Source: Betaproteobacteria bacterium (GTDB lineage: Bacteria; Pseudomonadota; Gammaproteobacteria; Burkholderiales; JACQAP01). From it: a DNA stretch of 64,000 nucleotides. The number at the start of each line of letters is the position of its first letter. The stretch's first letter is position 1. The stretch lies in the NCBI GenBank assembly GCA_016194905.1, contig JACQAP010000005.1, positions 62,001 to 126,000 on the forward strand, read 5' to 3'. The translations under genes were made by a program, and so were the position numbers. The notes under the pieces were generated by a model, which saw only the letters and a program-made list of their open reading frames with translations, searched no databases and had not been told where the DNA came from. Shown here piece by piece: positions 1-64,000 of the stretch.

Positions 1-44
1 TTCTTCGCAGCAATGAACACGTCGGCATCGAGCAGGTACGCCAT
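1..44 (-). CDS. DUF4411/PIN-domain protein, 5' end only
   Basis: The reverse strand starts with ATG at 44 and reads MAYLLDADVFIAAK before leaving the window. A hydrophobic strand followed by an early acidic residue (LLDADVF) is the usual start of a PIN-like fold; the first Asp would be a metal ligand of the nuclease site. The ATG shares one base with the TGA of the ImmA/IrrE-type gene (TGATG), so the two are translationally coupled. ImmA-like peptidase plus DUF4411 pairs are common companions of type I restriction loci, which fits the neighbours here. Only 14 residues are visible, so the family call rests on context as much as on sequence. Confidence 0.6.
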   Translation of the reverse strand, partial: MAYLLDADVFIAAK

Positions 45-1186
45 CAGGCGACTCCCAGGCTATGGCCAAGCTCGCGGAAAGTCGCGAGCTTCGAGAAGCC
101 AAGGAGGCGAAATGCATCGATATATCTAGTCTGACCTTCCAGCGTGCTGACCACCAAGGCCCGGGCGAAGCGCTTGCTCGTCCTGGCGCCGATGGTCAGG
201 TAGAAATCGCCGCCGCTTCCCTTCGGGAGTGCGCGCAGGCGGGCAAGCTCTTCCTCGTAAGCTCGCCAGTACGCCTCACCTTTCAGACCGCCGGCGTCGT
301 GGATTCTGCGCAAGATAACCAGTGTGCTCACCTTGAACCGTCGCGCCAGTCGGTCCAATTCGGCGCGCAGTTCGGCGCGGCGGTCGTACTGGGCGCGGAG
401 AACCTCCAGCGGCACGAGCAGCTCGGCGGCAACCTGGTTGCACCAGCGCTCAACCTCGTGTTCGGGCACCGATGCGGCCTGCGCATCGGAGAGGGCGGAC
501 TGGCCGAGCCATATGTGCACCAGCTCGTGGGCCAACGTGAACATCTGCGCCGCCTTGCTGTCCGCGCCGTTGATAAAGACGAGCGGGGCGAGGTCATCAG
601 CCAGTGCGAACCCGCGAAACTCCTGGGGATCAAGCTTGCGCCTATTGTTGCTGCCCACCACTCCACTCACCATGACGAGCACACCCAGCGCGTCCGCTTG
701 CCCGATGAACCGGCGCAGCGCGTCGGTCCAAGTCGGCATCTGGCGCCGCTCGTCGATGTCAAACGCGAGCGCGTGACGGATCAGCGCCGCTGTTCGGACC
801 ACGTCGTCCGCCACCCGCACGGAGCCGACGAACGCCAATGGCACCTCTCCCATGGACCGGGCAAAGTCCCGGTACCACTCCTGGCGCTGCTGGCAGATGT
901 ACAGCGTATCGAGCAGGTCGGGGCTCGGGTGATCGATGCGCTCGTTGGCGACGGTGCGGAAATCCGGAATCGGCACACGCTCGACCGGGGGTTCTGGAAG
1001 GAAGAGGTATCCAATCGGCGTATGCGTGGCCTTGGCGAAGCCTTCGAGCTGCTTCAGCGTCGGCTGCTTCTCGCGACGCACCCAAGTCGGAAGCTGCGGA
1101 ATGCGGTAGGCCAGGTCGCCCGGGTCCATGCCAGCTCGCTCCCAGGCCCAGCGCAACATTTTAGGTTGGATGGCGACGCGCGTCAT
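44..1186 (-). CDS. XRE-type HTH / ImmA-IrrE family metallopeptidase
   Basis: A 380-residue protein with an N-terminal helix-turn-helix-like segment (about residues 8-60, including a WVRREKQPT stretch) and a zinc-peptidase domain with the HELVH motif at about residues 220-224. This is the COG2856 arrangement. Family members cleave or sense regulators in mobile elements and toxin-antitoxin-like modules; the substrate here is unknown. Its ATG overlaps the stop of hsdS (ATGA) and its own stop overlaps the start of the PIN-domain gene, so M, S, peptidase and PIN genes form one transcript. It may control or protect expression of the restriction locus or form a toxin-antitoxin pair with the PIN protein; that part is inference. 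Confidence 0.9.
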   Translation of the reverse strand: MTRVAIQPKMLRWAWERAGMDPGDLAYRIPQLPTWVRREKQPTLKQLEGFAKATHTPIGYLFLPEPPVERVPIPDFRTVANERIDHPSPDLLDTLYICQQRQEWYRDFARSMGEVPLAFVGSVRVADDVVRTAALIRHALAFDIDERRQMPTWTDALRRFIGQADALGVLVMVSGVVGSNNRRKLDPQEFRGFALADDLAPLVFINGADSKAAQMFTLAHELVHIWLGQSALSDAQAASVPEHEVERWCNQVAAELLVPLEVLRAQYDRRAELRAELDRLARRFKVSTLVILRRIHDAGGLKGEAYWRAYEEELARLRALPKGSGGDFYLTIGARTSKRFARALVVSTLEGQTRYIDAFRLLGFSKLATFRELGHSLGVA

Positions 1187-2391
1187 GCCGCGAATTCTCC
1201 CACGTCGAGCTTGCCCGTCACAGCAGCCGCAATGAGGGCGGCCCGGCGCTCTTTCAGCAGAGCGATGGTGCGTTCTGTCGCAGAGCGCAGTCCGTCCAGC
1301 TTTGTGAGTTCTCTAGCCACGCTGGAGACGATCTCTCGCTGTTCCACCAACGGAGGCACCGGAAGAAAGACTTCAAAGAAGCCCTCGGGATAGAGCCTGA
1401 GCCGCGACGACCAGACACCTTTTGAGTATCGGGTGACTTCCTGAGCGAAGACAGGCAAGCGAACCATCAGGTCCACGTAGGCCGGTTCAAGTCGCGTCCC
1501 GGGCTGGTACACGTTGTACGCTGGGCTGACGATGCCGTTTACGGGCGACACGCCCATCGCACCCATCCATGCCCACAGCGTGTTGATGACGAGGTCCCCC
1601 GAGAAGCAGATCTTGTATCCTTCAGTTGTCTCCGCCTCGAACATGTTGACGTCTTTCTCAGAGCGGAGAGTGACCCCTGTGAGATGCGACACCGTAAGGA
1701 GCTCTTCCTCGCCCGTTTCGGACCGCTGATCGCGTTCTTTGAACAGCCATCTCGAACGCTCTATCTCCCAATGCGCCGGAATCTCGCCGAGCCAGGGGAC
1801 GCCGGAGTCGCGGAGGGGGGCACGGGGGTCGGGGCCGCGGGTGACGGCGCGAGTGATGAGCGCCCGGCGCTTCTCGGCCAACAGCACGAGCACCCGCTCC
1901 TTCGCCGCCACCAGCGCATCCAACCGCGCCGTCTCGCGGTCGAGGTAGTCGGCGATGGCACGCTGCTCCCGATACGGCGGCACGGGAAGTTCGAGGTTAG
2001 CAATTACGTCGACCGCAAGGCCCGGCTGGGCGGCCGATTGCGAGTACTGATTCAAGTTCATTGACCGCAGCACTTCGCCGAGCCAAGTCACATCGGCGTC
2101 TGCTTTTATCGTAGCCACAACCGCATGTTCAGATGCCCAGAAGCATCCTGTCGCATAGTTGATATTCCCGCACAACGCTCCCTGACGGCCAATGAGAACG
2201 TGGCGACCGCAGTGGGTATATGCGGTCGTGTAACCCCGGAGTCCGTTGCCACCGAAGACCGCGTACTCGCCTGTTTCAGCGATGTCATCGGTGGTAATGG
2301 CTTCGCCACTCCGCAAGGAAGCGACGTACTTCAATTTCTTGCGCTCCCAATGGCGCGGTAGCGCGTCGAGCCAGTCCGATGACTGGCTCAC
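1183..2391 (-). CDS. hsdS: type I restriction-modification specificity subunit S
   Basis: A 402-residue specificity subunit with two target-recognition domains, each followed by a conserved coiled-coil segment: PPYREQRAIADYLDRE near the middle and PPLVEQREIVSSVARE near the end. S binds two M subunits and sets the DNA target. I place the start at GTG 2391, because it overlaps the hsdM stop (GTGA) and the conserved protein begins at SQSSDWLDALPRHWE; the longer open frame to 2781 has only out-of-frame hsdM sequence upstream. The second conserved region ends in AAVTGKLDV, typical of intact S proteins. The protein looks full length, but it depends on an M subunit that is frameshifted here. Confidence 0.93.
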   Translation of the reverse strand: MSQSSDWLDALPRHWERKKLKYVASLRSGEAITTDDIAETGEYAVFGGNGLRGYTTAYTHCGRHVLIGRQGALCGNINYATGCFWASEHAVVATIKADADVTWLGEVLRSMNLNQYSQSAAQPGLAVDVIANLELPVPPYREQRAIADYLDRETARLDALVAAKERVLVLLAEKRRALITRAVTRGPDPRAPLRDSGVPWLGEIPAHWEIERSRWLFKERDQRSETGEEELLTVSHLTGVTLRSEKDVNMFEAETTEGYKICFSGDLVINTLWAWMGAMGVSPVNGIVSPAYNVYQPGTRLEPAYVDLMVRLPVFAQEVTRYSKGVWSSRLRLYPEGFFEVFLPVPPLVEQREIVSSVARELTKLDGLRSATERTIALLKERRAALIAAAVTGKLDVGEFAA

Positions 2392-4375
2392 TCCGTCACC
2401 TCCCGCAGCAACCGCATGATGTCCTCCTCCGCCTTCTTCAGCTCCGCATCGATCTCCTCCAGCGGTCTCGGCGGCGTGTACTTGTAGAAGTGGCGGTTGA
2501 AGTTGATCTCGTAGCCCACCTTGTCCTTGCTGCGGTCCATCCAGGCGTCGGGCACATGCGGGCGCACCTCGCGCTCGAAGTAGGCGTCGATGTCGTCCTT
2601 GAGCGGCACGTTCTCGAAATCGCGCAGGTCGGCGTCCGGCTCGTACCCGTCGTCGCGCCCGCCCCTGGCGACCAGCTCGGCGTCTGGGTCCTTCTGTGTG
2701 AAGACGCCGCGGAAGAGCTTCTGCTCGGTTGCCTTCCAGCGCGACTTGCGCTCGTGCAGCAGGTCCTCGATGCGGCTCCACACCGCATTCCAGTCGCGCT
2801 GCGGCTCGCGGCCCAGCGCCTTGTCGATCGCCTGCACGTCATCGAGCAGGTGCGGGCAGGCGTCGAGGAAGCGGGCCTTGTCGTCAACGGTCATCTGGTA
2901 GCACAGGCGCAGGGGCCGCTCGACGGTCACGCGGGTGTAGCCGAAGTCGGTGTTGTCGAAGGTCCTGGAGGTCTCGCCGTCGGTCTGCCGGCCGTAGAGT
3001 TTCACGATCTCCGCAATCTGGCTCCCGGTGATGTGCCGGCGCTTGTCGCCGAGGCTGCGCTTGTTGTCTTCGCTGCCGCCTGCCGTCCACACGTCGCGCG
3101 CATCGAGGAGCTGGATCTTGCCCTTGCGCCGCTTCTCCTTGCGGTTGGCGACGATCCAGACGTAGGTGCCGATGCCGGTGTTGTAGAACATCTGCTCCGG
3201 CAGGGCGATGATGGCCTCTAGCCAGTCGTTCTCGATGATCCACTTGCGGATGTCGCTTTCGCCCGAGCCCGCGCCACCGGTGAAAAGCGGCGAGCCGCTG
3301 AAGACGATGGCGAGCCGTGCTTGTGTTCCGCCGGGCGCACGGGCTCGAACTTGTCGACCATGTGCTGCAGGAAGAGCAGCGCGCCGTCGTTCACGCGCGG
3401 CAGCCCTGCGCCGAAGCGGCCATCGAAGCCGCTCTTGTCGTGTTCCCGCTGAATCTCCTTTTGCTGCTTCTTCCAGTCCACGCCGAAAGGTGGATTGGTG
3501 AGGAAGTAGTCGAAGGTCTCGCCCGCGAACTGGTCCTCGATGAAGCTGTCGCCGTAGCGAACATTATTGCCGCCGCCGTTGTGGTCAACCTGCTTCATCA
3601 GCATGTCGGAAGCCGCGGTGGCGAAAGCACGCTTGTTATAGTCCTGTCCGTAGACGTAGAGTTTCGCCGCGCCGTGGTGCTCGCGCAGGTAGTTCTGCGC
3701 CTCCGCCAGCATGCCGCCAGTGCCGCAGGCCGGGTCGAGGAGCTTGCGCACGGTGCCGGGCGTGGCGAGTAGCTTGTCGTCATTGATGAACAAGATGTTC
3801 ACCATCAGCCGGATGACCTCGCGCGGCGTGAAGTGGTCGCCTGCGGTCTCGTTGGCCAGTTCATTGAAACGCCGGATGAGGTTCTCGAAGATAAGCCCCA
3901 TCTGCTCGTTCGGCACCGCCTTCGGGTGCAAGTCCACGTCGCAGAACTTGGAGACGACGAGATAGAGGATGTTCGCCTCGCGCATCCGCTCGATCTCGTT
4001 CTCGAACTCGAAGAAGTCGAAGATGTCTCGCACGTTCTTCGAGAAGCCTTTGATGTAACTGACAAGGTGCTTCTCGATGTTGTCGGGGTCGCCCTTCAGC
4101 TTCTCGAAGTCGAGGGGGGAGTGGTTATGGAAGCGTTGCCCGGCGGCCTTGTTCAGCCGCTGGTCCAAGGCCTCGCCTTCGACCTTGCCACCTTTGAGCT
4201 TCGCGTGTTCCACCATGACCTTGGCTTTCGATGAGGCGAGCACGCAGTCGAACCGGCGCAGCACTGTCATCGGCAGCATGACGCGCTCGTACTGCGGAGG
4301 CCGATAGGGGCCACGCAGGAGGTCGGCAATCTGCCAGATTAGATTGGAAAAATAATTGTGGTCGGGCGTCGTCAT
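2388..4375 (-). pseudogene. hsdM: type I restriction-modification DNA methylase subunit M, frameshifted
   Basis: The N-terminal half (4375 down to about 3320) carries the HsdM N-domain and the N6-adenine methylase motifs DPACGTGGM (AdoMet binding) and NPPFGVDW (catalytic NPPF). Just after MVDKFEPVRP the frame changes; the continuation (LAIVFSGSPLFTGG..., IIALPEQMFYNTGIGTYVW) is in another frame down to 2388. The break lies in 3310-3330. Family sequences expect HGSRLAIVF at that point, which would be restored by adding back 7 bases, one copy of a GGCTCGC direct repeat. With 7 bases added, the length becomes a whole number of codons (about 664 residues, normal for the family). It could be a real deletion, phase variation or an assembly error. 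Confidence 0.88.
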
Positions 4376-4613
4376 AGTTAGATGTTCTTATTCGATCCCA
4401 GATCCTTACGTCCCGTTGGTGCCTCACTAACCTGCTAGCTTGACGGATTCTACCCACCCGACATCAGGGTGACTACCGCCCAAATAGGAATGAAGGGTGA
4501 AGACGTGAAGTGTGAAGGGTAATTGCGGTGCCGGCCTGACAGCGGTCTTCAGCACATTTTTCAGCATTTCAGACCGCCAGGCGCAAGGCTTCTTCTTGCG
4601 TCAGACGCGCCGT
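4376..4613. other. intergenic region, no gene recognised
   Basis: This 238-bp gap separates hsdM from the orphan VapB. It should contain the hsdM promoter. A low-complexity stretch at about 4489-4526 repeats words like GAAGGGTGAA. I see no remnant of a VapC toxin here. Confidence 0.5.
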
Positions 4614-4823
4614 TCAGCGGCTTTCGCCAGAGCGCGCCTGCTTGTAGTCGTAGCCCTTGCGAACGCCGCCGGATTCCTGAAGATCGAGGAGTTTTTTCTG
4701 TTTTCCGCTGTGGACGTAACGCCGCAGCGCAAGGTCAACGACCTCGCGCCTGGTCTTGACGTTGGCGAGCTTCATGGCTTCCCTGACGAGTTTTTCGTCG
4801 AGCACGATTCTTGTTCTCACCAT
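4614..4823 (-). CDS. VapB-like ribbon-helix-helix antitoxin, orphan
   Basis: A 69-residue protein starting MVRTRIVLDEKLVREAM, with the ribbon-helix-helix pattern of VapB antitoxins: one strand, then two helices including KTRREVVDLALRRYV. The ATG at 4823 has a GGAGG ribosome site 5-10 bases upstream; a longer frame begins at 4856 but adds an atypical leader. VapB normally binds its own promoter and neutralises a PIN-domain VapC encoded just downstream. Here the downstream 238 bp hold no toxin, so the antitoxin is solitary. It may be a leftover of a lost module or a trans-acting repressor. Confidence 0.8.
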   Translation of the reverse strand: MVRTRIVLDEKLVREAMKLANVKTRREVVDLALRRYVHSGKQKKLLDLQESGGVRKGYDYKQARSGESR

Positions 4824-5110
4824 GCACCTCCGGATGTGTACGAAAATCGTATACAAGTCCGCCGATAGTATAGCCGCCGTGACGGGGGCACCGGTCTAAA
4901 AGGGTACGCTTTCGCGTCAGTCACGGCCTTTCCCAGCAACCCAGCACGTATGGACAAATCCGGTCTGCAGCGAAGTCGGGCAGTACGCAGCACGGCTTTT
5001 CACCCGTCACGCCTTTGTCGCTTTCCCTCTGCGTCCTGAAAGGGTACTCCACGCTTCGCAAGGGTATCCGCGTCCTCAGCGGTGAGCGCTTTTGTTCTTC
5101 CCGTCAGGGC
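4824..5110. other. intergenic region with low-complexity sequence
   Basis: No coding pattern is recognisable. It contains the vapB ribosome site and repeated short words (AAGGGTAC at about 4900 and 5040, TTTCACCCGTCACGCC at about 4998). The latter partly mirrors the GAAGGGTGAA words on the far side of vapB, so vapB may sit between arms of a degraded inverted repeat. Confidence 0.35.
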
Positions 5111-5134
5111 AAAAAAAACGCCCGCAAGCGGGCG
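5111..5134 (-). terminator. Rho-independent terminator of the ABC/amidohydrolase operon
   Basis: On the minus strand, a perfect 7-bp stem CGCCCGC/GCGGGCG with a 2-base loop is followed by eight T residues (5111-5118). It lies about 50 bases after the amidohydrolase stop codon and is a textbook intrinsic terminator for the long operon. Confidence 0.93.
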
Positions 5135-5181
5135 CCCACCCTCCCAAAGAAGGTTTATTGTTTTTTCTTTTTGTTTGTCTC

Positions 5182-6456
5182 TTACGCGATCTGCCGCTGC
5201 GACTGCGAGGCGAACTGCGGTTCCTTGTGAAACTGGCCGTCTTTCATGATCATCAGCAGTTTGTTTGCGTCCTGAAGCAACTTCACATTGGCGACCGGGT
5301 TGCCATCCACCAGGATCATGTCGGCAAGGAAACCCGGCCGGACTTGGCCCATTTCGTTGCCCGCTTTCATGATTTCGCCGCCCAGCTTGGTGGCCGACAG
5401 GATGGCATCCATCGGCGAGAAGCCCAGTAGATTAACGAAGTGCTCGATGTCGCGGGCATTGGTGCCGATCGGATTCCATGCGAAACCGTAGTCGCCGCCG
5501 GGCAGAACGCGCACGCCGCGCTTCTTGAGTTCCTTCATGTTCTTGATGCCGGTATCGAGCTCGATGCGCATGCCCATGCTCTCCGCGACTTGCGTGGTGA
5601 TACCCCACTTCGCGGCCTCGTTCAGCGTGGTGTAGTTGATGCCCAGCGTCGGCGCGACGAAGCACCAGTCTTTGGCTTTCTCCAGGGCGGCGGTCGCTTC
5701 GTCGTCCACCAGCGTCGCGTGATAGATCACCGCGACACCGTGCTTCAGGCACAGCTTCACCGATTCGGCGCTGCGCGCGTGAGCAGCGATGCGCTTGCCG
5801 TGCGCATGGCCGACGTCGCAAACCGCCGCGATCTCGGCTTCGTTCATCACGGTATGGTGAGCGCGCGCATGGGGAATGAATTCGTCGCCGGACGGGTTGA
5901 TTTTCAGGGTGTCCACGCCTTCGCGCACCATCAAACGCGCCATCTTGCGGAATTCCTCGGCGCCGTCGCAAATGACCGCGAAGGTTTCACGGTGCATGTG
6001 CAGTAGCCGCACATCGCCCAGTCCCGCCGTCACCGTCATCTCCGGGCTCGCCGCCAGGGTGCGCGGGCCGGGAAAGTCGCCGGCATTGATCGCGTTGCGC
6101 AGTACCACGTCGAGCCGCGGCTTGGCGGACGCCGCGCTGTTACAGGCGGTAAATCCCTGGTCGAGCATTTTCTTTGCGTTCTTCACCGTGCGCAGCATGT
6201 GCTCCTCGGGCGGAACGAAACCGAGTCCCTCAAGATCGGGCGTATCCAGAAAAGTGATGTGGGAATGCGATTCGATCAGACCCGGCATCAGCGTCGCCCC
6301 GCCGCCATCCACCGCCCGCGCACCCTCGGCCGGAATCGTCGAGCCTTGTGGCGCGACGGCCTTGATGCGGTTGCCCTCTACCAGCACCTGGCCCGCGTAC
6401 GGCGGCGCGCCAGTGCAGTCCAGCACATTGACGTTCTTGAACAGAATCTTAGCCAT
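5182..6456 (-). CDS. amidohydrolase superfamily metal-dependent hydrolase
   Basis: A 424-residue protein of the imidazolonepropionase/prolidase-like branch. The HSH metal motif is at residues 64-66 after the usual LMPGLIESH strand. A later His pair lies in AAHARSAE and VIYHATLV, a GGDYGFAW segment near the end may hold the final Asp, and the C-terminus is PGFLADMILVDGNP. These enzymes hydrolyse cyclic amides, lactams or dipeptide-like substrates in the cytoplasm. The start overlaps the preceding ATPase gene by 8 bases, and the gene ends the operon before a strong terminator, so it probably acts on the imported compound. The exact substrate cannot be read from sequence. Confidence 0.87.
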   Translation of the reverse strand: MAKILFKNVNVLDCTGAPPYAGQVLVEGNRIKAVAPQGSTIPAEGARAVDGGGATLMPGLIESHSHITFLDTPDLEGLGFVPPEEHMLRTVKNAKKMLDQGFTACNSAASAKPRLDVVLRNAINAGDFPGPRTLAASPEMTVTAGLGDVRLLHMHRETFAVICDGAEEFRKMARLMVREGVDTLKINPSGDEFIPHARAHHTVMNEAEIAAVCDVGHAHGKRIAAHARSAESVKLCLKHGVAVIYHATLVDDEATAALEKAKDWCFVAPTLGINYTTLNEAAKWGITTQVAESMGMRIELDTGIKNMKELKKRGVRVLPGGDYGFAWNPIGTNARDIEHFVNLLGFSPMDAILSATKLGGEIMKAGNEMGQVRPGFLADMILVDGNPVANVKLLQDANKLLMIMKDGQFHKEPQFASQSQRQIA

Positions 6457-7549
6457 TTCTCTTCTCCTCGCCGTAGTACAGGTTGTTTCCGCTGCCGGTG
6501 TCGAAAAAATGCAGCTTTTCCTGTTTGAATGAAAACCTCACGGTCGTATCGATGCCCAGTTCCAGCCGCGCCGGAACGGTGGCCTTGAGCAGGCATTCGT
6601 CCATCCGCAGGGTCACCACTTTCTCCACTCCCTGATTCTCCACCCCATGTACCCGCGCTTCAACTGTTTCGTTCGGACCGACGATGATGTCTTCCGAACG
6701 CACGCCCAGCGTCGCCGGCCCGGACAGCGTCGCCGCCCGGCCGCCAGCCCCCTGGTCCACCGGCACTTCCAGCTTGCCGGGCACCACCACCGCGCGGCCG
6801 TCTGTCACGTTGGCCTGCATCAGATTCATCGCCGGGGAGCCGACGAAAGTGGCGACGAAAGTGTCGTGCGGCTGATTGTAGATCTGCTGCGGGGTGCCGG
6901 CCTGGATGATGCGGCCCTGGTTGAGCACGCCCACCTTGTCGCCCATGGACATCGCTTCCACCTGGTCGTGGGTTACATAGAGGAAGGTGGCGCCGAGCTT
7001 CATCTGCAAGTCCTTCAGTTCGGCGCGCAGGAGCTCGCGCAACTTGGCATCCAGGTTGGACAACGGTTCGTCCATCAGGAACACCTTCGGTTCGCGCACG
7101 ATCGCGCGGCCGATCGACACCCGCTGCATTTCGCCGCCCGACAGGCGGTCGGTCTTGCGTTCGAGCAGATGCTCGATGCGCAGCGTCTTGGACGCCTTGG
7201 CCACGCGCTGGTCGATGTCAGGCTGCGACAGGCGCCGCACTTTCGATTTCAGAGGGAACTCCAGGTTCTGGCGCACGGTGTAGTGCGGATACAGCGAGTA
7301 GTACTGGAACACGAGCGCCACGTCGCGCTCGGCCGCGCTCCAGCTCATCACGTCGTGACCGTCGATCGCGATGCTGCCGCCGTTGGGATTGTCCAGCCCT
7401 GCAATGAGCCGCAGCGTCGTCGTCTTGCCCGCGCCGGTCGGCCCGAGCAGCACGAAGAACTCGCCGCTGGCGATGTCCAGGTCGAGGCCGCTCAGCGCCG
7501 TGTGGCTGCCGAATTTCTTGCTGATGTTGTCGAGTCTGACGTGGGCCAT
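6449..7549 (-). CDS. ABC transporter ATP-binding protein, MalK/UgpC type (second copy)
   Basis: A 366-residue ATPase with Walker A GPTGAGKTT, ABC signature LSGGEMQRVSIGRA, Walker B VFLMDEPLSNLDAKL, H-loop YVTHDQVEAM and a C-terminal TOBE-like regulatory domain. It would energise import by the two permeases upstream in the operon. The Walker A has T where most paralogues have S (GPSGCGKTT), and the Q-loop reads FQYYSLYPH. It sits directly after the first ATPase gene (5-base gap) and overlaps the amidohydrolase. Because the first ATPase has an amber codon, this one may be the only working copy; paired ATPases in such operons may also act as heterodimers. Confidence 0.93.
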   Translation of the reverse strand: MAHVRLDNISKKFGSHTALSGLDLDIASGEFFVLLGPTGAGKTTTLRLIAGLDNPNGGSIAIDGHDVMSWSAAERDVALVFQYYSLYPHYTVRQNLEFPLKSKVRRLSQPDIDQRVAKASKTLRIEHLLERKTDRLSGGEMQRVSIGRAIVREPKVFLMDEPLSNLDAKLRELLRAELKDLQMKLGATFLYVTHDQVEAMSMGDKVGVLNQGRIIQAGTPQQIYNQPHDTFVATFVGSPAMNLMQANVTDGRAVVVPGKLEVPVDQGAGGRAATLSGPATLGVRSEDIIVGPNETVEARVHGVENQGVEKVVTLRMDECLLKATVPARLELGIDTTVRFSFKQEKLHFFDTGSGNNLYYGEEKRNG

Positions 7550-7554
7550 GTCTG

Positions 7555-8664
7555 CTATAGGCGGATATGCAGCGATTCCCCGGTGCGGGTACTGAAGAAA
7601 TGGGTCTGGGTTTCATCCAGTTTCGCCCAGACGACGTCGCCGGCCCTCGCCACGTAACCGGATGGCGTCCGCGCGCGCAGCATCTGCCTGCCGACCTTGA
7701 GGTCGACGATGTCGAAGGGACCGAGCGGCTCGATGATGTGCGCTTCCACCGGGATGTAGCCGGCGGTCTGGCTGCGCGCCACCAGCACGCCTTCCGGACG
7801 CACGCCGATGGCGAGTTCGTCCTCCGCATGCTTCTTTTCCACGACCAGGCGATGGAGCTTCTGCGGAAAGTCCAGGATGGCGTCGTTGTCGCCCAGTATC
7901 ACCCTGGTGCTGCCGTCTCCCGGCCGCGCCGCGCCGTTGACGACGTTCATGATCGGACTGCCGATGAACTGGGCGACGAACAGGTTCTCCGGGTGCTGGT
8001 ACACCTCGGTTGGCGTGCCCACCTACTGCAGCACGCCGTCGTTCATGATCGCGATCCGGTCGGCCATGGACATGGCTTCCACCTGGTCGTGCGTCACATA
8101 GACGGTGGTCGCCCCGTTCTCGATGTGCAGACGCTTGAGCTCGCTGCGCATTTCCTCGCGCAGCTTGGCATCGAGTGCGCCGATCGGTTCATCCATCAGC
8201 AGCGCCTTGGGCCGCCGCACCAGCGCGCGGCCGATGGCCACCCGCTGCAGGTCGCCGCCCGACAGCGCGCCGGGCCGCTTGCCGAGCAGGTGCTCGATCC
8301 TGAGCGCCTTGGCCACTTCGCGCACGCGGCTGTCCAGCGTTTCTTTCGATTCGCTCATCGCCCGCAGCGGAAAAGCGATGTTTTCATAGGCGCTCAGATG
8401 GGGATAGAGCGCATACAACTGGAACACGAATGCAATGTCCCGGTCGGCCGCGTGCAGCGCCTGCACCGGCTTGCCGTCGATCAGGATGTCGCCTGTATCG
8501 ATCTCCTCCAGGCCCGCGACGGCACGCAAGGTGGTGGTCTTGCCGCAACCGGACGGACCCAGCAGGACCACGAATTCGCGGTCCCTGATCTCCAGGTTGA
8601 GCTTCCTGATGATGTAGTTGTCGCCGAAATATTTCTCGACGTCTCTCAATACGATATCGGCCAT
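7555..8664 (-). pseudogene. ABC transporter ATP-binding protein, MalK/UgpC type, with in-frame amber stop
   Basis: The start at 8664 (MADIVLRDVEKYFG) leads into a normal ATPase: Walker A GPSGCGKTT, signature LSGGDLQRVAIGRAL, Walker B ALLMDEPIGALDAKL, H-loop YVTHDQVEAM. At 8025-8023 the frame meets TAG right after MNDGVLQ, and then continues in the same frame as VGTPTEVYQHPENLFVAQFIGSP with a full TOBE region. Family members have a second Gln at this position (VLQQVGTP), so a single C-to-T change (CAG to TAG) explains the stop. The truncated product would keep the nucleotide-binding domain but lose its regulatory domain. It could be a real nonsense mutation, a sequencing error, or partly suppressed. 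Confidence 0.9.
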
Positions 8665-8687
8665 CTGGAAACGGTGATTGGTGATGG

Positions 8688-9842
8688 TTAACGGGTGCGC
8701 TGGTGCGCGTGGTCCTTCACGCGCATCCACTTGCCGCCGGCGGCATTGCTCTCCAGAGCGGTCTCGATGAAGGCCATGGTTCGCGCGCCGTCGATGGCCG
8801 TCGGAAAATCCTGCTCCACGCGGGCACCCTGGCGGCGGGCGATGATCGCGTCGGCGAAGTTCCGGTACAGATTGCCGAACGCTTCGTAGTAGCCTTCCGG
8901 GTGGCCGGGCGGAAGTCGGCTGGCGCGCTTCGCGGCGTCGCACAGATACGGCTCACCGCGCCGCAGCGTCCGCACGGGTTGGCCCGGCTGCCGGTGAATC
9001 AGCGATTCGGGTTCCAGTTGTTTCCATTCGAGCGCGCCGCGCGTCCCGTAGATGCGGAAATTCGGCCCGCCCTCCTCGCCCGCCATGACCTGGGAGGCCG
9101 ACAGCATGCCCCGCGCGCCGCCGCGGAAGCGCAGCAGAATGCTGATGTCGTCGTCGACCTTGCGGTCGTGCAGGTGCCCAAAGTCCGCGCACAATTCCTC
9201 GACCTCCAGCCCGGTCACCGTGTGCATCATGTGCTGGGCATGCGATCCGATGTCGGCCAGGCAACCCGCCGCGCCGGACTTCGACGGATCCGTGCGCCAC
9301 GCGGCGCCTTTGTGGCCTTGTTTCTCGATCGGCTGCAGCAACCAACCCTGCGGGTAGTCGACGACCACCTTGACCAGGTCGCCCAGTTCGCCGCCGGCGA
9401 TCATGTGGCGCGCCTGCTTCACCATCGGATAGCCGGTGTAGTTGTGGGTCAGCAGGAACACGATGCCGCTCTTCTCCACCACGCGGCATAAATGCCTGGC
9501 CTCTTCCAGCGAGAGGCCGATCGGCTTGTCGCAGGCCACGTGAAATCCGCTTTCGGCAAATGCCGCCGACACCGGCACGTGCAAATGATTAGGCGTCGCC
9601 ACCGTGACGAATTCGATGCGTTCCGCCGCCGGGAGCTTCTCCTCGGCGTCCAGCATTTCCTGCCAGGTTCCGTAGCCTCGCGCCAGACCCCAGGCTTTCG
9701 CGGCAGCCCGCGAGCGTTCGGGAGTCGAAGACAACGCGCCCGCCACCAGTTCCACGCGGCTGTCCAGCGCGGCGGCATGACGGTGCAATTCGCCCGCCAT
9801 CGCGTCCAGCCCTCCACCGACCATGCCCATCCTCAACCGCAT
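8688..9842 (-). CDS. Gfo/Idh/MocA-family NAD(P)-dependent oxidoreductase
   Basis: A 384-residue protein with an N-terminal Rossmann fold (GMVGGGLDAMAGELHR), an EKP-like signature at VACDKPIGLSLEEA and a C-terminal catalytic domain with the GSHAQHM segment where His is expected. The family oxidises or reduces sugars, inositols and related polyols. I choose ATG 9842 (MRLRMGMVGGG) over a frame open to 9956, since it overlaps the stop of the small upstream gene (TGATG). Its place inside the transporter operon suggests it acts on the imported carbohydrate-like compound. Confidence 0.9.
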   Translation of the reverse strand: MRLRMGMVGGGLDAMAGELHRHAAALDSRVELVAGALSSTPERSRAAAKAWGLARGYGTWQEMLDAEEKLPAAERIEFVTVATPNHLHVPVSAAFAESGFHVACDKPIGLSLEEARHLCRVVEKSGIVFLLTHNYTGYPMVKQARHMIAGGELGDLVKVVVDYPQGWLLQPIEKQGHKGAAWRTDPSKSGAAGCLADIGSHAQHMMHTVTGLEVEELCADFGHLHDRKVDDDISILLRFRGGARGMLSASQVMAGEEGGPNFRIYGTRGALEWKQLEPESLIHRQPGQPVRTLRRGEPYLCDAAKRASRLPPGHPEGYYEAFGNLYRNFADAIIARRQGARVEQDFPTAIDGARTMAFIETALESNAAGGKWMRVKDHAHQRTR

Positions 9843-10033
9843 CACGGGTCTTCCTTCGGCAAAGGCTTGATCTTCGAAAACACCGAAAACCCGATCAGCC
9901 CGGCCAGCGTAATGGTGACGCCGTAGCGATGCAGCACCTCGATCCACGGCTGGCACAGCGCGACGATCCCGAAAATCATCAGGAAGATCGATGTGGGTTC
10001 CAATACCCGGCTGCTCAGCTCGCGGAAGTTCAT
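9842..10033 (-). CDS. small two-segment membrane protein in ABC operon
   Basis: A 63-residue protein (MNFRELSSRVLEPTS...) with two hydrophobic stretches, IFLMIFGIVALCQPW and VTITLAGLIGFSVFS, and a charged C-terminus. Proteins of this size and shape accompany sugar-type ABC operons in proteobacteria; I do not know a proven function. It could stabilise the permeases. Start at 10033 was chosen over 10081 because the extra leader overlaps a low-complexity repeat. Confidence 0.7.
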   Translation of the reverse strand: MNFRELSSRVLEPTSIFLMIFGIVALCQPWIEVLHRYGVTITLAGLIGFSVFSKIKPLPKEDP

Positions 10034-10049
10034 TGCGCGCTCCCGTAAG

Positions 10050-10150
10050 ACGCGCGCGCGGTGACTGGTGACTGGTGACAAGTGACTGGCAAGAACACCC
10101 GCCGACGTCGCTGGATGTTCGCCTCTCGCCTCACGCCTTTCGCCTCACCC
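10050..10150. repeat. intra-operon low-complexity cassette
   Basis: The gap between the permease and the small membrane protein carries GGTGACT words in tandem (about 10059-10090) followed by CGCCTCTCGCCTCACGCC-type words (about 10120-10148). The second part is roughly a reverse-complement echo (GGTGAGGCG) of the first. It is one of many such intergenic cassettes in this window, here inside an operon. Confidence 0.55.
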
Positions 10151-10151
10151 G

Positions 10152-11111
10152 TCATTTTCTGATCGCCCCGAACGTCACGCCTCTCAGCAGATGCTTCCTC
10201 AACAGGAACGTGAACACCGCCACCGGTACCAGGAACAGGAAGGTGCCGGCTGCAATGACAGTCCAGTCCGTCAACCCCGAGCCAAGTTGGGACGGGATAT
10301 AAGGCGGGGCGGTCTGTGCCCTGCGATTGGTCATCATCAAGGCGAAAGCGTACTCATTCCAGGCCGTGATAAAACAGAACACCGCGGTCGCCGCGATGCC
10401 TGTCGCCGCCTGCGGCAGCACGATCCTGAAGAAGGCCTGCATGCGCGTGTAGCCGTCGACCAGCGCAGCCTCTTCGTATTCGATTGGAATTTCGTCGATG
10501 AATCCTTTCATCAGCCAGACCGAGAACGACAGATTGAATGCGGTATACAGGATGATCAGACCAATATGCGTATCGACCAGGCCGACGGTGCGATACATCA
10601 GAAACATCGGGATCGCCACGACCACCGGCGGCAGCATGCGCGTCGACAGGATGAAGAACAACCAGTCCTGCTCCCCCGGCATCCTGAAACGCGAGAAGCC
10701 GTAAGCCGTCAAGGTGCCCATCGCCACCGCGAGAAACGTGCTGATCACCGCGATGATGACGCTGTTCAGAAAGCGGCTCAGGTAGCCGGAACTTTCGAAA
10801 TTGCCATCGGCGTCCTTGATGATGCGCTCGCCACCGTCGTATACCCGCTTCTCGTACCAGGGCGCCTTCTCGTACACCTCCGGCTCGACTTCGCCGCGCA
10901 TCTGTACGCGCGAGGTGAACAGCTTCACGAACGGTGTGATTTCAGGCCGGAAGAAGACCGTGGGCGGCACGGTGGTGGCGGCGCTTCGCGGCTTGAATGC
11001 GGTGGAACTGATCCAGTACAACGGAATTAGGTAGAGGAACAGGACCACGAACACGAGTGCGATGAGCAGGCGGTTGGTGAGCTTGTGTCGCTTCGACTGG
11101 ACGGCGGCCAT
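10152..11111 (-). CDS. carbohydrate ABC transporter permease, MalG type
   Basis: A 319-residue inner-membrane permease with about six transmembrane helices and the EAA coupling loop near residue 210 (EYEEAALVDGYTRMQAFFRIVLP). A long periplasmic loop follows the first helix. It pairs with the MalF-type permease encoded one base upstream, and together they form the membrane channel for the imported substrate, driven by the MalK-type ATPases. Confidence 0.93.
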   Translation of the reverse strand: MAAVQSKRHKLTNRLLIALVFVVLFLYLIPLYWISSTAFKPRSAATTVPPTVFFRPEITPFVKLFTSRVQMRGEVEPEVYEKAPWYEKRVYDGGERIIKDADGNFESSGYLSRFLNSVIIAVISTFLAVAMGTLTAYGFSRFRMPGEQDWLFFILSTRMLPPVVVAIPMFLMYRTVGLVDTHIGLIILYTAFNLSFSVWLMKGFIDEIPIEYEEAALVDGYTRMQAFFRIVLPQAATGIAATAVFCFITAWNEYAFALMMTNRRAQTAPPYIPSQLGSGLTDWTVIAAGTFLFLVPVAVFTFLLRKHLLRGVTFGAIRK

Positions 11112-11112
11112 G

Positions 11113-12006
11113 CTAGCGGTCCTTCACCTGGTTGAGGTACTTCACGTAAATATTGGTTATCGCCAGCACCATGATCAGCACGATGTAGGCAAGCGCGCAG
11201 GAGCGGCCAGTCTGCCACTCCTGAAAAGCGAGCTTGTAGAGCCGGATGGCGATCAGCTCGGTGGAATCCAGACTGGTCATGATGAAAGCCAGGTCGAATG
11301 TCTTGAACGCTTCCATCGTCCGGAAGATGATTGCGACCAGCAGCAGCGGACTCACCAGCGGCAGCGTGATGCGCGTGAACGTATACCACTTGGTGGCGCG
11401 ATCGATCGCGGCCGCTTCATACAGATGCTGCGGAATCGCGGACAAGCCGGCGAGGCATAACAGCATCACGAACGGCGACCACATCCAAATGTCCGTCAGC
11501 GCCACGGCGTAGAGCGCCCAACCGGGATCGGAGAGCCAGGCAAAATCCTCGAGACCGAGGATGTAGTTGATAATTCCCCAAGAGGGGCTGTAGAGCAGTT
11601 GCCAGAACAGGCCTATCACGGCCATCGACATCATCATCGGTAACAGCAGCAGTGTGGTGAGCAGCCCTTTGCCGGGAATCCTGCGATTCAGCAGCAGCGC
11701 CACGCCGAACCCGACCAGCACCTGGCCGCCTACCGATACCAGCACATATTTTGCGGTGACAGAAAAGTTGTTCCAGATGTGCTCGTCGCCGAGCAGTTCC
11801 CGGTAATTGTCGAGTCCGATGAAATTCGCGGGCTGGTTGCTTGAGGCGCGAAAATCGGTGAACGAATAACCGAGCGAATAGATCAGCGGAAAGATGTTGA
11901 AGACGATCAAAAACACGATCGTCGGGATGATGAACAGATTGCGTATGGCGACGTCGCTCAAACCCCGTCTTGCCGCCGCAGACTTAGGATCGAGACTCGC
12001 AATCAT
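11113..12006 (-). CDS. carbohydrate ABC transporter permease, MalF/UgpA type
   Basis: A 297-residue permease with six predicted helices; the first is LFIIPTIVFLIVFNIFPLIY and the EAA loop lies near residues 200-225 (LYEAAAIDRATKWYTFTRITLP). It forms the channel with the MalG-type partner directly downstream. A strong stem-loop lies between it and the binding-protein gene, so it is probably expressed at a lower level than the binding protein. Confidence 0.93.
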   Translation of the reverse strand: MIASLDPKSAAARRGLSDVAIRNLFIIPTIVFLIVFNIFPLIYSLGYSFTDFRASSNQPANFIGLDNYRELLGDEHIWNNFSVTAKYVLVSVGGQVLVGFGVALLLNRRIPGKGLLTTLLLLPMMMSMAVIGLFWQLLYSPSWGIINYILGLEDFAWLSDPGWALYAVALTDIWMWSPFVMLLCLAGLSAIPQHLYEAAAIDRATKWYTFTRITLPLVSPLLLVAIIFRTMEAFKTFDLAFIMTSLDSTELIAIRLYKLAFQEWQTGRSCALAYIVLIMVLAITNIYVKYLNQVKDR

Positions 12007-12093
12007 TTACGCCCTTCCCCTCATCGCGAAGATTCGTCCCCGCAGAACGACCTTCAGTTTTTTTGTGCCCGTGGCTCCCGCGCGCAAACAAGG

Positions 12094-12119
12094 CCGGCGG
12101 AGGGCAGTGCCTCCGCCGG
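12094..12119 (-). terminator. stem-loop between binding-protein and permease genes
   Basis: A perfect 10-bp stem, CCGGCGGAGG/CCTCCGCCGG, with a 6-base loop lies 10 bases after the binding-protein stop. On the minus strand it is followed by CCTTGTTTG, a weak T-tract. Such stems after binding-protein genes limit read-through or protect the upstream mRNA, giving excess binding protein. I read it as an attenuator rather than a complete terminator. Confidence 0.75.
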
Positions 12120-12128
12120 ACGGACTCC

Positions 12129-13442
12129 TTACTTGTAGCGCTTGTACTTCTTGAATGTCGTTTCCCAGTCGTTGGCAAGGCCGTTCAGAGCTTCTTCCGC
12201 TGTGCCCTTGTTGCCGACAATGAACGGATGCAGACGCTTGTTCATCTGGTCAAGCAGTTCCGCATATTCTTCCGTGGCCCAGAAATCCTTCACCATGAAC
12301 ATGGTTTCGTAGAACGCCTTGTTGTAGGGCGTCGCCTTCTGGAAGGCTTCGGATTTCAACACGCTGGCATTGCAGGTGTAGCCGCCCAGCTCGGCCCACT
12401 TCTTTTGCACGTCGTCCTTGATGAACCACTCCAGGAACTTCGTCGCCTCGGCCTGCTTCTTCGAGTATTTGATGATCGAGATGCCCTGGCCGCCGAGTGC
12501 TGCGAAGCGCTTGCCCGTGGGACCTTCCGGATTAGCGAAATAACCGGTGACTTTGGCGTTCTTGTTGGTCGCCGGATTCGTCAGTGCCGGGAAGAAAGCG
12601 AAGAAGTTCATGCTCATCGCCGCCAGGCCTTCGGTGATCGCCTGGTTGTCTTCCATGAAGAACACCTTGCCCCAGCCCGGAGGCGTGAATCCGTAAAGTT
12701 CCTTGTAGAACTTCAGGGCTGCGATGGCTTCTTTGGAATTGACCATGCCGCGCACTTTGTACGTCGAGTAATCGCCCAGGTCGCCGCCGTAGCCGAACAG
12801 CACGTTCTCGTAGCCCATTGCAAGGGCATCGTATGTATTGTCGGTATAAATCGCGATGCCGTAGCGCTTCTCGCCCGGGCGATGGAAGAATTCGGCGATG
12901 TCGTGCAGATGCGCCCAGGTCTTCGGCACTCCCAGGTCATAGCCGTACTTCTTCTTGAAGGCGGCCATTTCCTTCGGATCTTCGAACCAGTCCTTGCGAT
13001 AGGCCCAACCGGTCGCATCGCCTTCCAGAGGCACTGCCCAGTACTTCTTGCTCCTGGGCGGATACTCGGCGTAACCCGCAACCGTGGCGGGCGCCATGCT
13101 CTTGTCAAGCCCGTTCTTCACGACGAAGTTGGTCAGATCCACATAGTGGCCGCCGGACGAGCCTGCACCGAGCCACTGGGAATCGCCGACCACCAAATCG
13201 TAGGCATCGCCCTTCGCGTTGAACTCGGTGAAAGCCTTAGTCTGAAAATCGGGCCATGGCACCGTTTCGATCACGACCTTGGTGCCGGTTTGCTTTTCGT
13301 AATCCTTGACCAGTTCCTGCAGGTAGTTCGCCGGGTCCCATTGGGCCCAGAGGATGGTCAGTTTTTCCGCTGCCAGCGCCGAACTGCAGGCCAGAGCGAA
13401 AACAGCGCCGGCCAGCAGGCCGGACCATTTTTTCTTGCTCAT
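12129..13442 (-). CDS. extracellular solute-binding protein of sugar ABC transporter
   Basis: A 437-residue family 1 binding protein with a signal peptide (MSKKKWSGLLAGAVFALACSSALAAEK, cut after about residue 25). The mature part has the usual LTILWAQWDPANY opening and the YEKQTGTKVVIETVPW segment. It captures the substrate in the periplasm and hands it to the two permeases encoded downstream. It is the first gene of the minus-strand operon. Family 1 members bind oligosaccharides, polyols and glycerol phosphates; the ligand here is unknown. Confidence 0.93.
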   Translation of the reverse strand: MSKKKWSGLLAGAVFALACSSALAAEKLTILWAQWDPANYLQELVKDYEKQTGTKVVIETVPWPDFQTKAFTEFNAKGDAYDLVVGDSQWLGAGSSGGHYVDLTNFVVKNGLDKSMAPATVAGYAEYPPRSKKYWAVPLEGDATGWAYRKDWFEDPKEMAAFKKKYGYDLGVPKTWAHLHDIAEFFHRPGEKRYGIAIYTDNTYDALAMGYENVLFGYGGDLGDYSTYKVRGMVNSKEAIAALKFYKELYGFTPPGWGKVFFMEDNQAITEGLAAMSMNFFAFFPALTNPATNKNAKVTGYFANPEGPTGKRFAALGGQGISIIKYSKKQAEATKFLEWFIKDDVQKKWAELGGYTCNASVLKSEAFQKATPYNKAFYETMFMVKDFWATEEYAELLDQMNKRLHPFIVGNKGTAEEALNGLANDWETTFKKYKRYK

Positions 13443-13567
13443 CGTTTGCTCCTCCGTATTGGTCTTTTGCTATTGCGGCCATCCGTCCCGGATCGCAAAC
13501 AGCCGGCCGCTCCTCGACACCGAACCCTGCCACGGTCTTGTCGCCGTGTTCCAACAAACTGCCGTTT

Positions 13568-14317
13568 CTACTTTAACTTTATCCGGGCCTTCCTTTTCAA
13601 CAACGCGCCTGAAGTATGCACGCCATTCTTCCTTTTTCCCGCGGCCGCCGGAACTCGCGCCACGGTCTTGCCCTCTTCGGCAACCGCCGCCTGGATCAAC
13701 GCGTGGCACGTCCACAACGCCACCTCCTCGGCACGCTTGCGGTCCAGACCCCAGATGTCCTTCAGCACAACGAAGGCTTCGGTTCCGAACACCAGCGAGA
13801 GCGCTTGCGTGAGCCGTTCGAAACCGGGCCGGCCCAACTGGCCCTTCAACGGCTGTACCGCGGAATTCAGCAGACCGATGCGATGCCCGCGCACCATCGG
13901 CGCTTCATCGCCGAACAAGCCGGCATGCCGGCGCGCCCACTGATCCAGCGCAAGCCGCAACGCCGCCTTCAGCGTGGCTTCGTAACTCTCCATGCGCGGA
14001 TAGGCAAAGGTCACCAGTTCGGTGATCCGGACCTCCGCATCCCCGGAGTCAGATGTCCACGCCAGGATCGGCCCCAGCGCCTCGTCCACTGCAGCCTGAA
14101 TCAGGGCCGACTGGGACGGGAAGTAACGATAAGCCGTCGCCCGCGAAACCTGCGCCGCTCCCGCCACGTCGCTGACCGATGGAATCAGACCATCCTGCAT
14201 CAGGCGCATGGCCGCATCCAGCATGATCTTGCGCATCCGCGCACGCGGCCCCCTGTCGGCCCGCGCCTTGCCATCCGAATGAATCTTGGGACGCCGTTCT
14301 TGACCTGAGACTAGCAT
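13568..14317 (-). CDS. TetR-family transcriptional regulator
   Basis: A 249-residue regulator. The DNA-binding domain is at about residues 28-75, with the helix-turn-helix [19 protein letters not shown]. The C-terminal ligand domain (about 90-230) is unassigned, and the tail is Lys/Arg rich. I prefer ATG 14317 to the open frame at 14428, because the added leader has no family-like sequence. It is divergent from the UPF0261 gene and lies just upstream of the ABC operon on the same strand, so it may control either. The effector is unknown. Confidence 0.88.
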
Positions 14318-14498
14318 CTCACTACGATACCAGCGTCTTACAACAAAAACAGTCGACTCGCCGTTTTTTTTTCGCGCTGCGACGCACAAGCGAAAGCGAG
14401 TCCGGTCACCTAGCGGGAGGAAGTTCAATGAATGCCGCAGTGGGCATATCGGCGGCCGCGCGACTTTCTCCGCCCCCGTTCATCCATCACGCAACGCC
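14318..14498. promoter_or_regulatory. divergent promoter region, TetR gene / UPF0261 gene
   Basis: This 181-bp gap must hold promoters for both genes. A run of nine T residues lies near 14365. I see no convincing palindromic TetR operator, so site assignment is not attempted. Confidence 0.4.
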
Positions 14499-15692
14499 AT
14501 GAAGCGCGTGTATGTCGTCGGCACGGCCGATACCAAAGGCGAGGAATTGCGGTACGTCAAGTCGCTGGTCGAGGCGGCGGGCGCGCCTGCGATCGTCGTG
14601 AACGTCGGCATCAAAACGCCCCAGATTGCGGTCGACGTTGCCGCAGCCGATGTCGCCGCGTGTCACCCGCGAGGCGCGCGATTCGTGCTTGGCGGCGACG
14701 ATCGCGGCATGGCGGTCGAAGCCATGGGCGAGGCCTTCGCGCAATACATCAGCCGGCGGGACGACATCGCCGGCGTGATCGGCCTGGGTGGCGGCGGCGG
14801 CACGTCGATCGTCACGGCCGGCATGCGCCGGCTGCCGGTGGGCGTTCCGAAGCTGATGGTTTCCACGCTCGCCGCCGGCGACGTCGGGCAATTTGTCGGC
14901 GCAACCGACATCACCATGATGTATTCGGTTACCGATGTCGCGGGGTTGAACCGGATCAGCCGGGTCGTGCTCGGCAATGCCGCGCACGCGATGGCCGGAA
15001 TGGCGATGCACACGCTGCCGGATGCGAAGGTCAGGACTGCGATCGGTCTGACGATGTTCGGCGTCACCACGGCCTGCGTGACGCAGATCGTTTCGCAGCT
15101 CGACAAGGAATTCGACTGCTTCGTATTTCACGCAACAGGCACCGGCGGCCAGTCGATGGAAAAACTCGCCGACAGCGGCATGCTGGTCGGTGTCATCGAT
15201 GTCACTACGACCGAGATCTGCGATCACCTTGTCGGCGGCGTACTGTCCGCCGGACCCGACCGGCTCGGAGCCATCGCCCGCAGCCGGATTCCCTATGTCG
15301 GTTCGGTCGGCGCGCTCGACATGGTGAACTTCTGGGCGATGGAAACCGTGCCGGAGCGTTTCCGCGGCCGCAAGCTCTACAAGCACAACCCGAACGTCAC
15401 GCTCATGCGCACCACAGCCGAAGAATGTCGGGAGATCGGCCAATGGATCGCGGAAAAGCTGAATGTTTGTGCGGGCCCGGTCCGCTTTCTGATTCCCGAG
15501 AAAGGCGTGTCGGCACTGGATGCGCCCGGCCAGACATTTTACGATCGCGAGGCCGATGCCGCGCTATTCGACGCGCTTGAAAAGTCATTGCAGCAAACCG
15601 CATCGCGCCGCCTGACGCGTCTGCCCTTCCATATCAACGACCCGGCGTTTTCCACCGCATTGGTGCAGAACTTCCGGGAGATAACCGCATAG
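14499..15692 (+). CDS. UPF0261 / Tm-1-like ATP-binding domain protein
   Basis: A 397-residue UPF0261 protein starting [19 protein letters not shown], the family's nucleotide-binding signature. A glycine-rich loop, [12 protein letters not shown], lies near residue 95, with [11 protein letters not shown] near 215. In plants this domain is the N-terminal half of the tomato mosaic virus resistance protein Tm-1, where it binds ATP and the viral helicase. Bacterial members stand next to a TIM-barrel protein homologous to the C-terminal half of Tm-1, exactly as here (19-base gap). The bacterial function is not established; the setting suggests small-molecule catabolism. Confidence 0.92.
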
Positions 15693-15710
15693 GAAAAAGG
15701 AATCGAACCG

Positions 15711-16541
15711 ATGCCCGCAATCGAAAGAAGGAAAATCCTGGAGAAGTTTCTGGATATGGTGGCGCGCCGCGTGCCGATCGTCGGCGGCGGCGCCGGCACC
15801 GGGCTATCCGCCAAGTGCGAAGAAGCCGGCGGCATCGACCTGATCATCATCTACAACTCCGGGCGCTACCGCATGGCGGGGCGCGGCTCCGCAGCAGGCC
15901 TGCTCGCCTACGGCAACGCCAACGAGATCGTCAAGGAAATGGCCCGCGAGGTATTGCCGGTGGTCAAGAAGACGCCGGTGCTGGCCGGCGTGAACGGCAC
16001 TGATCCCTTTGTGCTGATGCCGCAATTTCTCGCCGAGTTGAAGCACATGGGTTTCTCCGGCGTGCAGAACTTTCCGACCATCGGCCTGTTCGATGGCGTG
16101 ATGCGCGCGAGCTTCGAAGAAACCGGCATGGGCTACGGACTCGAAGTGGACATGATCCGGCAGGCGCACGAACAGGATCTGCTGACCACTCCGTACGTAT
16201 TCAACGCGGAAGAATCGAAGGCCATGACCGCGGCCGGCGCGGATATCGTGGTCGCGCACATGGGCGTGACTGTCGGCGGCAGCATCGGCGCCTCCAGCGC
16301 GAAGAACCTGGACACCTGCGTCGGGGAAATCGACGCGATCGCCGAAGCGGCCATGAAAGTCCGCAGGGACGTGATCGTGCTCTGCCATGGCGGACCGATC
16401 GCCTCGCCGGAGAATGCCGACTACGTCCTCAAGCGCTCGAAGCACTGCCACGGCTTCTACGGCGCCAGCAGCATGGAACGCCTGCCGACCGAAACCGCAC
16501 TCACCGAACAGACCCGCAAGTTCAAGAACATCAAGTTCTAA
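15711..16541 (+). CDS. TIM-barrel, phosphoenolpyruvate hydrolase-like protein
   Basis: A 276-residue protein of the TIM-barrel signal/PEP hydrolase-like family. Recognisable parts are [20 protein letters not shown] near the start, [18 protein letters not shown], a central [13 protein letters not shown], and [12 protein letters not shown]. It is homologous to the C-terminal half of plant Tm-1 and is encoded 19 bases after the UPF0261 partner. A PEP-mutase or aldolase-like reaction on a phosphorylated or keto acid is plausible but unproven. The pair probably works as one complex or as consecutive enzymes. Confidence 0.92.
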
Positions 16542-16543
16542 GG

Positions 16544-16747
16544 ATGAACCACGGAGGACACGGAGGATACGGAGGAAAAAATGAGGAAGAGCGAATCAGG
16601 GCTAAGAACAGTATGAGTATTCGCAGATCCGCGCCGCCCGCTTTTGCTATCACGGGTCATCAGCCACTGAAACGTTCCGGCCCGAGCATTTTCCTTGCTC
16701 TTGTCTTTCCTCCGTGTCCTCCGTGTCCTCCGTGGTTCAAGAACTAG
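16544..16747. repeat. palindromic intergenic cassette, CACGGAGGA words
   Basis: The left arm (about 16547-16580) is built of CACGGAGGA-like 9-mers and the right arm (about 16710-16743) of their complements, TCCTCCGTG. The loop of about 125 bp shows no gene. The open frame across it would encode a HGGHGG...PPCPPCPPW peptide, a familiar spurious translation of this repeat type. The mRNA could fold into a long hairpin between the TIM-barrel gene and the first SRPBCC gene. Confidence 0.88.
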
Positions 16748-16774
16748 ATTTCAGTTCAAGAAGGAGGAGAGAAA

Positions 16775-17215
16775 ATGATCAAGGTCTATCGCAGCGCAAT
16801 CATCAACGCGACCGCAGACAAGGTCTGGAAGCTGGTCCGCGACTTCAACGGACTGCCCAAGTGGCATCCGGCCATCGCCACCAGCGAGATCGAAGGCGGC
16901 CTGCCGGCCGATCGCGTTGGCTGCGTGCGCCGCTTCACCAGAAAGAGCGACGGCGGCCTGTTGCGCGAACAGTTGCTCTCGCTGGCGGATGACACACGAA
17001 CGTTCACCTACAACATTCTGGTTTCACCGATGCCGGTGGCGAACTACATGGCGGCGATGCGCTTCACGCCGATTACCATGGAAAACCGAACCTTCGCCGA
17101 GTGGTGGGCGGTGTTCGACGTGACTTCGGGACCACCGCAGGTGACCGCCGACGACATCGGTGACAACGTCTTCGTGGCCGGTTTCGCGGCGATCGACAAA
17201 CTGCTGGCCCGCTGA
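16775..17215 (+). CDS. SRPBCC/polyketide cyclase-like protein (copy 1)
   Basis: A 146-residue START/SRPBCC-fold protein. It has the typical first strand with NATADKVWKLVRDFNGLPKWHP, then EGGLPADRVGCVRRF. The fold makes a deep hydrophobic cavity that binds aromatic or lipid-like ligands or catalyses cyclisation and dehydration. A GGAGG ribosome site is present. The downstream gene is a clear paralogue (shared DFN-LP-WHP, IEGGLP-DR-GCVR blocks), so the pair arose by tandem duplication and may form a heterodimer. The substrate is unknown. Confidence 0.88.
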   Translation: MIKVYRSAIINATADKVWKLVRDFNGLPKWHPAIATSEIEGGLPADRVGCVRRFTRKSDGGLLREQLLSLADDTRTFTYNILVSPMPVANYMAAMRFTPITMENRTFAEWWAVFDVTSGPPQVTADDIGDNVFVAGFAAIDKLLAR

Positions 17216-17225
17216 GGAGAACATC

Positions 17226-17672
17226 ATGACCAAGATATTCGTCAGTGCGGTGATCGACGCCCGGGTGGAAAAAGTCTGGGCCAAGGTGCGCGACTTCAAC
17301 AACCTGCCCGAATGGCATCCGAAGTTTTCGCGCAGCCACATCGAAGGCGGGTTGCCGAGCGATCGCATCGGCTGCGTGCGCAACTTCGACATCGCTGGTG
17401 GCGGCGGCACCATCCGCGAGCGGCTGCTCGAGCTGTCTGACGTCGAACACAGCTTCCGCTACTGCATCCTCACATCACCACTGCCGGTCGAGGGCTATGT
17501 CGCGCAGCTCACGCTCTACCCGGTCACTGTCGGCGACAAAACCGTTGGAATCTGGACTGCGGAATTCAAAGTCACCAACGATGACGAGGCCGAGGTGGTG
17601 AATGCCGTTGGCAATGACACGTTCGGCAAGGCCTTCGAGATCCTCAATGACATCTTCAGGAGTCCGTCATGA
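17226..17672 (+). CDS. SRPBCC/polyketide cyclase-like protein (copy 2)
   Basis: A 148-residue paralogue of the preceding gene. ATG 17226 is preceded by a GAGGAGA ribosome site; the longer frame starting at 17160 overlaps copy 1 and is rejected. It shares the VRDFNNLPEWHP and IEGGLPSDRIGCVRNF blocks. The end overlaps the start of the outer-membrane protein gene (ATGA), so the three genes are co-translated. It is probably a ligand-binding or cyclase-like protein in the same pathway as copy 1. Confidence 0.88.
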   Translation: MTKIFVSAVIDARVEKVWAKVRDFNNLPEWHPKFSRSHIEGGLPSDRIGCVRNFDIAGGGGTIRERLLELSDVEHSFRYCILTSPLPVEGYVAQLTLYPVTVGDKTVGIWTAEFKVTNDDEAEVVNAVGNDTFGKAFEILNDIFRSPS

Positions 17673-18229
17673 ACCATCGCAAACCGATCATCCTCGCCTC
17701 ACTGGTTTTCGCCGCGGGTCTCCCTGTCATGGCGGCCCATGCCGACAGCGGAATTTATATCGGCGGCGGGATTGGTAAATCGAACATCGAGGACAGTGCC
17801 GGGAATCCTGGCGGAGTGTCGTTCGACGAGTCGGCCAAAGCCGGCAAGGCCTTTGTCGGCTATCACCTCGACTTCATTCCACTTCTGAAATTCGCAGATG
17901 AAGTGGGTTATCGTGACCTCGGGAAACCGGACGGCTCGACAACTGGCGTGCCAGTGGAATACAAGGCTCGCGGCCTCGACTACGGCGTCCTGGCGGGGAT
18001 GGGAATCGGCCCCGTCGACCTGTTCGGTCGAGTGGGCGGGATGAATTACAAGCTGCAGAAGAACATCGGCGGCATCCGCAACGATTACGACGGCACTGCG
18101 CCGGTATACGGCGTCGGCATCTGGTTTACGGTGGCCGGCGTGGGTGTGCGCGCCGAGTACGAAAAGATCGACATCGACCAGTTGGATAACGCGCACATGA
18201 TGACGATCAGTGCGTTCTACCAGTTCTGA
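17669..18229 (+). CDS. outer-membrane beta-barrel protein
   Basis: A 186-residue exported protein with a signal peptide (MNHRKPIILASLVFAAGLPVMAAHA, cleaved before DSG). The mature part alternates hydrophobic and polar residues and ends in a Phe (SAFYQF), the usual C-terminal signature for outer-membrane barrel insertion. Its size fits an eight-strand OmpA/OmpW-like barrel. The first base pairs overlap the SRPBCC stop codon, so it may help a hydrophobic substrate cross the outer membrane for those proteins. That link is inference. Confidence 0.8.
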   Translation: MNHRKPIILASLVFAAGLPVMAAHADSGIYIGGGIGKSNIEDSAGNPGGVSFDESAKAGKAFVGYHLDFIPLLKFADEVGYRDLGKPDGSTTGVPVEYKARGLDYGVLAGMGIGPVDLFGRVGGMNYKLQKNIGGIRNDYDGTAPVYGVGIWFTVAGVGVRAEYEKIDIDQLDNAHMMTISAFYQF

Positions 18230-18236
18230 TCCACAG

Positions 18237-18608
18237 TTACAAAAAACGGTTCGGCCGCAGGAACATTCCCAGCAGCAAAGCACCCTCGGGTGCCGTTGCG
18301 ACGTGGGTGCTTCCTGCCGGCCGCCATACATACTCCCCGGCTTTGACTTCACCCTCGTCATCGACCAAACGTCCTTCCAGTACATAGGTCTGCTCGACGT
18401 CCGCATGCTCGTGAAGCGGCAGCACCGCACCGGGCGCCATGCGCGTGATGCTGGTCATCAACCCGGTGTCCTTGTCTTCCAGCAGGACTTTGATTTCCAC
18501 ACCGGCGAAAGGCGTCGGCCGCCACGGCAGCGCATCCATCCTGACGTAGCGCGACGAACGCGGTTTCAATTCGCTTTCGGCTTTCCAGTCGGGTGTGCGT
18601 GCGGTCAT
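18237..18608 (-). CDS. cupin-domain protein
   Basis: A 123-residue single-domain cupin. The first cupin motif is LPLHEHADVEQTYVLEG, with the His-His-Glu metal triad, and the second is GEYVWRPAGSTHVATAPEG, with the final His. It resembles ChrR-type or acetylacetone-dioxygenase-like cupins. The ribosome site CCGGAGGA lies just upstream, and only 24 bases separate the start codon from a MITE-like insertion, so its promoter is either in the element or upstream of the hydroxyacid dehydrogenase gene. Confidence 0.87.
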   Translation of the reverse strand: MTARTPDWKAESELKPRSSRYVRMDALPWRPTPFAGVEIKVLLEDKDTGLMTSITRMAPGAVLPLHEHADVEQTYVLEGRLVDDEGEVKAGEYVWRPAGSTHVATAPEGALLLGMFLRPNRFL

Positions 18609-18632
18609 GATCGTCCTCCGGTTTTTTTCGCC

Positions 18633-18854
18633 AGTGTCCTATTCCGCTGATTCGTGGGGCAACTCACAAACCATGGAAGTCAATTCTTTATGTCCACATG
18701 ACAGCAATCCAACTTCGATCGGAAAACCCGCGAAATCGGTGTCAGGCAAGGCGCGAGTCCTCGACAGTGGCGGGCCCCACGGCGAGGACTCGTAACACAG
18801 CATGGCGCCGATTCTCGTCGGGTTTTCAGCCACGAATCAGCGGAACAGGACACT
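18633..18854. mobile_element. MITE-like element, 222 bp with 25-bp terminal inverted repeats
   Basis: The ends 18633-18657 and 18830-18854 are inverted repeats matching at 24 of 25 positions; the outer end reads AGTGTCC and the inner end CGAATCAGC/GCTGATTCG. Inside, CGAGTCCTCG and CGAGGACTCG (about 18754-18792) form a second hairpin. There is no room for a transposase; the open frame inside is probably not a gene. No target duplication is obvious. The insertion splits two minus-strand genes, and its last two bases supply the AG of the dehydrogenase's TAG stop codon. Confidence 0.85.
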
Positions 18855-19788
18855 AAACCTGGGTCAGCAACGGCTTGCCTGCAAAGTAGGCTGCGAGATT
18901 GTCGACAACAAGCTGACCCATGGCGGCGCGCGTCCAATGCGTGCCGCTCGAAACATGCGGCTGCAGCACGACATTGTCGAGCTTGAGCAGCGCATCGGGA
19001 ACTTTGGGCTCGGCGACGAATACATCGAGGCCGGCCCCGGCAAGACGGCCATTGACCAGCGCGTCGACCATTGCGGGCTCATCGACGGTCGATCCGCGCG
19101 AAACGTTGACCAGATAGCCATCCTTGCCGAGCGCGTCGATCACTTCACGGCTGACGATGTGCTCCGTTTCCTTGCCGCCCGGGCAGGCGACGATCAGAAT
19201 TCTGACGTCGCGCGCCAGGTCGACCGGCTTGGCGTAATAGTCATACGCAACGCCGGGCTGGCGGTTGCGGCTGTGATAGGCGACCTTCATGCCGAATGCT
19301 TCCGCGCGTTTCGCGATGGCCTTGCCGATGCGCCCGAGTCCGATGATGCCCAAGCGACTACCCGAGACTTTTTCCGCCAGCGGCGCACCGCCTTTGAGCC
19401 AGTTTCCGGCGCGGACGAATTTGTCGTTGAACACCGTGCGCCGCATCGTGGCGAGCAGCAATACCAGCGCATTGTCGGCGACGCATTCCGTGAGCACCTC
19501 CGGTGTATTGGTCACCGCGATGCCGAGTTTTCGTGCAGCCGGCACGTCGATGCCGTCGACGCCGACGCCGAAGCAGGAAATGATCTTCAGTTTTGGGAAC
19601 CTTTTCATCAGCGCCACGGGCATGCCCTCGTGACCGGCGGTCGCCACCGCGGTCACGCGGTCCGCAAGGCCAGTCACGAACGCTTCCCGGTCGGCGGCCT
19701 GGTAATAGCGGTGCACCGTGTACGCCGCGTCGAGTTGCGTCATGGTGGCGGGGAACAGCGGGCAGATCAGCAGCAGATCGGGTTTCAT
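18853..19788 (-). CDS. D-isomer specific 2-hydroxyacid dehydrogenase
   Basis: A 311-residue NAD(P)-dependent dehydrogenase. It has the dinucleotide-binding loop GIIGLGRIGKAIAKR (about residues 148-160), the NVSRGSTVDE segment with catalytic Arg, the DVFVAEP Glu region and the catalytic His in PHVSSGTHWTR. It interconverts 2-keto and 2-hydroxy acids, in the glyoxylate/hydroxypyruvate reductase group. The stop codon TAG is formed across the junction with the MITE-like element, so the native C-terminus may have been slightly longer. It probably works in the surrounding catabolic cluster. Confidence 0.92.
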   Translation of the reverse strand: MKPDLLLICPLFPATMTQLDAAYTVHRYYQAADREAFVTGLADRVTAVATAGHEGMPVALMKRFPKLKIISCFGVGVDGIDVPAARKLGIAVTNTPEVLTECVADNALVLLLATMRRTVFNDKFVRAGNWLKGGAPLAEKVSGSRLGIIGLGRIGKAIAKRAEAFGMKVAYHSRNRQPGVAYDYYAKPVDLARDVRILIVACPGGKETEHIVSREVIDALGKDGYLVNVSRGSTVDEPAMVDALVNGRLAGAGLDVFVAEPKVPDALLKLDNVVLQPHVSSGTHWTRAAMGQLVVDNLAAYFAGKPLLTQV

Positions 19789-19816
19789 GGTTTTGCTGTC
19801 CCTGTCGTCGGTGATT

Positions 19817-20143
19817 TCACCGGCCGGAGTTTACCCATTTCCTCAGGTCCCAGGGTTCGTACAGCGTCCAGATGTAGTCCGTTGTCGAGTCCTCGCGCAG
19901 GGGGTGGATGTTCTGGGTCTCCGCCTCGTCGATGAACTGCTCGAAAACCTCGACGCTGGGGAATTCGACCACGATCATCTGCCGGCGCGTGCGATCCCCG
20001 TGCAACTCGCGCAGCGGCCCTTCGCCGGCACTGACCACCTTCCCACCCAGCCGGTAAATGATCTTTCCCGCCTTGACGCTGTAGTCCCGGTAGTCGTCCT
20101 CCTTGCCGGGAATCAGATTGAAAACGTTCAACGCATAGATCAT
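19817..20143 (-). CDS. DUF1330-like small dimeric alpha/beta-barrel protein
   Basis: A 108-residue protein (MIYALNVFNLIPGKEDDYRDY...) with a ferredoxin-like fold pattern and the IVVEFPSVEVFEQFIDE segment typical of DUF1330/NIPSNAP-like proteins. ATG 20143 was chosen; the frame open to 20251 reads through a tandem repeat. Its function is unknown, with dimeric ligand binding or a monooxygenase-like role possible. It lies 28 bases upstream of the hydroxyacid dehydrogenase and is probably co-transcribed. Confidence 0.8.
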   Translation of the reverse strand: MIYALNVFNLIPGKEDDYRDYSVKAGKIIYRLGGKVVSAGEGPLRELHGDRTRRQMIVVEFPSVEVFEQFIDEAETQNIHPLREDSTTDYIWTLYEPWDLRKWVNSGR

Positions 20144-20165
20144 CGCAAACTCCGCAAGGAAATAT

Positions 20166-20237
20166 GGAGCGACGCGACGGTATGAGCGACGCGACGGTAG
20201 GGAGCGGCGCCCCGGTAGGAAGAAGCGCTCCGGTAGA
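20166..20237. repeat. 18-bp tandem repeat, four copies
   Basis: Four contiguous 18-base units begin at 20166, 20184, 20202 and 20220. The first two are nearly identical (GAGCGACGCGACGGTA core); the last two are diverged (GAGCGGCGCCCCGGTAGG, AAGAAGCGCTCCGGTAGA). They lie in the divergent promoter gap between the DUF1330-like gene and the NADP-dependent reductase gene, so they could affect both. No spacer structure is present, so it is not a CRISPR. Confidence 0.85.
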
Positions 20238-20275
20238 ATGGCACGCCACAAGCTATTCTTTCATAGGAGGACAGT

Positions 20276-21274
20276 ATGGCAAAGAACATCCAGGTGGTGC
20301 TCGCGAGCCGCCCCACCGGCCCGGTCGAGGAATCGAATTTCAAAATCGTCGAGACGGATGTACCGAAACCCGGACCCGGCGAAGTCCTGGTGAAAAACCT
20401 GTGGCTGTCGCTCGACCCGTACATGCGCGGGCGCATGAACGCGGTGAAGTCCTACAGCAAATACGTCGAGATCGGCGAAGTCATGGTCGGCGGCACGGTC
20501 GGCCAGGTCGTCGAGTCGAATAATCCCAAATTCAAGGTCGGCGACCATGTCGTGGGTGCCCTCGGCTGGCAGCTTTACGCCCTCTCCAACGGCGACGGGT
20601 TGACCGTGGTGGATCCCAAGCTCGTGCCTTTGTCGGCCTATCTGGGCGTCTGCGGCATGCCGGGTGCAACGGCGTGGATCGGCCTGCTGGAGTATTGCGC
20701 ACCCAAGGCTGGTGAAACCGTTCTGGTATCCGCTGCAAGCGGCGCGGTCGGCGGCGTGGTTGGACAGCTTGCGAAACTGCAGGGCTGCCGCGCGGTGGGC
20801 ATTGCCGGCGGCGCGAAGAAATGCGAATACGCCGTCAAGGAACTCGGCTTCGATGCCTGCGTCGACTACAAGGCGGGCAAGCTCATCGACGACCTGAAGG
20901 CAGCGTGTCCGAACGGCGTGGACAATTATTTCGAGAACGTCGGCGGCGAAGTCATGGACGCCGCGTTCCGGGTGCTGAATCCTTTTTCGCGCGTGGCGCT
21001 GTGCGGCATGATCTCCGACTACAACGCGACCGAGGCCTACGGCACGAAGATGATGCGTGCCCTGCTGGTGAACCGGGTCAGGCTGCAGGGCTTCATCGTC
21101 TTCGACCGGCAGGACTTGTACATCAGAGCCGTATCGCAATTGGCGAAATGGGTTTCGCAGGGCAAAATCCAATACCACGAAACCGTCGCCGATGGCCTGC
21201 AGAATGCGCCGAAGGCGTTCATGGGACTGCTCAAGGGACAGAACCTCGGCAAGCAACTCGTCAAGCTCGCCTGA
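20276..21274 (+). CDS. NADP-dependent medium-chain reductase, CurA/LTB4DH type
   Basis: A 332-residue zinc-independent medium-chain reductase. It has the SLDPYMRGRMN segment of the leukotriene B4 12-hydroxydehydrogenase/CurA group near residue 45, the cofactor motif ASGAVGGVVGQLAK near residue 155, and FENVGGEVMDAAF near 220. Members reduce the C=C bond of enones and other unsaturated carbonyls with NADPH. A strong AGGAGG site precedes ATG 20276. It may act on an unsaturated ketone in the local catabolic pathway. Confidence 0.92.
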   Translation: MAKNIQVVLASRPTGPVEESNFKIVETDVPKPGPGEVLVKNLWLSLDPYMRGRMNAVKSYSKYVEIGEVMVGGTVGQVVESNNPKFKVGDHVVGALGWQLYALSNGDGLTVVDPKLVPLSAYLGVCGMPGATAWIGLLEYCAPKAGETVLVSAASGAVGGVVGQLAKLQGCRAVGIAGGAKKCEYAVKELGFDACVDYKAGKLIDDLKAACPNGVDNYFENVGGEVMDAAFRVLNPFSRVALCGMISDYNATEAYGTKMMRALLVNRVRLQGFIVFDRQDLYIRAVSQLAKWVSQGKIQYHETVADGLQNAPKAFMGLLKGQNLGKQLVKLA

Positions 21275-21296
21275 GTTGTTCATACCTGAGTCCAGA

Positions 21297-21477
21297 TCAA
21301 CACCTCGACGCAAAGGCGCAAAGGACGCAAAGAAAAACGAGGCGTGGCAAAGAGAAATTGGGTGCGATTTCTGCTGGCACTTGATGCACCACTGGCTGAT
21401 TCTGCTGCCCGCTCTAGTTTGTTCCGGTTCCCTTTGCGTCTTTTGCGCTCTTTGCGTCTTTGCGTTGAGGTTGAGTT
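21297..21477. repeat. palindromic intergenic cassette, GCAAAGG words
   Basis: The left arm (about 21300-21333) is made of ACGCAAAGG/GCGCAAAGG words, and the right arm (about 21430-21470) of the complementary CTTTGCGTC words, with outer ends CAACACCTC and GAGGTTG. The spacer of about 100 bp has no recognisable gene. It has the same architecture as the 16.5-kb cassette, but with a different repeated word. Confidence 0.87.
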
Positions 21478-21572
21478 TTTCTAACGGCCACCGAACAGCC
21501 AGAGCAACAGCGGAAACAGCAGCGCGGTTAGCTTATCATTGCACGACCCATTTCCTGTTCCGGAGCGCAACG

Positions 21573-22880
21573 ATGAATCGCCTCATTCCGTGCAGCATGC
21601 TCGTTCTTGGCCTCTCGATTTCGCTGTCCCCGGCGCAAGCCGGCGACCTCGCGACCGTGGTGGATCAGCGCATCCGCGCCATCGAACCCAAGGTGATCGC
21701 CTGGCGGCGCGACATTCATGAGCATCCCGAGTTGTCGAACCGGGAAATCCGCACCGGCGAGCTGATCGCGGCGCATTTGCGCAAGCTCGGCATGGAAGTG
21801 CGGACCGGGGTCGCCCATACCGGAGTGGTCGGGCTGCTCAAGGGCGGCAAGCCGGGACGGGTCGTCGCGTTGCGCTCCGACATGGACGCGCTGCCCGTCG
21901 TCGAGGAAGTGGACGTGCCGTTCAAGTCCACAGTGAAAACTGAATACATCGGCCAGCAGGTCGGCGTGATGCATGCCTGCGGTCACGATGCCCACATGGC
22001 TATCCTCATGGGCGTGGCGGAGGTGCTGGCGAGCGTGCGCGACCAGCTCCCCGGCAGCGTCAAATTCATTTTCCAGCCGGCCGAGGAAGGCCCGCCTCCC
22101 GGGGAAGAAGGCGGCGCGCCGCTGGTGATCAAGGACGGCGCGCTGGAGAACCCGAAACCCGATGCGATCTTCGGCCTGCACGTGATCTCCGGGATTCCCG
22201 CAGGCATGATCACCTACCGCGCCGGCCCGCTGATGGCGAGCGCGGACTGGCTCTACATCTCCGTGAAAGGCAAGCAGACGCACGGTGCCTGGCCGTGGTC
22301 GGGCATCGACCCGGTCGTCACTTCGGCTCAGATCATCGGTGGATTGCAGAACATCGTCGCGAGACAAATCGACGTCTCCAAGGAACCGGCTGTCGTCACC
22401 GTCGCCACCATCCATGGCGGCACGCGCAAGAACATCATTCCCGACCAGGTCGAGATGACCGGCACCATCCGCACCTTCGACGAAGAGATGCGCCAGGACG
22501 TCCATGCGCGCATCAAACACATTGCGGAATCCATTGCCGATGCGAACAATGCGCAGGCCGAGGTCAGAATCGACAAGGCCGTCCCGGTGACCGTCAACGA
22601 TCCGGCGCTGACGGAAAAGATGCTGCCGACCCTGAAGCGCATCGGCGGCGAGGGCGGATCGAGGATGAACCAGCGTGTGATGGTCGCCGAGGATTTCTCC
22701 TACTTCCAGCAACAGGTGCCGGGCATGTTCTACTTCGTCGGCATCACGCCCAAGGACCAGGACATGGCCAAGGCCGCGCCGAATCATTCGCCTCGTTTCA
22801 CCATCGATGAATCGGGGCTGCTGCAGGGCGCACGGTCGCTCGCGGCGTTGGCGGTGGATTTCCTGACGCAGAAGCCCTAG
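21573..22880 (+). CDS. exported M20-family amidohydrolase/metallopeptidase
   Basis: A 435-residue protein with a signal peptide (MNRLIPCSMLVLGLSISLSPAQAGD). The metal-site motifs are HEHPELSNRE, the HACGHDAHMA site, FQPAEEGPPPGEE with the catalytic Glu pair, and HVISGIPAG; the last ligand lies near NHSPRF. This is the hippurate/IAA-amino-acid hydrolase branch, which cleaves N-acyl amino acids. The signal peptide places it in the periplasm, which is less common for the family. ATG 21573 was chosen over the long frame starting at 21192, which crosses the palindromic cassette. Confidence 0.92.
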   Translation: MNRLIPCSMLVLGLSISLSPAQAGDLATVVDQRIRAIEPKVIAWRRDIHEHPELSNREIRTGELIAAHLRKLGMEVRTGVAHTGVVGLLKGGKPGRVVALRSDMDALPVVEEVDVPFKSTVKTEYIGQQVGVMHACGHDAHMAILMGVAEVLASVRDQLPGSVKFIFQPAEEGPPPGEEGGAPLVIKDGALENPKPDAIFGLHVISGIPAGMITYRAGPLMASADWLYISVKGKQTHGAWPWSGIDPVVTSAQIIGGLQNIVARQIDVSKEPAVVTVATIHGGTRKNIIPDQVEMTGTIRTFDEEMRQDVHARIKHIAESIADANNAQAEVRIDKAVPVTVNDPALTEKMLPTLKRIGGEGGSRMNQRVMVAEDFSYFQQQVPGMFYFVGITPKDQDMAKAAPNHSPRFTIDESGLLQGARSLAALAVDFLTQKP

Positions 22881-22984
22881 CGCTGTCCGGCGCTGTATTT
22901 GCCCCCCGGTCGTCAACGTTGCGGGCGGGGCGACCGTTTAGCTCCTGTCGGTGATTGGCCGACCAATTTATGGAGGCATCGATC

Positions 22985-23512
22985 ATGAAGCGAATCCTCG
23001 GCGCGTATCTGCTCGTCATCGGCGGACTTTTCATAATGTCCGCAGCGCAGGCGGAAGAGAAGGAAAGGCCCGGAGCATGTCGGACGGACGTGCAAAAGCT
23101 GTGCAAGGGCGTTCAGGCGGGAGGCGGGCGTATAGCAGCCTGCCTGAAACAACACGAGTCGGAACTGTCGCCGGGGTGCCGGGAGCGAATTGCCGAGGCC
23201 CGTGAGGAAGTCAAGGAATTCGCAGAAGCGTGCAAGACAGATGCCGAGACTCTCTGCAAGGGGGTGCAACCAGGACAGGGGCGCATCATGCGTTGCCTGG
23301 CCGAGCACAATGACAAACTTTCCGGCGGCTGTCGCGCGAAAATCTCTGAAGCGGAAAGCCATCATCCCTGCATGAAAGACATGGAACGCTTCTGCAAGGA
23401 CGTTCAGCCGGGCGAAGGACGCATGGCGGAATGCATGAAGAAACACGAAGCCCAATTGTCGCCGGAGTGCAAGGCACACCACGCTCAGAAAAATGGTGGC
23501 GAGAAGAAGTAA
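22985..23512 (+). CDS. secreted cysteine-rich-repeat protein (GLG1-like repeats)
   Basis: A 175-residue protein with a signal peptide ending AAQA. The mature part contains three consecutive Cys-rich repeats, each with a C-x3-D-x3-LC-x-G/D-V-Q pattern and four cysteines (starting about residues 32, 80 and 126), as in the eukaryotic Golgi protein GLG1 and many proteobacterial periplasmic proteins. The third repeat begins HPCMKDMERFCKDVQPGEGR. Disulphide bonding in the periplasm is likely. Its function is unknown, possibly stress or metal related. Confidence 0.88.
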   Translation: MKRILGAYLLVIGGLFIMSAAQAEEKERPGACRTDVQKLCKGVQAGGGRIAACLKQHESELSPGCRERIAEAREEVKEFAEACKTDAETLCKGVQPGQGRIMRCLAEHNDKLSGGCRAKISEAESHHPCMKDMERFCKDVQPGEGRMAECMKKHEAQLSPECKAHHAQKNGGEKK

Positions 23513-23678
23513 CGGCGGGCAGACGCCGCCTGGGCATCGTCAAGTTGAACTGGAGCTGATGCAAGGGCCGCATGGATACCTCAACGAGTTCGATCCACCG
23601 CGGCTATCGCCTCCCGCGCGACAGTCCGTTGGGTTAGGCTGAGCCTTCTCCGTTAGGCATTATATTGAAGGAGACAAC

Positions 23679-23855
23679 TTGAATAGTGCCGCTTCAATTC
23701 AAGAACTGCTCGAGCCGCTGTTTCCAGGACTCATGGGCGTGCAGCTAAGCGAAGTGACCGCGAATCGCGTAATGGTTTGGCAAACAAAGATTACGTCGGA
23801 GGAAGGGAAGCTATGTGCAGTCGTGACCCAAACGCAGTTGGTTCTGGACGCCTGA
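23679..23855 (+). pseudogene. PaaI-type hotdog thioesterase, internally deleted
   Basis: A TTG start with a GGAG ribosome site opens a 58-residue frame that reads like the first about 30 residues of a PaaI-family thioesterase (SIQELLEPLFPGLMGVQLSEV). It is joined in frame to its last about 25 residues (MVWQTKITSEEGKLCAVV). The central hotdog region with the catalytic Gly/Asp-bearing helix (HGGA segment) is absent. A normal protein is about 130-145 residues, so roughly 75-85 codons have been lost. The product, if made, cannot be an active thioesterase. Confidence 0.72.
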
Positions 23856-24163
23856 CGTGCGTATACGCCCCGATCTCGTAGCGCTCTTCCGGCTTAAGCC
23901 GCACATAGGGCGTGGTGGGTTGCTCCCGGTAGGTGGGTGGGTCGCACTTCTCACACTGCCAAACACCCGCCGTGTCCTACCCGCGATCAAGTGGTGCAGT
24001 TAGATGTTGAATCCACCTGCTGAATAACGGTGCCGCCTGATAGCAAGCATAGGGCGGATCACACCCGCTGCACGGTCAGATAAACCGGGACGACGTGCCC
24101 AACTATCACCGCGTGATTGCTGAGGGATGATGCTATTTCTTCACAGTGAATACGCATACAGGG
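23856..24163. other. intergenic region, no gene recognised
   Basis: This 308-bp stretch between the thioesterase remnant and the RbsB-type gene shows no coding pattern on either strand. It marks the edge of a segment with visibly lower GC to its right, consistent with an insertion boundary. Confidence 0.45.
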
Positions 24164-24201
24164 AAAAAATGAAGGGCCCAACAAGAGTTGCAGAGCCCTT
24201 C
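24164..24201 (-). terminator. Rho-independent terminator of the RbsA-RbsC-RbsB operon
   Basis: On the minus strand a stem GAAGGGC/GCCCTTC (24195-24201 with 24171-24177) is followed by ATTTTTTCCC. It lies 12 bases after the RbsB-type stop codon. Confidence 0.85.
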
Positions 24202-24213
24202 ATCCGTTCACGA

Positions 24214-25161
24214 TCAGTCGTAAAGAACCGCGGCGATCTTGGGATCTTTGATGTTCGTCTTGTCGTACCAGTAGAAGCCGGTATCAATGATTTTGGGCAA
24301 CTTCTCGCCTTTGAGCGCTTTGACCGCGGCCTCAACGGTTTTGTAACCAATACCCACCGGGTTTTGGGTAATGGCACCGGCCATGGAACCGTCGCTGATC
24401 GCAGCCTTCTGCTGCTTGCCAGAGTCGTAACCGATGATCACAATTTTGCGTTTCATTTCCTTGGCACCATTCAGCACCCCGATAGCGGAACCTTCATTGG
24501 CACCAAACATACCCTTGATATTGGGGTTCGCCTGCAAAATGGACTTGGTGATTTCAGTCGACTTCAACTGATCGCCACCGCCATATTGAACACTCACCAC
24601 CTTGATGTTCGGGTAGGTCGATTTGATGCGGTTCAAAAAACCATCGCGACGGTCAATGCCGGTACGGCTGGTCTGGTCGTGCACGACTACTGCCACTTCA
24701 CCGGCCTTGCCAATCAGCTCGGCCATTTTGTCGGCGGCCAAGCCCGCCGCTGCAAGGTTGTCTGTCGTAGCGGTGGTCACAGGAATGTCGCTGTCCACGC
24801 CGGAGTCAAAAGCCACGACCGGAATTTTGGCCGCCTGGGCTTTCTTCAGCAGCGGGATCGCAGCCTTGCTGTCCAGCGCGGCAAAACCCAGTGCCTTGGG
24901 CTTTTTGGCCAGCGCCGCCGAGAGCATGTCGATCTGTTTGTCGACCATGGCTTCGGTCTCAGGGCCTTCAAAGGTCACCTTCACTTTGTAATCCTTGGCG
25001 GCCTGTTCCGCGCCCGCCTTCACGGCTTGCCAGAACTGGTGCTGAAAGCCTTTGGATATCAGGGGAATGTAGGTCTCCTCGGCTGCAAAACCTGGTCCGG
25101 CGAGTCCGACGGACAGACCGAGGCCGATGGCCATGCTCAATATTTTTCTCTTCGAAATCAT
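24214..25161 (-). CDS. sugar ABC transporter substrate-binding protein, RbsB type
   Basis: A 315-residue periplasmic binding protein with a signal peptide (cut after GFAAE at about residue 27). The type I fold shows YIPLISKGFQHQFWQAVKAG and VVAFDSGVDSDIP, then GMFGANEGSAIGVLN. ATG 25161 has a TGAGGAG ribosome site. It binds a monosaccharide-like ligand for the RbsC/RbsA pair encoded upstream. Last gene of a three-gene operon with no catabolic or regulatory gene attached. Codon choice and GC are lower than in neighbouring genes, suggesting transfer. Confidence 0.93.
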   Translation of the reverse strand: MISKRKILSMAIGLGLSVGLAGPGFAAEETYIPLISKGFQHQFWQAVKAGAEQAAKDYKVKVTFEGPETEAMVDKQIDMLSAALAKKPKALGFAALDSKAAIPLLKKAQAAKIPVVAFDSGVDSDIPVTTATTDNLAAAGLAADKMAELIGKAGEVAVVVHDQTSRTGIDRRDGFLNRIKSTYPNIKVVSVQYGGGDQLKSTEITKSILQANPNIKGMFGANEGSAIGVLNGAKEMKRKIVIIGYDSGKQQKAAISDGSMAGAITQNPVGIGYKTVEAAVKALKGEKLPKIIDTGFYWYDKTNIKDPKIAAVLYD

Positions 25162-25259
25162 TTTATGTCTCCTCACGAAGTTACTTATTTGGCTATTAAA
25201 AGATCACGAAACGGACGCGTAGCCGGCAACGAATCTCCTTTTCAAGAAATGGACAAAAA

Positions 25260-26273
25260 CTATTTGCGTTTGCGCAGAATGTCGGCGTAGACGGCCAAGA
25301 TGATTATCACGCCGGTCACTACAGTTTGCCACTCCTGCGCGACTGACAGAATGCGCAGGCCATTGGTCAGTACACTCATGATGAAGGCGCCGATGATGGT
25401 CCCCAATATCGTTCCCGCGCCACCACTGAGCGAGGTGCCACCGATGACCACGGCGGCGATGGCTTCGAGCTCGTAGCCCTGCCCCAACGCCGGCTGCGCT
25501 GAATTGAGACGCGAGGCGATCAGCAGACCCGCAACGCCACAAATGGCACCACTGAACGAGTAAATGATAATTTTCCAGCGATCGACGTTCACGCCCGAGA
25601 GCCGCACGGCTTCTTCGTTGCTGCCCAGGGCAAAGGTGTAGCTGCCCAGCACCGTTTTATTCAGTATCAAACTGGACACAACCGCCACCACAAACAGAAT
25701 CAGCACCGCGTTGGGAATGGGCAGGTCGGGCAGAAAATAGCCAATGAGCGAATCCTGCGAAATGCCGGGGAACTCGGGCGTGTCATTGAAATAGATCGGC
25801 TTGGTACCCGAGATCACCAGCGACAAACCCTTGAGCAGCAGCATCATGCCCAGCGTGGCGATGAATGGCGGGATTTTCAGCTTGGCAATCAGCGCGCCCG
25901 AGACAAATCCCGAAAACGCGCCAAAGAAAATGGCTGCCGCAACGCCCACATAAAACGGCAAACCCCAGTAGGTCAGGAACACGCCCGCCATGACCGCGCA
26001 AAATGTCATGAGCGTGCCTACCGACAAATCAATCCCACCAGTGATGATGACAAAAGTACAGGCAATAGCCAGGACACCATTGACCGCTGTGGATTGCAAG
26101 ATGCCCACCATGTTGTCGGTTTGCATAAAACTGGGGGACGCCATGCTAAAGAAAAGCATCAACCCCATCAGGCTGGCAAACGCCAGCAGTTTTTGCCGGG
26201 TGCTGGGGCTGAAGACAGCGTCCTTAAGTCGCCGCAATGCAGTGGAACCAGACATGGGTGATGTTCCGTTCAT
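25260..26273 (-). CDS. sugar ABC transporter permease, RbsC type
   Basis: A 337-residue permease with about ten hydrophobic segments. The family motif GGIDLSVGTLMTFCAVMAGV is at about residues 80-100, and GGTSLSGGAGTILGTIIGA is near 275. It forms the homodimeric channel served by the double-domain ATPase encoded upstream and the binding protein downstream. The whole operon is AT-richer than its surroundings. Confidence 0.93.
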   Translation of the reverse strand: MNGTSPMSGSTALRRLKDAVFSPSTRQKLLAFASLMGLMLFFSMASPSFMQTDNMVGILQSTAVNGVLAIACTFVIITGGIDLSVGTLMTFCAVMAGVFLTYWGLPFYVGVAAAIFFGAFSGFVSGALIAKLKIPPFIATLGMMLLLKGLSLVISGTKPIYFNDTPEFPGISQDSLIGYFLPDLPIPNAVLILFVVAVVSSLILNKTVLGSYTFALGSNEEAVRLSGVNVDRWKIIIYSFSGAICGVAGLLIASRLNSAQPALGQGYELEAIAAVVIGGTSLSGGAGTILGTIIGAFIMSVLTNGLRILSVAQEWQTVVTGVIIILAVYADILRKRK

Positions 26274-26310
26274 GCGTTTTTCGAATTAGCGATTGACAGG
26301 GTACAGGCCA

Positions 26311-27831
26311 TCAGTGCGCAGCGGCACTCACCATGGATTCGCGCTGGGTAGCCAGTTGCATGATCTGCTCCTGGGTGGCACCCAAGGCTGGCATTTCACC
26401 GGTAACGCGGCCTTCGCACATCACCAGAATGCGGTGGCTCAAGCGCAGTACCTCGGGCAGCTCGGACGAAATCATGACAATGGCGCGCCCTTGCTCGGCC
26501 AGCGCATTCAGCAACTTGTAAATCTCGCTTTTGGCTCCCACATCGATGCCGCGTGTGGGTTCATCAAAAAAAAGAATTTCGCAATCCCGTACCAGCCATT
26601 TGGCAATCACGATCTTTTGCTGGTTTCCACCCGACAGCAGGGACACCTTTTGCGACACCGATGGTGTCTTGATCCCCAGTCGTTTGACTAAGTTTGCAGC
26701 AGTGTCACGGATGGCCGGGCGCTTGAGGAAAAAACCCAGCGACAAAAACCGCCGCATGCTGGCCAGAACGATGTTGGACTCCACATCCATGCCCGTGGCC
26801 AGGCCAAAGTGCTTGCGGTCTTCCGAGAGGTAGCCAATACCCCGCTGCACAGCATCCGCCGGGCTATGGATGGATACCTTTTCGCCCCGAACCCGGATTT
26901 CACCAGAGTCCATTTTGTCCGCGCCAAATACGGCGCGCGCCACTTCCGTGCGCCCTGCCCCCATCAGCCCGGCGAAACTCAAAATCTCGCCTCTGCGCAC
27001 CACAAAGTTCACATCCTTGATGGTCCGGCCGCGGTTCAGATTGCGCACCTCCAGCACCACCTCATGGTCCATGGCGGGCGCAACCGGGCCTTCGCTTTCA
27101 AACAGAGGTCGCCCCACCATCATGCTGATGATGGTGTCCATGCTGGTGCTCGCGGTGGGCACCGTGCCAATGTACTGGCCGTCCCGCATCACCGTCACGC
27201 GGTCCGAAATTTTTTTCAGCTCATCCATCTTGTGCGAGATGTAGACAATACCGACACCCTGGCTTTTTAGCTGGCGGATGATGCGAAACAGATCATCGAT
27301 TTCGGCATTGTTCAAGGCTGCGGTGGGCTCATCCATGATGAGGACCCGAGATTCAAACGACAAGGCCTTGGCAATTTCCACCATCTGCTGCCTGGCCACA
27401 GTCAGGTCACCCACGGGGGTACGCGGGTCCAGATTCAGGTGCAGGCGTTCGAAAATTTTCCGGGTGTCCTGATCCATCTTCTGCGTGTCGATGAACACGC
27501 CCAATCGCCCCCGAGGCTCGCGTCCGATGAATATGTTCTGCGCCACGCTGCGGTGGTTCATCAGGTTGAGTTCCTGATGGATGATGCCGATGCCAAGGGC
27601 CTGCGCTGCATGCGGGCTTGGAATATCCACCAATTGCCCATCAATGCGAATCTCACCCTCGTCTTTCTGGTACACCCCCGCAAGCACTTTCATGAGGGTC
27701 GATTTACCCGCGCCGTTCTCCCCCATCAGGGCATGCACTTCACCGGCCACCAGGTCAAAGCGACAGCTATTCAGGGCACGCACGCCCGGAAAGGACTTGC
27801 TCAGGTGCTGGATCGAGACAAGGGGGATCAC
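26311..27831 (-). CDS. sugar ABC transporter ATPase, RbsA/MglA type (two domains)
   Basis: A 506-residue fused ATPase. Domain 1 (about 1-245) has Walker [11 protein letters not shown] and signature [15 protein letters not shown]. Domain 2 (about 255-500) has an atypical Walker A (GLMGAGRTE, no Lys) and signature [15 protein letters not shown], as usual for RbsA-type proteins, followed by [10 protein letters not shown]. It is the first gene of the operon. A complete importer is present but no kinase, isomerase or LacI regulator accompanies it. Confidence 0.94.
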
Positions 27832-28032
27832 AGACTGGCCTCTGAAATGGTCAACTCGTTTACGAAACTCTCAGGGAACTCTCGGAACTCAGGACTGCAG
27901 TGTGCATAATGTTCGGTAAACACAGTATGGCACTGGAGAAGAAAATCACAATACCGGCGGACGGCTAGCAGGTCAGGGATTCTACCCAGTGAGCATAGCG
28001 ATTGCTATGCCGTGAATGTCGCAAGTACCGTA
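27832..28032. other. upstream region of the RbsA-RbsC-RbsB operon
   Basis: It should hold the operon promoter. A short inverted word pair, AGCATAGCGATTGCTATGC (27997-28015), forms a small hairpin near 28000. No gene is seen. Confidence 0.4.
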
Positions 28033-28139
28033 ACACAAGTAAGAGCGGGACTCGGGACTGAGGGAAAAGCGGGATTTAGAACACTGGACTCAGGACTCAG
28101 TAAGACGTGCTTTCACTCGTACTTCGGACCTCGAACATG
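28033..28139. repeat. low-complexity intergenic cassette, GGACTCAG words
   Basis: GGACTCGGGACTGAG and GGACTCAGGACTCAGTAA words are followed by CTTTCACTCGTACTTCGG and ACCTCGAAC. The same ordered words (GGACT-AGGACTCAGT, then CTCG and CCTCGAACC) recur at about 37255-37310 and 39150-39197. This makes a small dispersed family. Confidence 0.65.
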
Positions 28140-28178
28140 ATGTGAAAGAAAACACGACCGAGGTATCGACCAGGCCTT

Positions 28179-28379
28179 TCACGCAACTTTGCGTTGCATT
28201 TTGTTATCGTACTTGGGGTCGTAATCTATCTTGCCGAATTCAGAGACGATTGCCTGTTGCTTGAGCCACTGGACATACTCTTCCAGTGCGCGGCTGACGG
28301 CCTCACGTTTGGTCTTGTGACCGCCTAGCTTGCGCGCCGTCTCGATGAGCTTGTCATCCAGTTCCAGATTCGTAGCCAT
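28179..28379 (-). CDS. VapB-like antitoxin, orphan (second)
   Basis: A 66-residue protein (MATNLELDDKLIETARKLGG...) with the ribbon-helix-helix pattern of type II antitoxins, including HKTKREAVSRALEEYVQW. A GGAGG ribosome site precedes ATG 28379. The C-terminal part (FGKIDYDP) resembles the toxin-binding tail of VapB proteins. The VapC gene expected just downstream is absent; the space instead holds repeat sequence. Like the first orphan, it may be a relic or a trans-acting regulator. Confidence 0.82.
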   Translation of the reverse strand: MATNLELDDKLIETARKLGGHKTKREAVSRALEEYVQWLKQQAIVSEFGKIDYDPKYDNKMQRKVA

Positions 28380-28436
28380 TTGCCAGCCTCCTTTCAGACT
28401 CACCCATCCATTCTACACAGCCGGCTGTGTACCGCG

Positions 28437-28560
28437 ATGCCTTCAGCGAGGTGAGGTGCCTGCGGGATTCCGAAGATTCCCAAGGGATCCCTAAAGGGTT
28501 CCAGAGGATACCGACCTTCGGTCATAACCGGGCTGCGGCCATAAATGTGACTACGTGATT
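28437..28560. repeat. diverged single arm of the 30-kb palindromic cassette
   Basis: Words such as GGGATTCCG, TTCCAGAGGATACCG, TTCGGTCATAACCGG and GCGGCCATAAATG appear in the same order as in the right arm of the cassette at 30275-30360, with several mismatches. It is a degraded relative lying upstream of the second vapB. Confidence 0.65.
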
Positions 28561-28583
28561 GTCGTAACAGCGGTTACTGGTAG

Positions 28584-28723
28584 TCAGGCGACCACCCGTT
28601 CGATGGCATCGATCTTCCGGCCCAGTTGTTTGCGTGCTTCTTCCAGGTCGTAATCGGAATGTCCATCGGCGCCAAGAATTCCTCGAGCAGGATTTCGCCG
28701 GGATGAATGTTCTTCAAGGACAC
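28584..28723 (-). pseudogene. HigA-type antitoxin, internally deleted
   Basis: From about 28723 the minus strand encodes LKNIHPGEILLEEFLAPM, the diagnostic N-terminus of HigA addiction-module antitoxins. Right after ATGG the frame shifts, and the +2 frame reads HSDYDLEEARKQLGRKIDAI..., typical of the extreme C-terminus, ending TGA at 28584. The helix-turn-helix core (about 55-60 residues) is missing. The join is out of frame. No HigB toxin lies nearby. Confidence 0.7.
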
Positions 28724-28804
28724 ATACGGCTGTCGCGCCCACGTCGGGAATCCATCTTGGCTTCTGGGTCGGGTTGGCTGTCGTGAAGGCCGTGACGGGG
28801 TAAA

Positions 28805-28908
28805 GGCAGGTACGAGGGCCGAGGTTCGAGGTTCGAGTAGATGCACAAAGATTCGGTGCCTTAAATCAATCCCGACTCGGACCTCGGCCCTCGTACTTCG
28901 GCCCTGAA
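28805..28908. repeat. palindromic cassette, CGAGGTTCGAGG words
   Basis: Arms 28810-28830 and 28876-28896 are inverted repeats matching at 20 of 21 positions (GTACGAGGGCCGAGG...). The left arm contains a GAGGTTC direct repeat. It ends one base before the stop codon of the EAL-like gene, so the transcript of that gene would run into this hairpin. Confidence 0.85.
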
Positions 28909-28909
28909 G

Positions 28910-29653
28910 CTAGAGCGGCTCCACCTTCGCCAACCCAAACCCTTGGCCGAAATCGATCTTGCAGCGGCGCAGATGATCCAGCACCCGGCTGTTTTCCACG
29001 TGCTCGGCAATGGTTTGCGCGCCCAACTCATGGCACATGCGGTTGATCTCGGGCACCCTTGCCGGGTCGACGGCGGTGGCGCTGATCTTGACGAAATCGG
29101 GCTCGAGGGCTTTCAGCTCCGCCAGCGAGGCATCGCTGCCGTCGAAACCGGCCACCGTCAGGCTGCAGCCATGCGGCCGGAGTTCTTCCATGAGTTGCAG
29201 CAGCGATTCCCGGTTGGCCTGGGCGCTGTCGCATGAAATGTCGAAGCCGAGCACCCCGCAGGACAGGTAAGAATCATCGGCATACTGGAGCACGTACTCC
29301 CCGAATTCCTCATCGGCGAGCGTCTCGTCCGACAGGTTGACGATGTAACGCGGGACGTCCCAGTCCGGGTTGATCTTCAACCCGGCGCGGACAAAGCGGG
29401 CAAGGCGGTTGACCACCCAGCGGTCGAGGTAAGGCAGCATGCCGACCTCTTCGAGCACGGGAAAGAACGTGCCCGGGGGCAACAGCTTGGCATCCTCCTC
29501 CTGGAAGCGGACGAAGATCTCGTTGAACGCCCGGCCATCGGCTTCCGGAACGAACGAGACGATGGATTGGCAGTAGAGGACGAATTCGTCCTCCTGCAGC
29601 GCCGACAAGAGCCGGTCGGCAATGTCCTTCTGGGGATCGGATTCACTGTGCAT
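28910..29653 (-). CDS. degenerate EAL-domain protein (copy 1)
   Basis: A 247-residue protein alignable to EAL phosphodiesterase domains but with changed motifs: EIF-VR in place of EAL-LR, VNLSDETL for the NLS loop, DISCDS for the E-T-ES loop, DGSD in place of DDFG, FVKIS for the Lys strand, AEHVEN for EGVE, and GQGF. Several cyclic-di-GMP metal ligands are replaced, so hydrolysis is doubtful, and a binding or scaffold role is more likely. ATG 29653 (MHSESDPQKD) gives the same length as the paralogue at 39.2 kb; an earlier in-frame start exists at 29725. No GGDEF or sensor domain is attached. Confidence 0.78.
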   Translation of the reverse strand: MHSESDPQKDIADRLLSALQEDEFVLYCQSIVSFVPEADGRAFNEIFVRFQEEDAKLLPPGTFFPVLEEVGMLPYLDRWVVNRLARFVRAGLKINPDWDVPRYIVNLSDETLADEEFGEYVLQYADDSYLSCGVLGFDISCDSAQANRESLLQLMEELRPHGCSLTVAGFDGSDASLAELKALEPDFVKISATAVDPARVPEINRMCHELGAQTIAEHVENSRVLDHLRRCKIDFGQGFGLAKVEPL

Positions 29654-29920
29654 TTGTCGGGTGTCGCGGTTGTCGGTTTCCAGCGTGTGGATGCGAAGCT
29701 TCTGAATTGGCAAGCCCCATGCCACCGATGCGCAGGCGGGCCGGGCGCCAGTCTTTAACGGCTACACAATATGCGAAGTAAATGAAAGTGCGAAAAAATT
29801 TTCCGCCGGCACAGAAAGGCCTGCGGCCGGGACTACGGGTCAGAGGCCGATCGAACGCCCTCGTGATGCCGGTAGTAAGTGCCGTGGAGTGTCAGAAGGA
29901 ACGTGACGTGGTAAAACCAG

Positions 29921-30040
29921 GACTGAGTGCTGAGGACTGAGTAAAGGCGGGAATTGCAGGACTTGAGACGCAGACGTCCGGACCGGGCAAAAGCGTGAAG
30001 CAAGACCGATGTCCTTGGGCCCTTACTCAGTCCTCAGCAC
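29921..30040. repeat. palindromic cassette with perfect 18-bp arms
   Basis: 29927-29944 and 30023-30040 are perfect inverted repeats (GTGCTGAGGACTGAGTAA). An extra GGACTGAG word precedes the left arm. The spacer of 78 bp has no gene. It belongs to the GGACTCAG word family. Confidence 0.9.
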
Positions 30041-30043
30041 TTG

Positions 30044-30360
30044 TGGTCGAAGGCCGGTTATGGCGCAGCCGGTTATGGTCGAAGACCGGTATCCCCTGGA
30101 ATCCTTCGGAATCCCGCGGGCGTTACTCGTCCCCTGCTATTCGTTCCTTCTCGGCATGAATGTTATGTCATCGCGGCGCTGATTCCCTTGAATCCTTCCT
30201 GCCTAACATGCCAGCCTGATTAGGCTGGCCGTGAATGTCGTGCCCCACAAGGGGATTCCGCAAGGGATTCCACAGGATTCCAGGGGATACCGGTCTTCGA
30301 CCATAACCGGCTGCGCCATAACCGGTCGTCGACCATAACCGGGCGTTCGCCCATAAATAT
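30044..30360. repeat. palindromic cassette with perfect 51-bp arms
   Basis: 30054-30104 and 30275-30325 are exact reverse complements over 51 bases. Each arm holds CCGGTTATGG words in tandem, then TCGAAGACCGG and TATCCCCTGGAATCC. Outside the arms, weaker copies of the same words continue (GTCGTCGACCATAACCGG at about 30325-30340). The 170-bp spacer contains a small hairpin (CCAGCCTGATTAGGCTGG at 30211-30228) and no recognisable gene. The sequence lies between the degenerate EAL gene and the TetR gene. Confidence 0.95.
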
Positions 30361-30415
30361 CGTGAGGATCGTGAATTTCGTGAAGACCTTGGCCGAGCGC
30401 GCGCTCGCGACGGAA

Positions 30416-31042
30416 TTAACGCCCGCGCTTCGGCTCGAAAGCGGTAATGACCGCCTGGACGAGCTGGCGGGCGAAGCCGGCATCCAGCTTGGCATGCTGC
30501 ACCAGCAGCCGGAACCAAACCGGTCCGAACAGCATGTCGGTCATGAGTTCCAGGTCGGCACCCTTGGTGATCTCGCCGCGTTCGACCCCGCGCTGCAGGA
30601 TCTCCCGGGTGGCGGCGCGGCGCTTGGAGATGAAGGCCACGCGGAGGATCTTGTTGAAGTCGGCATCGAGTACCGCGTCCGCCATGAGGCCGCGCATGAT
30701 CGCGCCGTAGTCCTTGGAGAGGCGCTTGAATCCGGCATTCATGAACACGTCCAGGTCCTCGCGCAGCGATCCGCGATCCGGGGTCGGCACCAGGTCGGCG
30801 GCATGGTTGGCGAAGGCCTCGAGGATGAGCTCGGCGCGCGACCCCCACCATCTATAGATGGTCTGCTTGCCGACGCCGGCATGGCGGGCGACGCCTTCGA
30901 TGGTGACGGCGTTGTAGCCGTCCTTCTGCATGAGCTGCAGCACCGCATCGAGGATCGCGCCGTGGCATTCCGTACTGCGCGGCCTGCCGCGTAACGCTTT
31001 GGCGTCGTCGTCGAGGATTTCAGTCGTGGCGGATTTGGGCAT
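30416..31042 (-). CDS. TetR/AcrR-family repressor of the efflux operon
   Basis: A 208-residue TetR regulator. The helix-turn-helix VTIEGVARHAGVGKQTIYRWW is at about residues 46-66, with a TetR C-terminal domain of the AefR-like type. It is divergently transcribed from the RND operon with a 180-bp gap that contains palindromic candidate operators. By analogy with AcrR, it probably represses efflux until a toxic ligand binds its C-terminal pocket. Confidence 0.92.
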   Translation of the reverse strand: MPKSATTEILDDDAKALRGRPRSTECHGAILDAVLQLMQKDGYNAVTIEGVARHAGVGKQTIYRWWGSRAELILEAFANHAADLVPTPDRGSLREDLDVFMNAGFKRLSKDYGAIMRGLMADAVLDADFNKILRVAFISKRRAATREILQRGVERGEITKGADLELMTDMLFGPVWFRLLVQHAKLDAGFARQLVQAVITAFEPKRGR

Positions 31043-31064
31043 AGTCCGGCTCTTCCTGGGTCGA

Positions 31065-31105
31065 TTGTAACGAAGTGTATTTTACAAAACGGTCCGTCTC
31101 GTTTT
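31065..31105. promoter_or_regulatory. candidate TetR operator and divergent promoter
   Basis: Between the tetR-type gene and the RND operon lie TTGTAA/TTACAA (31065-31070, 31082-31087), AAAACG/CGTTTT (31086-31091, 31100-31105) and an inner ACGGTCCGT palindrome (31089-31097). Overlapping palindromes of this size are typical TetR-family operators. Assignment is by position and symmetry only. Confidence 0.6.
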
Positions 31106-31222
31106 AAGATGGGCTTCTGAACCGTGGCGTCTCGTTAACCAGGCGCCATCATATCACCCGCTCCCGCCGCCACGAGCACGATCGCTCCCGGCGGCGAAAC
31201 CAGTTCGAAAGGCGTCCCAACC

Positions 31223-34200
31223 ATGTGGATAGTCACCCTTGCCCTGCGCCGCCCCTACACCTTCGTGGTGATGGCGCTGCTCATCCTGATCCTCGGCATC
31301 GTCGCCATCCGCAACATGGCGACCGACATCTTTCCCAAGATCAACATCCCGGTGGTCAGCATCATCTGGCAATACAGCGGCCTGCCGCCGGCCCAGTTCG
31401 AGAAATACATCACGACGTTCAGCGAATTCACGGTTTCCTCCGCCGTCAACGACGTCAAGTCGATCGAGTCGCAGACGGTGAACGGCGCGGCGCTGATCAA
31501 GATCTTCTTCCAGCCGGGAGTCGACATCGCCAACGCCGTGGCCCAGGCCACCGCCATGTCGCAGACCATCCTGCGCCGCATGCCGCCGGGCACGATCCCG
31601 CCGCTGATCCTGCAGTACGACGCTTCCAGCGTGCCGATCATCCAGTTGCTGCTGGCCAGCAACAAGCTCTCCGAAGCTCAGCTCTACGACTTCGGCCTGT
31701 ATCGCGTGCGCCAAGCCATCGCTCCGGTGAAGGGTTCGCGTCTGCCGCTGCCTTTCGGCGGCAAGCCGCGCCAGATCATGGTGGACCTCGATCCGCAGGC
31801 CCTGAACGCCAGAGGCCTCAACCCGATGGACGTCACCAACGCGTTCGCCGCGCAGAACCTCAGCCTGCCCACCGGCAGCGCCAAGATCGGCACCAAGGAA
31901 TACATGGTCGGGTTGAACAGCAACCCCGAGAACATCGCGGCCATGAACGACGTGCCCATCAAGAACGTCAACGGCTCGATGGTGTACGTGCGCGACGTGG
32001 CCAACGTGCGCGACGGCTTCGGCGTGCAGACCAACGTGGTGCGCAGCGAAGGCCGGCGCGGCGCGTTGCTCACCGTCCTGAAGACCGGCGGCGCCTCGAC
32101 GCTGGACGTGGTGCAGGGAATCAAGGACGCGCTGCCCGCGCTGCGCGCCACCTATCCCGACATCGAGATGAAGGAATTGTTCGACCAGTCTTCGTTCGTG
32201 AAGGCTGCGGTGGACGGCGTGGTGCTCGAAGGGCTGATCGCCGCGCTGCTGACCGCCGTCATGATCCTGCTGTTCCTCGGCAGTTGGCGCAGCACGATGA
32301 TCGTGACGGTGTCGATCCCGCTGTCGATCCTGACCTCGCTCATCATCCTGTCGCTGACCGGCGAGACGCTCAACATCATGACGCTCGGCGGGCTGGCGCT
32401 CGCGGTCGGCATACTGGTGGACGATGCCACGGTGGCGATCGAGAACATCCACCGCCACGTGGAAATGGGCAAGCCGCTCGAGCAGGCCATCATCGACGGC
32501 GCGCAACAGATCGCGGTGCCCGCCTTCGTCGCCACCCTGGCGATCTGTATTGTGTTCGTCTCGGTGGTGTTCCTCACCGGCCCGGCCCAGTTCCTGTTCA
32601 CGCCGCTCGCGCTTGCGGTCGTGTACGCGATGCTCGCCTCCTACGTGCTGTCACGCACGCTTGTGCCGGTGATGGCCAAGTATCTCCTGCGCGGGGAAAA
32701 ACACGGCGGCGATTCACCTAACCGACCCCAAGGCCGCGGCGTGTTCTCGCGCATCCATCGCGGTTTCGAGGCGGGCTACGACGGTCTGCGCGGACGCTAC
32801 GTGCGCTCGCTCGACTGGGGCCTCAACAACCGCGTCGCGCTGTTCGCGGTGTTCGGCGTGGTCGGCCTGGCCAGCCTGGCCGTGGTGCCCTTCATCGGCC
32901 GCGATTTCTTCCCGCAGGTGGATGCCGGCCAGATCCGCATGCACGTGAACGCTTCGCCGGGCACGCGCCTGGAGGAAACCGAGGAGGTCTTCACCCGGGT
33001 GCAGAAAGCCATCCGCGAGATCATCCCGCCCGAGGACATCGCGTTGTCGATGGACAACATCGGCCAGCCCCAACCGGTGAACATGGCCTTCGTGGACACC
33101 CCGGCCATCAGTGCCGCGGACGGCGAAATCCTGATCTCGTTCAAGCCCGAGCGGCACAAGTCCACGTCCGAATACGTGGAGCTGCTGCGCGCCGAACTGC
33201 CGAAGCGCTTTCCCGACGTCACTTTCTTCTTCCAGCCGGCGGACATCGTCAACCAGATCCTGAACTTCGGCCTGCCTTCGCCGGTGGACGTGCAGATTGC
33301 CGGCTACAACCCGAAGCTCTACGGCATCGCCCGCGAAATCGAACAGAAGTTGAAGGCCATCCCCGGCGCCGTGGACGTGCATCTGCACCAGATCCTGAAT
33401 GCCCCGGCATTGCAGGTGACCGTGGACCGCTCGCGCGCCGCCGAGTTGGGACTCACCCAGCGCGACGTCGCCAATAATCTTTTGGTGGCGCTGTCTTCGA
33501 GCTCGATCGTGAACTTCAACCTGTGGCCGGATCCGAAGACCGGGGTCACCTACCCGATCGCGGTACAGACGCCGCAGTACAGGCTGGACTCAATCGAAGA
33601 CATGATGAACACGCAGTTGCCCGGCCGCGGATCGGTGAACATGCAGATGCTCTCCAACGTGGCGACGGTGGACCGGCGCGAAGCACCGGCCGTGGTGAGC
33701 CATTACGACATCCAGCCGGTGTTCGACGTTTTCGCCAACGTACAAGGCCGCGACCTGGGTTCCGTGTCCGACGAGATCGACAAGGTCCTCGCCGACTACC
33801 TGCCGGCCAAGCCGCCGCTGTGGAAGAGCGCGCTCTGCCCGAAAGATCCTGGCATGCTGACCTCGTGGATGTGCGCGAAGCCGGCGCAGGCAAAGGGTCC
33901 GGACGGCAAACCCGTCGAGCCGAAACTGCCCCCGGGCACCAAGCTCACGGTGCGCGGCCAGGTGGACAGCATGAACACCGCTTTTACGCGCATGGGCTAC
34001 GGTATGGTCTTCGCCGCGCTGCTGATCTATTTCCTGATGGTGGTGAACTTCCAGTCGTGGACCGACCCTTTCATCATCATCACCGCGCTGCCTGGCGCCT
34101 TGTGCGGCATCGCCTGGATGCTGTTCATGACGCATACGACGTTCAGCGTGCCCTCGCTCATGGGCGCGATCATGTGCCTGGGGGTGGCGACTGCGAACTC

Positions 34201-34519
34201 CATCCTGATCGTCACCTTCGCCAACGAGCAGCTGCGCGCCGGCAAGTCCGCGCACGATGCCGCGCTCGCCGCCGGATTCACGCGGCTGCGGCCGGTGCTG
34301 ATGACCGCCTCGGCGATGATCATCGGCATGGTGCCGATGTCGCTGGGCCTGGGCGAAGGCGGCGAGCAGAATGCGCCGCTCGGCCGCGCCGTCATCGGCG
34401 GTCTGATTTTCGCGACCCTGTCCACGCTGTTTTTCGTACCCACGGTGTTCACGCTGATCCGCGAACGCCTGCACCACGCGCCCGAGCCGCAGTTGAACAC
34501 TGCGCCCCAGGCCGGTTGA
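31223..34519 (+). CDS. RND-family efflux transporter, inner-membrane pump
   Basis: A 1098-residue RND pump. The N-terminal helix is RRPYTFVVMALLILILGIVAI, and helix 4 carries the Asp pair of the proton relay (GILVDDATVAIEN). Helix 10 has GVATANSILIVTFANE, where the classical AcrB Lys is missing. Two large periplasmic domains are present. An unusual insertion at about residues 865-905 contains two cysteines and Pro/Lys-rich sequence (LCPKDPGM, WMCAKPAQAKGPDGK). The order pump-adaptor-outer membrane factor is complete. Substrates could be organic toxicants; the branch resembles uncharacterised proteobacterial RND pumps rather than AcrB itself. Confidence 0.93.
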   Translation: MWIVTLALRRPYTFVVMALLILILGIVAIRNMATDIFPKINIPVVSIIWQYSGLPPAQFEKYITTFSEFTVSSAVNDVKSIESQTVNGAALIKIFFQPGVDIANAVAQATAMSQTILRRMPPGTIPPLILQYDASSVPIIQLLLASNKLSEAQLYDFGLYRVRQAIAPVKGSRLPLPFGGKPRQIMVDLDPQALNARGLNPMDVTNAFAAQNLSLPTGSAKIGTKEYMVGLNSNPENIAAMNDVPIKNVNGSMVYVRDVANVRDGFGVQTNVVRSEGRRGALLTVLKTGGASTLDVVQGIKDALPALRATYPDIEMKELFDQSSFVKAAVDGVVLEGLIAALLTAVMILLFLGSWRSTMIVTVSIPLSILTSLIILSLTGETLNIMTLGGLALAVGILVDDATVAIENIHRHVEMGKPLEQAIIDGAQQIAVPAFVATLAICIVFVSVVFLTGPAQFLFTPLALAVVYAMLASYVLSRTLVPVMAKYLLRGEKHGGDSPNRPQGRGVFSRIHRGFEAGYDGLRGRYVRSLDWGLNNRVALFAVFGVVGLASLAVVPFIGRDFFPQVDAGQIRMHVNASPGTRLEETEEVFTRVQKAIREIIPPEDIALSMDNIGQPQPVNMAFVDTPAISAADGEILISFKPERHKSTSEYVELLRAELPKRFPDVTFFFQPADIVNQILNFGLPSPVDVQIAGYNPKLYGIAREIEQKLKAIPGAVDVHLHQILNAPALQVTVDRSRAAELGLTQRDVANNLLVALSSSSIVNFNLWPDPKTGVTYPIAVQTPQYRLDSIEDMMNTQLPGRGSVNMQMLSNVATVDRREAPAVVSHYDIQPVFDVFANVQGRDLGSVSDEIDKVLADYLPAKPPLWKSALCPKDPGMLTSWMCAKPAQAKGPDGKPVEPKLPPGTKLTVRGQVDSMNTAFTRMGYGMVFAALLIYFLMVVNFQSWTDPFIIITALPGALCGIAWMLFMTHTTFSVPSLMGAIMCLGVATANSILIVTFANEQLRAGKSAHDAALAAGFTRLRPVLMTASAMIIGMVPMSLGLGEGGEQNAPLGRAVIGGLIFATLSTLFFVPTVFTLIRERLHHAPEPQLNTAPQAG

Positions 34520-34542
34520 TCATTCGACATAGAGGTTTAGCC

Positions 34543-35739
34543 ATGGAAAACGACTCCACTGAAGAAATCACGAAAGCCCTGGCGCACCGCCGGCCGGCCG
34601 GCAGCACCAGTTATCGCACTGTCGCCATCGCGGTGGTCGCGGGAGTGCTGGTACTGACCGGTTTGTTCGGCATCGGCCTGATCCCGCGGCTGCAGACGCA
34701 GAAAGCAGTAGCGGATGTGGCGAAGGACAACCATCCGACCGTGTCGGTCATCCCGGCGATGCGCGGCAACGCCGCCACCGAAGTGAACCTGCCGGGCACG
34801 CTGCTCCCCTACCAGGAAACGCCAATCTACGCGCGCACCAACGGCTACGTGAAGCGCTGGCGCGTGGACATCGGTGCCAAAGTCGCGGAGGGCGAGTTGC
34901 TGGCCGAGATCGAGACGCCGGAAGTGGACCACGAGCTTAAGCAATCAGTGGCCAACCTCGCGCAGGTGAAAGCGCACCTGGAACTGGACCGCACGACCGC
35001 CGAACGCTGGCAGGCGCTGCTCACCCGCAAAGGCGTGTCCCAGCAGGAAGTCGACGAGAAAATCGGCGCATACGAAGCGCGCAAGGCGGACTACGCGGCG
35101 AGTGAAGCCAACGTGCAACGCCTGGAGGAAATGAAACTGTTCCAGCGCGTGGTCGCGCCCTTTTCCGGCACCATCACCGCGCGCAACGTGGAGGTCGGCC
35201 AGTTGATCAACGCCGGCGCCAACGATCCGGCGCGCTGGATGTACAAGCTCGCCAAGACCGGCACCCTGCGCCTGTACGTCAACGTGCCGCAGAATTCCAT
35301 GCGCCTGATCCAGGCCGGCGCACCGGTGGACGTGATGCTGCAGGAGTTTCCGGGCAAGGCCTTCCCCGCAAAGGTCGCGCGCACCGCCGGCGCGCTCGAC
35401 GCGCAGTCGAAGACGCTGCTGACCGAAGTGCAGGTGCCCAACGACAAGGGCGAATTGCTGGCCGGCATGTACGCGCAAGTGCGTTTCAAGGTGAACCAGA
35501 CCCAGCCCACCATCATCCTTCCGTCGAACACCCTGATCATGCGCGCCGACGGCCCGCAGGTCGCCGCAGTGGCGAACGACGTCGTGCACATGCGCAAGGT
35601 GACCCTGGGCCGCGATTTCGGCCAGCAGGTCGAGATCATCGCCGGCCTCGACGAGAAGGAACAGATCGTCACCAATCCGCCCGACTTCCTTCGCGAAGGC
35701 GTGGTCGTCAAGGCGATTGCACCGGAACAGAAAAAATGA
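34543..35739 (+). CDS. RND efflux periplasmic adaptor (membrane fusion protein)
   Basis: A 398-residue adaptor with one N-terminal membrane anchor (VAIAVVAGVLVLTGLFGIGL). The lipoyl-like domain contains NGYVKRWRVDIGAKVAEGELLAEIETPEV, followed by a coiled-coil hairpin (about 130-200), the second lipoyl half with VAPFSGTITARNVEVGQL, and beta-barrel and membrane-proximal domains. It links the RND pump to the outer-membrane channel. ATG 34543 lies 23 bases after the pump stop and has an AGAGG site; its stop overlaps the next gene's start (ATGA). Confidence 0.93.
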   Translation: MENDSTEEITKALAHRRPAGSTSYRTVAIAVVAGVLVLTGLFGIGLIPRLQTQKAVADVAKDNHPTVSVIPAMRGNAATEVNLPGTLLPYQETPIYARTNGYVKRWRVDIGAKVAEGELLAEIETPEVDHELKQSVANLAQVKAHLELDRTTAERWQALLTRKGVSQQEVDEKIGAYEARKADYAASEANVQRLEEMKLFQRVVAPFSGTITARNVEVGQLINAGANDPARWMYKLAKTGTLRLYVNVPQNSMRLIQAGAPVDVMLQEFPGKAFPAKVARTAGALDAQSKTLLTEVQVPNDKGELLAGMYAQVRFKVNQTQPTIILPSNTLIMRADGPQVAAVANDVVHMRKVTLGRDFGQQVEIIAGLDEKEQIVTNPPDFLREGVVVKAIAPEQKK

Positions 35740-37220
35740 ACGGCCAGGACATGTCTCGCGCATGCAGTTACTTGGGCCCGCGCCGGCTCGCGGTACCGGT
35801 GCTGCTGCTGGCGCTGGCCGGCTGCGCCGCGGTCGGGCCGGATTACAAGCGCCCCGAAACCGGCACGCCCAAGGCGTGGAAGGAATCCAGCCAGCAGGAT
35901 GTAAATAGTGCGAAAGCATTGCCGGCCACATGGTGGGAAGTGTTCGGCGACACGAAACTGAACGAGCTGGAAGACCAGGCAAAGATCCAGAACCCGAATC
36001 TGCGGGCGGCCGCGGCGCGCGTTATGCAGGCGCGCGCGATCGCGCGGGTGTCGGAGGCGGACTTCTATCCGAAGGTGACGCTCGATCCGGCCGTCTCGCG
36101 CGATCGTTACTCGGAAAACCGTCCGGTGCAGCCGAACACGCCGGTGATCGGCTATACGGCGAACCATTTCCGGTTGCCGCTCGATGCCTCCTACGAAATC
36201 GACATTTGGGGCCGCGTGCGCCGTGCGGTCGAAGCCGCGGACGCCCGCCTGGACGCGAGCGCCGACGATTACTTCACGGTACTGCTGACCCTGCAGGCCG
36301 ACATCGCGCAGAACTATTTCGCGCTGCGCTCGCTCGACGCCGAACGCGACGTGCTGCGCCGTGCCATCGGCATCCGCCGCCAGGCGCTGGACCTGATCCG
36401 CGTCCGCTACGAGGGCGGCATCGGTACCGAACTCGACGTCACGCGCGCACAAACCGAAGTCGCCTCGGCGGAATCTGAATCGATCGGCGTCAGCCGGCGC
36501 CGCGCCGAGATCGAGCACGCGATCGCGGTGCTGATCGGCAAACCACCCGCCGATTTCGCGCTTGCCGAGAATCCGCTGAACCTCGCGCCGCCGGCCATCC
36601 CGGCGGGGCTGCCTTCCGAACTCCTGGTGCGCCGTCCCGACGTGGCGCAGGCGGAACGGCTGCTGGCCGCGCGCAACGCCGAGATCGGCGTCGCCAAGGC
36701 CGCGTATTTCCCGAGCATCCGGCTGACCGGCGCGCTCGGCTTCGACAGCACGGAACTAGGCGACCTGCTGAAGTCCGGCAGCACCGCCGGATTCCTCGGT
36801 GCGGGTGTCTCGCTGCCGATCTTCGATGGCGGACGCATCAAGGGCAACGTCGATCTGGCCAAGGCCGCCTACGAGGAGAATCTGGCGCAATACCGCAGCC
36901 GCGTACTCAGCGCATTCGGGGATGTGGAAGACGCGCTCTCCGGCTTGAGAATACTCGCGGAGCAGGCCGGCGCACAGGCACGCGCACTGGCCTCCGCACA
37001 GCAAACTGCCGAGATCTCCGCAACACGATACGAAGCCGGCCTGGTGATTTTCCTGGAGTTCGTCGATGCCGAACGCACCCGGCTCGCCACCCAACGCCTC
37101 GCCACCCAGATCGACGGCCAGCGCCTGGTGGCGAGCGTAGGCTTGATCAAGGCCCTCGGCGGCGGCTGGCAGGAAGCAAACCGCGGCACGGTAATGGAGC
37201 CGCGCGCCGCGGCGAACTGA
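35736..37220 (+). CDS. outer-membrane efflux lipoprotein, NodT/OprM type
   Basis: A 494-residue outer-membrane factor with a lipoprotein signal (LLLALAGC, acylated Cys at about residue 29) followed by VGPDYKRPE, the family's N-terminal signature. Two long coiled-coil repeats make the periplasmic tunnel. The start overlaps the adaptor's stop codon. It completes a three-part RND efflux system. Confidence 0.94.
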   Translation: MNGQDMSRACSYLGPRRLAVPVLLLALAGCAAVGPDYKRPETGTPKAWKESSQQDVNSAKALPATWWEVFGDTKLNELEDQAKIQNPNLRAAAARVMQARAIARVSEADFYPKVTLDPAVSRDRYSENRPVQPNTPVIGYTANHFRLPLDASYEIDIWGRVRRAVEAADARLDASADDYFTVLLTLQADIAQNYFALRSLDAERDVLRRAIGIRRQALDLIRVRYEGGIGTELDVTRAQTEVASAESESIGVSRRRAEIEHAIAVLIGKPPADFALAENPLNLAPPAIPAGLPSELLVRRPDVAQAERLLAARNAEIGVAKAAYFPSIRLTGALGFDSTELGDLLKSGSTAGFLGAGVSLPIFDGGRIKGNVDLAKAAYEENLAQYRSRVLSAFGDVEDALSGLRILAEQAGAQARALASAQQTAEISATRYEAGLVIFLEFVDAERTRLATQRLATQIDGQRLVASVGLIKALGGGWQEANRGTVMEPRAAAN

Positions 37221-37234
37221 TCACGAAGTAGAGG

Positions 37235-37312
37235 TGAGGAGTAGGAAAAAAGGGACTTAGGACTCAGTGAAACGATCTTTCCCTCGGCCCTCGTGCCTCG
37301 AACCTTGTAGTT
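37235..37312. repeat. low-complexity intergenic cassette, GGACTCAG/CCTCG words
   Basis: GGACTTAGGACTCAGTGAA is followed by CTTTCCCTCGGCCCTCGTG and CCTCGAACC. The order of words matches the cassettes at 28.1 and 39.2 kb. It lies between two convergent genes (the outer-membrane factor and the TPR gene). Confidence 0.65.
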
Positions 37313-37315
37313 CCG

Positions 37316-38959
37316 CTACATACTGAGCAGCAGCTGTGCCTGCAACAGCTCCGGTCGTTCGGTATCGCGCTTCGCGGTCAGTTGCAGCAGTTGATCGGCA
37401 AGCGCGCGGGCCATCTGCCTGTCGCCAGAGAGTTCGGCAGCGCGGGTAGCGTTGGCAATGGCGCGGTAGCGATTGGGTTCGGTTGCCGTTTCGCGCGAGA
37501 ATTCGGCGAGGGCCGCGTGCGGCTTGTCCATTTCCAGCAACATCTCTCCCAACAGTTCTCGCGCCGGCACCAGCGGGCCGGGTGTGACGGGATGCTTGTC
37601 GCTGTTCGTCTCCAGCTCGACGGCTTTTTGCATGGCAGCCAGTGCCTCGTCGTTCTTGCCGTCGGCAAAGGCCAGCCAGGCTGAAGCGGCGGTAATCTGA
37701 ATCTCGGTTTGTTGCGCCCAGTATCCCAGTTTCATCTTCTGCAGTTCTGCCTGGAGTTGTTTCAGCCGCTCGATATGCGCCGCTGCGACGTCACGCTTGC
37801 CGCTACGCGCGGCACCGAGCGCACGGGCATAGACATTCACAGCTTCGGCGTGGGGGAATTGTTTCCAAGGCATGTCCTTCGGCCGCAACTCGAGTTGCGC
37901 CGCCTCTTCCCAGCGCCGGCGCTCGAGCGCATACCGTGCCGGGATCGCAGCCAGGGCATAGGCTGCCGGGAAATTGGCGGCGTCGAGCTTCTGGATTTCC
38001 GACACTTCGTCCATGAGCCGCTGCGCCGCTTTGTCCTGCGAGCGCTGGAGATACGCGTACATCATGTAATCCATCGCGTGCAAGGCGTTGTAGGAACCGA
38101 GGCTCAACGATGGCGTATGCATTTCGGCTTTCGCGGCTTTGGCGGAGGCGCTGTTGGTCTCGATCGAATCTTCCCAGAGCCCGAGCCGGGTAAAGATGTG
38201 CGCCGGCATGTGCAGCGCGTGCGGTGCAGACGGCGCGATGGAAGCGTAACGTCTCGCCGCGGGCAGGCCCTTGTCCACCAACCCGGTGTAGTCGTAGGCA
38301 TGGATCAGGTAATGCGCGACGCCCGGATGGTCGGTGCGGCTTTCGAACAGGGGTTGCAGGATGGCGCCGGCCTTCAGCTGGTTGGCAAAAGTCTTGTCGG
38401 TGGGCTGCGCATTGGCGATCAAGGCGAGGGCATAGAAGATCTGCGTTTCGATTTCGTCGGGATTGGCGGCCGCGACTTTCGCCGTCGACTGCTCCCATGC
38501 GAGCGCACGCGGCCTGTGCTCGGCGTCTTGCCAGTTCGCAAACAAGGCGGCGAGCGCATCGATGAAGCCTTTCTCGCGCTCGCTGCGGGCACCGACCTGC
38601 TGCGCTTTTTCGATGTATCCCGAGCCGGCCTGCATCGCCTTCGCCGGTGCCGGCCAGGCAAACGGATTGCCCAGCGCCGAGAGGGCCAATCCCCAATCGG
38701 CCATGCCGCAGGTGGGATCGAGTTCAAGGACTTTCTTGTAGGACTCGTTGGCCGGATCGAACCAGAACGAGTGGTAGAGCGCCACCGCGCGGTCGAACTC
38801 GCGCTGTGCGGCCTCGTTACAGGAAACGGGAAAATGAACCTTGCCGATTACCTCGTTAGATTTACCAGAGGATACGTCGTCATCGTGGGCCGCAGCAGGC
38901 CTGGGCGCGAAAAGAATCACGAGAGCGGCAACCGCCGCCGCAAGGTACGGGTTGCTCAT
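37316..38959 (-). CDS. exported tetratricopeptide-repeat protein
   Basis: A 547-residue protein with a signal peptide (LAAAVAALVILFAPRPAAAHDD). Helical TPR-like repeats fill the rest: REFDRAVALYHSFWFDPANESYKKVLELDP near the start and ALAAMQKAVELETNSDKHP later. HALHMPAHIFTRLGLW and NALHAMDYMMYAYLQ are blocks typical of a widespread uncharacterised family. It probably acts as a periplasmic protein-protein scaffold. No enzymatic motif is evident, although the repeated His-x-x-His blocks are notable. Confidence 0.85.
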   Translation of the reverse strand: MSNPYLAAAVAALVILFAPRPAAAHDDDVSSGKSNEVIGKVHFPVSCNEAAQREFDRAVALYHSFWFDPANESYKKVLELDPTCGMADWGLALSALGNPFAWPAPAKAMQAGSGYIEKAQQVGARSEREKGFIDALAALFANWQDAEHRPRALAWEQSTAKVAAANPDEIETQIFYALALIANAQPTDKTFANQLKAGAILQPLFESRTDHPGVAHYLIHAYDYTGLVDKGLPAARRYASIAPSAPHALHMPAHIFTRLGLWEDSIETNSASAKAAKAEMHTPSLSLGSYNALHAMDYMMYAYLQRSQDKAAQRLMDEVSEIQKLDAANFPAAYALAAIPARYALERRRWEEAAQLELRPKDMPWKQFPHAEAVNVYARALGAARSGKRDVAAAHIERLKQLQAELQKMKLGYWAQQTEIQITAASAWLAFADGKNDEALAAMQKAVELETNSDKHPVTPGPLVPARELLGEMLLEMDKPHAALAEFSRETATEPNRYRAIANATRAAELSGDRQMARALADQLLQLTAKRDTERPELLQAQLLLSM

Positions 38960-39042
38960 GGTTTCCCCCCAGAAGAACTACCAATCCCAAATTCTGTTTA
39001 TAGCCGAGGATCGGACGAGATCAAGGGCAAAGTATAGAGGTG

Positions 39043-39197
39043 AGAGGAAAGAGGAAAGGTAAAAACCTGCCAGACACGAACAACCAGCCACCACCTACGG
39101 TCCTGCGGGTGTTACGAGGAAAACAGAGCCGAGTTGGATTCTAGAGCGCCTAAGGTTTAGTGCTTTCACTCGAACCTCATCCCTCGAACCTCGTGTC
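39043..39197. repeat. low-complexity intergenic sequence, GAGGTGAG and CCTCGAACC words
   Basis: TAGAGGTGAGAGGAAAGAGGAAAGG (39036-39060 area) and GTGCTTTCACTCGAACCTCATCCCTCGAACCTCG (39161-39195) flank an otherwise featureless stretch. The second block matches part of the 28.1-kb cassette. As at 28.8 kb, it ends a few bases before the stop codon of a degenerate EAL gene. Confidence 0.6.
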
Positions 39198-39201
39198 AAC
39201 C

Positions 39202-39945
39202 CTACAGCGGCTCCACAGGGGAGATCTGGAATCCCTGGGCAAAATCGATTTTCGATCGGCGCAGGTGCTCCAGAACCTGGTCGTTTTCCACATGTTCCAC
39301 GATGGTCTTGCTTCCGGCCAGATAGCTGCGGCGCTGGATTTCAGGCATCTTGGCCGGGTCGACGGACGTCGCGCTCATCTTGACGAAATTCGGTGTGAAG
39401 GCATTCATCGCTGCAAGGGATTCGTCGCTCCCATCAATGGCGGAAAGGGTAAAGCTGCAACCGTGATGCCGGAGTTCTCCCATCAGGCGCCGCAGCCCCG
39501 TCGCGTTCTTCAGCGCGGTGTCCCATGTAATCTCGAACCCGATCGCCCCTTTGGCCAGGAACGAGTCGACAACGTACTTGCGCACGTAGGGCCCGAATTC
39601 CGCATCGAGGAGCGTCTCGCCGGAGAGATTGACATTGCTGCGCGGGACTTCCCAATCCGCCTTGACGCGCAATGCGCCGCGTACCCAGCGAGCCAGGCGG
39701 TTGACCACCCAGCGGTCGAGATAAGGCAGCAGGTGGCACTCTTCGAGAACGGGAAAAAACGTTCCCGGCGGAAGCAACATGGCGTCCTCTTCCTTGAAAC
39801 GGACGAAGATCTCCTGGAACGGCCTCTGTTTCTGCGGCGCTCCGAGCGGAACGATAGTCTGGGTGTAGAGGACGAATTCGTCCTTCTGCAACGCCGAGAT
39901 CAGGCGATCGGCGATATCCTTTTGTGTCTCCGGTTCCGCATCCAT
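39202..39945 (-). CDS. degenerate EAL-domain protein (copy 2)
   Basis: A 247-residue paralogue of the protein at 28.9 kb, with the same length when started at ATG 39945 (MDAEPETQKDIADRL). It shares IFVRFxEEDAxLLPPGTFFPVLEE, LPYLDRWVVNRLAR, IDGSD(E/A)SLA, and the end HVEN-VL-HLRR-KIDF-QGF---VEPL. It reads FEITWDT where active EAL proteins have LEITES, and AQGF for GQGF. Several metal or substrate ligands are altered, so it may sense or sequester cyclic-di-GMP or bind another partner. It stands alone. Confidence 0.78.
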   Translation of the reverse strand: MDAEPETQKDIADRLISALQKDEFVLYTQTIVPLGAPQKQRPFQEIFVRFKEEDAMLLPPGTFFPVLEECHLLPYLDRWVVNRLARWVRGALRVKADWEVPRSNVNLSGETLLDAEFGPYVRKYVVDSFLAKGAIGFEITWDTALKNATGLRRLMGELRHHGCSFTLSAIDGSDESLAAMNAFTPNFVKMSATSVDPAKMPEIQRRSYLAGSKTIVEHVENDQVLEHLRRSKIDFAQGFQISPVEPL

Positions 39946-40151
39946 ATTGGCAGTTGCGTCCAAGTATCAGGCTTTCGGGATCAAGCGTGCATCGCGAACA
40001 TCCATTCGATTCGGGAGAGCTTTCAGCGCAGCCCTCCGCTGCCGGTTGTTCGCCCAATCCACCGACGGCGGCAGACCGATATCCTGAATCATACGGGGAA
40101 AACCGTGCGGCACCATCGCCGCGCCGCCGATCGGAACAGACGCGACTTCCG

Positions 40152-40370
40152 CTACGCCGCGGCGATTTCGTCCCGCCGGTTGAAGTCACGGTGAGCTTCC
40201 CATATCGCCTTGAACATCAGGTCCACATAGCGCAGGAATTCCCGCGGCATGCGCATCTGCATCGCCACCGCGCCGCGCAACGCCATCAGCGAGTTGACCG
40301 GGAAATGCGGAGTCGGGGTGAAGGGCATGCCATAGCGCTTGCCCCACAACTGCAGGTCGCCGAACGCGGC
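40152..40370 (-). pseudogene. 2-hydroxychromene-2-carboxylate isomerase/DsbA-like fragment
   Basis: About 70 residues resemble the middle of the isomerase family (LWGKRYGMPFTPTPHFPVNSLMALRGAV, then VDLMFKAIWEAHRDFNR). The thiol-binding N-terminal strand (DFYFDFSSPY type) is missing and the C-terminus is cut by TAG at 40152. A normal protein has about 200 residues. The 5' boundary near 40370 abuts the stop of the NTF2-like gene and is uncertain. Confidence 0.65.
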
Positions 40371-40395
40371 CCTTGGCCGCGACCGTCACGGCCTT

Positions 40396-40845
40396 TCAGG
40401 CCTTTTTCGTCGCCTGCCACGACACGAATTGCGCGCCCGCAATGCGTTTGGCCCAGATGGCGTGGTAGAGAAGATCCAGCGTGCGGTTTTCGCCCTTCAC
40501 CGTAACCTCGAACTTCGCGCTGCCGCTGACGATGGCGATTGCGCCGTAGGTGCGGACCTTCGATTCGCCCTGGTGCATGCTGCGGTACTTCACATTCCCG
40601 GAGGTGATGGATTCGATGAAGCTCTTCTTGGTGTCGACCACAGTGCTCGAGTGAATGTAAACCAGGTCGTCGCCGAACAGCTTGTTCATGGCGGCGCCGT
40701 CGCCGCTCATCTGCGCCTTGAAGCGCGCTTCTTCCGCCTTCAGCGCTTCGTCGACGGTGATGGTGCCGCTGCATTCCTTCGCGCCGCTGTCAGCGGCGGC
40801 GCGAAGGATGAAGAAGTTGGTGAGTGCACGGATAAGGTTGAACAT
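40396..40845 (-). CDS. nuclear transport factor 2-like (SnoaL/DUF4440) protein
   Basis: A 149-residue protein. After a hydrophobic N-terminus (MFNLIRALTNFFILRAAADSG, possibly a weak anchor or leader) comes an NTF2-like cone fold: DEALKAEEARFKAQMSGDGAAMNKLFGDDLVYIHSST. The conserved HSS and LLYHAIWAKR parts suggest a ligand pocket. ATG 40845 has a GAGGAG ribosome site; the frame to 40905 is longer but lacks one. Likely a small ligand-binding or isomerase-like protein; no partner is evident. Confidence 0.82.
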   Translation of the reverse strand: MFNLIRALTNFFILRAAADSGAKECSGTITVDEALKAEEARFKAQMSGDGAAMNKLFGDDLVYIHSSTVVDTKKSFIESITSGNVKYRSMHQGESKVRTYGAIAIVSGSAKFEVTVKGENRTLDLLYHAIWAKRIAGAQFVSWQATKKA

Positions 40846-41125
40846 GTTGTCATCTCCTCGTTGTTGTTGGTGGCCGGCAGTGAATAAAATGCCAGGCCGG
40901 GTCAAGAGCTCTACTGCGTAATTCTTCGCTTACTTCGTACGGGGGTTTTCATTTTACCCGGCATCTCCGGAATCCCGTGGGCGCCCCTTCGTCTTGCATT
41001 GTAGGCGATTCCCCCGGGCTCGCAGCCCTCGGAGGATTCGTGCAAAGGCGCCGATTCGCTCCTGCCGGAACTCCGGTTACACTTGCGCGATCTGTCAATC
41101 CAATCGTTTCGGCACGGAGAAGTTC

Positions 41126-42103
41126 ATGTTTCGCAGTAGGGCGAGCGGTGTCGCCATCGCGCTGGTTCTGGCCGGTTGTTCTGGCCTTGCCCCAAAGGAT
41201 CCGGATCCGACGCCCATCAATCCCACGGCGGTGATGGAAACGCATCTGGTCAACGCGGGGATCAAGGGCTTTCCGGTGTTCGAGAGCACGACTCGCACTT
41301 ACACCCGGTCCAACATGCAGCGCAGCGAATCGACGGCCGGCAGCGCCGGCACCATTACGCGCTTGCTGGGTAGCGCCAACGCCGACGCGCGCATCGAGCG
41401 GCTGGAACGGAAGCTGGCATGGACACTGGACGCGAAGAACAAGCAGTACGTCGAATGTCCGCTGAAGGGCTGTCCCGGCCCGATCCCGAGAAAGTCGCCG
41501 GAGAGAAAATCAGCGGATGAGGACCGGGACGCGGAATGCAGGCTGAAGATTGGCAACACGACTTTCTCCGTCGAACCGACCGGACAGCAGCGCAGCATCA
41601 ACGGCTTCGACACCGAGCAGTACGAAGTGAAGTGGCTGGTCACGTTCAGGGACAACGCCTCGCGCAAATCCACCAGTACGGTCAGCATCGACCTGTGGAC
41701 GACGCCGGTCACGCCGACGATGAAAGACGCGATGGCACTGGAAAAAGCCTACGCCCGCGCGCACGACAAAATTCTCGGCATCGACAGCGATACGGACAGG
41801 ATGGTGGTGTTGCCGCCCGAGGTGGGCAGGATGATCAGCAGCTATCTGTCTCCGAATGTCAGTCCCACGGATCGTGCCGTGTTCCTTGCCGGAGCGAAAA
41901 AACTGGACAAGGTGAAGGGTCAGCCGATCCTGATGAACGTGAAGTGGAACTTCGCCGGCGAGGCCTGCTCGATGGACGAGACGATGAAAGACATCGGCGA
42001 CAAGCCGCTGTTCACGTTCATGTCGGAAGTGAAGTCGCACAGGATGGAAGCGCTGCACGATTCGCTGTTTGCGCCGCCGAAGGATTACAAGCGCGCGAAG
42101 TAA
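41126..42103 (+). CDS. putative lipoprotein of unknown function
   Basis: A 325-residue protein with a lipoprotein signal (GVAIALVLAGCSGLAP, Cys at about residue 17). The mature part has no motif that I recognise. It contains four cysteines, of which CPLKGC is a close pair near residue 113, and a basic/acidic linker (RKSPERKSADEDRD). A start at 41126 was chosen because the frame to 40994 precedes the signal peptide. It is probably anchored to the inner leaflet of the outer membrane. Confidence 0.7.
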   Translation: MFRSRASGVAIALVLAGCSGLAPKDPDPTPINPTAVMETHLVNAGIKGFPVFESTTRTYTRSNMQRSESTAGSAGTITRLLGSANADARIERLERKLAWTLDAKNKQYVECPLKGCPGPIPRKSPERKSADEDRDAECRLKIGNTTFSVEPTGQQRSINGFDTEQYEVKWLVTFRDNASRKSTSTVSIDLWTTPVTPTMKDAMALEKAYARAHDKILGIDSDTDRMVVLPPEVGRMISSYLSPNVSPTDRAVFLAGAKKLDKVKGQPILMNVKWNFAGEACSMDETMKDIGDKPLFTFMSEVKSHRMEALHDSLFAPPKDYKRAK

Positions 42104-42240
42104 GCGGTGTGTGAACGCCGGACAATGAGGCCGGCGCGGGCTGTGTCGCCCGTGCGCGGCGACGAAACGGCGGACTTCCGCTCGCGCAATAGGAAACTGG
42201 CGCGAATGGTTCGGGGACCCATGGAAATCGAGGAGGTCGA

Positions 42241-42708
42241 ATGACGACGATCCGGAGCATCGTGTTCTGCATGGCGGCCGCTGCGTTCAGCGCCAATGCA
42301 GCCGCAGGCGACGAAGATGCGGTGCGCCAGACGCTCGAGGCCTATGAGCAGGCCTGGAGCCGCCACGACGCTCACGCGGTGGCGGATTTCTACTTCGAGC
42401 CGGCAATGCGCGTGAGTAAAGGCGGCCCGGTGATCCGCGCCACCCGCGCAGACCAGGAAACCTTCTTCGACGGCTATTTGCGCAGCTTCGTCGCCCGCGG
42501 CTACCAACGCAGCGAATGGGAATCGCTGGAGGTGCGCCTGATCGACACGCAGACGGCACTGGCAAGCGGAATTTCAGTCCGCTATCGCGCGGACGGTTCG
42601 ATCCTGGAGCGGGTCGCCGTGACCTACGACCTGTGGAACACCGCCAGCGGCTGGAAAATATTCCTCTCCGCCACGCATGCGCCGGAGAACGCCCTGCGTT
42701 TCCGTTGA
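42241..42708 (+). CDS. exported SnoaL/NTF2-like protein
   Basis: A 155-residue protein with a signal peptide (IVFCMAAAAFSANAAAGD). The mature fold is NTF2-like (EDAVRQTLEAYEQAWSRHDAHAVADFYFEPAMRVSKGG). A GAGGAGG ribosome site precedes it. It is periplasmic, and function is unknown. It may be in one transcript with the lipoprotein upstream. Confidence 0.82.
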   Translation: MTTIRSIVFCMAAAAFSANAAAGDEDAVRQTLEAYEQAWSRHDAHAVADFYFEPAMRVSKGGPVIRATRADQETFFDGYLRSFVARGYQRSEWESLEVRLIDTQTALASGISVRYRADGSILERVAVTYDLWNTASGWKIFLSATHAPENALRFR

Positions 42709-42715
42709 CGCAACC

Positions 42716-42962
42716 ATGCCGGATCACGCCGTGACGGGGAATTCCGGACCGGCCAGCAGCCAGGTGGGCATGTCGCTCGGGATCCTGCGGGCGGGAATTC
42801 CGGGAGCCCTCGCGGCCTGGATGGGAGACGCTGCGACAGAAGCGCAGCGTACGATCGATGCTGGCCCTGGTGTCGTTCCTGCTTCTCGTCGTCTGGCGCG
42901 TCAGCCCCTGGATCATCGTGATCCTGGCCATACTTGGGGGTGCAATGCTCTCTACGTTATGA
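42716..42962 (+). pseudogene. chrA: chromate transporter ChrA, internally deleted
   Basis: From ATG 42716 the frame reads PASSQVGMSLGILRAGIPGALAAW, close to the ChrA N-terminal motif GP-SQVGM--G--RAG--GALAAW. At ATGGGA (42821-42826) the frame changes, and the next frame reads ETLRQKRSVRSMLALVSFLLLVVWRVSPWIIVILAILGGAM, the usual ChrA C-terminal helix, ending TGA 42960-42962. About 320 central residues are missing. The protein would normally pump chromate across the inner membrane. Confidence 0.75.
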
Positions 42963-43010
42963 GACTGGTGGAACCGGGATATCCATCGGCTCCGGTCGTC
43001 CCTTCGCCAG

Positions 43011-43724
43011 CTAGTTCCAGCCGCAATCCGGATCGGGAGCGTAGGACGACCCTTTTACGGAAAGATTCCGGGTCTTCGTACCAGTCGGGCCTACTGCGAT
43101 CGGTCGCTTCGCCCACGTGTTTTCCCAATGCCCCTTGGTGCAGCCGAGCAGGATTTCGCTGCTGCCGCTCTTGCTTGCCAGCTGCGCGCAATCGTTGACG
43201 GAGGAATTCGCGGGAATGACACGCGTGAAGCTGCGATGGTCGGGATCGGTGTCGGGAAGCGTGACCAGGCAGAGCTTGCCCGGATCGGCGATGCCCTCCT
43301 TCTTGTCCTGCCATTCCTTCACGCCCTGCGCGACGAGTTGCCGCCGCAATTCGAGATAGATCCTCCTGTCCTTCTCGAATGCTTCCTTCTTGATCGCAGC
43401 GTTCGAGTAGGCGCGGCAGGCATCGAAGTACACCGCCTCGACGTCTTCGTGCTTGAGCTTGAATTCCTTCGCCTTGGTCAGCGCTTCGTCGGCTTTCGCA
43501 TCGGATTCGAACAATTCCGTGAGCTGCACCGCAGCCGGAGACTGCCGGGTCTCGGCGAGTCCGGCGGGTTCGACACAGGTGGTGCCGTCGCTGAGCGTGA
43601 TCACGCGGCTGATGTCTTTCTCGACCACGGGTTCCGCCACCTTCTTCGGTGTCGCACAATCGGCGACCATTACGGCAAGGAGCAAGACCACACCGCCGGA
43701 AATTCCTCTTGTTGTTGTCATCAT
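43011..43724 (-). CDS. putative lipoprotein of unknown function
   Basis: A 237-residue protein with a signal sequence (GGVVLLLAVMVADCATPKK; Cys at about residue 22 may be lipidated, although the Asp before it is unusual). Two ATG codons are adjacent (43724, 43721); the GGAGG site is closer to the second. The mature part is Lys/Glu rich with a helix-forming centre and six cysteines. I do not recognise a family. It lies 32 bases after the bactofilin-like gene and is probably co-transcribed. Confidence 0.68.
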   Translation of the reverse strand: MMTTTRGISGGVVLLLAVMVADCATPKKVAEPVVEKDISRVITLSDGTTCVEPAGLAETRQSPAAVQLTELFESDAKADEALTKAKEFKLKHEDVEAVYFDACRAYSNAAIKKEAFEKDRRIYLELRRQLVAQGVKEWQDKKEGIADPGKLCLVTLPDTDPDHRSFTRVIPANSSVNDCAQLASKSGSSEILLGCTKGHWENTWAKRPIAVGPTGTKTRNLSVKGSSYAPDPDCGWN

Positions 43725-43756
43725 TCCTCCATAGGGTTTTCTTGGTGTTTGCAGTT

Positions 43757-45040
43757 TCAGTCCACGCGGAAAGTCGGCTCCCGGCGCAAGACAGGTTCGG
43801 TTTCGCCGATGGGGACAACGCGCGTTTCTTTCCTGATCTTGACCGGCACGCTCACGCCCATCGCATTCAGCGCCATCGCACCGACACCCATGACCAGCAG
43901 CAGCATGCCGATGAACCAGCCGGCGAACGGCACGCGCGCGAACAGAAGCATCACGCCCAGCCCCATGGCGAGCAGGAAGATGCGCCGCCCTTTCGCGCCT
44001 GCGCTCGGTCCGGCAATCGCGTCGCTCACCGCCATGACGCCGGCCAGATAACCGAGGATCAGGATAATCGGCCAGGCCAGCAGCAGCATGAACGCGAAAG
44101 GAATGCCGACGATGGTGAGCATCAGCAGCACGATCGCGATCGGCGCGCAAAGGATCGTCACCAGTCCCATGGCGAGCGAGGAAATCGGTCGGGCCCGCCC
44201 TAGCTTGCTCGTGTGCGCGGTCGACTCCGGCGCCACGATGATCACCAGGATGCCGATCAGAAACAATCCGACCGTGAACGCGATGACGCCGACCCAGGCC
44301 ACCACTCTGGCGACGGGCCGGTAGGTTTCGTCTTCGAAATCGAAACTCAGATAATTGATGCCGCCGATGATGACGGCAGCGGGATCGATCTGCGCCGGCA
44401 CGGAACCGCGGTAAGTCAGCTTGCCCGATACGCGCGCATTCGGTCCGATGGACAGCGTGCGCGATGCGATGGTGACGTTGCCGGCGACCTCACCGTCGAG
44501 CGTGACATGCTCGCCGAATACGGCGAGCTGGCGGCCGGCTTTGCCCATCACCGTCACGCGACCGCCGACCAGTGTGGTCTTGCCGGACACCTGACCGCGC
44601 CTGGTGATCTCGACATGCCCGCCGGCGAGGCGGGCATTCCCCGCGATCGGCGCATCGATCACTACGCTGCCGCCGGTTGCATAGAGATCACCGCCCACTC
44701 GCTCGGATATGGATACGCCGCCACCGGCAAGCAACGCATCGCCATTGACGGGCTTGTTCAAATCCACCTGCCCGCCCGCGACGAAGGCATCGCCTTCCAC
44801 TGTGCTGCCGGGCGACGCATTGGTACCGGTACCGAAGTAGTCGCCGGCGATGACGGTTTCGTGTGCGCCCGGACGCTGCCCTTCCACTGCGTGGCCGATG
44901 GCCGGAGGCAGGAGTAACAGAATGAACGTGATGGCGTGACGACGTGACGGTCGTAACGATCGGAAAAGCCTTTCGATATTATTGATTTCTGATTTCACAA
45001 AATCCTGCCGCGGCTTTTTGTTTCGCTGTTCACTGAACAC
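43757..45040 (-). CDS. bactofilin-like beta-helix with C-terminal membrane domain
   Basis: A 427-residue protein. After a hydrophobic signal (FILLLLPPAIGHA) come six or more short repeats (GDAFVAGGQVDLN, GDALLAGGGVSIS, GDLYATGGSVVID, GNARLAGGHVEIT...), the right-handed beta-helix of the polymer-forming/bactofilin family. The C-terminal half has four to five membrane helices (for instance VARVVAWVGVIAFTVGLFLIGILVIIV). The GTG start at 45040 puts the N-terminus inside a low-complexity palindrome, so the true start may be nearer 44,940. It may form a membrane-bound scaffold on the periplasmic side. Confidence 0.83.
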   Translation of the reverse strand: MFSEQRNKKPRQDFVKSEINNIERLFRSLRPSRRHAITFILLLLPPAIGHAVEGQRPGAHETVIAGDYFGTGTNASPGSTVEGDAFVAGGQVDLNKPVNGDALLAGGGVSISERVGGDLYATGGSVVIDAPIAGNARLAGGHVEITRRGQVSGKTTLVGGRVTVMGKAGRQLAVFGEHVTLDGEVAGNVTIASRTLSIGPNARVSGKLTYRGSVPAQIDPAAVIIGGINYLSFDFEDETYRPVARVVAWVGVIAFTVGLFLIGILVIIVAPESTAHTSKLGRARPISSLAMGLVTILCAPIAIVLLMLTIVGIPFAFMLLLAWPIILILGYLAGVMAVSDAIAGPSAGAKGRRIFLLAMGLGVMLLFARVPFAGWFIGMLLLVMGVGAMALNAMGVSVPVKIRKETRVVPIGETEPVLRREPTFRVD

Positions 45041-45125
45041 CCCCTCATCGGGGTATGGTGAAGAATCCCGAGTGCTGCTCTTACCCGGTCACGTCTTCAC
45101 GATCGTTACGTTCGTCACGGTTTTA
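44929..45125. repeat. palindromic cassette, CGTGACG/TAACGATCG words
   Basis: GTGACGACGTGACGG-TCGTAACGATCG (44937-44962) mirrors CGATCGTTACG-TTCGTCACGG (45099-45120) with small differences. The left arm lies inside the 5' part of the bactofilin-like gene, so the cassette overlaps its coding start. It sits between that gene and the divergent HDOD gene. Confidence 0.75.
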
Positions 45126-45310
45126 CAAGGCGGCGATTCGGGGCCGGAGCGGATGACTCAATCCGGCGACACTCTCAATTCGTACTGTTTCCATTATGCC
45201 GTGTGCGTGCCGGCAACGCATGCGGACCGCTCAAGTTTCTCCGATGAAGTGCCGATACCGCGATTAACGTCGCGCCCTGCAGCCTTCGACCACAAAAAAG
45301 GGGAAATGTT

Positions 45311-46150
45311 TTGGAACAGACCGTCCGTGAAATCGACAGGGAAGCCGACAAGATCGTTCGCGAGATCGGCATTCCGCCGTGCCCCGCGATTCTCACGAAG
45401 CTGCTCAAGGAGATGCGTGAGGACGAGCCCGACTACAACAAGGCCTCGAAGCTGATCAGCACTGACGTGGGCCTGTCGGCGGCCATGCTGAAAACGGTCA
45501 ACTCGCCTTTCTTCGGGCTGCGCACGAAGGCGACCTCGGTAAACCAGGCGCTGCAGTTGATGGGATTGCGCAACACTGTCGAAATCGTCACCGGTCTGCT
45601 GCTGCGACAGGTCTTCCCCGTCGGCGACAACGCCGCCATGGACGGCTTCTGGCAGGCCTCCTCGGGCATCGCCGAAGTCACCGCGCAACTGGCACGGCCG
45701 CTGGGCATTACGAACCGGGACGAGGCTTATACGTTCGCCTTGTTCCGCGACTGCGGCATCCCGCTGATGATCGGTCAATTTTCGGGCTATGCGAATTTCA
45801 TGAAGGTGAGCCACCTGGATAGCGGCCGCGCAATCACGGCGGACGAAATAGACGAGTTCGGCGTCGACCACGCGAGCCTGGGCGCGCGGCTCGCACAGAG
45901 CTGGCTGCTGCCCGAAGAGACCTGCCTGGCGATCCAGAACCACCACGATTACCCGCTGCTGCAAGGTGGGTCCGTGGCGGACGGGATCTGCACGCTGGTG
46001 GCGCTGGTCCTGGCCGCCGAATGGATCTATACCCGGCATAATATTGGGCCGAAATGCAGGGAATGGTCGCAAGGGGGGGGCTTTGCGCTGGATGTTCTCG
46101 GGATCAGCGAGGAAGAATTGATGGCCAAGGCGGAGAAGATAGATCATTAA
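45311..46150 (+). CDS. HDOD-domain signalling protein
   Basis: A 279-residue protein of the HDOD family (degenerate HD phosphohydrolase). It has KIVREIGIPPCPAILTKLLKEM at the start, then DVGLSAAMLKTVNSPFFGL, and FALFRDCGIPLMIGQF where an active HD protein would have HD residues. These proteins bind partners in signalling and stress pathways rather than hydrolyse. The TTG start follows GGGGAAATG; the nearby ATG is out of frame. Domain HDOD spans about residues 15-215. Confidence 0.9.
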   Translation: MEQTVREIDREADKIVREIGIPPCPAILTKLLKEMREDEPDYNKASKLISTDVGLSAAMLKTVNSPFFGLRTKATSVNQALQLMGLRNTVEIVTGLLLRQVFPVGDNAAMDGFWQASSGIAEVTAQLARPLGITNRDEAYTFALFRDCGIPLMIGQFSGYANFMKVSHLDSGRAITADEIDEFGVDHASLGARLAQSWLLPEETCLAIQNHHDYPLLQGGSVADGICTLVALVLAAEWIYTRHNIGPKCREWSQGGGFALDVLGISEEELMAKAEKIDH

Positions 46151-46310
46151 CATCAGGGGCTAGGGACTAGGGGCTAGTAAAAGCTCCGTGCTTTAAGCTC
46201 CCATTCGGTACTCCGACCTCGGCCCTGCCTTTGTTCCCCCCCTAGCCCCTATTAGTCCCTAGCCCCTGCTTTTACCCTAGTCCCTATCCCCTAGCCCCTA
46301 TTTCTTACAT
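46149..46310. repeat. palindromic cassette, GGGGCTAGGGACTAG words
   Basis: The left arm (46154-46179) repeats GGGGCTAG/GGACTAG. The right side (46240-46308) carries many complementary CTAGCCCCTA and TAGTCCCTAG words, in two blocks separated by CTTTTACC. The spacer contains ACTCCGACCTCGGCCCTG, a word from the 28.9-kb cassette. No gene is present. Confidence 0.87.
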
Positions 46311-46475
46311 TCCTTCCTGGAATAGATAATATAGTCATCGCTGGTCTATTGTGCGATGCCGCAATGGCGTCTAATGCTACCCATACGACGGACGAAAGGG
46401 TTTTCGTCCACCCCGCCAAGACTGACGGGCTATCGCAAGACAAGATCAGTTATTCTTAATTGGAAGGAAAACACC

Positions 46476-46736
46476 ATGAACGCAACCAAACTCATCATCG
46501 CTGCGGGCTTGGCCGTTGCCACGACTGGCGCCTTTGCTGAAACCGGCGTGGGCACCTACCAGATCGACAACGTCGCCAATGTCTATGGCCGGGCAGGCGT
46601 GCCCAACGTGAAGATCGTCGGCGCCGTCGCAACGCAATCGGGCAATGTCGCCGATTCCGGCCGCGATAGCAGCAAGGGCGATACGAAGGTCGCCGTGACA
46701 GTTGGCAAAGGGGTGATCGAATTCGGCCGTAGCTAA
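46476..46736 (+). CDS. small exported protein
   Basis: An 86-residue protein with a clean signal peptide (NATKLIIAAGLAVATTGAFAE) and a short mature part (TGVGTYQIDNVANVYGRAGV... VAVTVGKGVIEFGRS) without cysteines. A GGAAGGA ribosome site precedes ATG 46476. I do not recognise a family. It ends just before a strong hairpin. Confidence 0.72.
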   Translation: MNATKLIIAAGLAVATTGAFAETGVGTYQIDNVANVYGRAGVPNVKIVGAVATQSGNVADSGRDSSKGDTKVAVTVGKGVIEFGRS

Positions 46737-46793
46737 GGTAATGGCAACAGGCCTTCGGTGAGCGATCACTGAGGCCGAAAGTGCAGTAAAAAC

Positions 46794-46822
46794 AGCGGCG
46801 CACCGTCAATCGGTGCGCCGCT
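46794..46822 (-). terminator. strong hairpin, terminator-like
   Basis: A perfect 12-bp stem (AGCGGCGCACCG/CGGTGCGCCGCT) with a 5-base loop is followed on the minus strand by TGTTTTTAC. On the plus strand it lies 58 bases after the small exported-protein gene and may also stop that transcript, although the T-tract there is weak. Confidence 0.7.
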
Positions 46823-46840
46823 CTTCATGGCACTCACTAG

Positions 46841-47104
46841 GAAAGCTTTACCATCGGCAACCTGGCGAAGCACGCCAAAGTCGGCGTGGAAACCATTCGC
46901 TGCTGCCAGAACTTCGGATTGCTCCAAGTACTCCCTAAACCGAACACCGGTTATCGCCAGTACCCGAAAGAGGCCCTGGAACGGTTGCATTTGGTTGCGG
47001 TTCGCGCTGTCCTCGAAGAACTGATTCATCAATGCGATGCGAATCCCTATGCGACCGGTTCTCCAATCGTCTCCGCCCTCTCCGGAGCCAACAATCCTTC
47101 TTGA
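46841..47104 (+). pseudogene. MerR-family regulator, internally deleted
   Basis: From 46841 the plus strand reads FTIGNLAKHAKVGVETIR, then LPKPNTGYRQYPKEALERLHLV, the MerR helix-turn-helix and wing. It is joined in frame to AVLEELIHQCDANPYATGSPIVSAL, which matches the last about 35 residues of mercury/heavy-metal MerR proteins. The dimerisation helix and middle Cys (about 50-55 residues) are gone, the later metal Cys positions are replaced, and no start codon is seen. TGA is at 47102. Confidence 0.72.
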
Positions 47105-47522
47105 CGCACTGCAAGATTGACTGTTCCACCCGCAGACAGTTAGTCTGCGCGCCACTGTACGGTTTCCGGGCAAGCAGATGATGAAGCCAGGATTCGTGCA
47201 GATTGTTCGGTGTTGACCTGCCCCAGTGCAGATTCAAACGGGAAGACGATGTCATAAGCGACATCATCGATTCTCACGAATGCATCGCCGTGGCGTGTTG
47301 CAACCGATACCCGGCGACAGCTATGCGTTCTGCTTCTATGGCAACGCGAATGCCCGCCGCGGTTGACCTGACCGCAAGGGAAGGTTTCGATTTACCGGAT
47401 TGGATAGTTGCCGGATCGGCCAACACCGGTTCGACGCAAAGGAGACTTCTGGCAACACAGCCGGGGGAGGAGTAACCAGCCGACGAAGAGGCACGATCTG
47501 CCCACTTCGCCAACTGGTTTAT
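47105..47522. other. intergenic region, no convincing gene
   Basis: 418 bp between the MerR remnant and a terminator. A 90-codon open frame (47203-47475, plus) and one on the minus strand exist but show no family signature or good ribosome site. It may be further decayed coding sequence. Confidence 0.4.
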
Positions 47523-47574
47523 AAAAAAGACGACGGCCCCGAGTGCGGAGCAACCCGCTCTGCGTTCGGGGCCG
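47523..47574 (-). terminator. Rho-independent terminator
   Basis: On the minus strand, stem CGGCCCCGA/TCGGGGCCG (47566-47574 with 47534-47542) with an inner hairpin is followed by TCGTCTTTTTT. It lies 20 bases after the stop of the 172-residue conserved protein gene. Confidence 0.88.
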
Positions 47575-47595
47575 GGTCATTTCCAGCGCAGGAAT

Positions 47596-48114
47596 TCAGC
47601 CGATCGGCATGGCCAACGATGGCCAGACGACGTAGCCGAGAAACTGTTCCGGTTCGAGCAGCACCACCGCCTTGTCCCGCAGTTCTCGGGCCGACGGCGT
47701 CTCGCCCGACCGCAGATAGCGTTGCAGCACTTCAATTGGGTCGTCGCCTGGCTTGCAGTCGAGCGAGCGGCCCCTGAGTTCGATCCGCCTGCCCTGATAG
47801 GCTTCGGGATTTGCCGCATCGCGACCGAACTTCGATTTACCGAAATCCGCCTTGGCCAGTTGCTGGAACGGAAAAGGCGCTTCTGAATGTTCTGCGTAGA
47901 AAGTCCAGACATCGAACACGTCGACGCCGGTTGAACCATTGACGAAGTGCAGCGCCGGATCCTTGCAGAGCGCGGCGCAAACCATGCGCCTGCGGTAGAG
48001 CATCGCCCATTCGGGATGACGCTCGAAAAAATCCTCGCGCTCGGCACTTGCGATACGCGCGAGCCTCTTCAGGTCGGACTTGGTTATTCGTTCGAACGAG
48101 CGTTCTTCACTCAT
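47596..48114 (-). CDS. conserved protein of unknown function
   Basis: A 172-residue soluble protein (MSEERSFERITKSDLKRLARIASAERE...). No membrane segment or signal is seen. Distinctive parts are HPEWAMLYRRRMVCAALCKDPALHFVNG and YLRSGETPSARELRDKAVVLLEP. The sequence has the appearance of a conserved proteobacterial family, but I cannot name one. It is followed by a clear terminator. Confidence 0.7.
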   Translation of the reverse strand: MSEERSFERITKSDLKRLARIASAEREDFFERHPEWAMLYRRRMVCAALCKDPALHFVNGSTGVDVFDVWTFYAEHSEAPFPFQQLAKADFGKSKFGRDAANPEAYQGRRIELRGRSLDCKPGDDPIEVLQRYLRSGETPSARELRDKAVVLLEPEQFLGYVVWPSLAMPIG

Positions 48115-48123
48115 AACGGTGAT

Positions 48124-48215
48124 TAGTAACTGGTGATTGGTGATTGGTCGAACGGAACACCCTCATTTTTGTCTTTCGCCACTCACCGACTACTGGTCAC
48201 CAATAACCTCACCGT
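48124..48215. repeat. low-complexity palindromic cassette, GGTGATTGG words
   Basis: GTGATTAGTAACTGGTGATTGG and GTGATTGG words (48119-48149) are mirrored by ACTACTGGTCACCAATAACCTCACC (48189-48213). It lies between the conserved protein gene and the HiPIP gene. Confidence 0.65.
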
Positions 48216-48220
48216 GGGCA

Positions 48221-48493
48221 TCAGCCCATCGTGTTCGGCACCCACTGCGTGCACCATCCGTTCGGATTCACCAGCTCGCTGAGGATGATGCACTTGCCAT
48301 CGCCCTGGTAGAGCACGCACCTGGAACAGGTGCGGCCGAGATAGGGTTCGTCGCGATAGCCGACTTCTTCCCGCGTACGAATGCGCATGCCCGGCTTTTG
48401 CTGGGCAACAGCCGGCGCCATCGCGACGCCCGCGCAGGCGACCGCGGCCTTCAGCAGCGCGCGCCGTGCCGGTACTATTGGCTTCTCTTTCAT
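48221..48493 (-). CDS. high-potential iron-sulfur protein (HiPIP)-like
   Basis: A 90-residue protein with a twin-arginine signal (RRALLKAAVACAGVAMAPAVAQ). The four cysteines are arranged as CSRC, then GKC, then NPNGWCTQW; the last part matches the HiPIP signature C-x6-V-x3-G-W-C-x2-W. HiPIPs carry a [4Fe-4S] cluster and shuttle electrons in the periplasm. ATG 48493 has a GGAGGTGGGG ribosome site. No partner enzyme (reaction centre or oxidase) is in the window. Confidence 0.88.
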   Translation of the reverse strand: MKEKPIVPARRALLKAAVACAGVAMAPAVAQQKPGMRIRTREEVGYRDEPYLGRTCSRCVLYQGDGKCIILSELVNPNGWCTQWVPNTMG

Positions 48494-48571
48494 CCCCACC
48501 TCCGATCAGACAGAAGCTGACCCGCATTCGAATGCGCAAACGATTATAGCCCCGCGCTTCCCGCCACCCGG

Positions 48572-49717
48572 TCAGACGTGGAATTTCTCCAGCATGGTAC
48601 GGTCCACTTCGACGCCCAGACCCGGACCGGACGGGATCTCGACCCATCCACCGACTTGCTGGATCGGCCTGGTGATCAGGTGCTGGCGGAAAGGATGCGA
48701 GGAACAGTCGTACTCGAGGACCGGTTCCATGGCGAACAATGAATGATGCGCAACCGGTACTGCGGCGATGAATTGCAACGACGCCGCTTGTGCGATCGCC
48801 GAGCCCCAGACGTGCGGATTGATTTGCACCCCGTGCGACTGCGCCAGCGCGATGATGTGACGACCGGCGGAGATGCCGCCGCAGGAACCGAGATCCGGCT
48901 GCGCGACATCCACGGCACCGGCACCGATGAACTCGCGAAAACCATAGAGCGTGTGCTCGTTTTCGCCGCCGGCGATCGGCATGGACAGCTTCTGCCGCAT
49001 TTCGACGTAGCCCTGCACATCTTCCGGAACGACCGGCTCTTCGTACCACCGCAGGTCATATTCGTCGAGCGCGCGACCGAGCTTCAGCGCCTCGGCACGT
49101 CCGTAGGCGTGGTTGGTGTCGACCATAAGCGTGATCGGCCTGCCCTGGATCGCGCGGCCGATTTCTTTCATGCAGGCGATATCGTCATCGACGCCATAGC
49201 CCAGCTTCACTTTCATCAACGAGAAACTCGCTTCGAAGTGACGGACGGCTTCTTCACCGAGCCGCTTCGCTTCGCCCTGCCCCTTGATGCGATAGAAGCC
49301 GGTCGCGTACGGCTGCACGCGCGTACGAAAAGCACCGCCCAACAATTTGTAGACGGGCGACTCATGAAATTTGCCGGCGATGTCCCAGAGCGCGATGTCC
49401 ACCGCACTGATGGCCGCGACGACAGAGCCCTTGCGCCCGTAGTCGCGGGTCATGTGGTACATGCGGTGCCAGAGCACTTCGATGTCGAGCGGATCTGCGC
49501 CGATGACCAGGGGCTTCAGCGCCTTGTCGATGACGGTGGCCGCGATCTCGGGCGGTTCCAGCCCCTGGGCGAAGGCTTCGCCCCAGCCGGTGATGCCCTG
49601 GTCGGTGAGCACTTCGACCAGCGTTGCGGAGCGTTGCCTGACCCAGCCCTGGGAAAACGCAAACGGCTCGGCGAGCGGGCTCTTGAGGACGTGGATTTTG
49701 ACGTCGGTGATTTTCAT
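48572..49717 (-). CDS. mandelate racemase/muconate lactonising enzyme family protein
   Basis: A 381-residue enolase-superfamily enzyme. It has the capping domain, then the barrel with the K-x-K motif (LMKVKLGYG, near residue 165), metal ligands Asp (MVDTNHAYG), Glu (WYEEPV) and Glu (GGENEH), and the catalytic His in INPHVWGSAIA. This is the mandelate racemase-like branch: proton abstraction next to a carboxylate. Typical substrates are acid sugars. The start at 49717 matches the family N-terminus MKITDVKIHVLKSPL. Confidence 0.93.
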   Translation of the reverse strand: MKITDVKIHVLKSPLAEPFAFSQGWVRQRSATLVEVLTDQGITGWGEAFAQGLEPPEIAATVIDKALKPLVIGADPLDIEVLWHRMYHMTRDYGRKGSVVAAISAVDIALWDIAGKFHESPVYKLLGGAFRTRVQPYATGFYRIKGQGEAKRLGEEAVRHFEASFSLMKVKLGYGVDDDIACMKEIGRAIQGRPITLMVDTNHAYGRAEALKLGRALDEYDLRWYEEPVVPEDVQGYVEMRQKLSMPIAGGENEHTLYGFREFIGAGAVDVAQPDLGSCGGISAGRHIIALAQSHGVQINPHVWGSAIAQAASLQFIAAVPVAHHSLFAMEPVLEYDCSSHPFRQHLITRPIQQVGGWVEIPSGPGLGVEVDRTMLEKFHV

Positions 49718-49776
49718 TCTTACGGTCCTGTTATTTGGTACGCCCCTGCCCGGAGGCGGGAAACGCCGCTGCAATT

Positions 49777-49838
49777 GTCCACGAAGTCCCGAGCAACCTC
49801 GTGGACAGGTGGGATCGCGGCGGGAAAACCCGCCGCGA
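49777..49838 (-). terminator. paired stem-loops after the ybaK-type gene
   Basis: TCGCGGCGGG/CCCGCCGCGA (49815-49838, 10-bp stem, AAAA loop) and GTCCACGA/TCGTGGAC (49777-49806) stand in tandem between the YbaK-type gene and the mandelate racemase-like gene. They have no T-tract, so partial termination or mRNA protection is likely. Confidence 0.6.
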
Positions 49839-49845
49839 CGCCAGG

Positions 49846-50316
49846 TCAGTAGTGGCTCAGGAAATGACCGTGACGCACTCCGGTCATCATTTCCATGAAC
49901 TGCTCCAGGCTCAAGTGGATCAGCTCGGTGTGGTCTCCAGCCTCGATAAAGATGTCCGGCTGCGTTTGCAGGGTTTCTTCCACGATGGTCTCCACGCCGT
50001 AAGCGGGCCCGACCGGAGGAATCGCCCCCGGAGCGCAGTCGTCGAACAGGCGATTTACCTCCAGTTCGCCCGCGAGCCTCAGTTTGCGGTGCATTTGCTT
50101 GCTGAGTTCGCCGAGATGAACACGCGCATTCGCCGGCACAACCGCCATCACGTAACCTTTGTCGTCCTCCAGGATTACCGACTTGGCCAAGCGCTCGCCC
50201 GGTATATGCGCCACGCGCACCGTTTCCATGCTGCTCGCGGTGCGGGGATGGCTGAAGACCTCGTATTCGACGTGGTACCGGTGCATGTACTCCATCAGTT
50301 TAGGGGAGATACTCAT
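49846..50316 (-). CDS. YbaK/ProX-type aminoacyl-tRNA deacylase domain protein
   Basis: A 156-residue single-domain protein of the YbaK/EbsC group. It has SHPRTASSMETVRVAHIPGERLAKSVILEDD near the start, with the conserved Lys, and the GAIPPVGPAYGVETIVEE loop. The family clears mischarged tRNA such as Cys-tRNA(Pro). It is followed by two stem-loops before the next gene. A ribosome site GGAGGGC precedes the start. Confidence 0.9.
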   Translation of the reverse strand: MSISPKLMEYMHRYHVEYEVFSHPRTASSMETVRVAHIPGERLAKSVILEDDKGYVMAVVPANARVHLGELSKQMHRKLRLAGELEVNRLFDDCAPGAIPPVGPAYGVETIVEETLQTQPDIFIEAGDHTELIHLSLEQFMEMMTGVRHGHFLSHY

Positions 50317-50358
50317 AGTGCCCTCCTTCGGAAAACAAGCTCCGCATCAACCGCCCGG

Positions 50359-53238
50359 TCATGGCACATACCCATGGCGGAGCGTGTTTTCACTCACGAC
50401 GCGGGTCCATAAAAACTGCTTCAGATAGTCCGGTCCGCCAGCCTGAATACCGGTGCCTGAGTGACCGATGCCGCCGAAGGGCTGTGCCGCAACCAGCGCA
50501 CCAGTGATCCGGCGGTTGATGTAGAGATTGCCGACCCGGAAACGCTTGCGTGCCAGCTCGATGTGCGCAGGCAGGCGGGAGAACACGCCACCCGTGAGCG
50601 CGTAGTCGCTGTCGAGCGCCATCTCCAGGGCCTGTTCAAAGCTGGCGGCACGCAACACCGCCAGCACCGGACCGAAGATTTCTTCGCGTGCGAGGCGGTG
50701 ATGCGGTTCGATGCCGGTGAAGATCGCCGGCGCGACGTAGAAACCGAGATCGGGCACCTTGCCGCGGTAGAACAAGCGGCCCTCGATCCGGCCGACTTCA
50801 ACGTAACTTTCGATCTTCTGCCGCGCCATTGCACTGATCACCGGGCCGAACACATGCTGCGGATCTTCCGGCGGCCCGTAACTGTAAGCATGGAGCGCCT
50901 CGGCAAGCCTCTTCACGAAAAGGTCGTGGCGGTTTCCCACCACGATCACTCGAGAGGCGGCCGAGCACTTCTGCCCCTGGTATCCGAACGCGGATTGCAG
51001 CGTCTGCGGCACCGCCTCGTCGAAATCGGCATCGCTGTCGACGATGATCGCATTCTTCCCACCCATTTCACATGCGACACGTTTCAGCTGCCGCTGACCG
51101 AGACAGAGTCCGGCTGTCTGCTTCAGGATCGTTGCGCCCACGTCGCGCGAGCCGGTGAAGGCGACGATGGCGACGTCGTAGTGCTCGACCAGCCGGCGGC
51201 CGACCGTCTCGCCGTTGCCGGGGAGCAATTGACACACCTGCGGCGGAAAACCGGCTTCGCGCAGTATCTCGAGAAGCTGACAGGCAACCAGGCGCGCGGG
51301 ACCCGCAGGCTTCATGATCGCGGTATTACCGGCGACCAGCGCGGCGGCGGTCATGCCGGTAAGGAGGGCAAGTGGGAAATTCCATGGCGCGATGATCGCC
51401 GCCACGCCGCATGACTCGTAACGGAGTTGGTCGATCTCGGCGGGATAGGTGGCGGTCGGCTTCCAGCCGTCGAGTGCCGCCATTTCACGCGCGTAGTAGC
51501 GCAGATAGTCTATTGCCTCGGCAACGTCGGCATCCGCCTCGCGCCAGTTCTTGCCAACCTCAAGCACCTGCCACACGGCAAGCTCCTCGCGCCGTCTGAG
51601 CATGATGCCCGCCGCGCGCAGGCAAAGTTCGACCCTTTGCGCTGTCGGTACATCGCGCCATTCGGCAAACGCGGCGCGGGCGTTGGCGACCGCCTGCTCC
51701 GCGTGTACTTCGGTCGCCGCTTCGACGCGTCCCAGCATCTCGGTCGGGTCCGCGGGGTTGATCGCCGGTTCGAATCGACCCGCGGAAGCGGCGCCGTGGA
51801 TTGCCAGCGGATGGTCTCGTCCCAGCTGTCCGCGCACGACATCCAGTGCATGCGCAAAGCCTGCACACAGATCGTGCCGGCTGAAATCCAGCTGCGGCAT
51901 GTTGACGAAACCGTTCGCTGGCGCACGACCTTCCCCGGCCGGGGAGGCCGCCGGCGGGGCGAGCAGCAGGTGCAGGTCCCGGCCCTCCGCGTAGGTTTGC
52001 CGGAGTACCGAAGTATTCGCCATGTTTTCCATCAACCGGCGAACGAGATAAGCGATGCCGGAAATCAGGTCGCCAACAGGCAGATACATCCGCAACTGAA
52101 CGCCGCTGTGCGCGATCGCGCCGGCAAGCGGTGCGGCCATGCCGTGCAGCATCTGTATTTCCCAGGCGGATGCCGGCAGCCCGCGTATGCGCGCCCCCGC
52201 GATCGCATAGGCGAGGCCTCTGACGTTGTGTCCCGCTATCGCCGGAAAAACGATGTCGGCGTGGTCGAGCAGCAGGTCGGTCAGCCGTTCGTACTGTGTG
52301 TCCGTTTGTGCCTTGTCCTCGAAGACCGGCGGCGGCCAGCAGCGCTGACGCGCGATCGCGAGTTCGGTATCCCAGTACGCACCTTTCACCAAGCGAACGC
52401 CGATACGGCGCCGATTCGATCGGGCGAAGCCGATGAGCTGTTCGAGGTCCTTCTGGGTATCGGGAAGATAAGCCTGCAGGGCGATCGCCGGCATCCATCC
52501 CGGTTCCAGGTAAGTCGCCGCCAGCTCGCGGAATGTCTCCAGCACCAGCGGCTTCAGTTCGGCCTGCTCCATGTCCAGGGTAAGGCAGGCGCGCAGCTCG
52601 AGCACGCGTGGCATCAGTTTCCGCAGCGCCTTCATCGCACGCTGGCGCGAGCGTTCCGGATCGATCGGGTCGAGGCGCGGCGTAAGCGCGGTGAGTTTGA
52701 CGGAAAGATGCGGCGATTTGGAGCCGGCGGCCGCCTGCCAGTCGAGTAGATCGAGGTTGCGCTGCAGATAGCGTTCGGCCTCGGCGTCGGTGAGGACGGC
52801 TTCGTCGACCACATCGAAACTGGCGACAGCGGGCAGCGTACGCAACTCATCGAGCGCGCGCGCAACCGCGCTTCTCGATTCCTCGACCAGGAAATAGCGC
52901 GCCAACCGCCCGACCGAGGCGCGGACCACCGGCGCCAGCAAAGCGTGGTTGCCCAGTCTCAACAACCGGTTCCAGGCCCCGCCAAGCGCATGGCCCTCGA
53001 GATAGCCGCGAAAATGGGACGCAACGTCGGCGGCGGATTCAAGATGGGGAAGAGCGTCGATGAATCGGAACAGCGCCGCCCGCAGCTTCTCATTCTCGAT
53101 TGCGCGCGTCAGCACCCTGCCCTTGAGACCCCGTGCGTCGAACAACGAGGGTCTGGCGCCTGCTGCGAACCGGTAAAGATCCGACCCGATCTCGAATATC
53201 AGCGCTTCGAATTCCGTCTTTTGAGCTGCCCCGCCCAT
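50359..53238 (-). CDS. putA: bifunctional proline dehydrogenase / glutamate semialdehyde dehydrogenase
   Basis: A 959-residue protein. The proline dehydrogenase barrel spans about residues 60-420 (RRIGVRLVKGAYWDTELA, then FEPAINP link), and the aldehyde dehydrogenase about 490-950 with PWNFPLALLTGMTAAALVAGN, FTGSRDVGATI, CEMGGKNAIIVDSDADF and the catalytic Cys in GYQGQKCSAASRVIV. It oxidises proline to glutamate. It lacks the N-terminal ribbon-helix-helix DNA-binding domain, so it is a short, non-regulatory PutA. It lies upstream of the universal stress protein on the opposite strand. Confidence 0.95.
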   Translation of the reverse strand: MGGAAQKTEFEALIFEIGSDLYRFAAGARPSLFDARGLKGRVLTRAIENEKLRAALFRFIDALPHLESAADVASHFRGYLEGHALGGAWNRLLRLGNHALLAPVVRASVGRLARYFLVEESRSAVARALDELRTLPAVASFDVVDEAVLTDAEAERYLQRNLDLLDWQAAAGSKSPHLSVKLTALTPRLDPIDPERSRQRAMKALRKLMPRVLELRACLTLDMEQAELKPLVLETFRELAATYLEPGWMPAIALQAYLPDTQKDLEQLIGFARSNRRRIGVRLVKGAYWDTELAIARQRCWPPPVFEDKAQTDTQYERLTDLLLDHADIVFPAIAGHNVRGLAYAIAGARIRGLPASAWEIQMLHGMAAPLAGAIAHSGVQLRMYLPVGDLISGIAYLVRRLMENMANTSVLRQTYAEGRDLHLLLAPPAASPAGEGRAPANGFVNMPQLDFSRHDLCAGFAHALDVVRGQLGRDHPLAIHGAASAGRFEPAINPADPTEMLGRVEAATEVHAEQAVANARAAFAEWRDVPTAQRVELCLRAAGIMLRRREELAVWQVLEVGKNWREADADVAEAIDYLRYYAREMAALDGWKPTATYPAEIDQLRYESCGVAAIIAPWNFPLALLTGMTAAALVAGNTAIMKPAGPARLVACQLLEILREAGFPPQVCQLLPGNGETVGRRLVEHYDVAIVAFTGSRDVGATILKQTAGLCLGQRQLKRVACEMGGKNAIIVDSDADFDEAVPQTLQSAFGYQGQKCSAASRVIVVGNRHDLFVKRLAEALHAYSYGPPEDPQHVFGPVISAMARQKIESYVEVGRIEGRLFYRGKVPDLGFYVAPAIFTGIEPHHRLAREEIFGPVLAVLRAASFEQALEMALDSDYALTGGVFSRLPAHIELARKRFRVGNLYINRRITGALVAAQPFGGIGHSGTGIQAGGPDYLKQFLWTRVVSENTLRHGYVP

Positions 53239-53418
53239 GATCGCCCTTCCAGCACTGATGACTCTATATTTGAGTCTCGCCGGAGCCTGCCGGTTCGTCG
53301 CGGAATGAGTAGAATTTGCTCACGACCCATGCCGACAATACGTTGGGATCCCGGGAGACCGCGCAATTGTTTCGAGAAACGGCTATAAATGGAGAATCAG
53401 AAAAAAGGGGGTGCCCTC

Positions 53419-53859
53419 ATGTACCGCAAAATCCTGCTGCCGACCGATGGCTCGGCGTTATGCGATTCCGCAACGCAAAAAGGCATCGACTTCGCGAAAT
53501 TCGCCGGCGCCAGTGTCGTTGCTTTTCATGCAATCCCCGCCACGTCCTACCTGATCTACACGGAAGCCGGACCGAGCGACGTCCTCGCCGAGCAATTCGA
53601 GCGCGAGGCGAAGGTACGCGGGGAGCGCCTGGTCGAGACCCTGAAAGACCGCGCCAGTGAAGCGGGCGTCTCCTGCGAAACACTGCTGCTGACGGACGAT
53701 CACCCCTGGGAAGGCATCATCGAGGCAGCAACCACGACGGGTTGCGACCTGATCTTCATGGCATCGCATGGTCGTCGCGGACTAACGGCGATGTTGCTGG
53801 GAAGCGAAACGGCACGGGTGCTGACCCACACCAAGATACCGGTGATGGTGTATCGCTAG
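53419..53859 (+). CDS. universal stress protein, UspA family
   Basis: A 146-residue UspA-fold protein with MYRKILLPTDGSALCDSA at the start and the ATP-binding motif GRRGLTAMLLGSET near residue 120. ATG 53419 fits the family start; a longer frame at 53389 adds ten residues. It ends by sharing CTAG with the convergent Rap1a/Tai-like gene. Role: stress-time nucleotide-binding protein, partners unknown. Confidence 0.93.
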   Translation: MYRKILLPTDGSALCDSATQKGIDFAKFAGASVVAFHAIPATSYLIYTEAGPSDVLAEQFEREAKVRGERLVETLKDRASEAGVSCETLLLTDDHPWEGIIEAATTTGCDLIFMASHGRRGLTAMLLGSETARVLTHTKIPVMVYR

Positions 53860-54179
53860 CGCGGCGGGCACGGATAAGCGGCGCGCAAGCCCTGGATGAT
53901 GAGATAGCGGCGCGGGCGGTAGCGTTCTTCCGGATGGGCTTCCAGGTAGTTTTTGACGGCGACGAACGCCGCAGCCTGCGGATCGTCTGCCGCCTGCGGA
54001 TTTTCCCTGGAGAGGCAGAACACGCTGCCGTCCCACCTGGTCCTGACATTGTCGACGTGGGCGAGCGCGGCTTGCCTGGTCGCGGGCCTTTCCATCAGGC
54101 CCAGCAACTCATCGCCATCGTCCTCGGCGAAGGCGAGACCGGGCAACACCAGCAGCAACATCAAAACCAGTGTTTTCAC
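53856..54179 (-). CDS. exported Rap1a/Tai-like immunity-family protein
   Basis: A 107-residue exported protein (GTG start, signal KTLVLMLLLVLPGLAFAEDDG). The mature part has a FCLSRENPQ Cys, VKNYLEAHPEERYRPRRYLIIQGLRAAYPCP, the Rap1a/Tai pattern with a conserved final Cys. Members neutralise type VI amidase effectors in the periplasm; no effector is present here, so the relation may be structural. The long frame continuing to 54860 crosses the tRNA and is rejected. Confidence 0.75.
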   Translation of the reverse strand: MKTLVLMLLLVLPGLAFAEDDGDELLGLMERPATRQAALAHVDNVRTRWDGSVFCLSRENPQAADDPQAAAFVAVKNYLEAHPEERYRPRRYLIIQGLRAAYPCPPR

Positions 54180-54259
54180 GTCCAATCCAGCCCCAGGCAA
54201 AAAAAGCAAAGAGCGCTTGCGAATCCGGCGTCGGCCCGGCACTGGCAAGTGCTCTTGAA

Positions 54260-54335
54260 TGGTGCCGCTGGCCGGATTTGAACTGGCGACCTTCGCATTA
54301 CGAATGCGCTGCTCTACCAACTGAGCTACAGCGGC
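54260..54335 (-). tRNA. tRNA-Thr(CGT)
   Basis: The minus strand folds into a complete cloverleaf: acceptor GCCGCTG/CAGCGGC, D-arm GTAGCTCAGTTGGTAGAGC, anticodon loop TTCGTAA (anticodon CGT, codon ACG), T-arm with TTCAAAT, and encoded CCA at 54260-54262. It is 76 bases long. No integrated element is attached. Confidence 0.97.
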
Positions 54336-54439
54336 GTGGGCGCGAATTATACGGCGGCCGCGGTCCCGCGGGCAAACCGCAAAATCGGCCTTCAGCAGTT
54401 CTTGCGGCTGCATGAAGCGAAGCAGTCCGATGCAATGAG

Positions 54440-57205
54440 TCACTGCCAGCCAAACCGACGGGCGTAAAACCCTTTCATCGCCTGCGTGAGCGTCATGTAG
54501 CCGAACAGGATGCCGATAAGCCACGGGAAGTAGGACAAAGGCAAGGCCTGCAGCTTGAAGTAGTCGGCCAGCGCACCCATCGGCAAATAGATGCCGGCAG
54601 CCATGATCGTCGCCGTCATGAAGATGAGCGGCCACGCCGGCCGGCTCTGGATAAATGGAATCCTCCTCGTCCGGATCATGTGGACGATCAGCGTTTGCGA
54701 CAGCAGCCCCTCGATGAACCAGCCGGACTGAAAGAGGGTTTGCCCGGCGACCGAATCGGCCTTGAAGGCGAACCACATGAGGCAGTAGGTCGCAATGTCG
54801 AAAATCGAGCTGATCGGCCCGAAGAACACCATGAAGCGGCCGATTTCGCCTGGATTCCAACGCTGCGGCTGCTTCAGCAGATCCTCGTCGACATTGTCGA
54901 AAGGGATCGCGATCTGCGAGATGTCGTAGAGCAGGTTCTGCACCAGCAGTTGCAGGGGCAGCATCGGCAGGAAGGGCAGGAATGCGCTCGCCACCAGCAC
55001 CGAGAACACGTTGCCGAAGTTTGAACTGGCGGTCATCTTGATGTACTTGAGCATGTTGGCGAAAGTCTTGCGACCCTCGACGACGCCTTCCTCCAGCACC
55101 ATCAGGCTTTTTTCGAGCAAAATGATGTCGGCCGCTTCCTTGGCGATGTCCACGGCGGTGTCCACGGAAATGCCGATGTCGGCGGCACGAAGCGCCGGTG
55201 CGTCGTTGATGCCGTCGCCCATGAAACCGACCACGTGACCCCGGCCGCGCAACGCCATTACGATCCGCTCCTTGTGGACCGGTGTGAGCTTGGCGAAGAT
55301 GTTGTGCCGCTCCGCCGCCTCGGCGAGCTGGCTCTCTGTCATGACCTCAACGTCAGCACCGAGCACGATTCCGTCCGCTGGCAGTCCGACTTCGCGGCAG
55401 ATCTTGGCAGTGACCAGTTCGTTGTCGCCGGTCAGTATCTTGACCGCCACCCCATGCGCATTGAGAGCCCTGAGTGCGGGAGCCGTAGATTCCTTTGGCG
55501 GGTCGAGAAAGGCGATGTAGCCGACCAGGATCAGATCAGATTCGTCGGCAACGCCGTAGACGTCCTTCGCGGGTGGCAGCTCCTTCGAAGCGACCGCGAC
55601 CACTCGCAGTCCTTCCTCGTTGAGGGAGGCCGTGACCTCGCGAATACGGGAAAGCAGGTCCGGCGATAGCGGCTCAACCGCCTCGCCATGCTGAGCGCGG
55701 GTGCAGACCGCGAGTATTTCCTCCACCGCGCCTTTGCAGATCAGCAAGTGGTGTTCGTCGTGCTCGGCAACCACCACCGACATACGCCGCCGCGTGAAGT
55801 CGAACGGAATCTCATCCACTTTTCGGAAAGCGGTCGCAACTTCCAGTTCGCGGTGGACGTCGACGTGCTCCAGCACCGCCACGTCGAGCAGGTTCTTCAA
55901 TCCCGTCTGGTAGTAGCTATTGAGGTACGCGTATTCGAACACCGTGTCCGACTCCACGCCGAATACATCCGTGTGTCGCTCCAGGAAGATCTTGTCCTGT
56001 GTGAGCGTCCCGGTCTTGTCGGTGCACAGCACGTCCATCGCGCCGAAATTCTGGATCGCATCCAACCGCTTCACGATGACCTTACGGCGCGACATCAATA
56101 CCGCGCCCTTGGCCAGCGTCGAAGTGACGATCATCGGCAGCATCTCGGGTGTGAGACCCACGGCGATCGACAGGGCGAAGAGAAATGCCTCCACCCAGTC
56201 GCCTTTGGTAAAGCCGTTGATGAGCAGTACGATCGGGGACATGACGAGCATGAAGCGAATGAGCAACCAGCTCACCTTGTTCACACCCGCCTGGAATGCT
56301 GTCGGTGTGCGGTCCGCCGCGGTGACTCGCTCGGCGAGCGTGCCGAAATAGGTACGGTTGCCGGTGGCGACCGCCGCCGCCGCCGCCGATCCACTTACGA
56401 CGTTGGTCCCCATGAACAGGACGTTGTCCAGTTCGAGCGGATTGGTCACGCCGGTGACTCGCTGGACCGCGAACTTCTCCACCGGCAACGATTCGCCGGT
56501 CATTGCCGCTTGACTCACGAACAGATCTTTGGCCGAGAGGATGCGCAGATCGGCCGGGATCATGTCACCGGCTGCGAGCAGCACCACGTCGCCAGGTACC
56601 AAATACTTGATCGGTACCTCGGCCTTGTGTGGCCCCTTGGGATGCAGCATGGCGCCGAAATAACGGCGCGCACCTTCTGCGGCGTCCTGCGCCGGGTCGC
56701 GGCGCAGTACCGTTGCGGTATTGCTGACCATCTCCTTCAACTTGTCGGCCGCGCGGTTCGAGCGCGATTCCATGACGAAGCGGATTAAGGTGGAGAGCAC
56801 CACCATCGTCGAGATGACGATGGTGGCCTTCATGTCCTCCGTGTAGTAGGAAATGATGGCGAGCACCGTCAACAGCAGGTTGAACGGGTTCTTGTAGCAG
56901 TGCCACAGGTGCAGCCATCCCGGCAGTGGTTTTTCGTGCTCGACCTCGTTCAAACCCACGCGCTCACGGATGCTCTCGGCCTGCGTCTCGGTCAGGCCGT
57001 CCGGATGCGTGCCCAATTGCGCGAGAAGCGCATCGGTATCGCTGCGGGAGGCGGCAAGCAGCGTCTGCGCCAGCGCCGACGGCATCTCGCGGGTGACGGT
57101 CGCTCCCTTGAACGCATCGAGGATCGCCAGGCGACGGAAGTGGCGAGTGATCGCGCGGGTGCGGACAAAGCCCGCGAAAAATTCTTTCAAGATTGAGAAG
57201 TTCAT
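54440..57205 (-). CDS. mgtA: magnesium-translocating P-type ATPase
   Basis: A 921-residue P-type (IIIB) ATPase with an N-terminal cytoplasmic part and about ten helices. The A-domain TGES is in MTGESLPVEKF, the phosphorylation motif in CTDKTGTLTQDK, and the hinge in GDGINDAPALRAADIGISVD. It imports Mg2+ (or a related divalent ion) using ATP. ATG 57205 has a GGAG site; the frame open to 57283 is longer. It follows an OprB-like porin gene by 75 bases on the same strand, so they are probably co-transcribed. Confidence 0.95.
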   Translation of the reverse strand: MNFSILKEFFAGFVRTRAITRHFRRLAILDAFKGATVTREMPSALAQTLLAASRSDTDALLAQLGTHPDGLTETQAESIRERVGLNEVEHEKPLPGWLHLWHCYKNPFNLLLTVLAIISYYTEDMKATIVISTMVVLSTLIRFVMESRSNRAADKLKEMVSNTATVLRRDPAQDAAEGARRYFGAMLHPKGPHKAEVPIKYLVPGDVVLLAAGDMIPADLRILSAKDLFVSQAAMTGESLPVEKFAVQRVTGVTNPLELDNVLFMGTNVVSGSAAAAAVATGNRTYFGTLAERVTAADRTPTAFQAGVNKVSWLLIRFMLVMSPIVLLINGFTKGDWVEAFLFALSIAVGLTPEMLPMIVTSTLAKGAVLMSRRKVIVKRLDAIQNFGAMDVLCTDKTGTLTQDKIFLERHTDVFGVESDTVFEYAYLNSYYQTGLKNLLDVAVLEHVDVHRELEVATAFRKVDEIPFDFTRRRMSVVVAEHDEHHLLICKGAVEEILAVCTRAQHGEAVEPLSPDLLSRIREVTASLNEEGLRVVAVASKELPPAKDVYGVADESDLILVGYIAFLDPPKESTAPALRALNAHGVAVKILTGDNELVTAKICREVGLPADGIVLGADVEVMTESQLAEAAERHNIFAKLTPVHKERIVMALRGRGHVVGFMGDGINDAPALRAADIGISVDTAVDIAKEAADIILLEKSLMVLEEGVVEGRKTFANMLKYIKMTASSNFGNVFSVLVASAFLPFLPMLPLQLLVQNLLYDISQIAIPFDNVDEDLLKQPQRWNPGEIGRFMVFFGPISSIFDIATYCLMWFAFKADSVAGQTLFQSGWFIEGLLSQTLIVHMIRTRRIPFIQSRPAWPLIFMTATIMAAGIYLPMGALADYFKLQALPLSYFPWLIGILFGYMTLTQAMKGFYARRFGWQ

Positions 57206-57279
57206 GTTGTTCTCCTTATATCCCCGCCGTTTGGAGCGATCAGAGCGGCGGTATGAACGATGGACCGTCCATCGGTTTC

Positions 57280-58605
57280 TCAAAACTCCGTATGCAGGCG
57301 AATCGTGCCGACGTCAACCGGGCCGCGATCCGCGTTGTAGGCCGGGTTCTCGATGCGCTGCATATCGAAAGTGACCCAGTTCCTCTTGAAGACATTCAAG
57401 CTGTAGAAAACTTCGACGATATTCTCTGGCTGGTAATTGAGTCGTCCGTCACCGACAAAGAAGCCGACCCCCCCAGCCGCCAGGTAAGCGCGATGGACCG
57501 CCGACAGGCCGTTCCGGGCTAAGGCCACGCCCAAAGAGTCCTGAACACGTCCCCAGGCGCCGCCCTTGATGAGAACGCCGCCAGAAAGTGAGCGGTCTAT
57601 TTCTGTGAAGGCATAGGTTTCGGTTTGCCCGTCCGCCCACATGGCGCGCGCGAACAGACCCACATCAGGGGTGATCGCCTGTTCCAGATTGATGCCGATA
57701 CCGGCCTTGATCTGTTCCCCCGTGCGTACGGCGTTAATGTCGGGTGTGGCCCCGCTCTGGGCCGCAAGATTGAGCGCATCGCTAAAGCGGGACATTACGG
57801 CGCGATTGCGGAAGGCCAGGACCCGCATCGTGCCCGGCTGATTTCCAAGTGTGTGCGCCCGCTCGACCTCGATCTGGTCGCCGTAGTGCTGAATAATTCG
57901 CGAGTCGAGCGGAAGTTGGTTGGGTTCTTTCGGCTGAATGAAGCGTCCAGCGCGTATGGCCCAGTTATCGTGGAAATACTCCAATGCCGTGCCCCATGAG
58001 TAGCCGCGTGCATCCGCCGCGTAGTCGTAGGCGCCATGCGTCATCACGGACCAGTTGAGAAACTGGGTGCGCGGATCGTGGCTGTAGGCGTTGTCGTCGA
58101 AGATGTCTAGCACCGACAGGTTGCCGGCAGTTAGAACGACACGCCGCTTATCCACGATGCCGGCGAGATGGTTGGCGTCCGATTCCACCTTCTCGCTGCC
58201 CCCGCCCATGCCCCAGGTCTGGCGCAGGAACAGGCGCGCCCGGTAAAACTTGAGCGTCGGCCCGGCGGTACGGGCGATCTCGCCATTGGTGAAGCCGCCC
58301 AGACCCGTCAGGTTGGAGAGTGGCACGCCCTGCACCGCCTCGGGGTCGAAATAGAACTCGCCACCAGACCACGGACGGAAGCCCAGCGCCGCGGTGGCGG
58401 TAAACGAATAACTTTTCTCCCGCTCGGTGGAAAGACTGTTCTGCCCGGAATAGGCAGCAGTGAAAGGTCGTTTCGCCTGCCAGACGTAGGTGGCCTGGAG
58501 CTTGGCGTTCCAGTCCTCGGACTCGGGTGGTTGTCCCCAGACTAAGACGGGCAGCAACGCGCCGACAATGGCCGCCGTGCGGCGATGTTTCAACAGCAAG
58601 GTCAT
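57280..58605 (-). CDS. carbohydrate-selective porin OprB-like protein
   Basis: A 441-residue outer-membrane protein. A signal peptide (AAIVGALLPVLVWG) precedes WNAKLQATYVWQAK, and the body shows repeated beta-strand patterns ending in an aromatic (LHTEF), as OprB-type porins do. The family forms 16- to 18-strand channels. It is the first gene before mgtA, so it may admit the ion or a chelate. ATG 58605 has a GGGGAGAGG site; the frame to 58740 reads leader sequence. Confidence 0.88.
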   Translation of the reverse strand: MTLLLKHRRTAAIVGALLPVLVWGQPPESEDWNAKLQATYVWQAKRPFTAAYSGQNSLSTEREKSYSFTATAALGFRPWSGGEFYFDPEAVQGVPLSNLTGLGGFTNGEIARTAGPTLKFYRARLFLRQTWGMGGGSEKVESDANHLAGIVDKRRVVLTAGNLSVLDIFDDNAYSHDPRTQFLNWSVMTHGAYDYAADARGYSWGTALEYFHDNWAIRAGRFIQPKEPNQLPLDSRIIQHYGDQIEVERAHTLGNQPGTMRVLAFRNRAVMSRFSDALNLAAQSGATPDINAVRTGEQIKAGIGINLEQAITPDVGLFARAMWADGQTETYAFTEIDRSLSGGVLIKGGAWGRVQDSLGVALARNGLSAVHRAYLAAGGVGFFVGDGRLNYQPENIVEVFYSLNVFKRNWVTFDMQRIENPAYNADRGPVDVGTIRLHTEF

Positions 58606-58828
58606 GGACCTCTCCCCGAAAACAGAATTCATCGAGGCAGAGCCCCCGGTCAGCACACACCGACCATGCCTCGCCAGAATATCCGGCAAGACTGAAGCGA
58701 CGCGCATCGGTCTGCAGGACCAACTCGCATCACGAAGCACCCCAGGGGTGCCCGGCCAGTCTTTAGGCAGTTGCTCGGCTAGAAAGCCGACCGTCCGCCC
58801 ATGTCAAGTGAGATGGAAGCTTTTTGAA

Positions 58829-58955
58829 GGCGAGAGCGATGGTCTTCGCCTGGACGCCGCTTCCCGCTTTCGGCGGGAGCGGCAGGGGAAATGCCTGCGT
58901 TATCCTGCCGAGAGACCGCCGTTCCTCAAGGATCGGCGACTACTGCCACTCGAAC
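58829..58955 (-). ncRNA. structured 5' leader, possible metal riboswitch (yybP-ykoY-like)
   Basis: Upstream of the porin-mgtA operon the minus strand can form four nested hairpins: TCGCCGA...GGCGG, GGCAGG...CCTGCC, CCCGC/GCGGG and GGCGA/TCGCC. The 5' part has GGCAGTAGTCGCC and the 3' part GGCGAAGACCATCGC, which resemble the GAGUAG and AGACC elements of the manganese (yybP-ykoY) riboswitch. Such riboswitches often precede P-type cation ATPases. The resemblance is by eye and partial. Confidence 0.4.
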
Positions 58956-59024
58956 TAGTGCCCACGGGGGCCTCCGCATTCAACAATAACGGGGTGAAGT
59001 GTATCTCGGAAAATTGAACGGTAA

Positions 59025-59049
59025 AGTAAAAATTCCGTAAATTTTTACT
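59025..59049. promoter_or_regulatory. AT-rich hyphenated palindrome
   Basis: AGTAAAAATT/AATTTTTACT, a perfect 10-bp inverted repeat with a 5-base centre, lies 17 bases after the enoyl-CoA hydratase stop and upstream of the porin-mgtA leader. It may be a repressor site, a weak terminator, or both. A candidate promoter for the leader (TTTACC, 16 bases, GATACA) follows on the minus strand. Confidence 0.5.
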
Positions 59050-59065
59050 GCATTTGAATTTGCCG

Positions 59066-59848
<783 letters not shown>

Positions 59849-59925
59849 GACCTGTCCTTCCGGGTGAGTTTTATAATCCGTCGACGGCCGCATCCGCGGA
59901 CGAGGACAAGAAAAGGAAAACGCCA

Positions 59926-60717
59926 GTGAAATTCAATGCCATTTTATTGGATATCGCCGAGGGGGTCGCGACGATCACCTTGAACCGTCCGGACAAACTG
60001 AATTCCTTCACCGGTGAAATGCATGCGGATCTGAAGCAGGCCATGCAAATCATCCAGGCCGACCGCAGTGTGCGCGTGCTGATGATTACCGGCGCCGGCC
60101 GCGGCTTCTGCGCCGGGCAGGATCTCTCCGAGCGCATGATGGGAGACGGCAGCGAAACCACCGATGTGGGCAGTTCGCTGGAAAAGAACTACAACCCGCT
60201 GCTGAAGCGGTTGCGCGCGCTGCCGTATCCGGTGATCTGCGCGGTCAACGGTGTCGCCGCCGGCGCCGGTTGCAACCTGGCGCTCGCCTGCGACATCGTG
60301 ATTGCCGCGAAATCGGCGAGCTTCATCCAGGTGTTCAACCGTATCGGCTTGATTCCCGATGCCGGCGGCACGTACACGCTGCCACGCCTGGTCGGCACGG
60401 CGCGCGCAATGGCCGCCGCGATGCTTGCGGAGAAAGTCAGCGCGGAACGGGCGGAACAATGGGGAATGATCTGGAAATGCGTCGACGACCATCAGCTCAT
60501 GACTGAAGCCACCGCGCTGGCGCGACAACTGGCCGGACAGGCGACCCGGGCATTGGGGCTGACCAAGCGCGCGATCTACGCGTCCGCAAACCATACTTTC
60601 GATCAGCAGCTCGATCTCGAACGCGATCTGCAGCGCGAAGCGGCGAAAAGCGAGGACTTCCGCGAGGGTGTGGCTGCTTTCAGGGATAAACGTCCGGCGA
60701 GATTCACCGGCCACTGA
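59926..60717 (+). CDS. paaG: PaaG-type enoyl-CoA isomerase/hydratase
   Basis: A 263-residue crotonase of the PaaG group ([14 protein letters not shown] near residue 62, then [15 protein letters not shown] and [19 protein letters not shown], with Asp in place of the second Glu). PaaG isomerises ring-1,2-epoxyphenylacetyl-CoA to oxepin-CoA; relatives shift double bonds in acyl-CoA. Without paaABCDE here, a general isomerase role is equally possible. No further paa genes are in the window. Confidence 0.9.
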
Positions 60718-60735
60718 AAAACAATTGCGGCAGAA

Positions 60736-61167
60736 CTATACCTGCGGGAAGTCCGCGGGACGCACGCGGATGACGATGTCCATGCCCTCGGTGACCATGC
60801 CGGCCGGGAGCGACGGTAATCCGGAAACGCGGATATCGACGGCATCGATGTCCGTGAGCTTGCCGGACTCGACGTCATACATATGATAGTGCGGTGAAGT
60901 ATTCGGGTCGTAGAAGACCTTGTTCGGATCGACGATCACTTCCCGGATGAGCTTCTTTTCGAGGAAGAGATTGAGCGTGTTGTAGACCGTTGCCTTGGAT
61001 GTCTCGGAGTGGCGTTCATTGACGATCGCCATGATCTGCTCGGCCGACAGGTGTTCGCAACGGGAAAACAAGGCGTGCGCAATTTCAATGCGCTGGTGGG
61101 TTGGATTGATCCCGTGGGCGCGAAGCTTGTCCGCCAAATTGTTTCTGTTGTACTGCGCCGCATCCAT
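60736..61167 (-). CDS. Fur-family regulator (Irr/PerR-like)
   Basis: A 143-residue Fur-fold regulator with HGINPTHQRIEIAHALF in the first helices, a winged helix (KATVYNTLNLFLEKKLIRE) and a dimerisation region with PHYHMYDVESGKLTDID. It lacks the CxxC zinc pair of Fur/Zur, as in Irr-like or some PerR-like proteins. It may sense iron/haem or oxidative state. It lies next to tonB (opposite end), which fits an iron-related regulon. Confidence 0.9.
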   Translation of the reverse strand: MDAAQYNRNNLADKLRAHGINPTHQRIEIAHALFSRCEHLSAEQIMAIVNERHSETSKATVYNTLNLFLEKKLIREVIVDPNKVFYDPNTSPHYHMYDVESGKLTDIDAVDIRVSGLPSLPAGMVTEGMDIVIRVRPADFPQV

Positions 61168-61229
61168 GGCAAGGATTATAAGATAAGAATTGGACTCCGT
61201 CTAACCTCAGCCTCAAGGAGCGCAAAACA

Positions 61230-61985
61230 TTAGCGCTTTTCCTTGTTTTCGACCGGGACAGGCGCGATTGTATCCTTGGCGGTTTCAAGGCCGGACAGGG
61301 CTTGGGAATCGAACCGCACCATGGCAAATATCCGCGTTTTGACCGCTCGTCCGTCGAGTTTTCCAGGCGTAAAAATGGAGCCACGCAGTTCCTCTGCGAC
61401 GTCTCTTTCGTAGTCATTGAACGACTCGCTGGATTCAACCGCGGCCGTATCGACGACCTTCCCTCCTTCGTCCACGAACAACATGACGATGACCCAGCCG
61501 GAAAGCTTTTGCTCCCATGCCGGTCGGGGATATTTTGGGACTCTCATCGCGACCGCCTCGGGTTTTTCGCTGATATCGGAACTTCGCCGATATTCATCGG
61601 TCGCCAGCAATGGACTGCTGACACGGCCGGAAATCGGTCGCAAATACAAGGTATCGGAGACCGATACCCCGGGCTGAGATAAGGACTGCTCGATATCCGC
61701 GGGTGCGGCAGGCACCACCGGCTTGGGCGCATTGGGCTTCTGATGAAGCGAAGCTTTTTTATCCTTGACCACGATCGGCGCAGCTTCCGGCGACTCGGGC
61801 AACCTCTCGATCCGCACGCTCAACGGCGCAACCACAGGCCGGGTAAAAACATTGCCATGGACAGAATATCTTGACAATGAAAACAGCATGAGCGCATGCA
61901 GTAGCGCCGACGCCAGTAGAGCCATGCCCAGCCGTCTGTGCGGGTCCAGCGGCCGGCGGAAGATAAAAAACGTATCGCTGATCAT
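61230..61985 (-). CDS. TonB-family energy transducer
   Basis: A 251-residue protein with one N-terminal membrane anchor (LGMALLASALLHALMLFSL), a Pro/Lys-rich linker (APKPVVPAAP) and a C-terminal TonB domain (about 150-235: YPRPAWEQKLSGWVIVMLFVDEGGKVVDTAAVESS). It would transmit proton-motive force from ExbBD to outer-membrane receptors, but no exbBD or receptor is nearby. It ends 62 bases before the Fur-type gene start, on the same strand. Confidence 0.9.
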   Translation of the reverse strand: MISDTFFIFRRPLDPHRRLGMALLASALLHALMLFSLSRYSVHGNVFTRPVVAPLSVRIERLPESPEAAPIVVKDKKASLHQKPNAPKPVVPAAPADIEQSLSQPGVSVSDTLYLRPISGRVSSPLLATDEYRRSSDISEKPEAVAMRVPKYPRPAWEQKLSGWVIVMLFVDEGGKVVDTAAVESSESFNDYERDVAEELRGSIFTPGKLDGRAVKTRIFAMVRFDSQALSGLETAKDTIAPVPVENKEKR

Positions 61986-62242
61986 CGCCTCTCTTTACAT
62001 GGCTTAGCCGATAAATATCAATGCCGTGTGCCCGCCTTGGGCACTTATTCCACCAGCCTTTTCAAAGAGGCCGCGGAAAACGTTTCGGACTGACAAAATT
62101 CGTCCGCCAACGATAATGCCATGGGCGCCCCATGGCTAGAGCTTTCCCCGCCGTTCATTCTGCCAAACCGACCTCTTGTCGGAAGACGGTGGCATATCGA
62201 TCTTCCTGTCGCTAGTCTTCGAATACCAAAAAGGAGGAACGT
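61986..62242. promoter_or_regulatory. divergent region tonB / pilin operon with palindrome
   Basis: A 19-bp hyphenated palindrome, GCCATGGG-CGC-CCCATGGC (62118-62136), sits in the middle of this 257-bp divergent gap, a plausible operator. The pilin gene has a strong AGGAGG site. I cannot identify a convincing sigma-54 promoter. Confidence 0.5.
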
Positions 62243-62668
62243 ATGAAGAAGCCTGGCGGATTCACGCTAATCGAATTGATGATCGTTGTAGCGATTGTGG
62301 CTATTCTCGCCGCGATTGCTCTGCCTTCCTATAATCAGTACGTGGTCCGCGGCAAGCTGACCGAGGCTTATTCGAATCTCCTTGCGATGCGGGTGCAGTC
62401 GGAGCAGTGGTTCCAGGACAACAGGATGTATACAGGCATGCCGTGCTCTACGACGAATAACAAATACTTTACTTACGCTTGCTCGAACCTGACTCCCACT
62501 ACTTATACGATCACTGCCACCGGCATTCCTGCAACCGACGTCGCCGGAATGGCTTTCACCATCGACCAGAGCAACGCCAGAACGACCACCGTCACTGCGC
62601 CGGCTACCACGAAGGGCTGGACCGGCAACGCAACGTGCTGGATCGTCAGAAAGAACGGGACCTGCTGA
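62243..62668 (+). CDS. pilE: type IV pilin/pseudopilin PilE-like
   Basis: A 141-residue pilin with a short positive leader cleaved at [23 protein letters not shown], Glu5 present. The C-terminal pair of cysteines (C in ATCW and final C) could form the D-region disulphide. It is assembled by the type IV pilus machine in the inner membrane. The stop overlaps the start of the fimT-type gene (TGATG). It heads the minor-pilin operon. Confidence 0.92.
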
Positions 62669-63195
62669 TGCGCACGCGTGCTGCAGCCGGCATGACCTTG
62701 ATCGAGCTGCTGATCGGCTTCGTAATCATTGGCGTCCTGCTGGCGTTGGGGGTGCCAAGTTTTACGGCCTGGCTGCAGAACGTGCAGGTGCGCAATGCGG
62801 CCGAATCGATATTCAACGGACTGCAATTGGCCCGTGCCAACGCAGTACAACGCAATAAATCGGTCAGCTTCACGATGGTTGGACCCGATTCGAGCTGGTC
62901 CGTCACCATCGTAACGCCTTCTGCACTCGAACCGGCAACAGTTCAATCGCGCAGCGCCGCGGAGGGCACCCCTAACGCGGTGATTGCCACGACCGATCCG
63001 ACCATCACCTTCGACGGCCTGGGAAAGACCAATCTGCTGGCTGCCGCCACTATCCAGGTGACGAACCCGACCGGCGGCGCGTGCGGCACCGGAACCGGAA
63101 ATATGCGCTGCCTCAACGTAACGGTGGCAGTAGGCGGGCAGATCAAAATGTGCGACCCGCAAGTATCGGCAGCCGGCGATTCCCGGAAATGCTAA
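62668..63195 (+). CDS. fimT: minor pseudopilin FimT/GspH family
   Basis: A 175-residue prepilin-like protein cleaved at G|MTLIELLIGFVIIGVLLALGVP, with Glu5. The GspH domain follows, with KSVSFTMVGPDSSW and a C-terminal Cys-rich part (CGTGTGNMRC, MCDPQ). It primes pilus assembly as a minor subunit. The start overlaps the pilE stop. Confidence 0.9.
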   Translation: MRTRAAAGMTLIELLIGFVIIGVLLALGVPSFTAWLQNVQVRNAAESIFNGLQLARANAVQRNKSVSFTMVGPDSSWSVTIVTPSALEPATVQSRSAAEGTPNAVIATTDPTITFDGLGKTNLLAAATIQVTNPTGGACGTGTGNMRCLNVTVAVGGQIKMCDPQVSAAGDSRKC

Positions 63196-63208
63196 CTGGA
63201 GTGTCCCC

Positions 63209-63655
63209 ATGACAACGACTTCAAGACGCTCATTGCGCAACGCCCAGTCAGGCGTCATGCTGCTGGAGGCGCTGATCGGCATCCTGATTTTCTCCCTCGG
63301 CATTCTGGCCATGGTCGGCATGCAAGCGATGGGCATCAAGCTTGCCACCGACTCGCGGGACCGCGCGGAGGCCAGCAACCTGGCGACCCAGTTGGTCGGT
63401 GAAATGTGGCTGAACCGCGCGGCCCTGGCGAGCTACCAATACACTGGAACCGGTACCGCCCCCGCCGCGTTGACCACCTGGATCGCACAGGTCGACGCAT
63501 CGCTGCCGGATGCAGCCGCAAACCCTCCCATTGTCACGGTTGGTGCCAGCTCGCTCGGCGCAGCGGTCGGCACACAAACCACGGTGACTCTCCGGTGGAG
63601 AAATCCGACCGACACGACGGTTCATCAGTTCGTCATGACGGCTTACATCAATTGA
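63209..63655 (+). CDS. pilV: minor pilin PilV
   Basis: A 148-residue prepilin with cleavage site G|VMLLEALIGILIFSLGILAMVG and Glu5, the PilV pattern, then a short C-terminal domain (RWRNPTDTTVHQFVMTAYIN). The third gene of the operon, 13 bases after fimT. Confidence 0.9.
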   Translation: MTTTSRRSLRNAQSGVMLLEALIGILIFSLGILAMVGMQAMGIKLATDSRDRAEASNLATQLVGEMWLNRAALASYQYTGTGTAPAALTTWIAQVDASLPDAAANPPIVTVGASSLGAAVGTQTTVTLRWRNPTDTTVHQFVMTAYIN

Positions 63656-63663
63656 GGCCAACC

Positions 63664-64000
63664 ATGCGTCAGCGCTTGAACAAGAAGCTTCAAAGCCCGC
63701 ATTTCATGCGAGGCATGAGCCTGCCGGAAATTCTGGCCGCGGTGCTCATTGGATTGATCGGCATGATCGTCATCATGCAAGTGTATGCGACGTCCGAAGA
63801 AAGAAAGCGCACCACAACAGGCACCAGCGACGCACAGATCAGCGGCAACATCGCCCTGTTTACGCTGGAAAGCACAATCCGCAGCGCGGGCTTCGGCATG
63901 GTCTCGGCAGACAACAACATGATCGGCTGCACCACGCTCGCCTACAACAGCAATCGACCGGCCCCCGACTTCACTTTTCTCATGGCCCCGGTGGTCATCA
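63664..64000 (+). CDS. pilW: minor pilin PilW, 5' part
   Basis: The first 112 residues are visible: a long leader of about 16 residues, then cleavage at G|MSLPEILAAVLIGLIGMIVIM with Glu5, followed by ERKRTTTGTSDAQISGNIALFTLESTIRSAGFGM, the PilW block. It runs off the end of the window. Confidence 0.88.
   Translation, partial: MRQRLNKKLQSPHFMRGMSLPEILAAVLIGLIGMIVIMQVYATSEERKRTTTGTSDAQISGNIALFTLESTIRSAGFGMVSADNNMIGCTTLAYNSNRPAPDFTFLMAPVVI

Follow-up and report, generated by a model that had tools for sequence, protein, structure and literature searches.

A 52-bp palindrome probably formed by two inversely oriented copies of a very small, genus-typical mobile element

The palindrome and its surroundings

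The window, i.e., the whole stretch of 64,000 nucleotides of DNA analysed here, contains a long palindrome located between the gene for an EAL-domain protein (28910–29725, minus strand) and the gene for a TetR-family regulator (30416–31042, minus strand), with a gene for an AcrB-type transporter following the latter. A preliminary description of this DNA had recorded exact reverse-complement arms at 30054–30104 and 30275–30325. These were verified, and the full perfect stretch proved to be one base pair longer than noted: the arms measure 52 bp, the left at 30054–30105 and the right at 30274–30325 (neither with a strand assigned), and are separated by a spacer of 168 nt. They are embedded in wider, imperfect arms of 75 nt with 93% identity (30041–30115 and 30264–30338). 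The inner hairpin that had been mentioned for the spacer was located at 30210–30229 and reads GCCAGCCT-GATT-AGGCTGGC (no strand). Among perfect inverted repeats of at least 20 bp with arms within 2 kb, the palindrome is the longest in the window; in 20 first-order Markov sequences of 64 kb, the longest perfect inverted repeats within 2 kb reached 13–18 bp. The window has only one other perfect inverted repeat of at least 20 bp with arms at most 2 kb apart, of 23 bp at 16545–16739, which has 34-nt arms (97%) lying 127 nt apart and is built of CCTCCGTGT words. The very long hairpin expected of a transcript was borne out in the predicted RNA fold (−200 kcal/mol, z = −18.3 relative to shuffled sequences), a strong z of the kind that any long inverted repeat would give.

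Each perfect arm lies inside a larger, composite block. Copy 1 (30042–30120, plus strand, 79 bp) contains the left arm and is built of three TTATGG-hairpin-CCGG modules, the first of which is degenerate (TTGTGG), followed by GTATCCCCTGGAATCC-type modules and a final GCGGG. Copy 2 (30243–30355, minus strand, 113 bp) contains the right arm and is built of four TTATGG-hairpin modules followed by GTATCCCC..GGGG modules. Both blocks have element-like ends, i.e., T/TGTGG..GCGGG in copy 1, where the start is degenerate, and T/TATGG..GGGG in copy 2 (here and below the slash marks a joint). The 52-bp identity spans two hairpin modules and the first GTATCCCC module, and it stops inside modules, not in common flanking DNA. 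A third composite copy of 85 bp, TATGGCCGCAGCCCGG..GCAGG, is located at 28459–28543 on the minus strand; this is the diverged relative at 28.5 kb of the preliminary description, which is real, yet one among many copies, and the phase of its flanks (0.67) equals the 95% level of random joins.

The two blocks sit beside two different short-period arrays. Copy 1 starts directly after an array hairpin built on a 7-mer, GGACTGA-like word, the first arm of which occupies 29920–29948 and the second, ending ...CAGCACT, 30019–30041 (no strand for either); the stretches 29926–29948 and 30019–30041 are 96% complementary. Across copy 1 the array phase matched at 0.57 of the straddling positions, compared with 0.67 at the 95% level of random joins, and this non-significant continuity is only suggestive. 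Copy 2 interrupts a 9-mer array on the minus strand, which is ATTCACGAT-like on the upstream side (30356–30384) and continues on the downstream side as CACGACATTCACGGCC (30227–30242). This interruption is in phase, with a straddling match of 0.89 at period 9 against 0.78 at the 99% level of random joins. Copy 2 and its array directly follow the stop codon of the TetR gene. A further 7-mer array hairpin (28810–28896) follows the stop codon of the EAL gene, and in the sister genome G003 a similar array hairpin, free of any insert, follows the EAL gene (L093). The window has two EAL-type genes, the one named above and another at 39202–39963; they lie 10 kb apart, are 62% identical, and the second is likewise followed by an array, of the CGAACCT type. 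Within the window, Rfam recognised nothing but a tRNA at 54.3 kb.

That the palindrome is an assembly artefact, i.e., a folded-back or misjoined repeat, is highly improbable. Inverted repeats are classical assembly traps, but at either end the 79-bp block has a different number of modules from the 113-bp block, and their flanking arrays are distinct; a folded-back misassembly is disfavoured by these flanks and by the differences between the blocks beyond the 52 bp. Moreover, with 36 contigs the assembly reaches a completeness of 99.8%, and the palindrome lies 92 kb into its contig.

A dispersed family of hairpin modules

When a 298-bp stretch with the palindrome was used as a query, at least 13 further matching places were found in its own 4.75-Mb genome (40 of the 44 candidates scored), and these consist of strings of TTATGG-hairpin-CCGG words followed by GTATCCC..GGG words. 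One of them, C31:83563–83633, carries the same module order as the palindrome arms, matching at 90% over 72 nt and giving a local score of 45 against the 51-nt arm. The recurrence of this order shows the composite itself to be a repeated unit, so two insertions could yield equal identity in the two arms. In its simplest form the element is 27–33 nt long and reads TATGG-N-C-GNA-G-N-CCGGTATCC..GGG; with its joints, the basic element is T/TATGG(N)C-GNA-G(N)CCGGTAtCC..GGG/C, a mini-hairpin often accompanied by a second one. Longer mosaics of the same modules exist, both blocks in the window being examples.

To describe the distribution, three short sequences and one longer pattern were searched for, the short ones with reversed controls. 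In its own genome, TTATGGNCGAAGNCCGG gave 67 matches with up to two mismatches, relative to 21 for the reversed control. Matches to TTATGGNCGNAGNCCGGTA numbered 56 across all four genomes of the genus (24 in G000, 8 in G001, 8 in G002 and 16 in G003), against zero in a set of 56 genomes from elsewhere in the order; the reversed control had no match in any of them. With one mismatch allowed, TATGGNCGNAGNCCGGTATCC was matched in five of 300 genomes of the order, i.e., the four genus genomes and G200, a genome of another family, and its reversed control had one match, in G144. The element is accordingly present in all four genus genomes and in one of 296 other genomes of the order, where it stands within an IS-like repeat. 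In the GTDB species set of 84,980 genomes, from which the own genome may be left out, a longer GAA-loop pattern was found in 15 stretches from three MAGs titled Betaproteobacteria or Bordetella. Both arms of the palindrome are members of a dispersed, modular, genus-wide family.

The occurrence in G200 was looked at separately. There the unit-like 28-mer lies within a repeat of 197 bp (e.g., L129 1000–1190), of which 23 matches were counted, many copies being at contig ends; the ends of this repeat are IS1380-like. Among 13 copies compared, the 21-mer was identical and the next 7 nt were TTTAGGG in 11 and TTCAGGG in 2. G200 was rejected as the source genome, its 23 matches being the unit inside the end of the 197-bp repeat. 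The occurrence there goes back to a single event or to chance resemblance, for which our own arithmetic predicts about 0.03 exact matches. Spread by plasmids was likewise rejected: at E 0.01, none of 72,556 plasmid records matched copy 1, and the G200 repeat had no plasmid match at E 0.001. A contig of a viral collection, IMGVR_UViG_3300005836_000055 (L159 4803–4824), carries one element, TATGGGCGAAGCCCGGTATCCCGTGGA. The genus-specific element is also carried by a MAG titled Bordetella parapertussis TH-08apr19-40 (CAMDKM01; L013, L015, L017–L019 and L027), several loci of which are identical to loci of G001; judged by these sequences, the species label of this MAG is probably wrong. Unrelated to the insert, a stretch of about 235 bp (L034 1512–1746) has at least 15 further full or partial matches across the four genomes.

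The stem of the element was analyzed by a search that is blind to the interior (TTATGGN{4,12}CCGGTA), which returned 94 matches in the four genus genomes; the reversed control returned 39, so that some of the 94 may be chance matches. All 75 units whose interior measures 7 nt kept the variable pair (72 Watson-Crick and 3 G-T), with T-A in 36, C-G in 19, G-C in 16, G-T in 2, and A-T and T-G in one each. Shuffled controls had on average 26.7 Watson-Crick pairs and a maximum of 39 in 5000 shuffles. In 87 of 94 units, pairing continues until at most 4 nt are left in the loop. A GNA triloop, mostly GAA, was present in 61 of the 75, compared with 57.1 expected from the two loop positions taken independently, and the loop bias is thus one of composition, not of covariation. 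DNA mini-hairpins of the GCGAAGC type have special stability, and most of the loops fit this type; as an explanation it was rejected, since the energy model gave no excess stability. The predicted DNA fold was no better than that of shuffled sequences for five single elements (z from −1.72 to +0.22) or for copy 1 (z = +0.86). The evidence for structure is therefore the covariation of the stem and not its energy.

Insertion joints and orthologous sites

The joints were analyzed by comparing 48 distinct units, of which 40 had both ends defined by rule and 8 were dropped; the 40 include three inner units of composites. Many inserts are flanked by short tandem words, such as TCACCAG, CCTCGTC or ATTCACGAC, and the host arrays are intergenic with a period of about 7–9 nt, several of them lying directly after stop codons. 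Removal of the insert tends to restore the phase of the array: across the 40 copies, 0.764 of the straddling positions in the joined flanks matched one period away, relative to 0.587 for a shuffled-partner control (sd 0.019, maximum 0.655 in 2000). The score peaks at T/TATGG and GGG/C, being nearly equal one base off (0.759 for the left joint at −1 and 0.747 for the right at +1) and 0.55–0.71 elsewhere. The base before the insert is T in 40 of 40 copies and the base after it is C in 35; the dinucleotide at the left joint is CT in 15, TT in 15 and GT in 10.

Orthologous sites were compared in the four draft genomes of the genus, a comparison in which gain and loss are unpolarised. At site 1, an identical 30-nt insert is present in G000 and G003 and absent from G002 and G001. 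Between the same anchors G002 is exactly 30 nt shorter (159 versus 189), with a continuous array, and there is no target duplication. At site 2, the insert is present in G000 and absent from G003 and G002, while G001 has an oppositely oriented insert at another place in that intergenic region. The anchor intervals here are 175, 141 and 147 nt and the letters of the arrays have diverged; because letters and lengths both differ, the exact joint is shown by site 1 only. After a GST-like gene (named by eye), an insert is present in G000, and in G002 there is an array hairpin of other words that is free of inserts; before this gene, G002 carries its own insert-like stretch. An insert is present in G000 and in G002 alike between glyA and nrdR (genes named by eye); the two genomes differ there in the stem letters as well as in the array words. 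For L049, no stretch orthologous to its inserts came out of the comparison of the genus genomes. The basic element behaves as expected of a small mobile element, being found in some of the four genomes and missing from others at orthologous sites and having a precise joint at site 1.

For the palindrome itself, the preliminary description had proposed a comparison with relatives. Only one sister genome, G003, has a close TetR orthologue (88%; other TetR matches were at most 34%), and the palindrome was absent from that locus: behind the G003 TetR gene there is another array together with a stretch that by eye is transposase-like.

These comparisons bear on whether the palindrome is a transcribed regulatory hairpin, i.e., a small RNA, a terminator or an mRNA stabiliser, selected as RNA. 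Such a role would fit the very stable predicted fold (z −18), the compensatory stem changes with few G-T pairs, and the arrays placed right after stop codons at several loci. It is nonetheless unlikely, as there is no Rfam match at the palindrome, the long inverted pair occurs in none of the 13 other matching places, the palindrome is missing at the G003 TetR locus, and single inserts differ between species. An RNA gene was rejected on the first and third of these grounds, and the earlier view of a stand-alone hairpin or small-RNA locus gave way to that of arms which are copies of a dispersed family, the simple form of which is present or absent at orthologous sites. The effect on the host is probably small: the palindrome would act like the intergenic hairpins of REPs and not as a dedicated RNA gene.

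Origin of the palindrome and comparison with known systems

In our view the palindrome is likely to be a pair of composite copies, inversely oriented and recently made, of a very small mobile element characteristic of the genus. One block would have given rise to the other in the adjacent array not long ago, whether through insertion or through arm-to-arm conversion, and this would have produced the 52-bp identity. Of the recent arm homogenisation proposed earlier, recent copying is supported and homogenisation in place is not, the arms being members of a dispersed modular family.

The arms might instead owe their identity to a local inverted duplication or to arm-to-arm gene conversion (template switching) independent of the mobility of the element, to which we give somewhat less than an even chance. 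The arms are identical over 52 bp and none of 32 loci compared in the own genome matches the 51-nt arm perfectly: the best local score is 45 (L002), nine others score 24–36 and the rest below 24. Against this, both blocks have element-like ends and stand beside two different arrays, the modules stand in the same order at C31:83563, simple elements vary in presence at other sites, and the identity ends within modules instead of in common flanking DNA.

As to how two mobile copies could have arisen, the element may travel as a folded single strand, which an HUH/Y1-type or other enzyme acting in trans would recognise and whose ends it would join between T and C; the target would be the exposed, hairpin-prone arrays. 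Members of the IS200/IS605 family are not known to duplicate their target on insertion. Loci for Y1_Tnp proteins are present in all four genus genomes (4 in G000, 7 in G001, 1 in G002 and 2 in G003). None of these 14 loci has a unit, with up to two mismatches, in its flanks of up to 1.5 kb (less at contig ends), and among reading frames picked by script no Y1 group is common to all four genomes, the two Y1 proteins of G003 having no match to the others above 45%. Because of these two results the enzyme step is put forward tentatively, with rather more doubt than assurance. A RAYT-linked REP was rejected: Y1 genes do occur in four of four genomes, but the unit is carried by none of their 14 loci.

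REP elements are the nearest known kind. REPs and REPINs are intergenic stem-loops of 20–40 bp that occur in inverted pairs and clusters, with tens to thousands of units (PMC3733652, PMC3116915), and excision of REPINs has been described (PMC3116915). The GTAG- and CGTC-tagged superfamilies are defined by their tags, alternative complementary residues occur in the stems within a family, and the CGTC type has no linked transposase gene (PMC3733652). The element described here resembles REPs in size, in its intergenic place and in its compensatory stems, with 75 of 75 variable pairs kept. It differs from them in that neither a GTAG nor a CGTC tag is found at its ends, which have TTAT or TATGG instead: the ends of 40 units are TATGG, fixed on this left side by the search pattern, and GGG, GGA or GAG. 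A further difference is that it lies inside short-period arrays, the simplest copy being a single or double mini-hairpin with mostly a GNA triloop. In contrast to the GTAG-type REPtron, it has no Y1 (RAYT) gene beside the repeat (0 of 14 Y1 loci), and, unlike a MITE, it has no target-site duplication at the one site that bears on this (site 1), nor are its TATGG and GGG ends inverted repeats of each other by inspection.

Small Dispersed Repeats of cyanobacteria (SDRs), which are closely analogous, are very small mobile modules, some of 20 bp, that insert precisely (PMC4390886, PMC3116915, PMC2884548), and SDR5 enters the HIP1 palindrome (Elhai 2008, as cited in PMC4390886, PMC3116915 and PMC2884548). 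A very small and precise insert at a short target is common to SDRs, as these citing papers describe them, and the present element, whereas the bacteria are different and the targets here are tandem arrays of 7–9 nt. With IS200/IS605 elements and TnpA-REP the element shares hairpins and short fixed nucleotides at the joint. Unlike the former it has no gene between its ends, and, while TnpA-REP of E. coli cleaves at CT beside a hairpin (PMC8266576), the left joint here is CT, TT or GT.

A search of the open-licence literature yielded no description of the insert of about 30 nt. It is conceivable, though we regard it as rather doubtful, that the element represents a new class: a gene-less mini-hairpin insert of about 30 nt, mostly with GNA triloops, which homes single-stranded to intergenic array hairpins of varying word and has neither a known tag nor a linked transposase. 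It may hitch-hike on phages or insertion sequences, given the one copy on an IMG/VR contig and the unit-like 28-mer in an IS-like repeat. To the authors' knowledge, a 30-nt insert that differs exactly between species and leaves no target duplication would rank among the smallest mobile DNA. Given its compensatory stems and the exact empty site, it becomes possible to test which enzyme moves a 30-nt hairpin, and whether the enzyme does so on single strands. A long perfect palindrome, moreover, can be a pair of small inserts and not an RNA gene.

The arrays themselves have counterparts elsewhere. Convergent pairs of heptameric repeats, GGGAATC, occur in Xanthomonas (PMC4692102) and TAACTGA arrays in Beggiatoaceae (PMC4679880). 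Like the Xanthomonas pairs, the host arrays combine short-period tandem words with a nearby reverse-complement array; in contrast to them, the word varies by locus and can differ at orthologous sites. The available sections on the Xanthomonas pairs do not mention an insert (PMC4692102). Tandem words with a reverse-complement array nearby were found at 29926–29948 and 30019–30041 and also at L032, L033, L038, L039 and L044, and not at every insert compared. Arrays hold their position at orthologous intergenic sites while the tandem word is replaced, as seen between L046 (G000) and L020 (G002), between L034 (G000) and L161 (G002), and between L083 (G003) and 30356–30384 of the window; at the EAL gene, the word family of the array is kept between G000 and G003.
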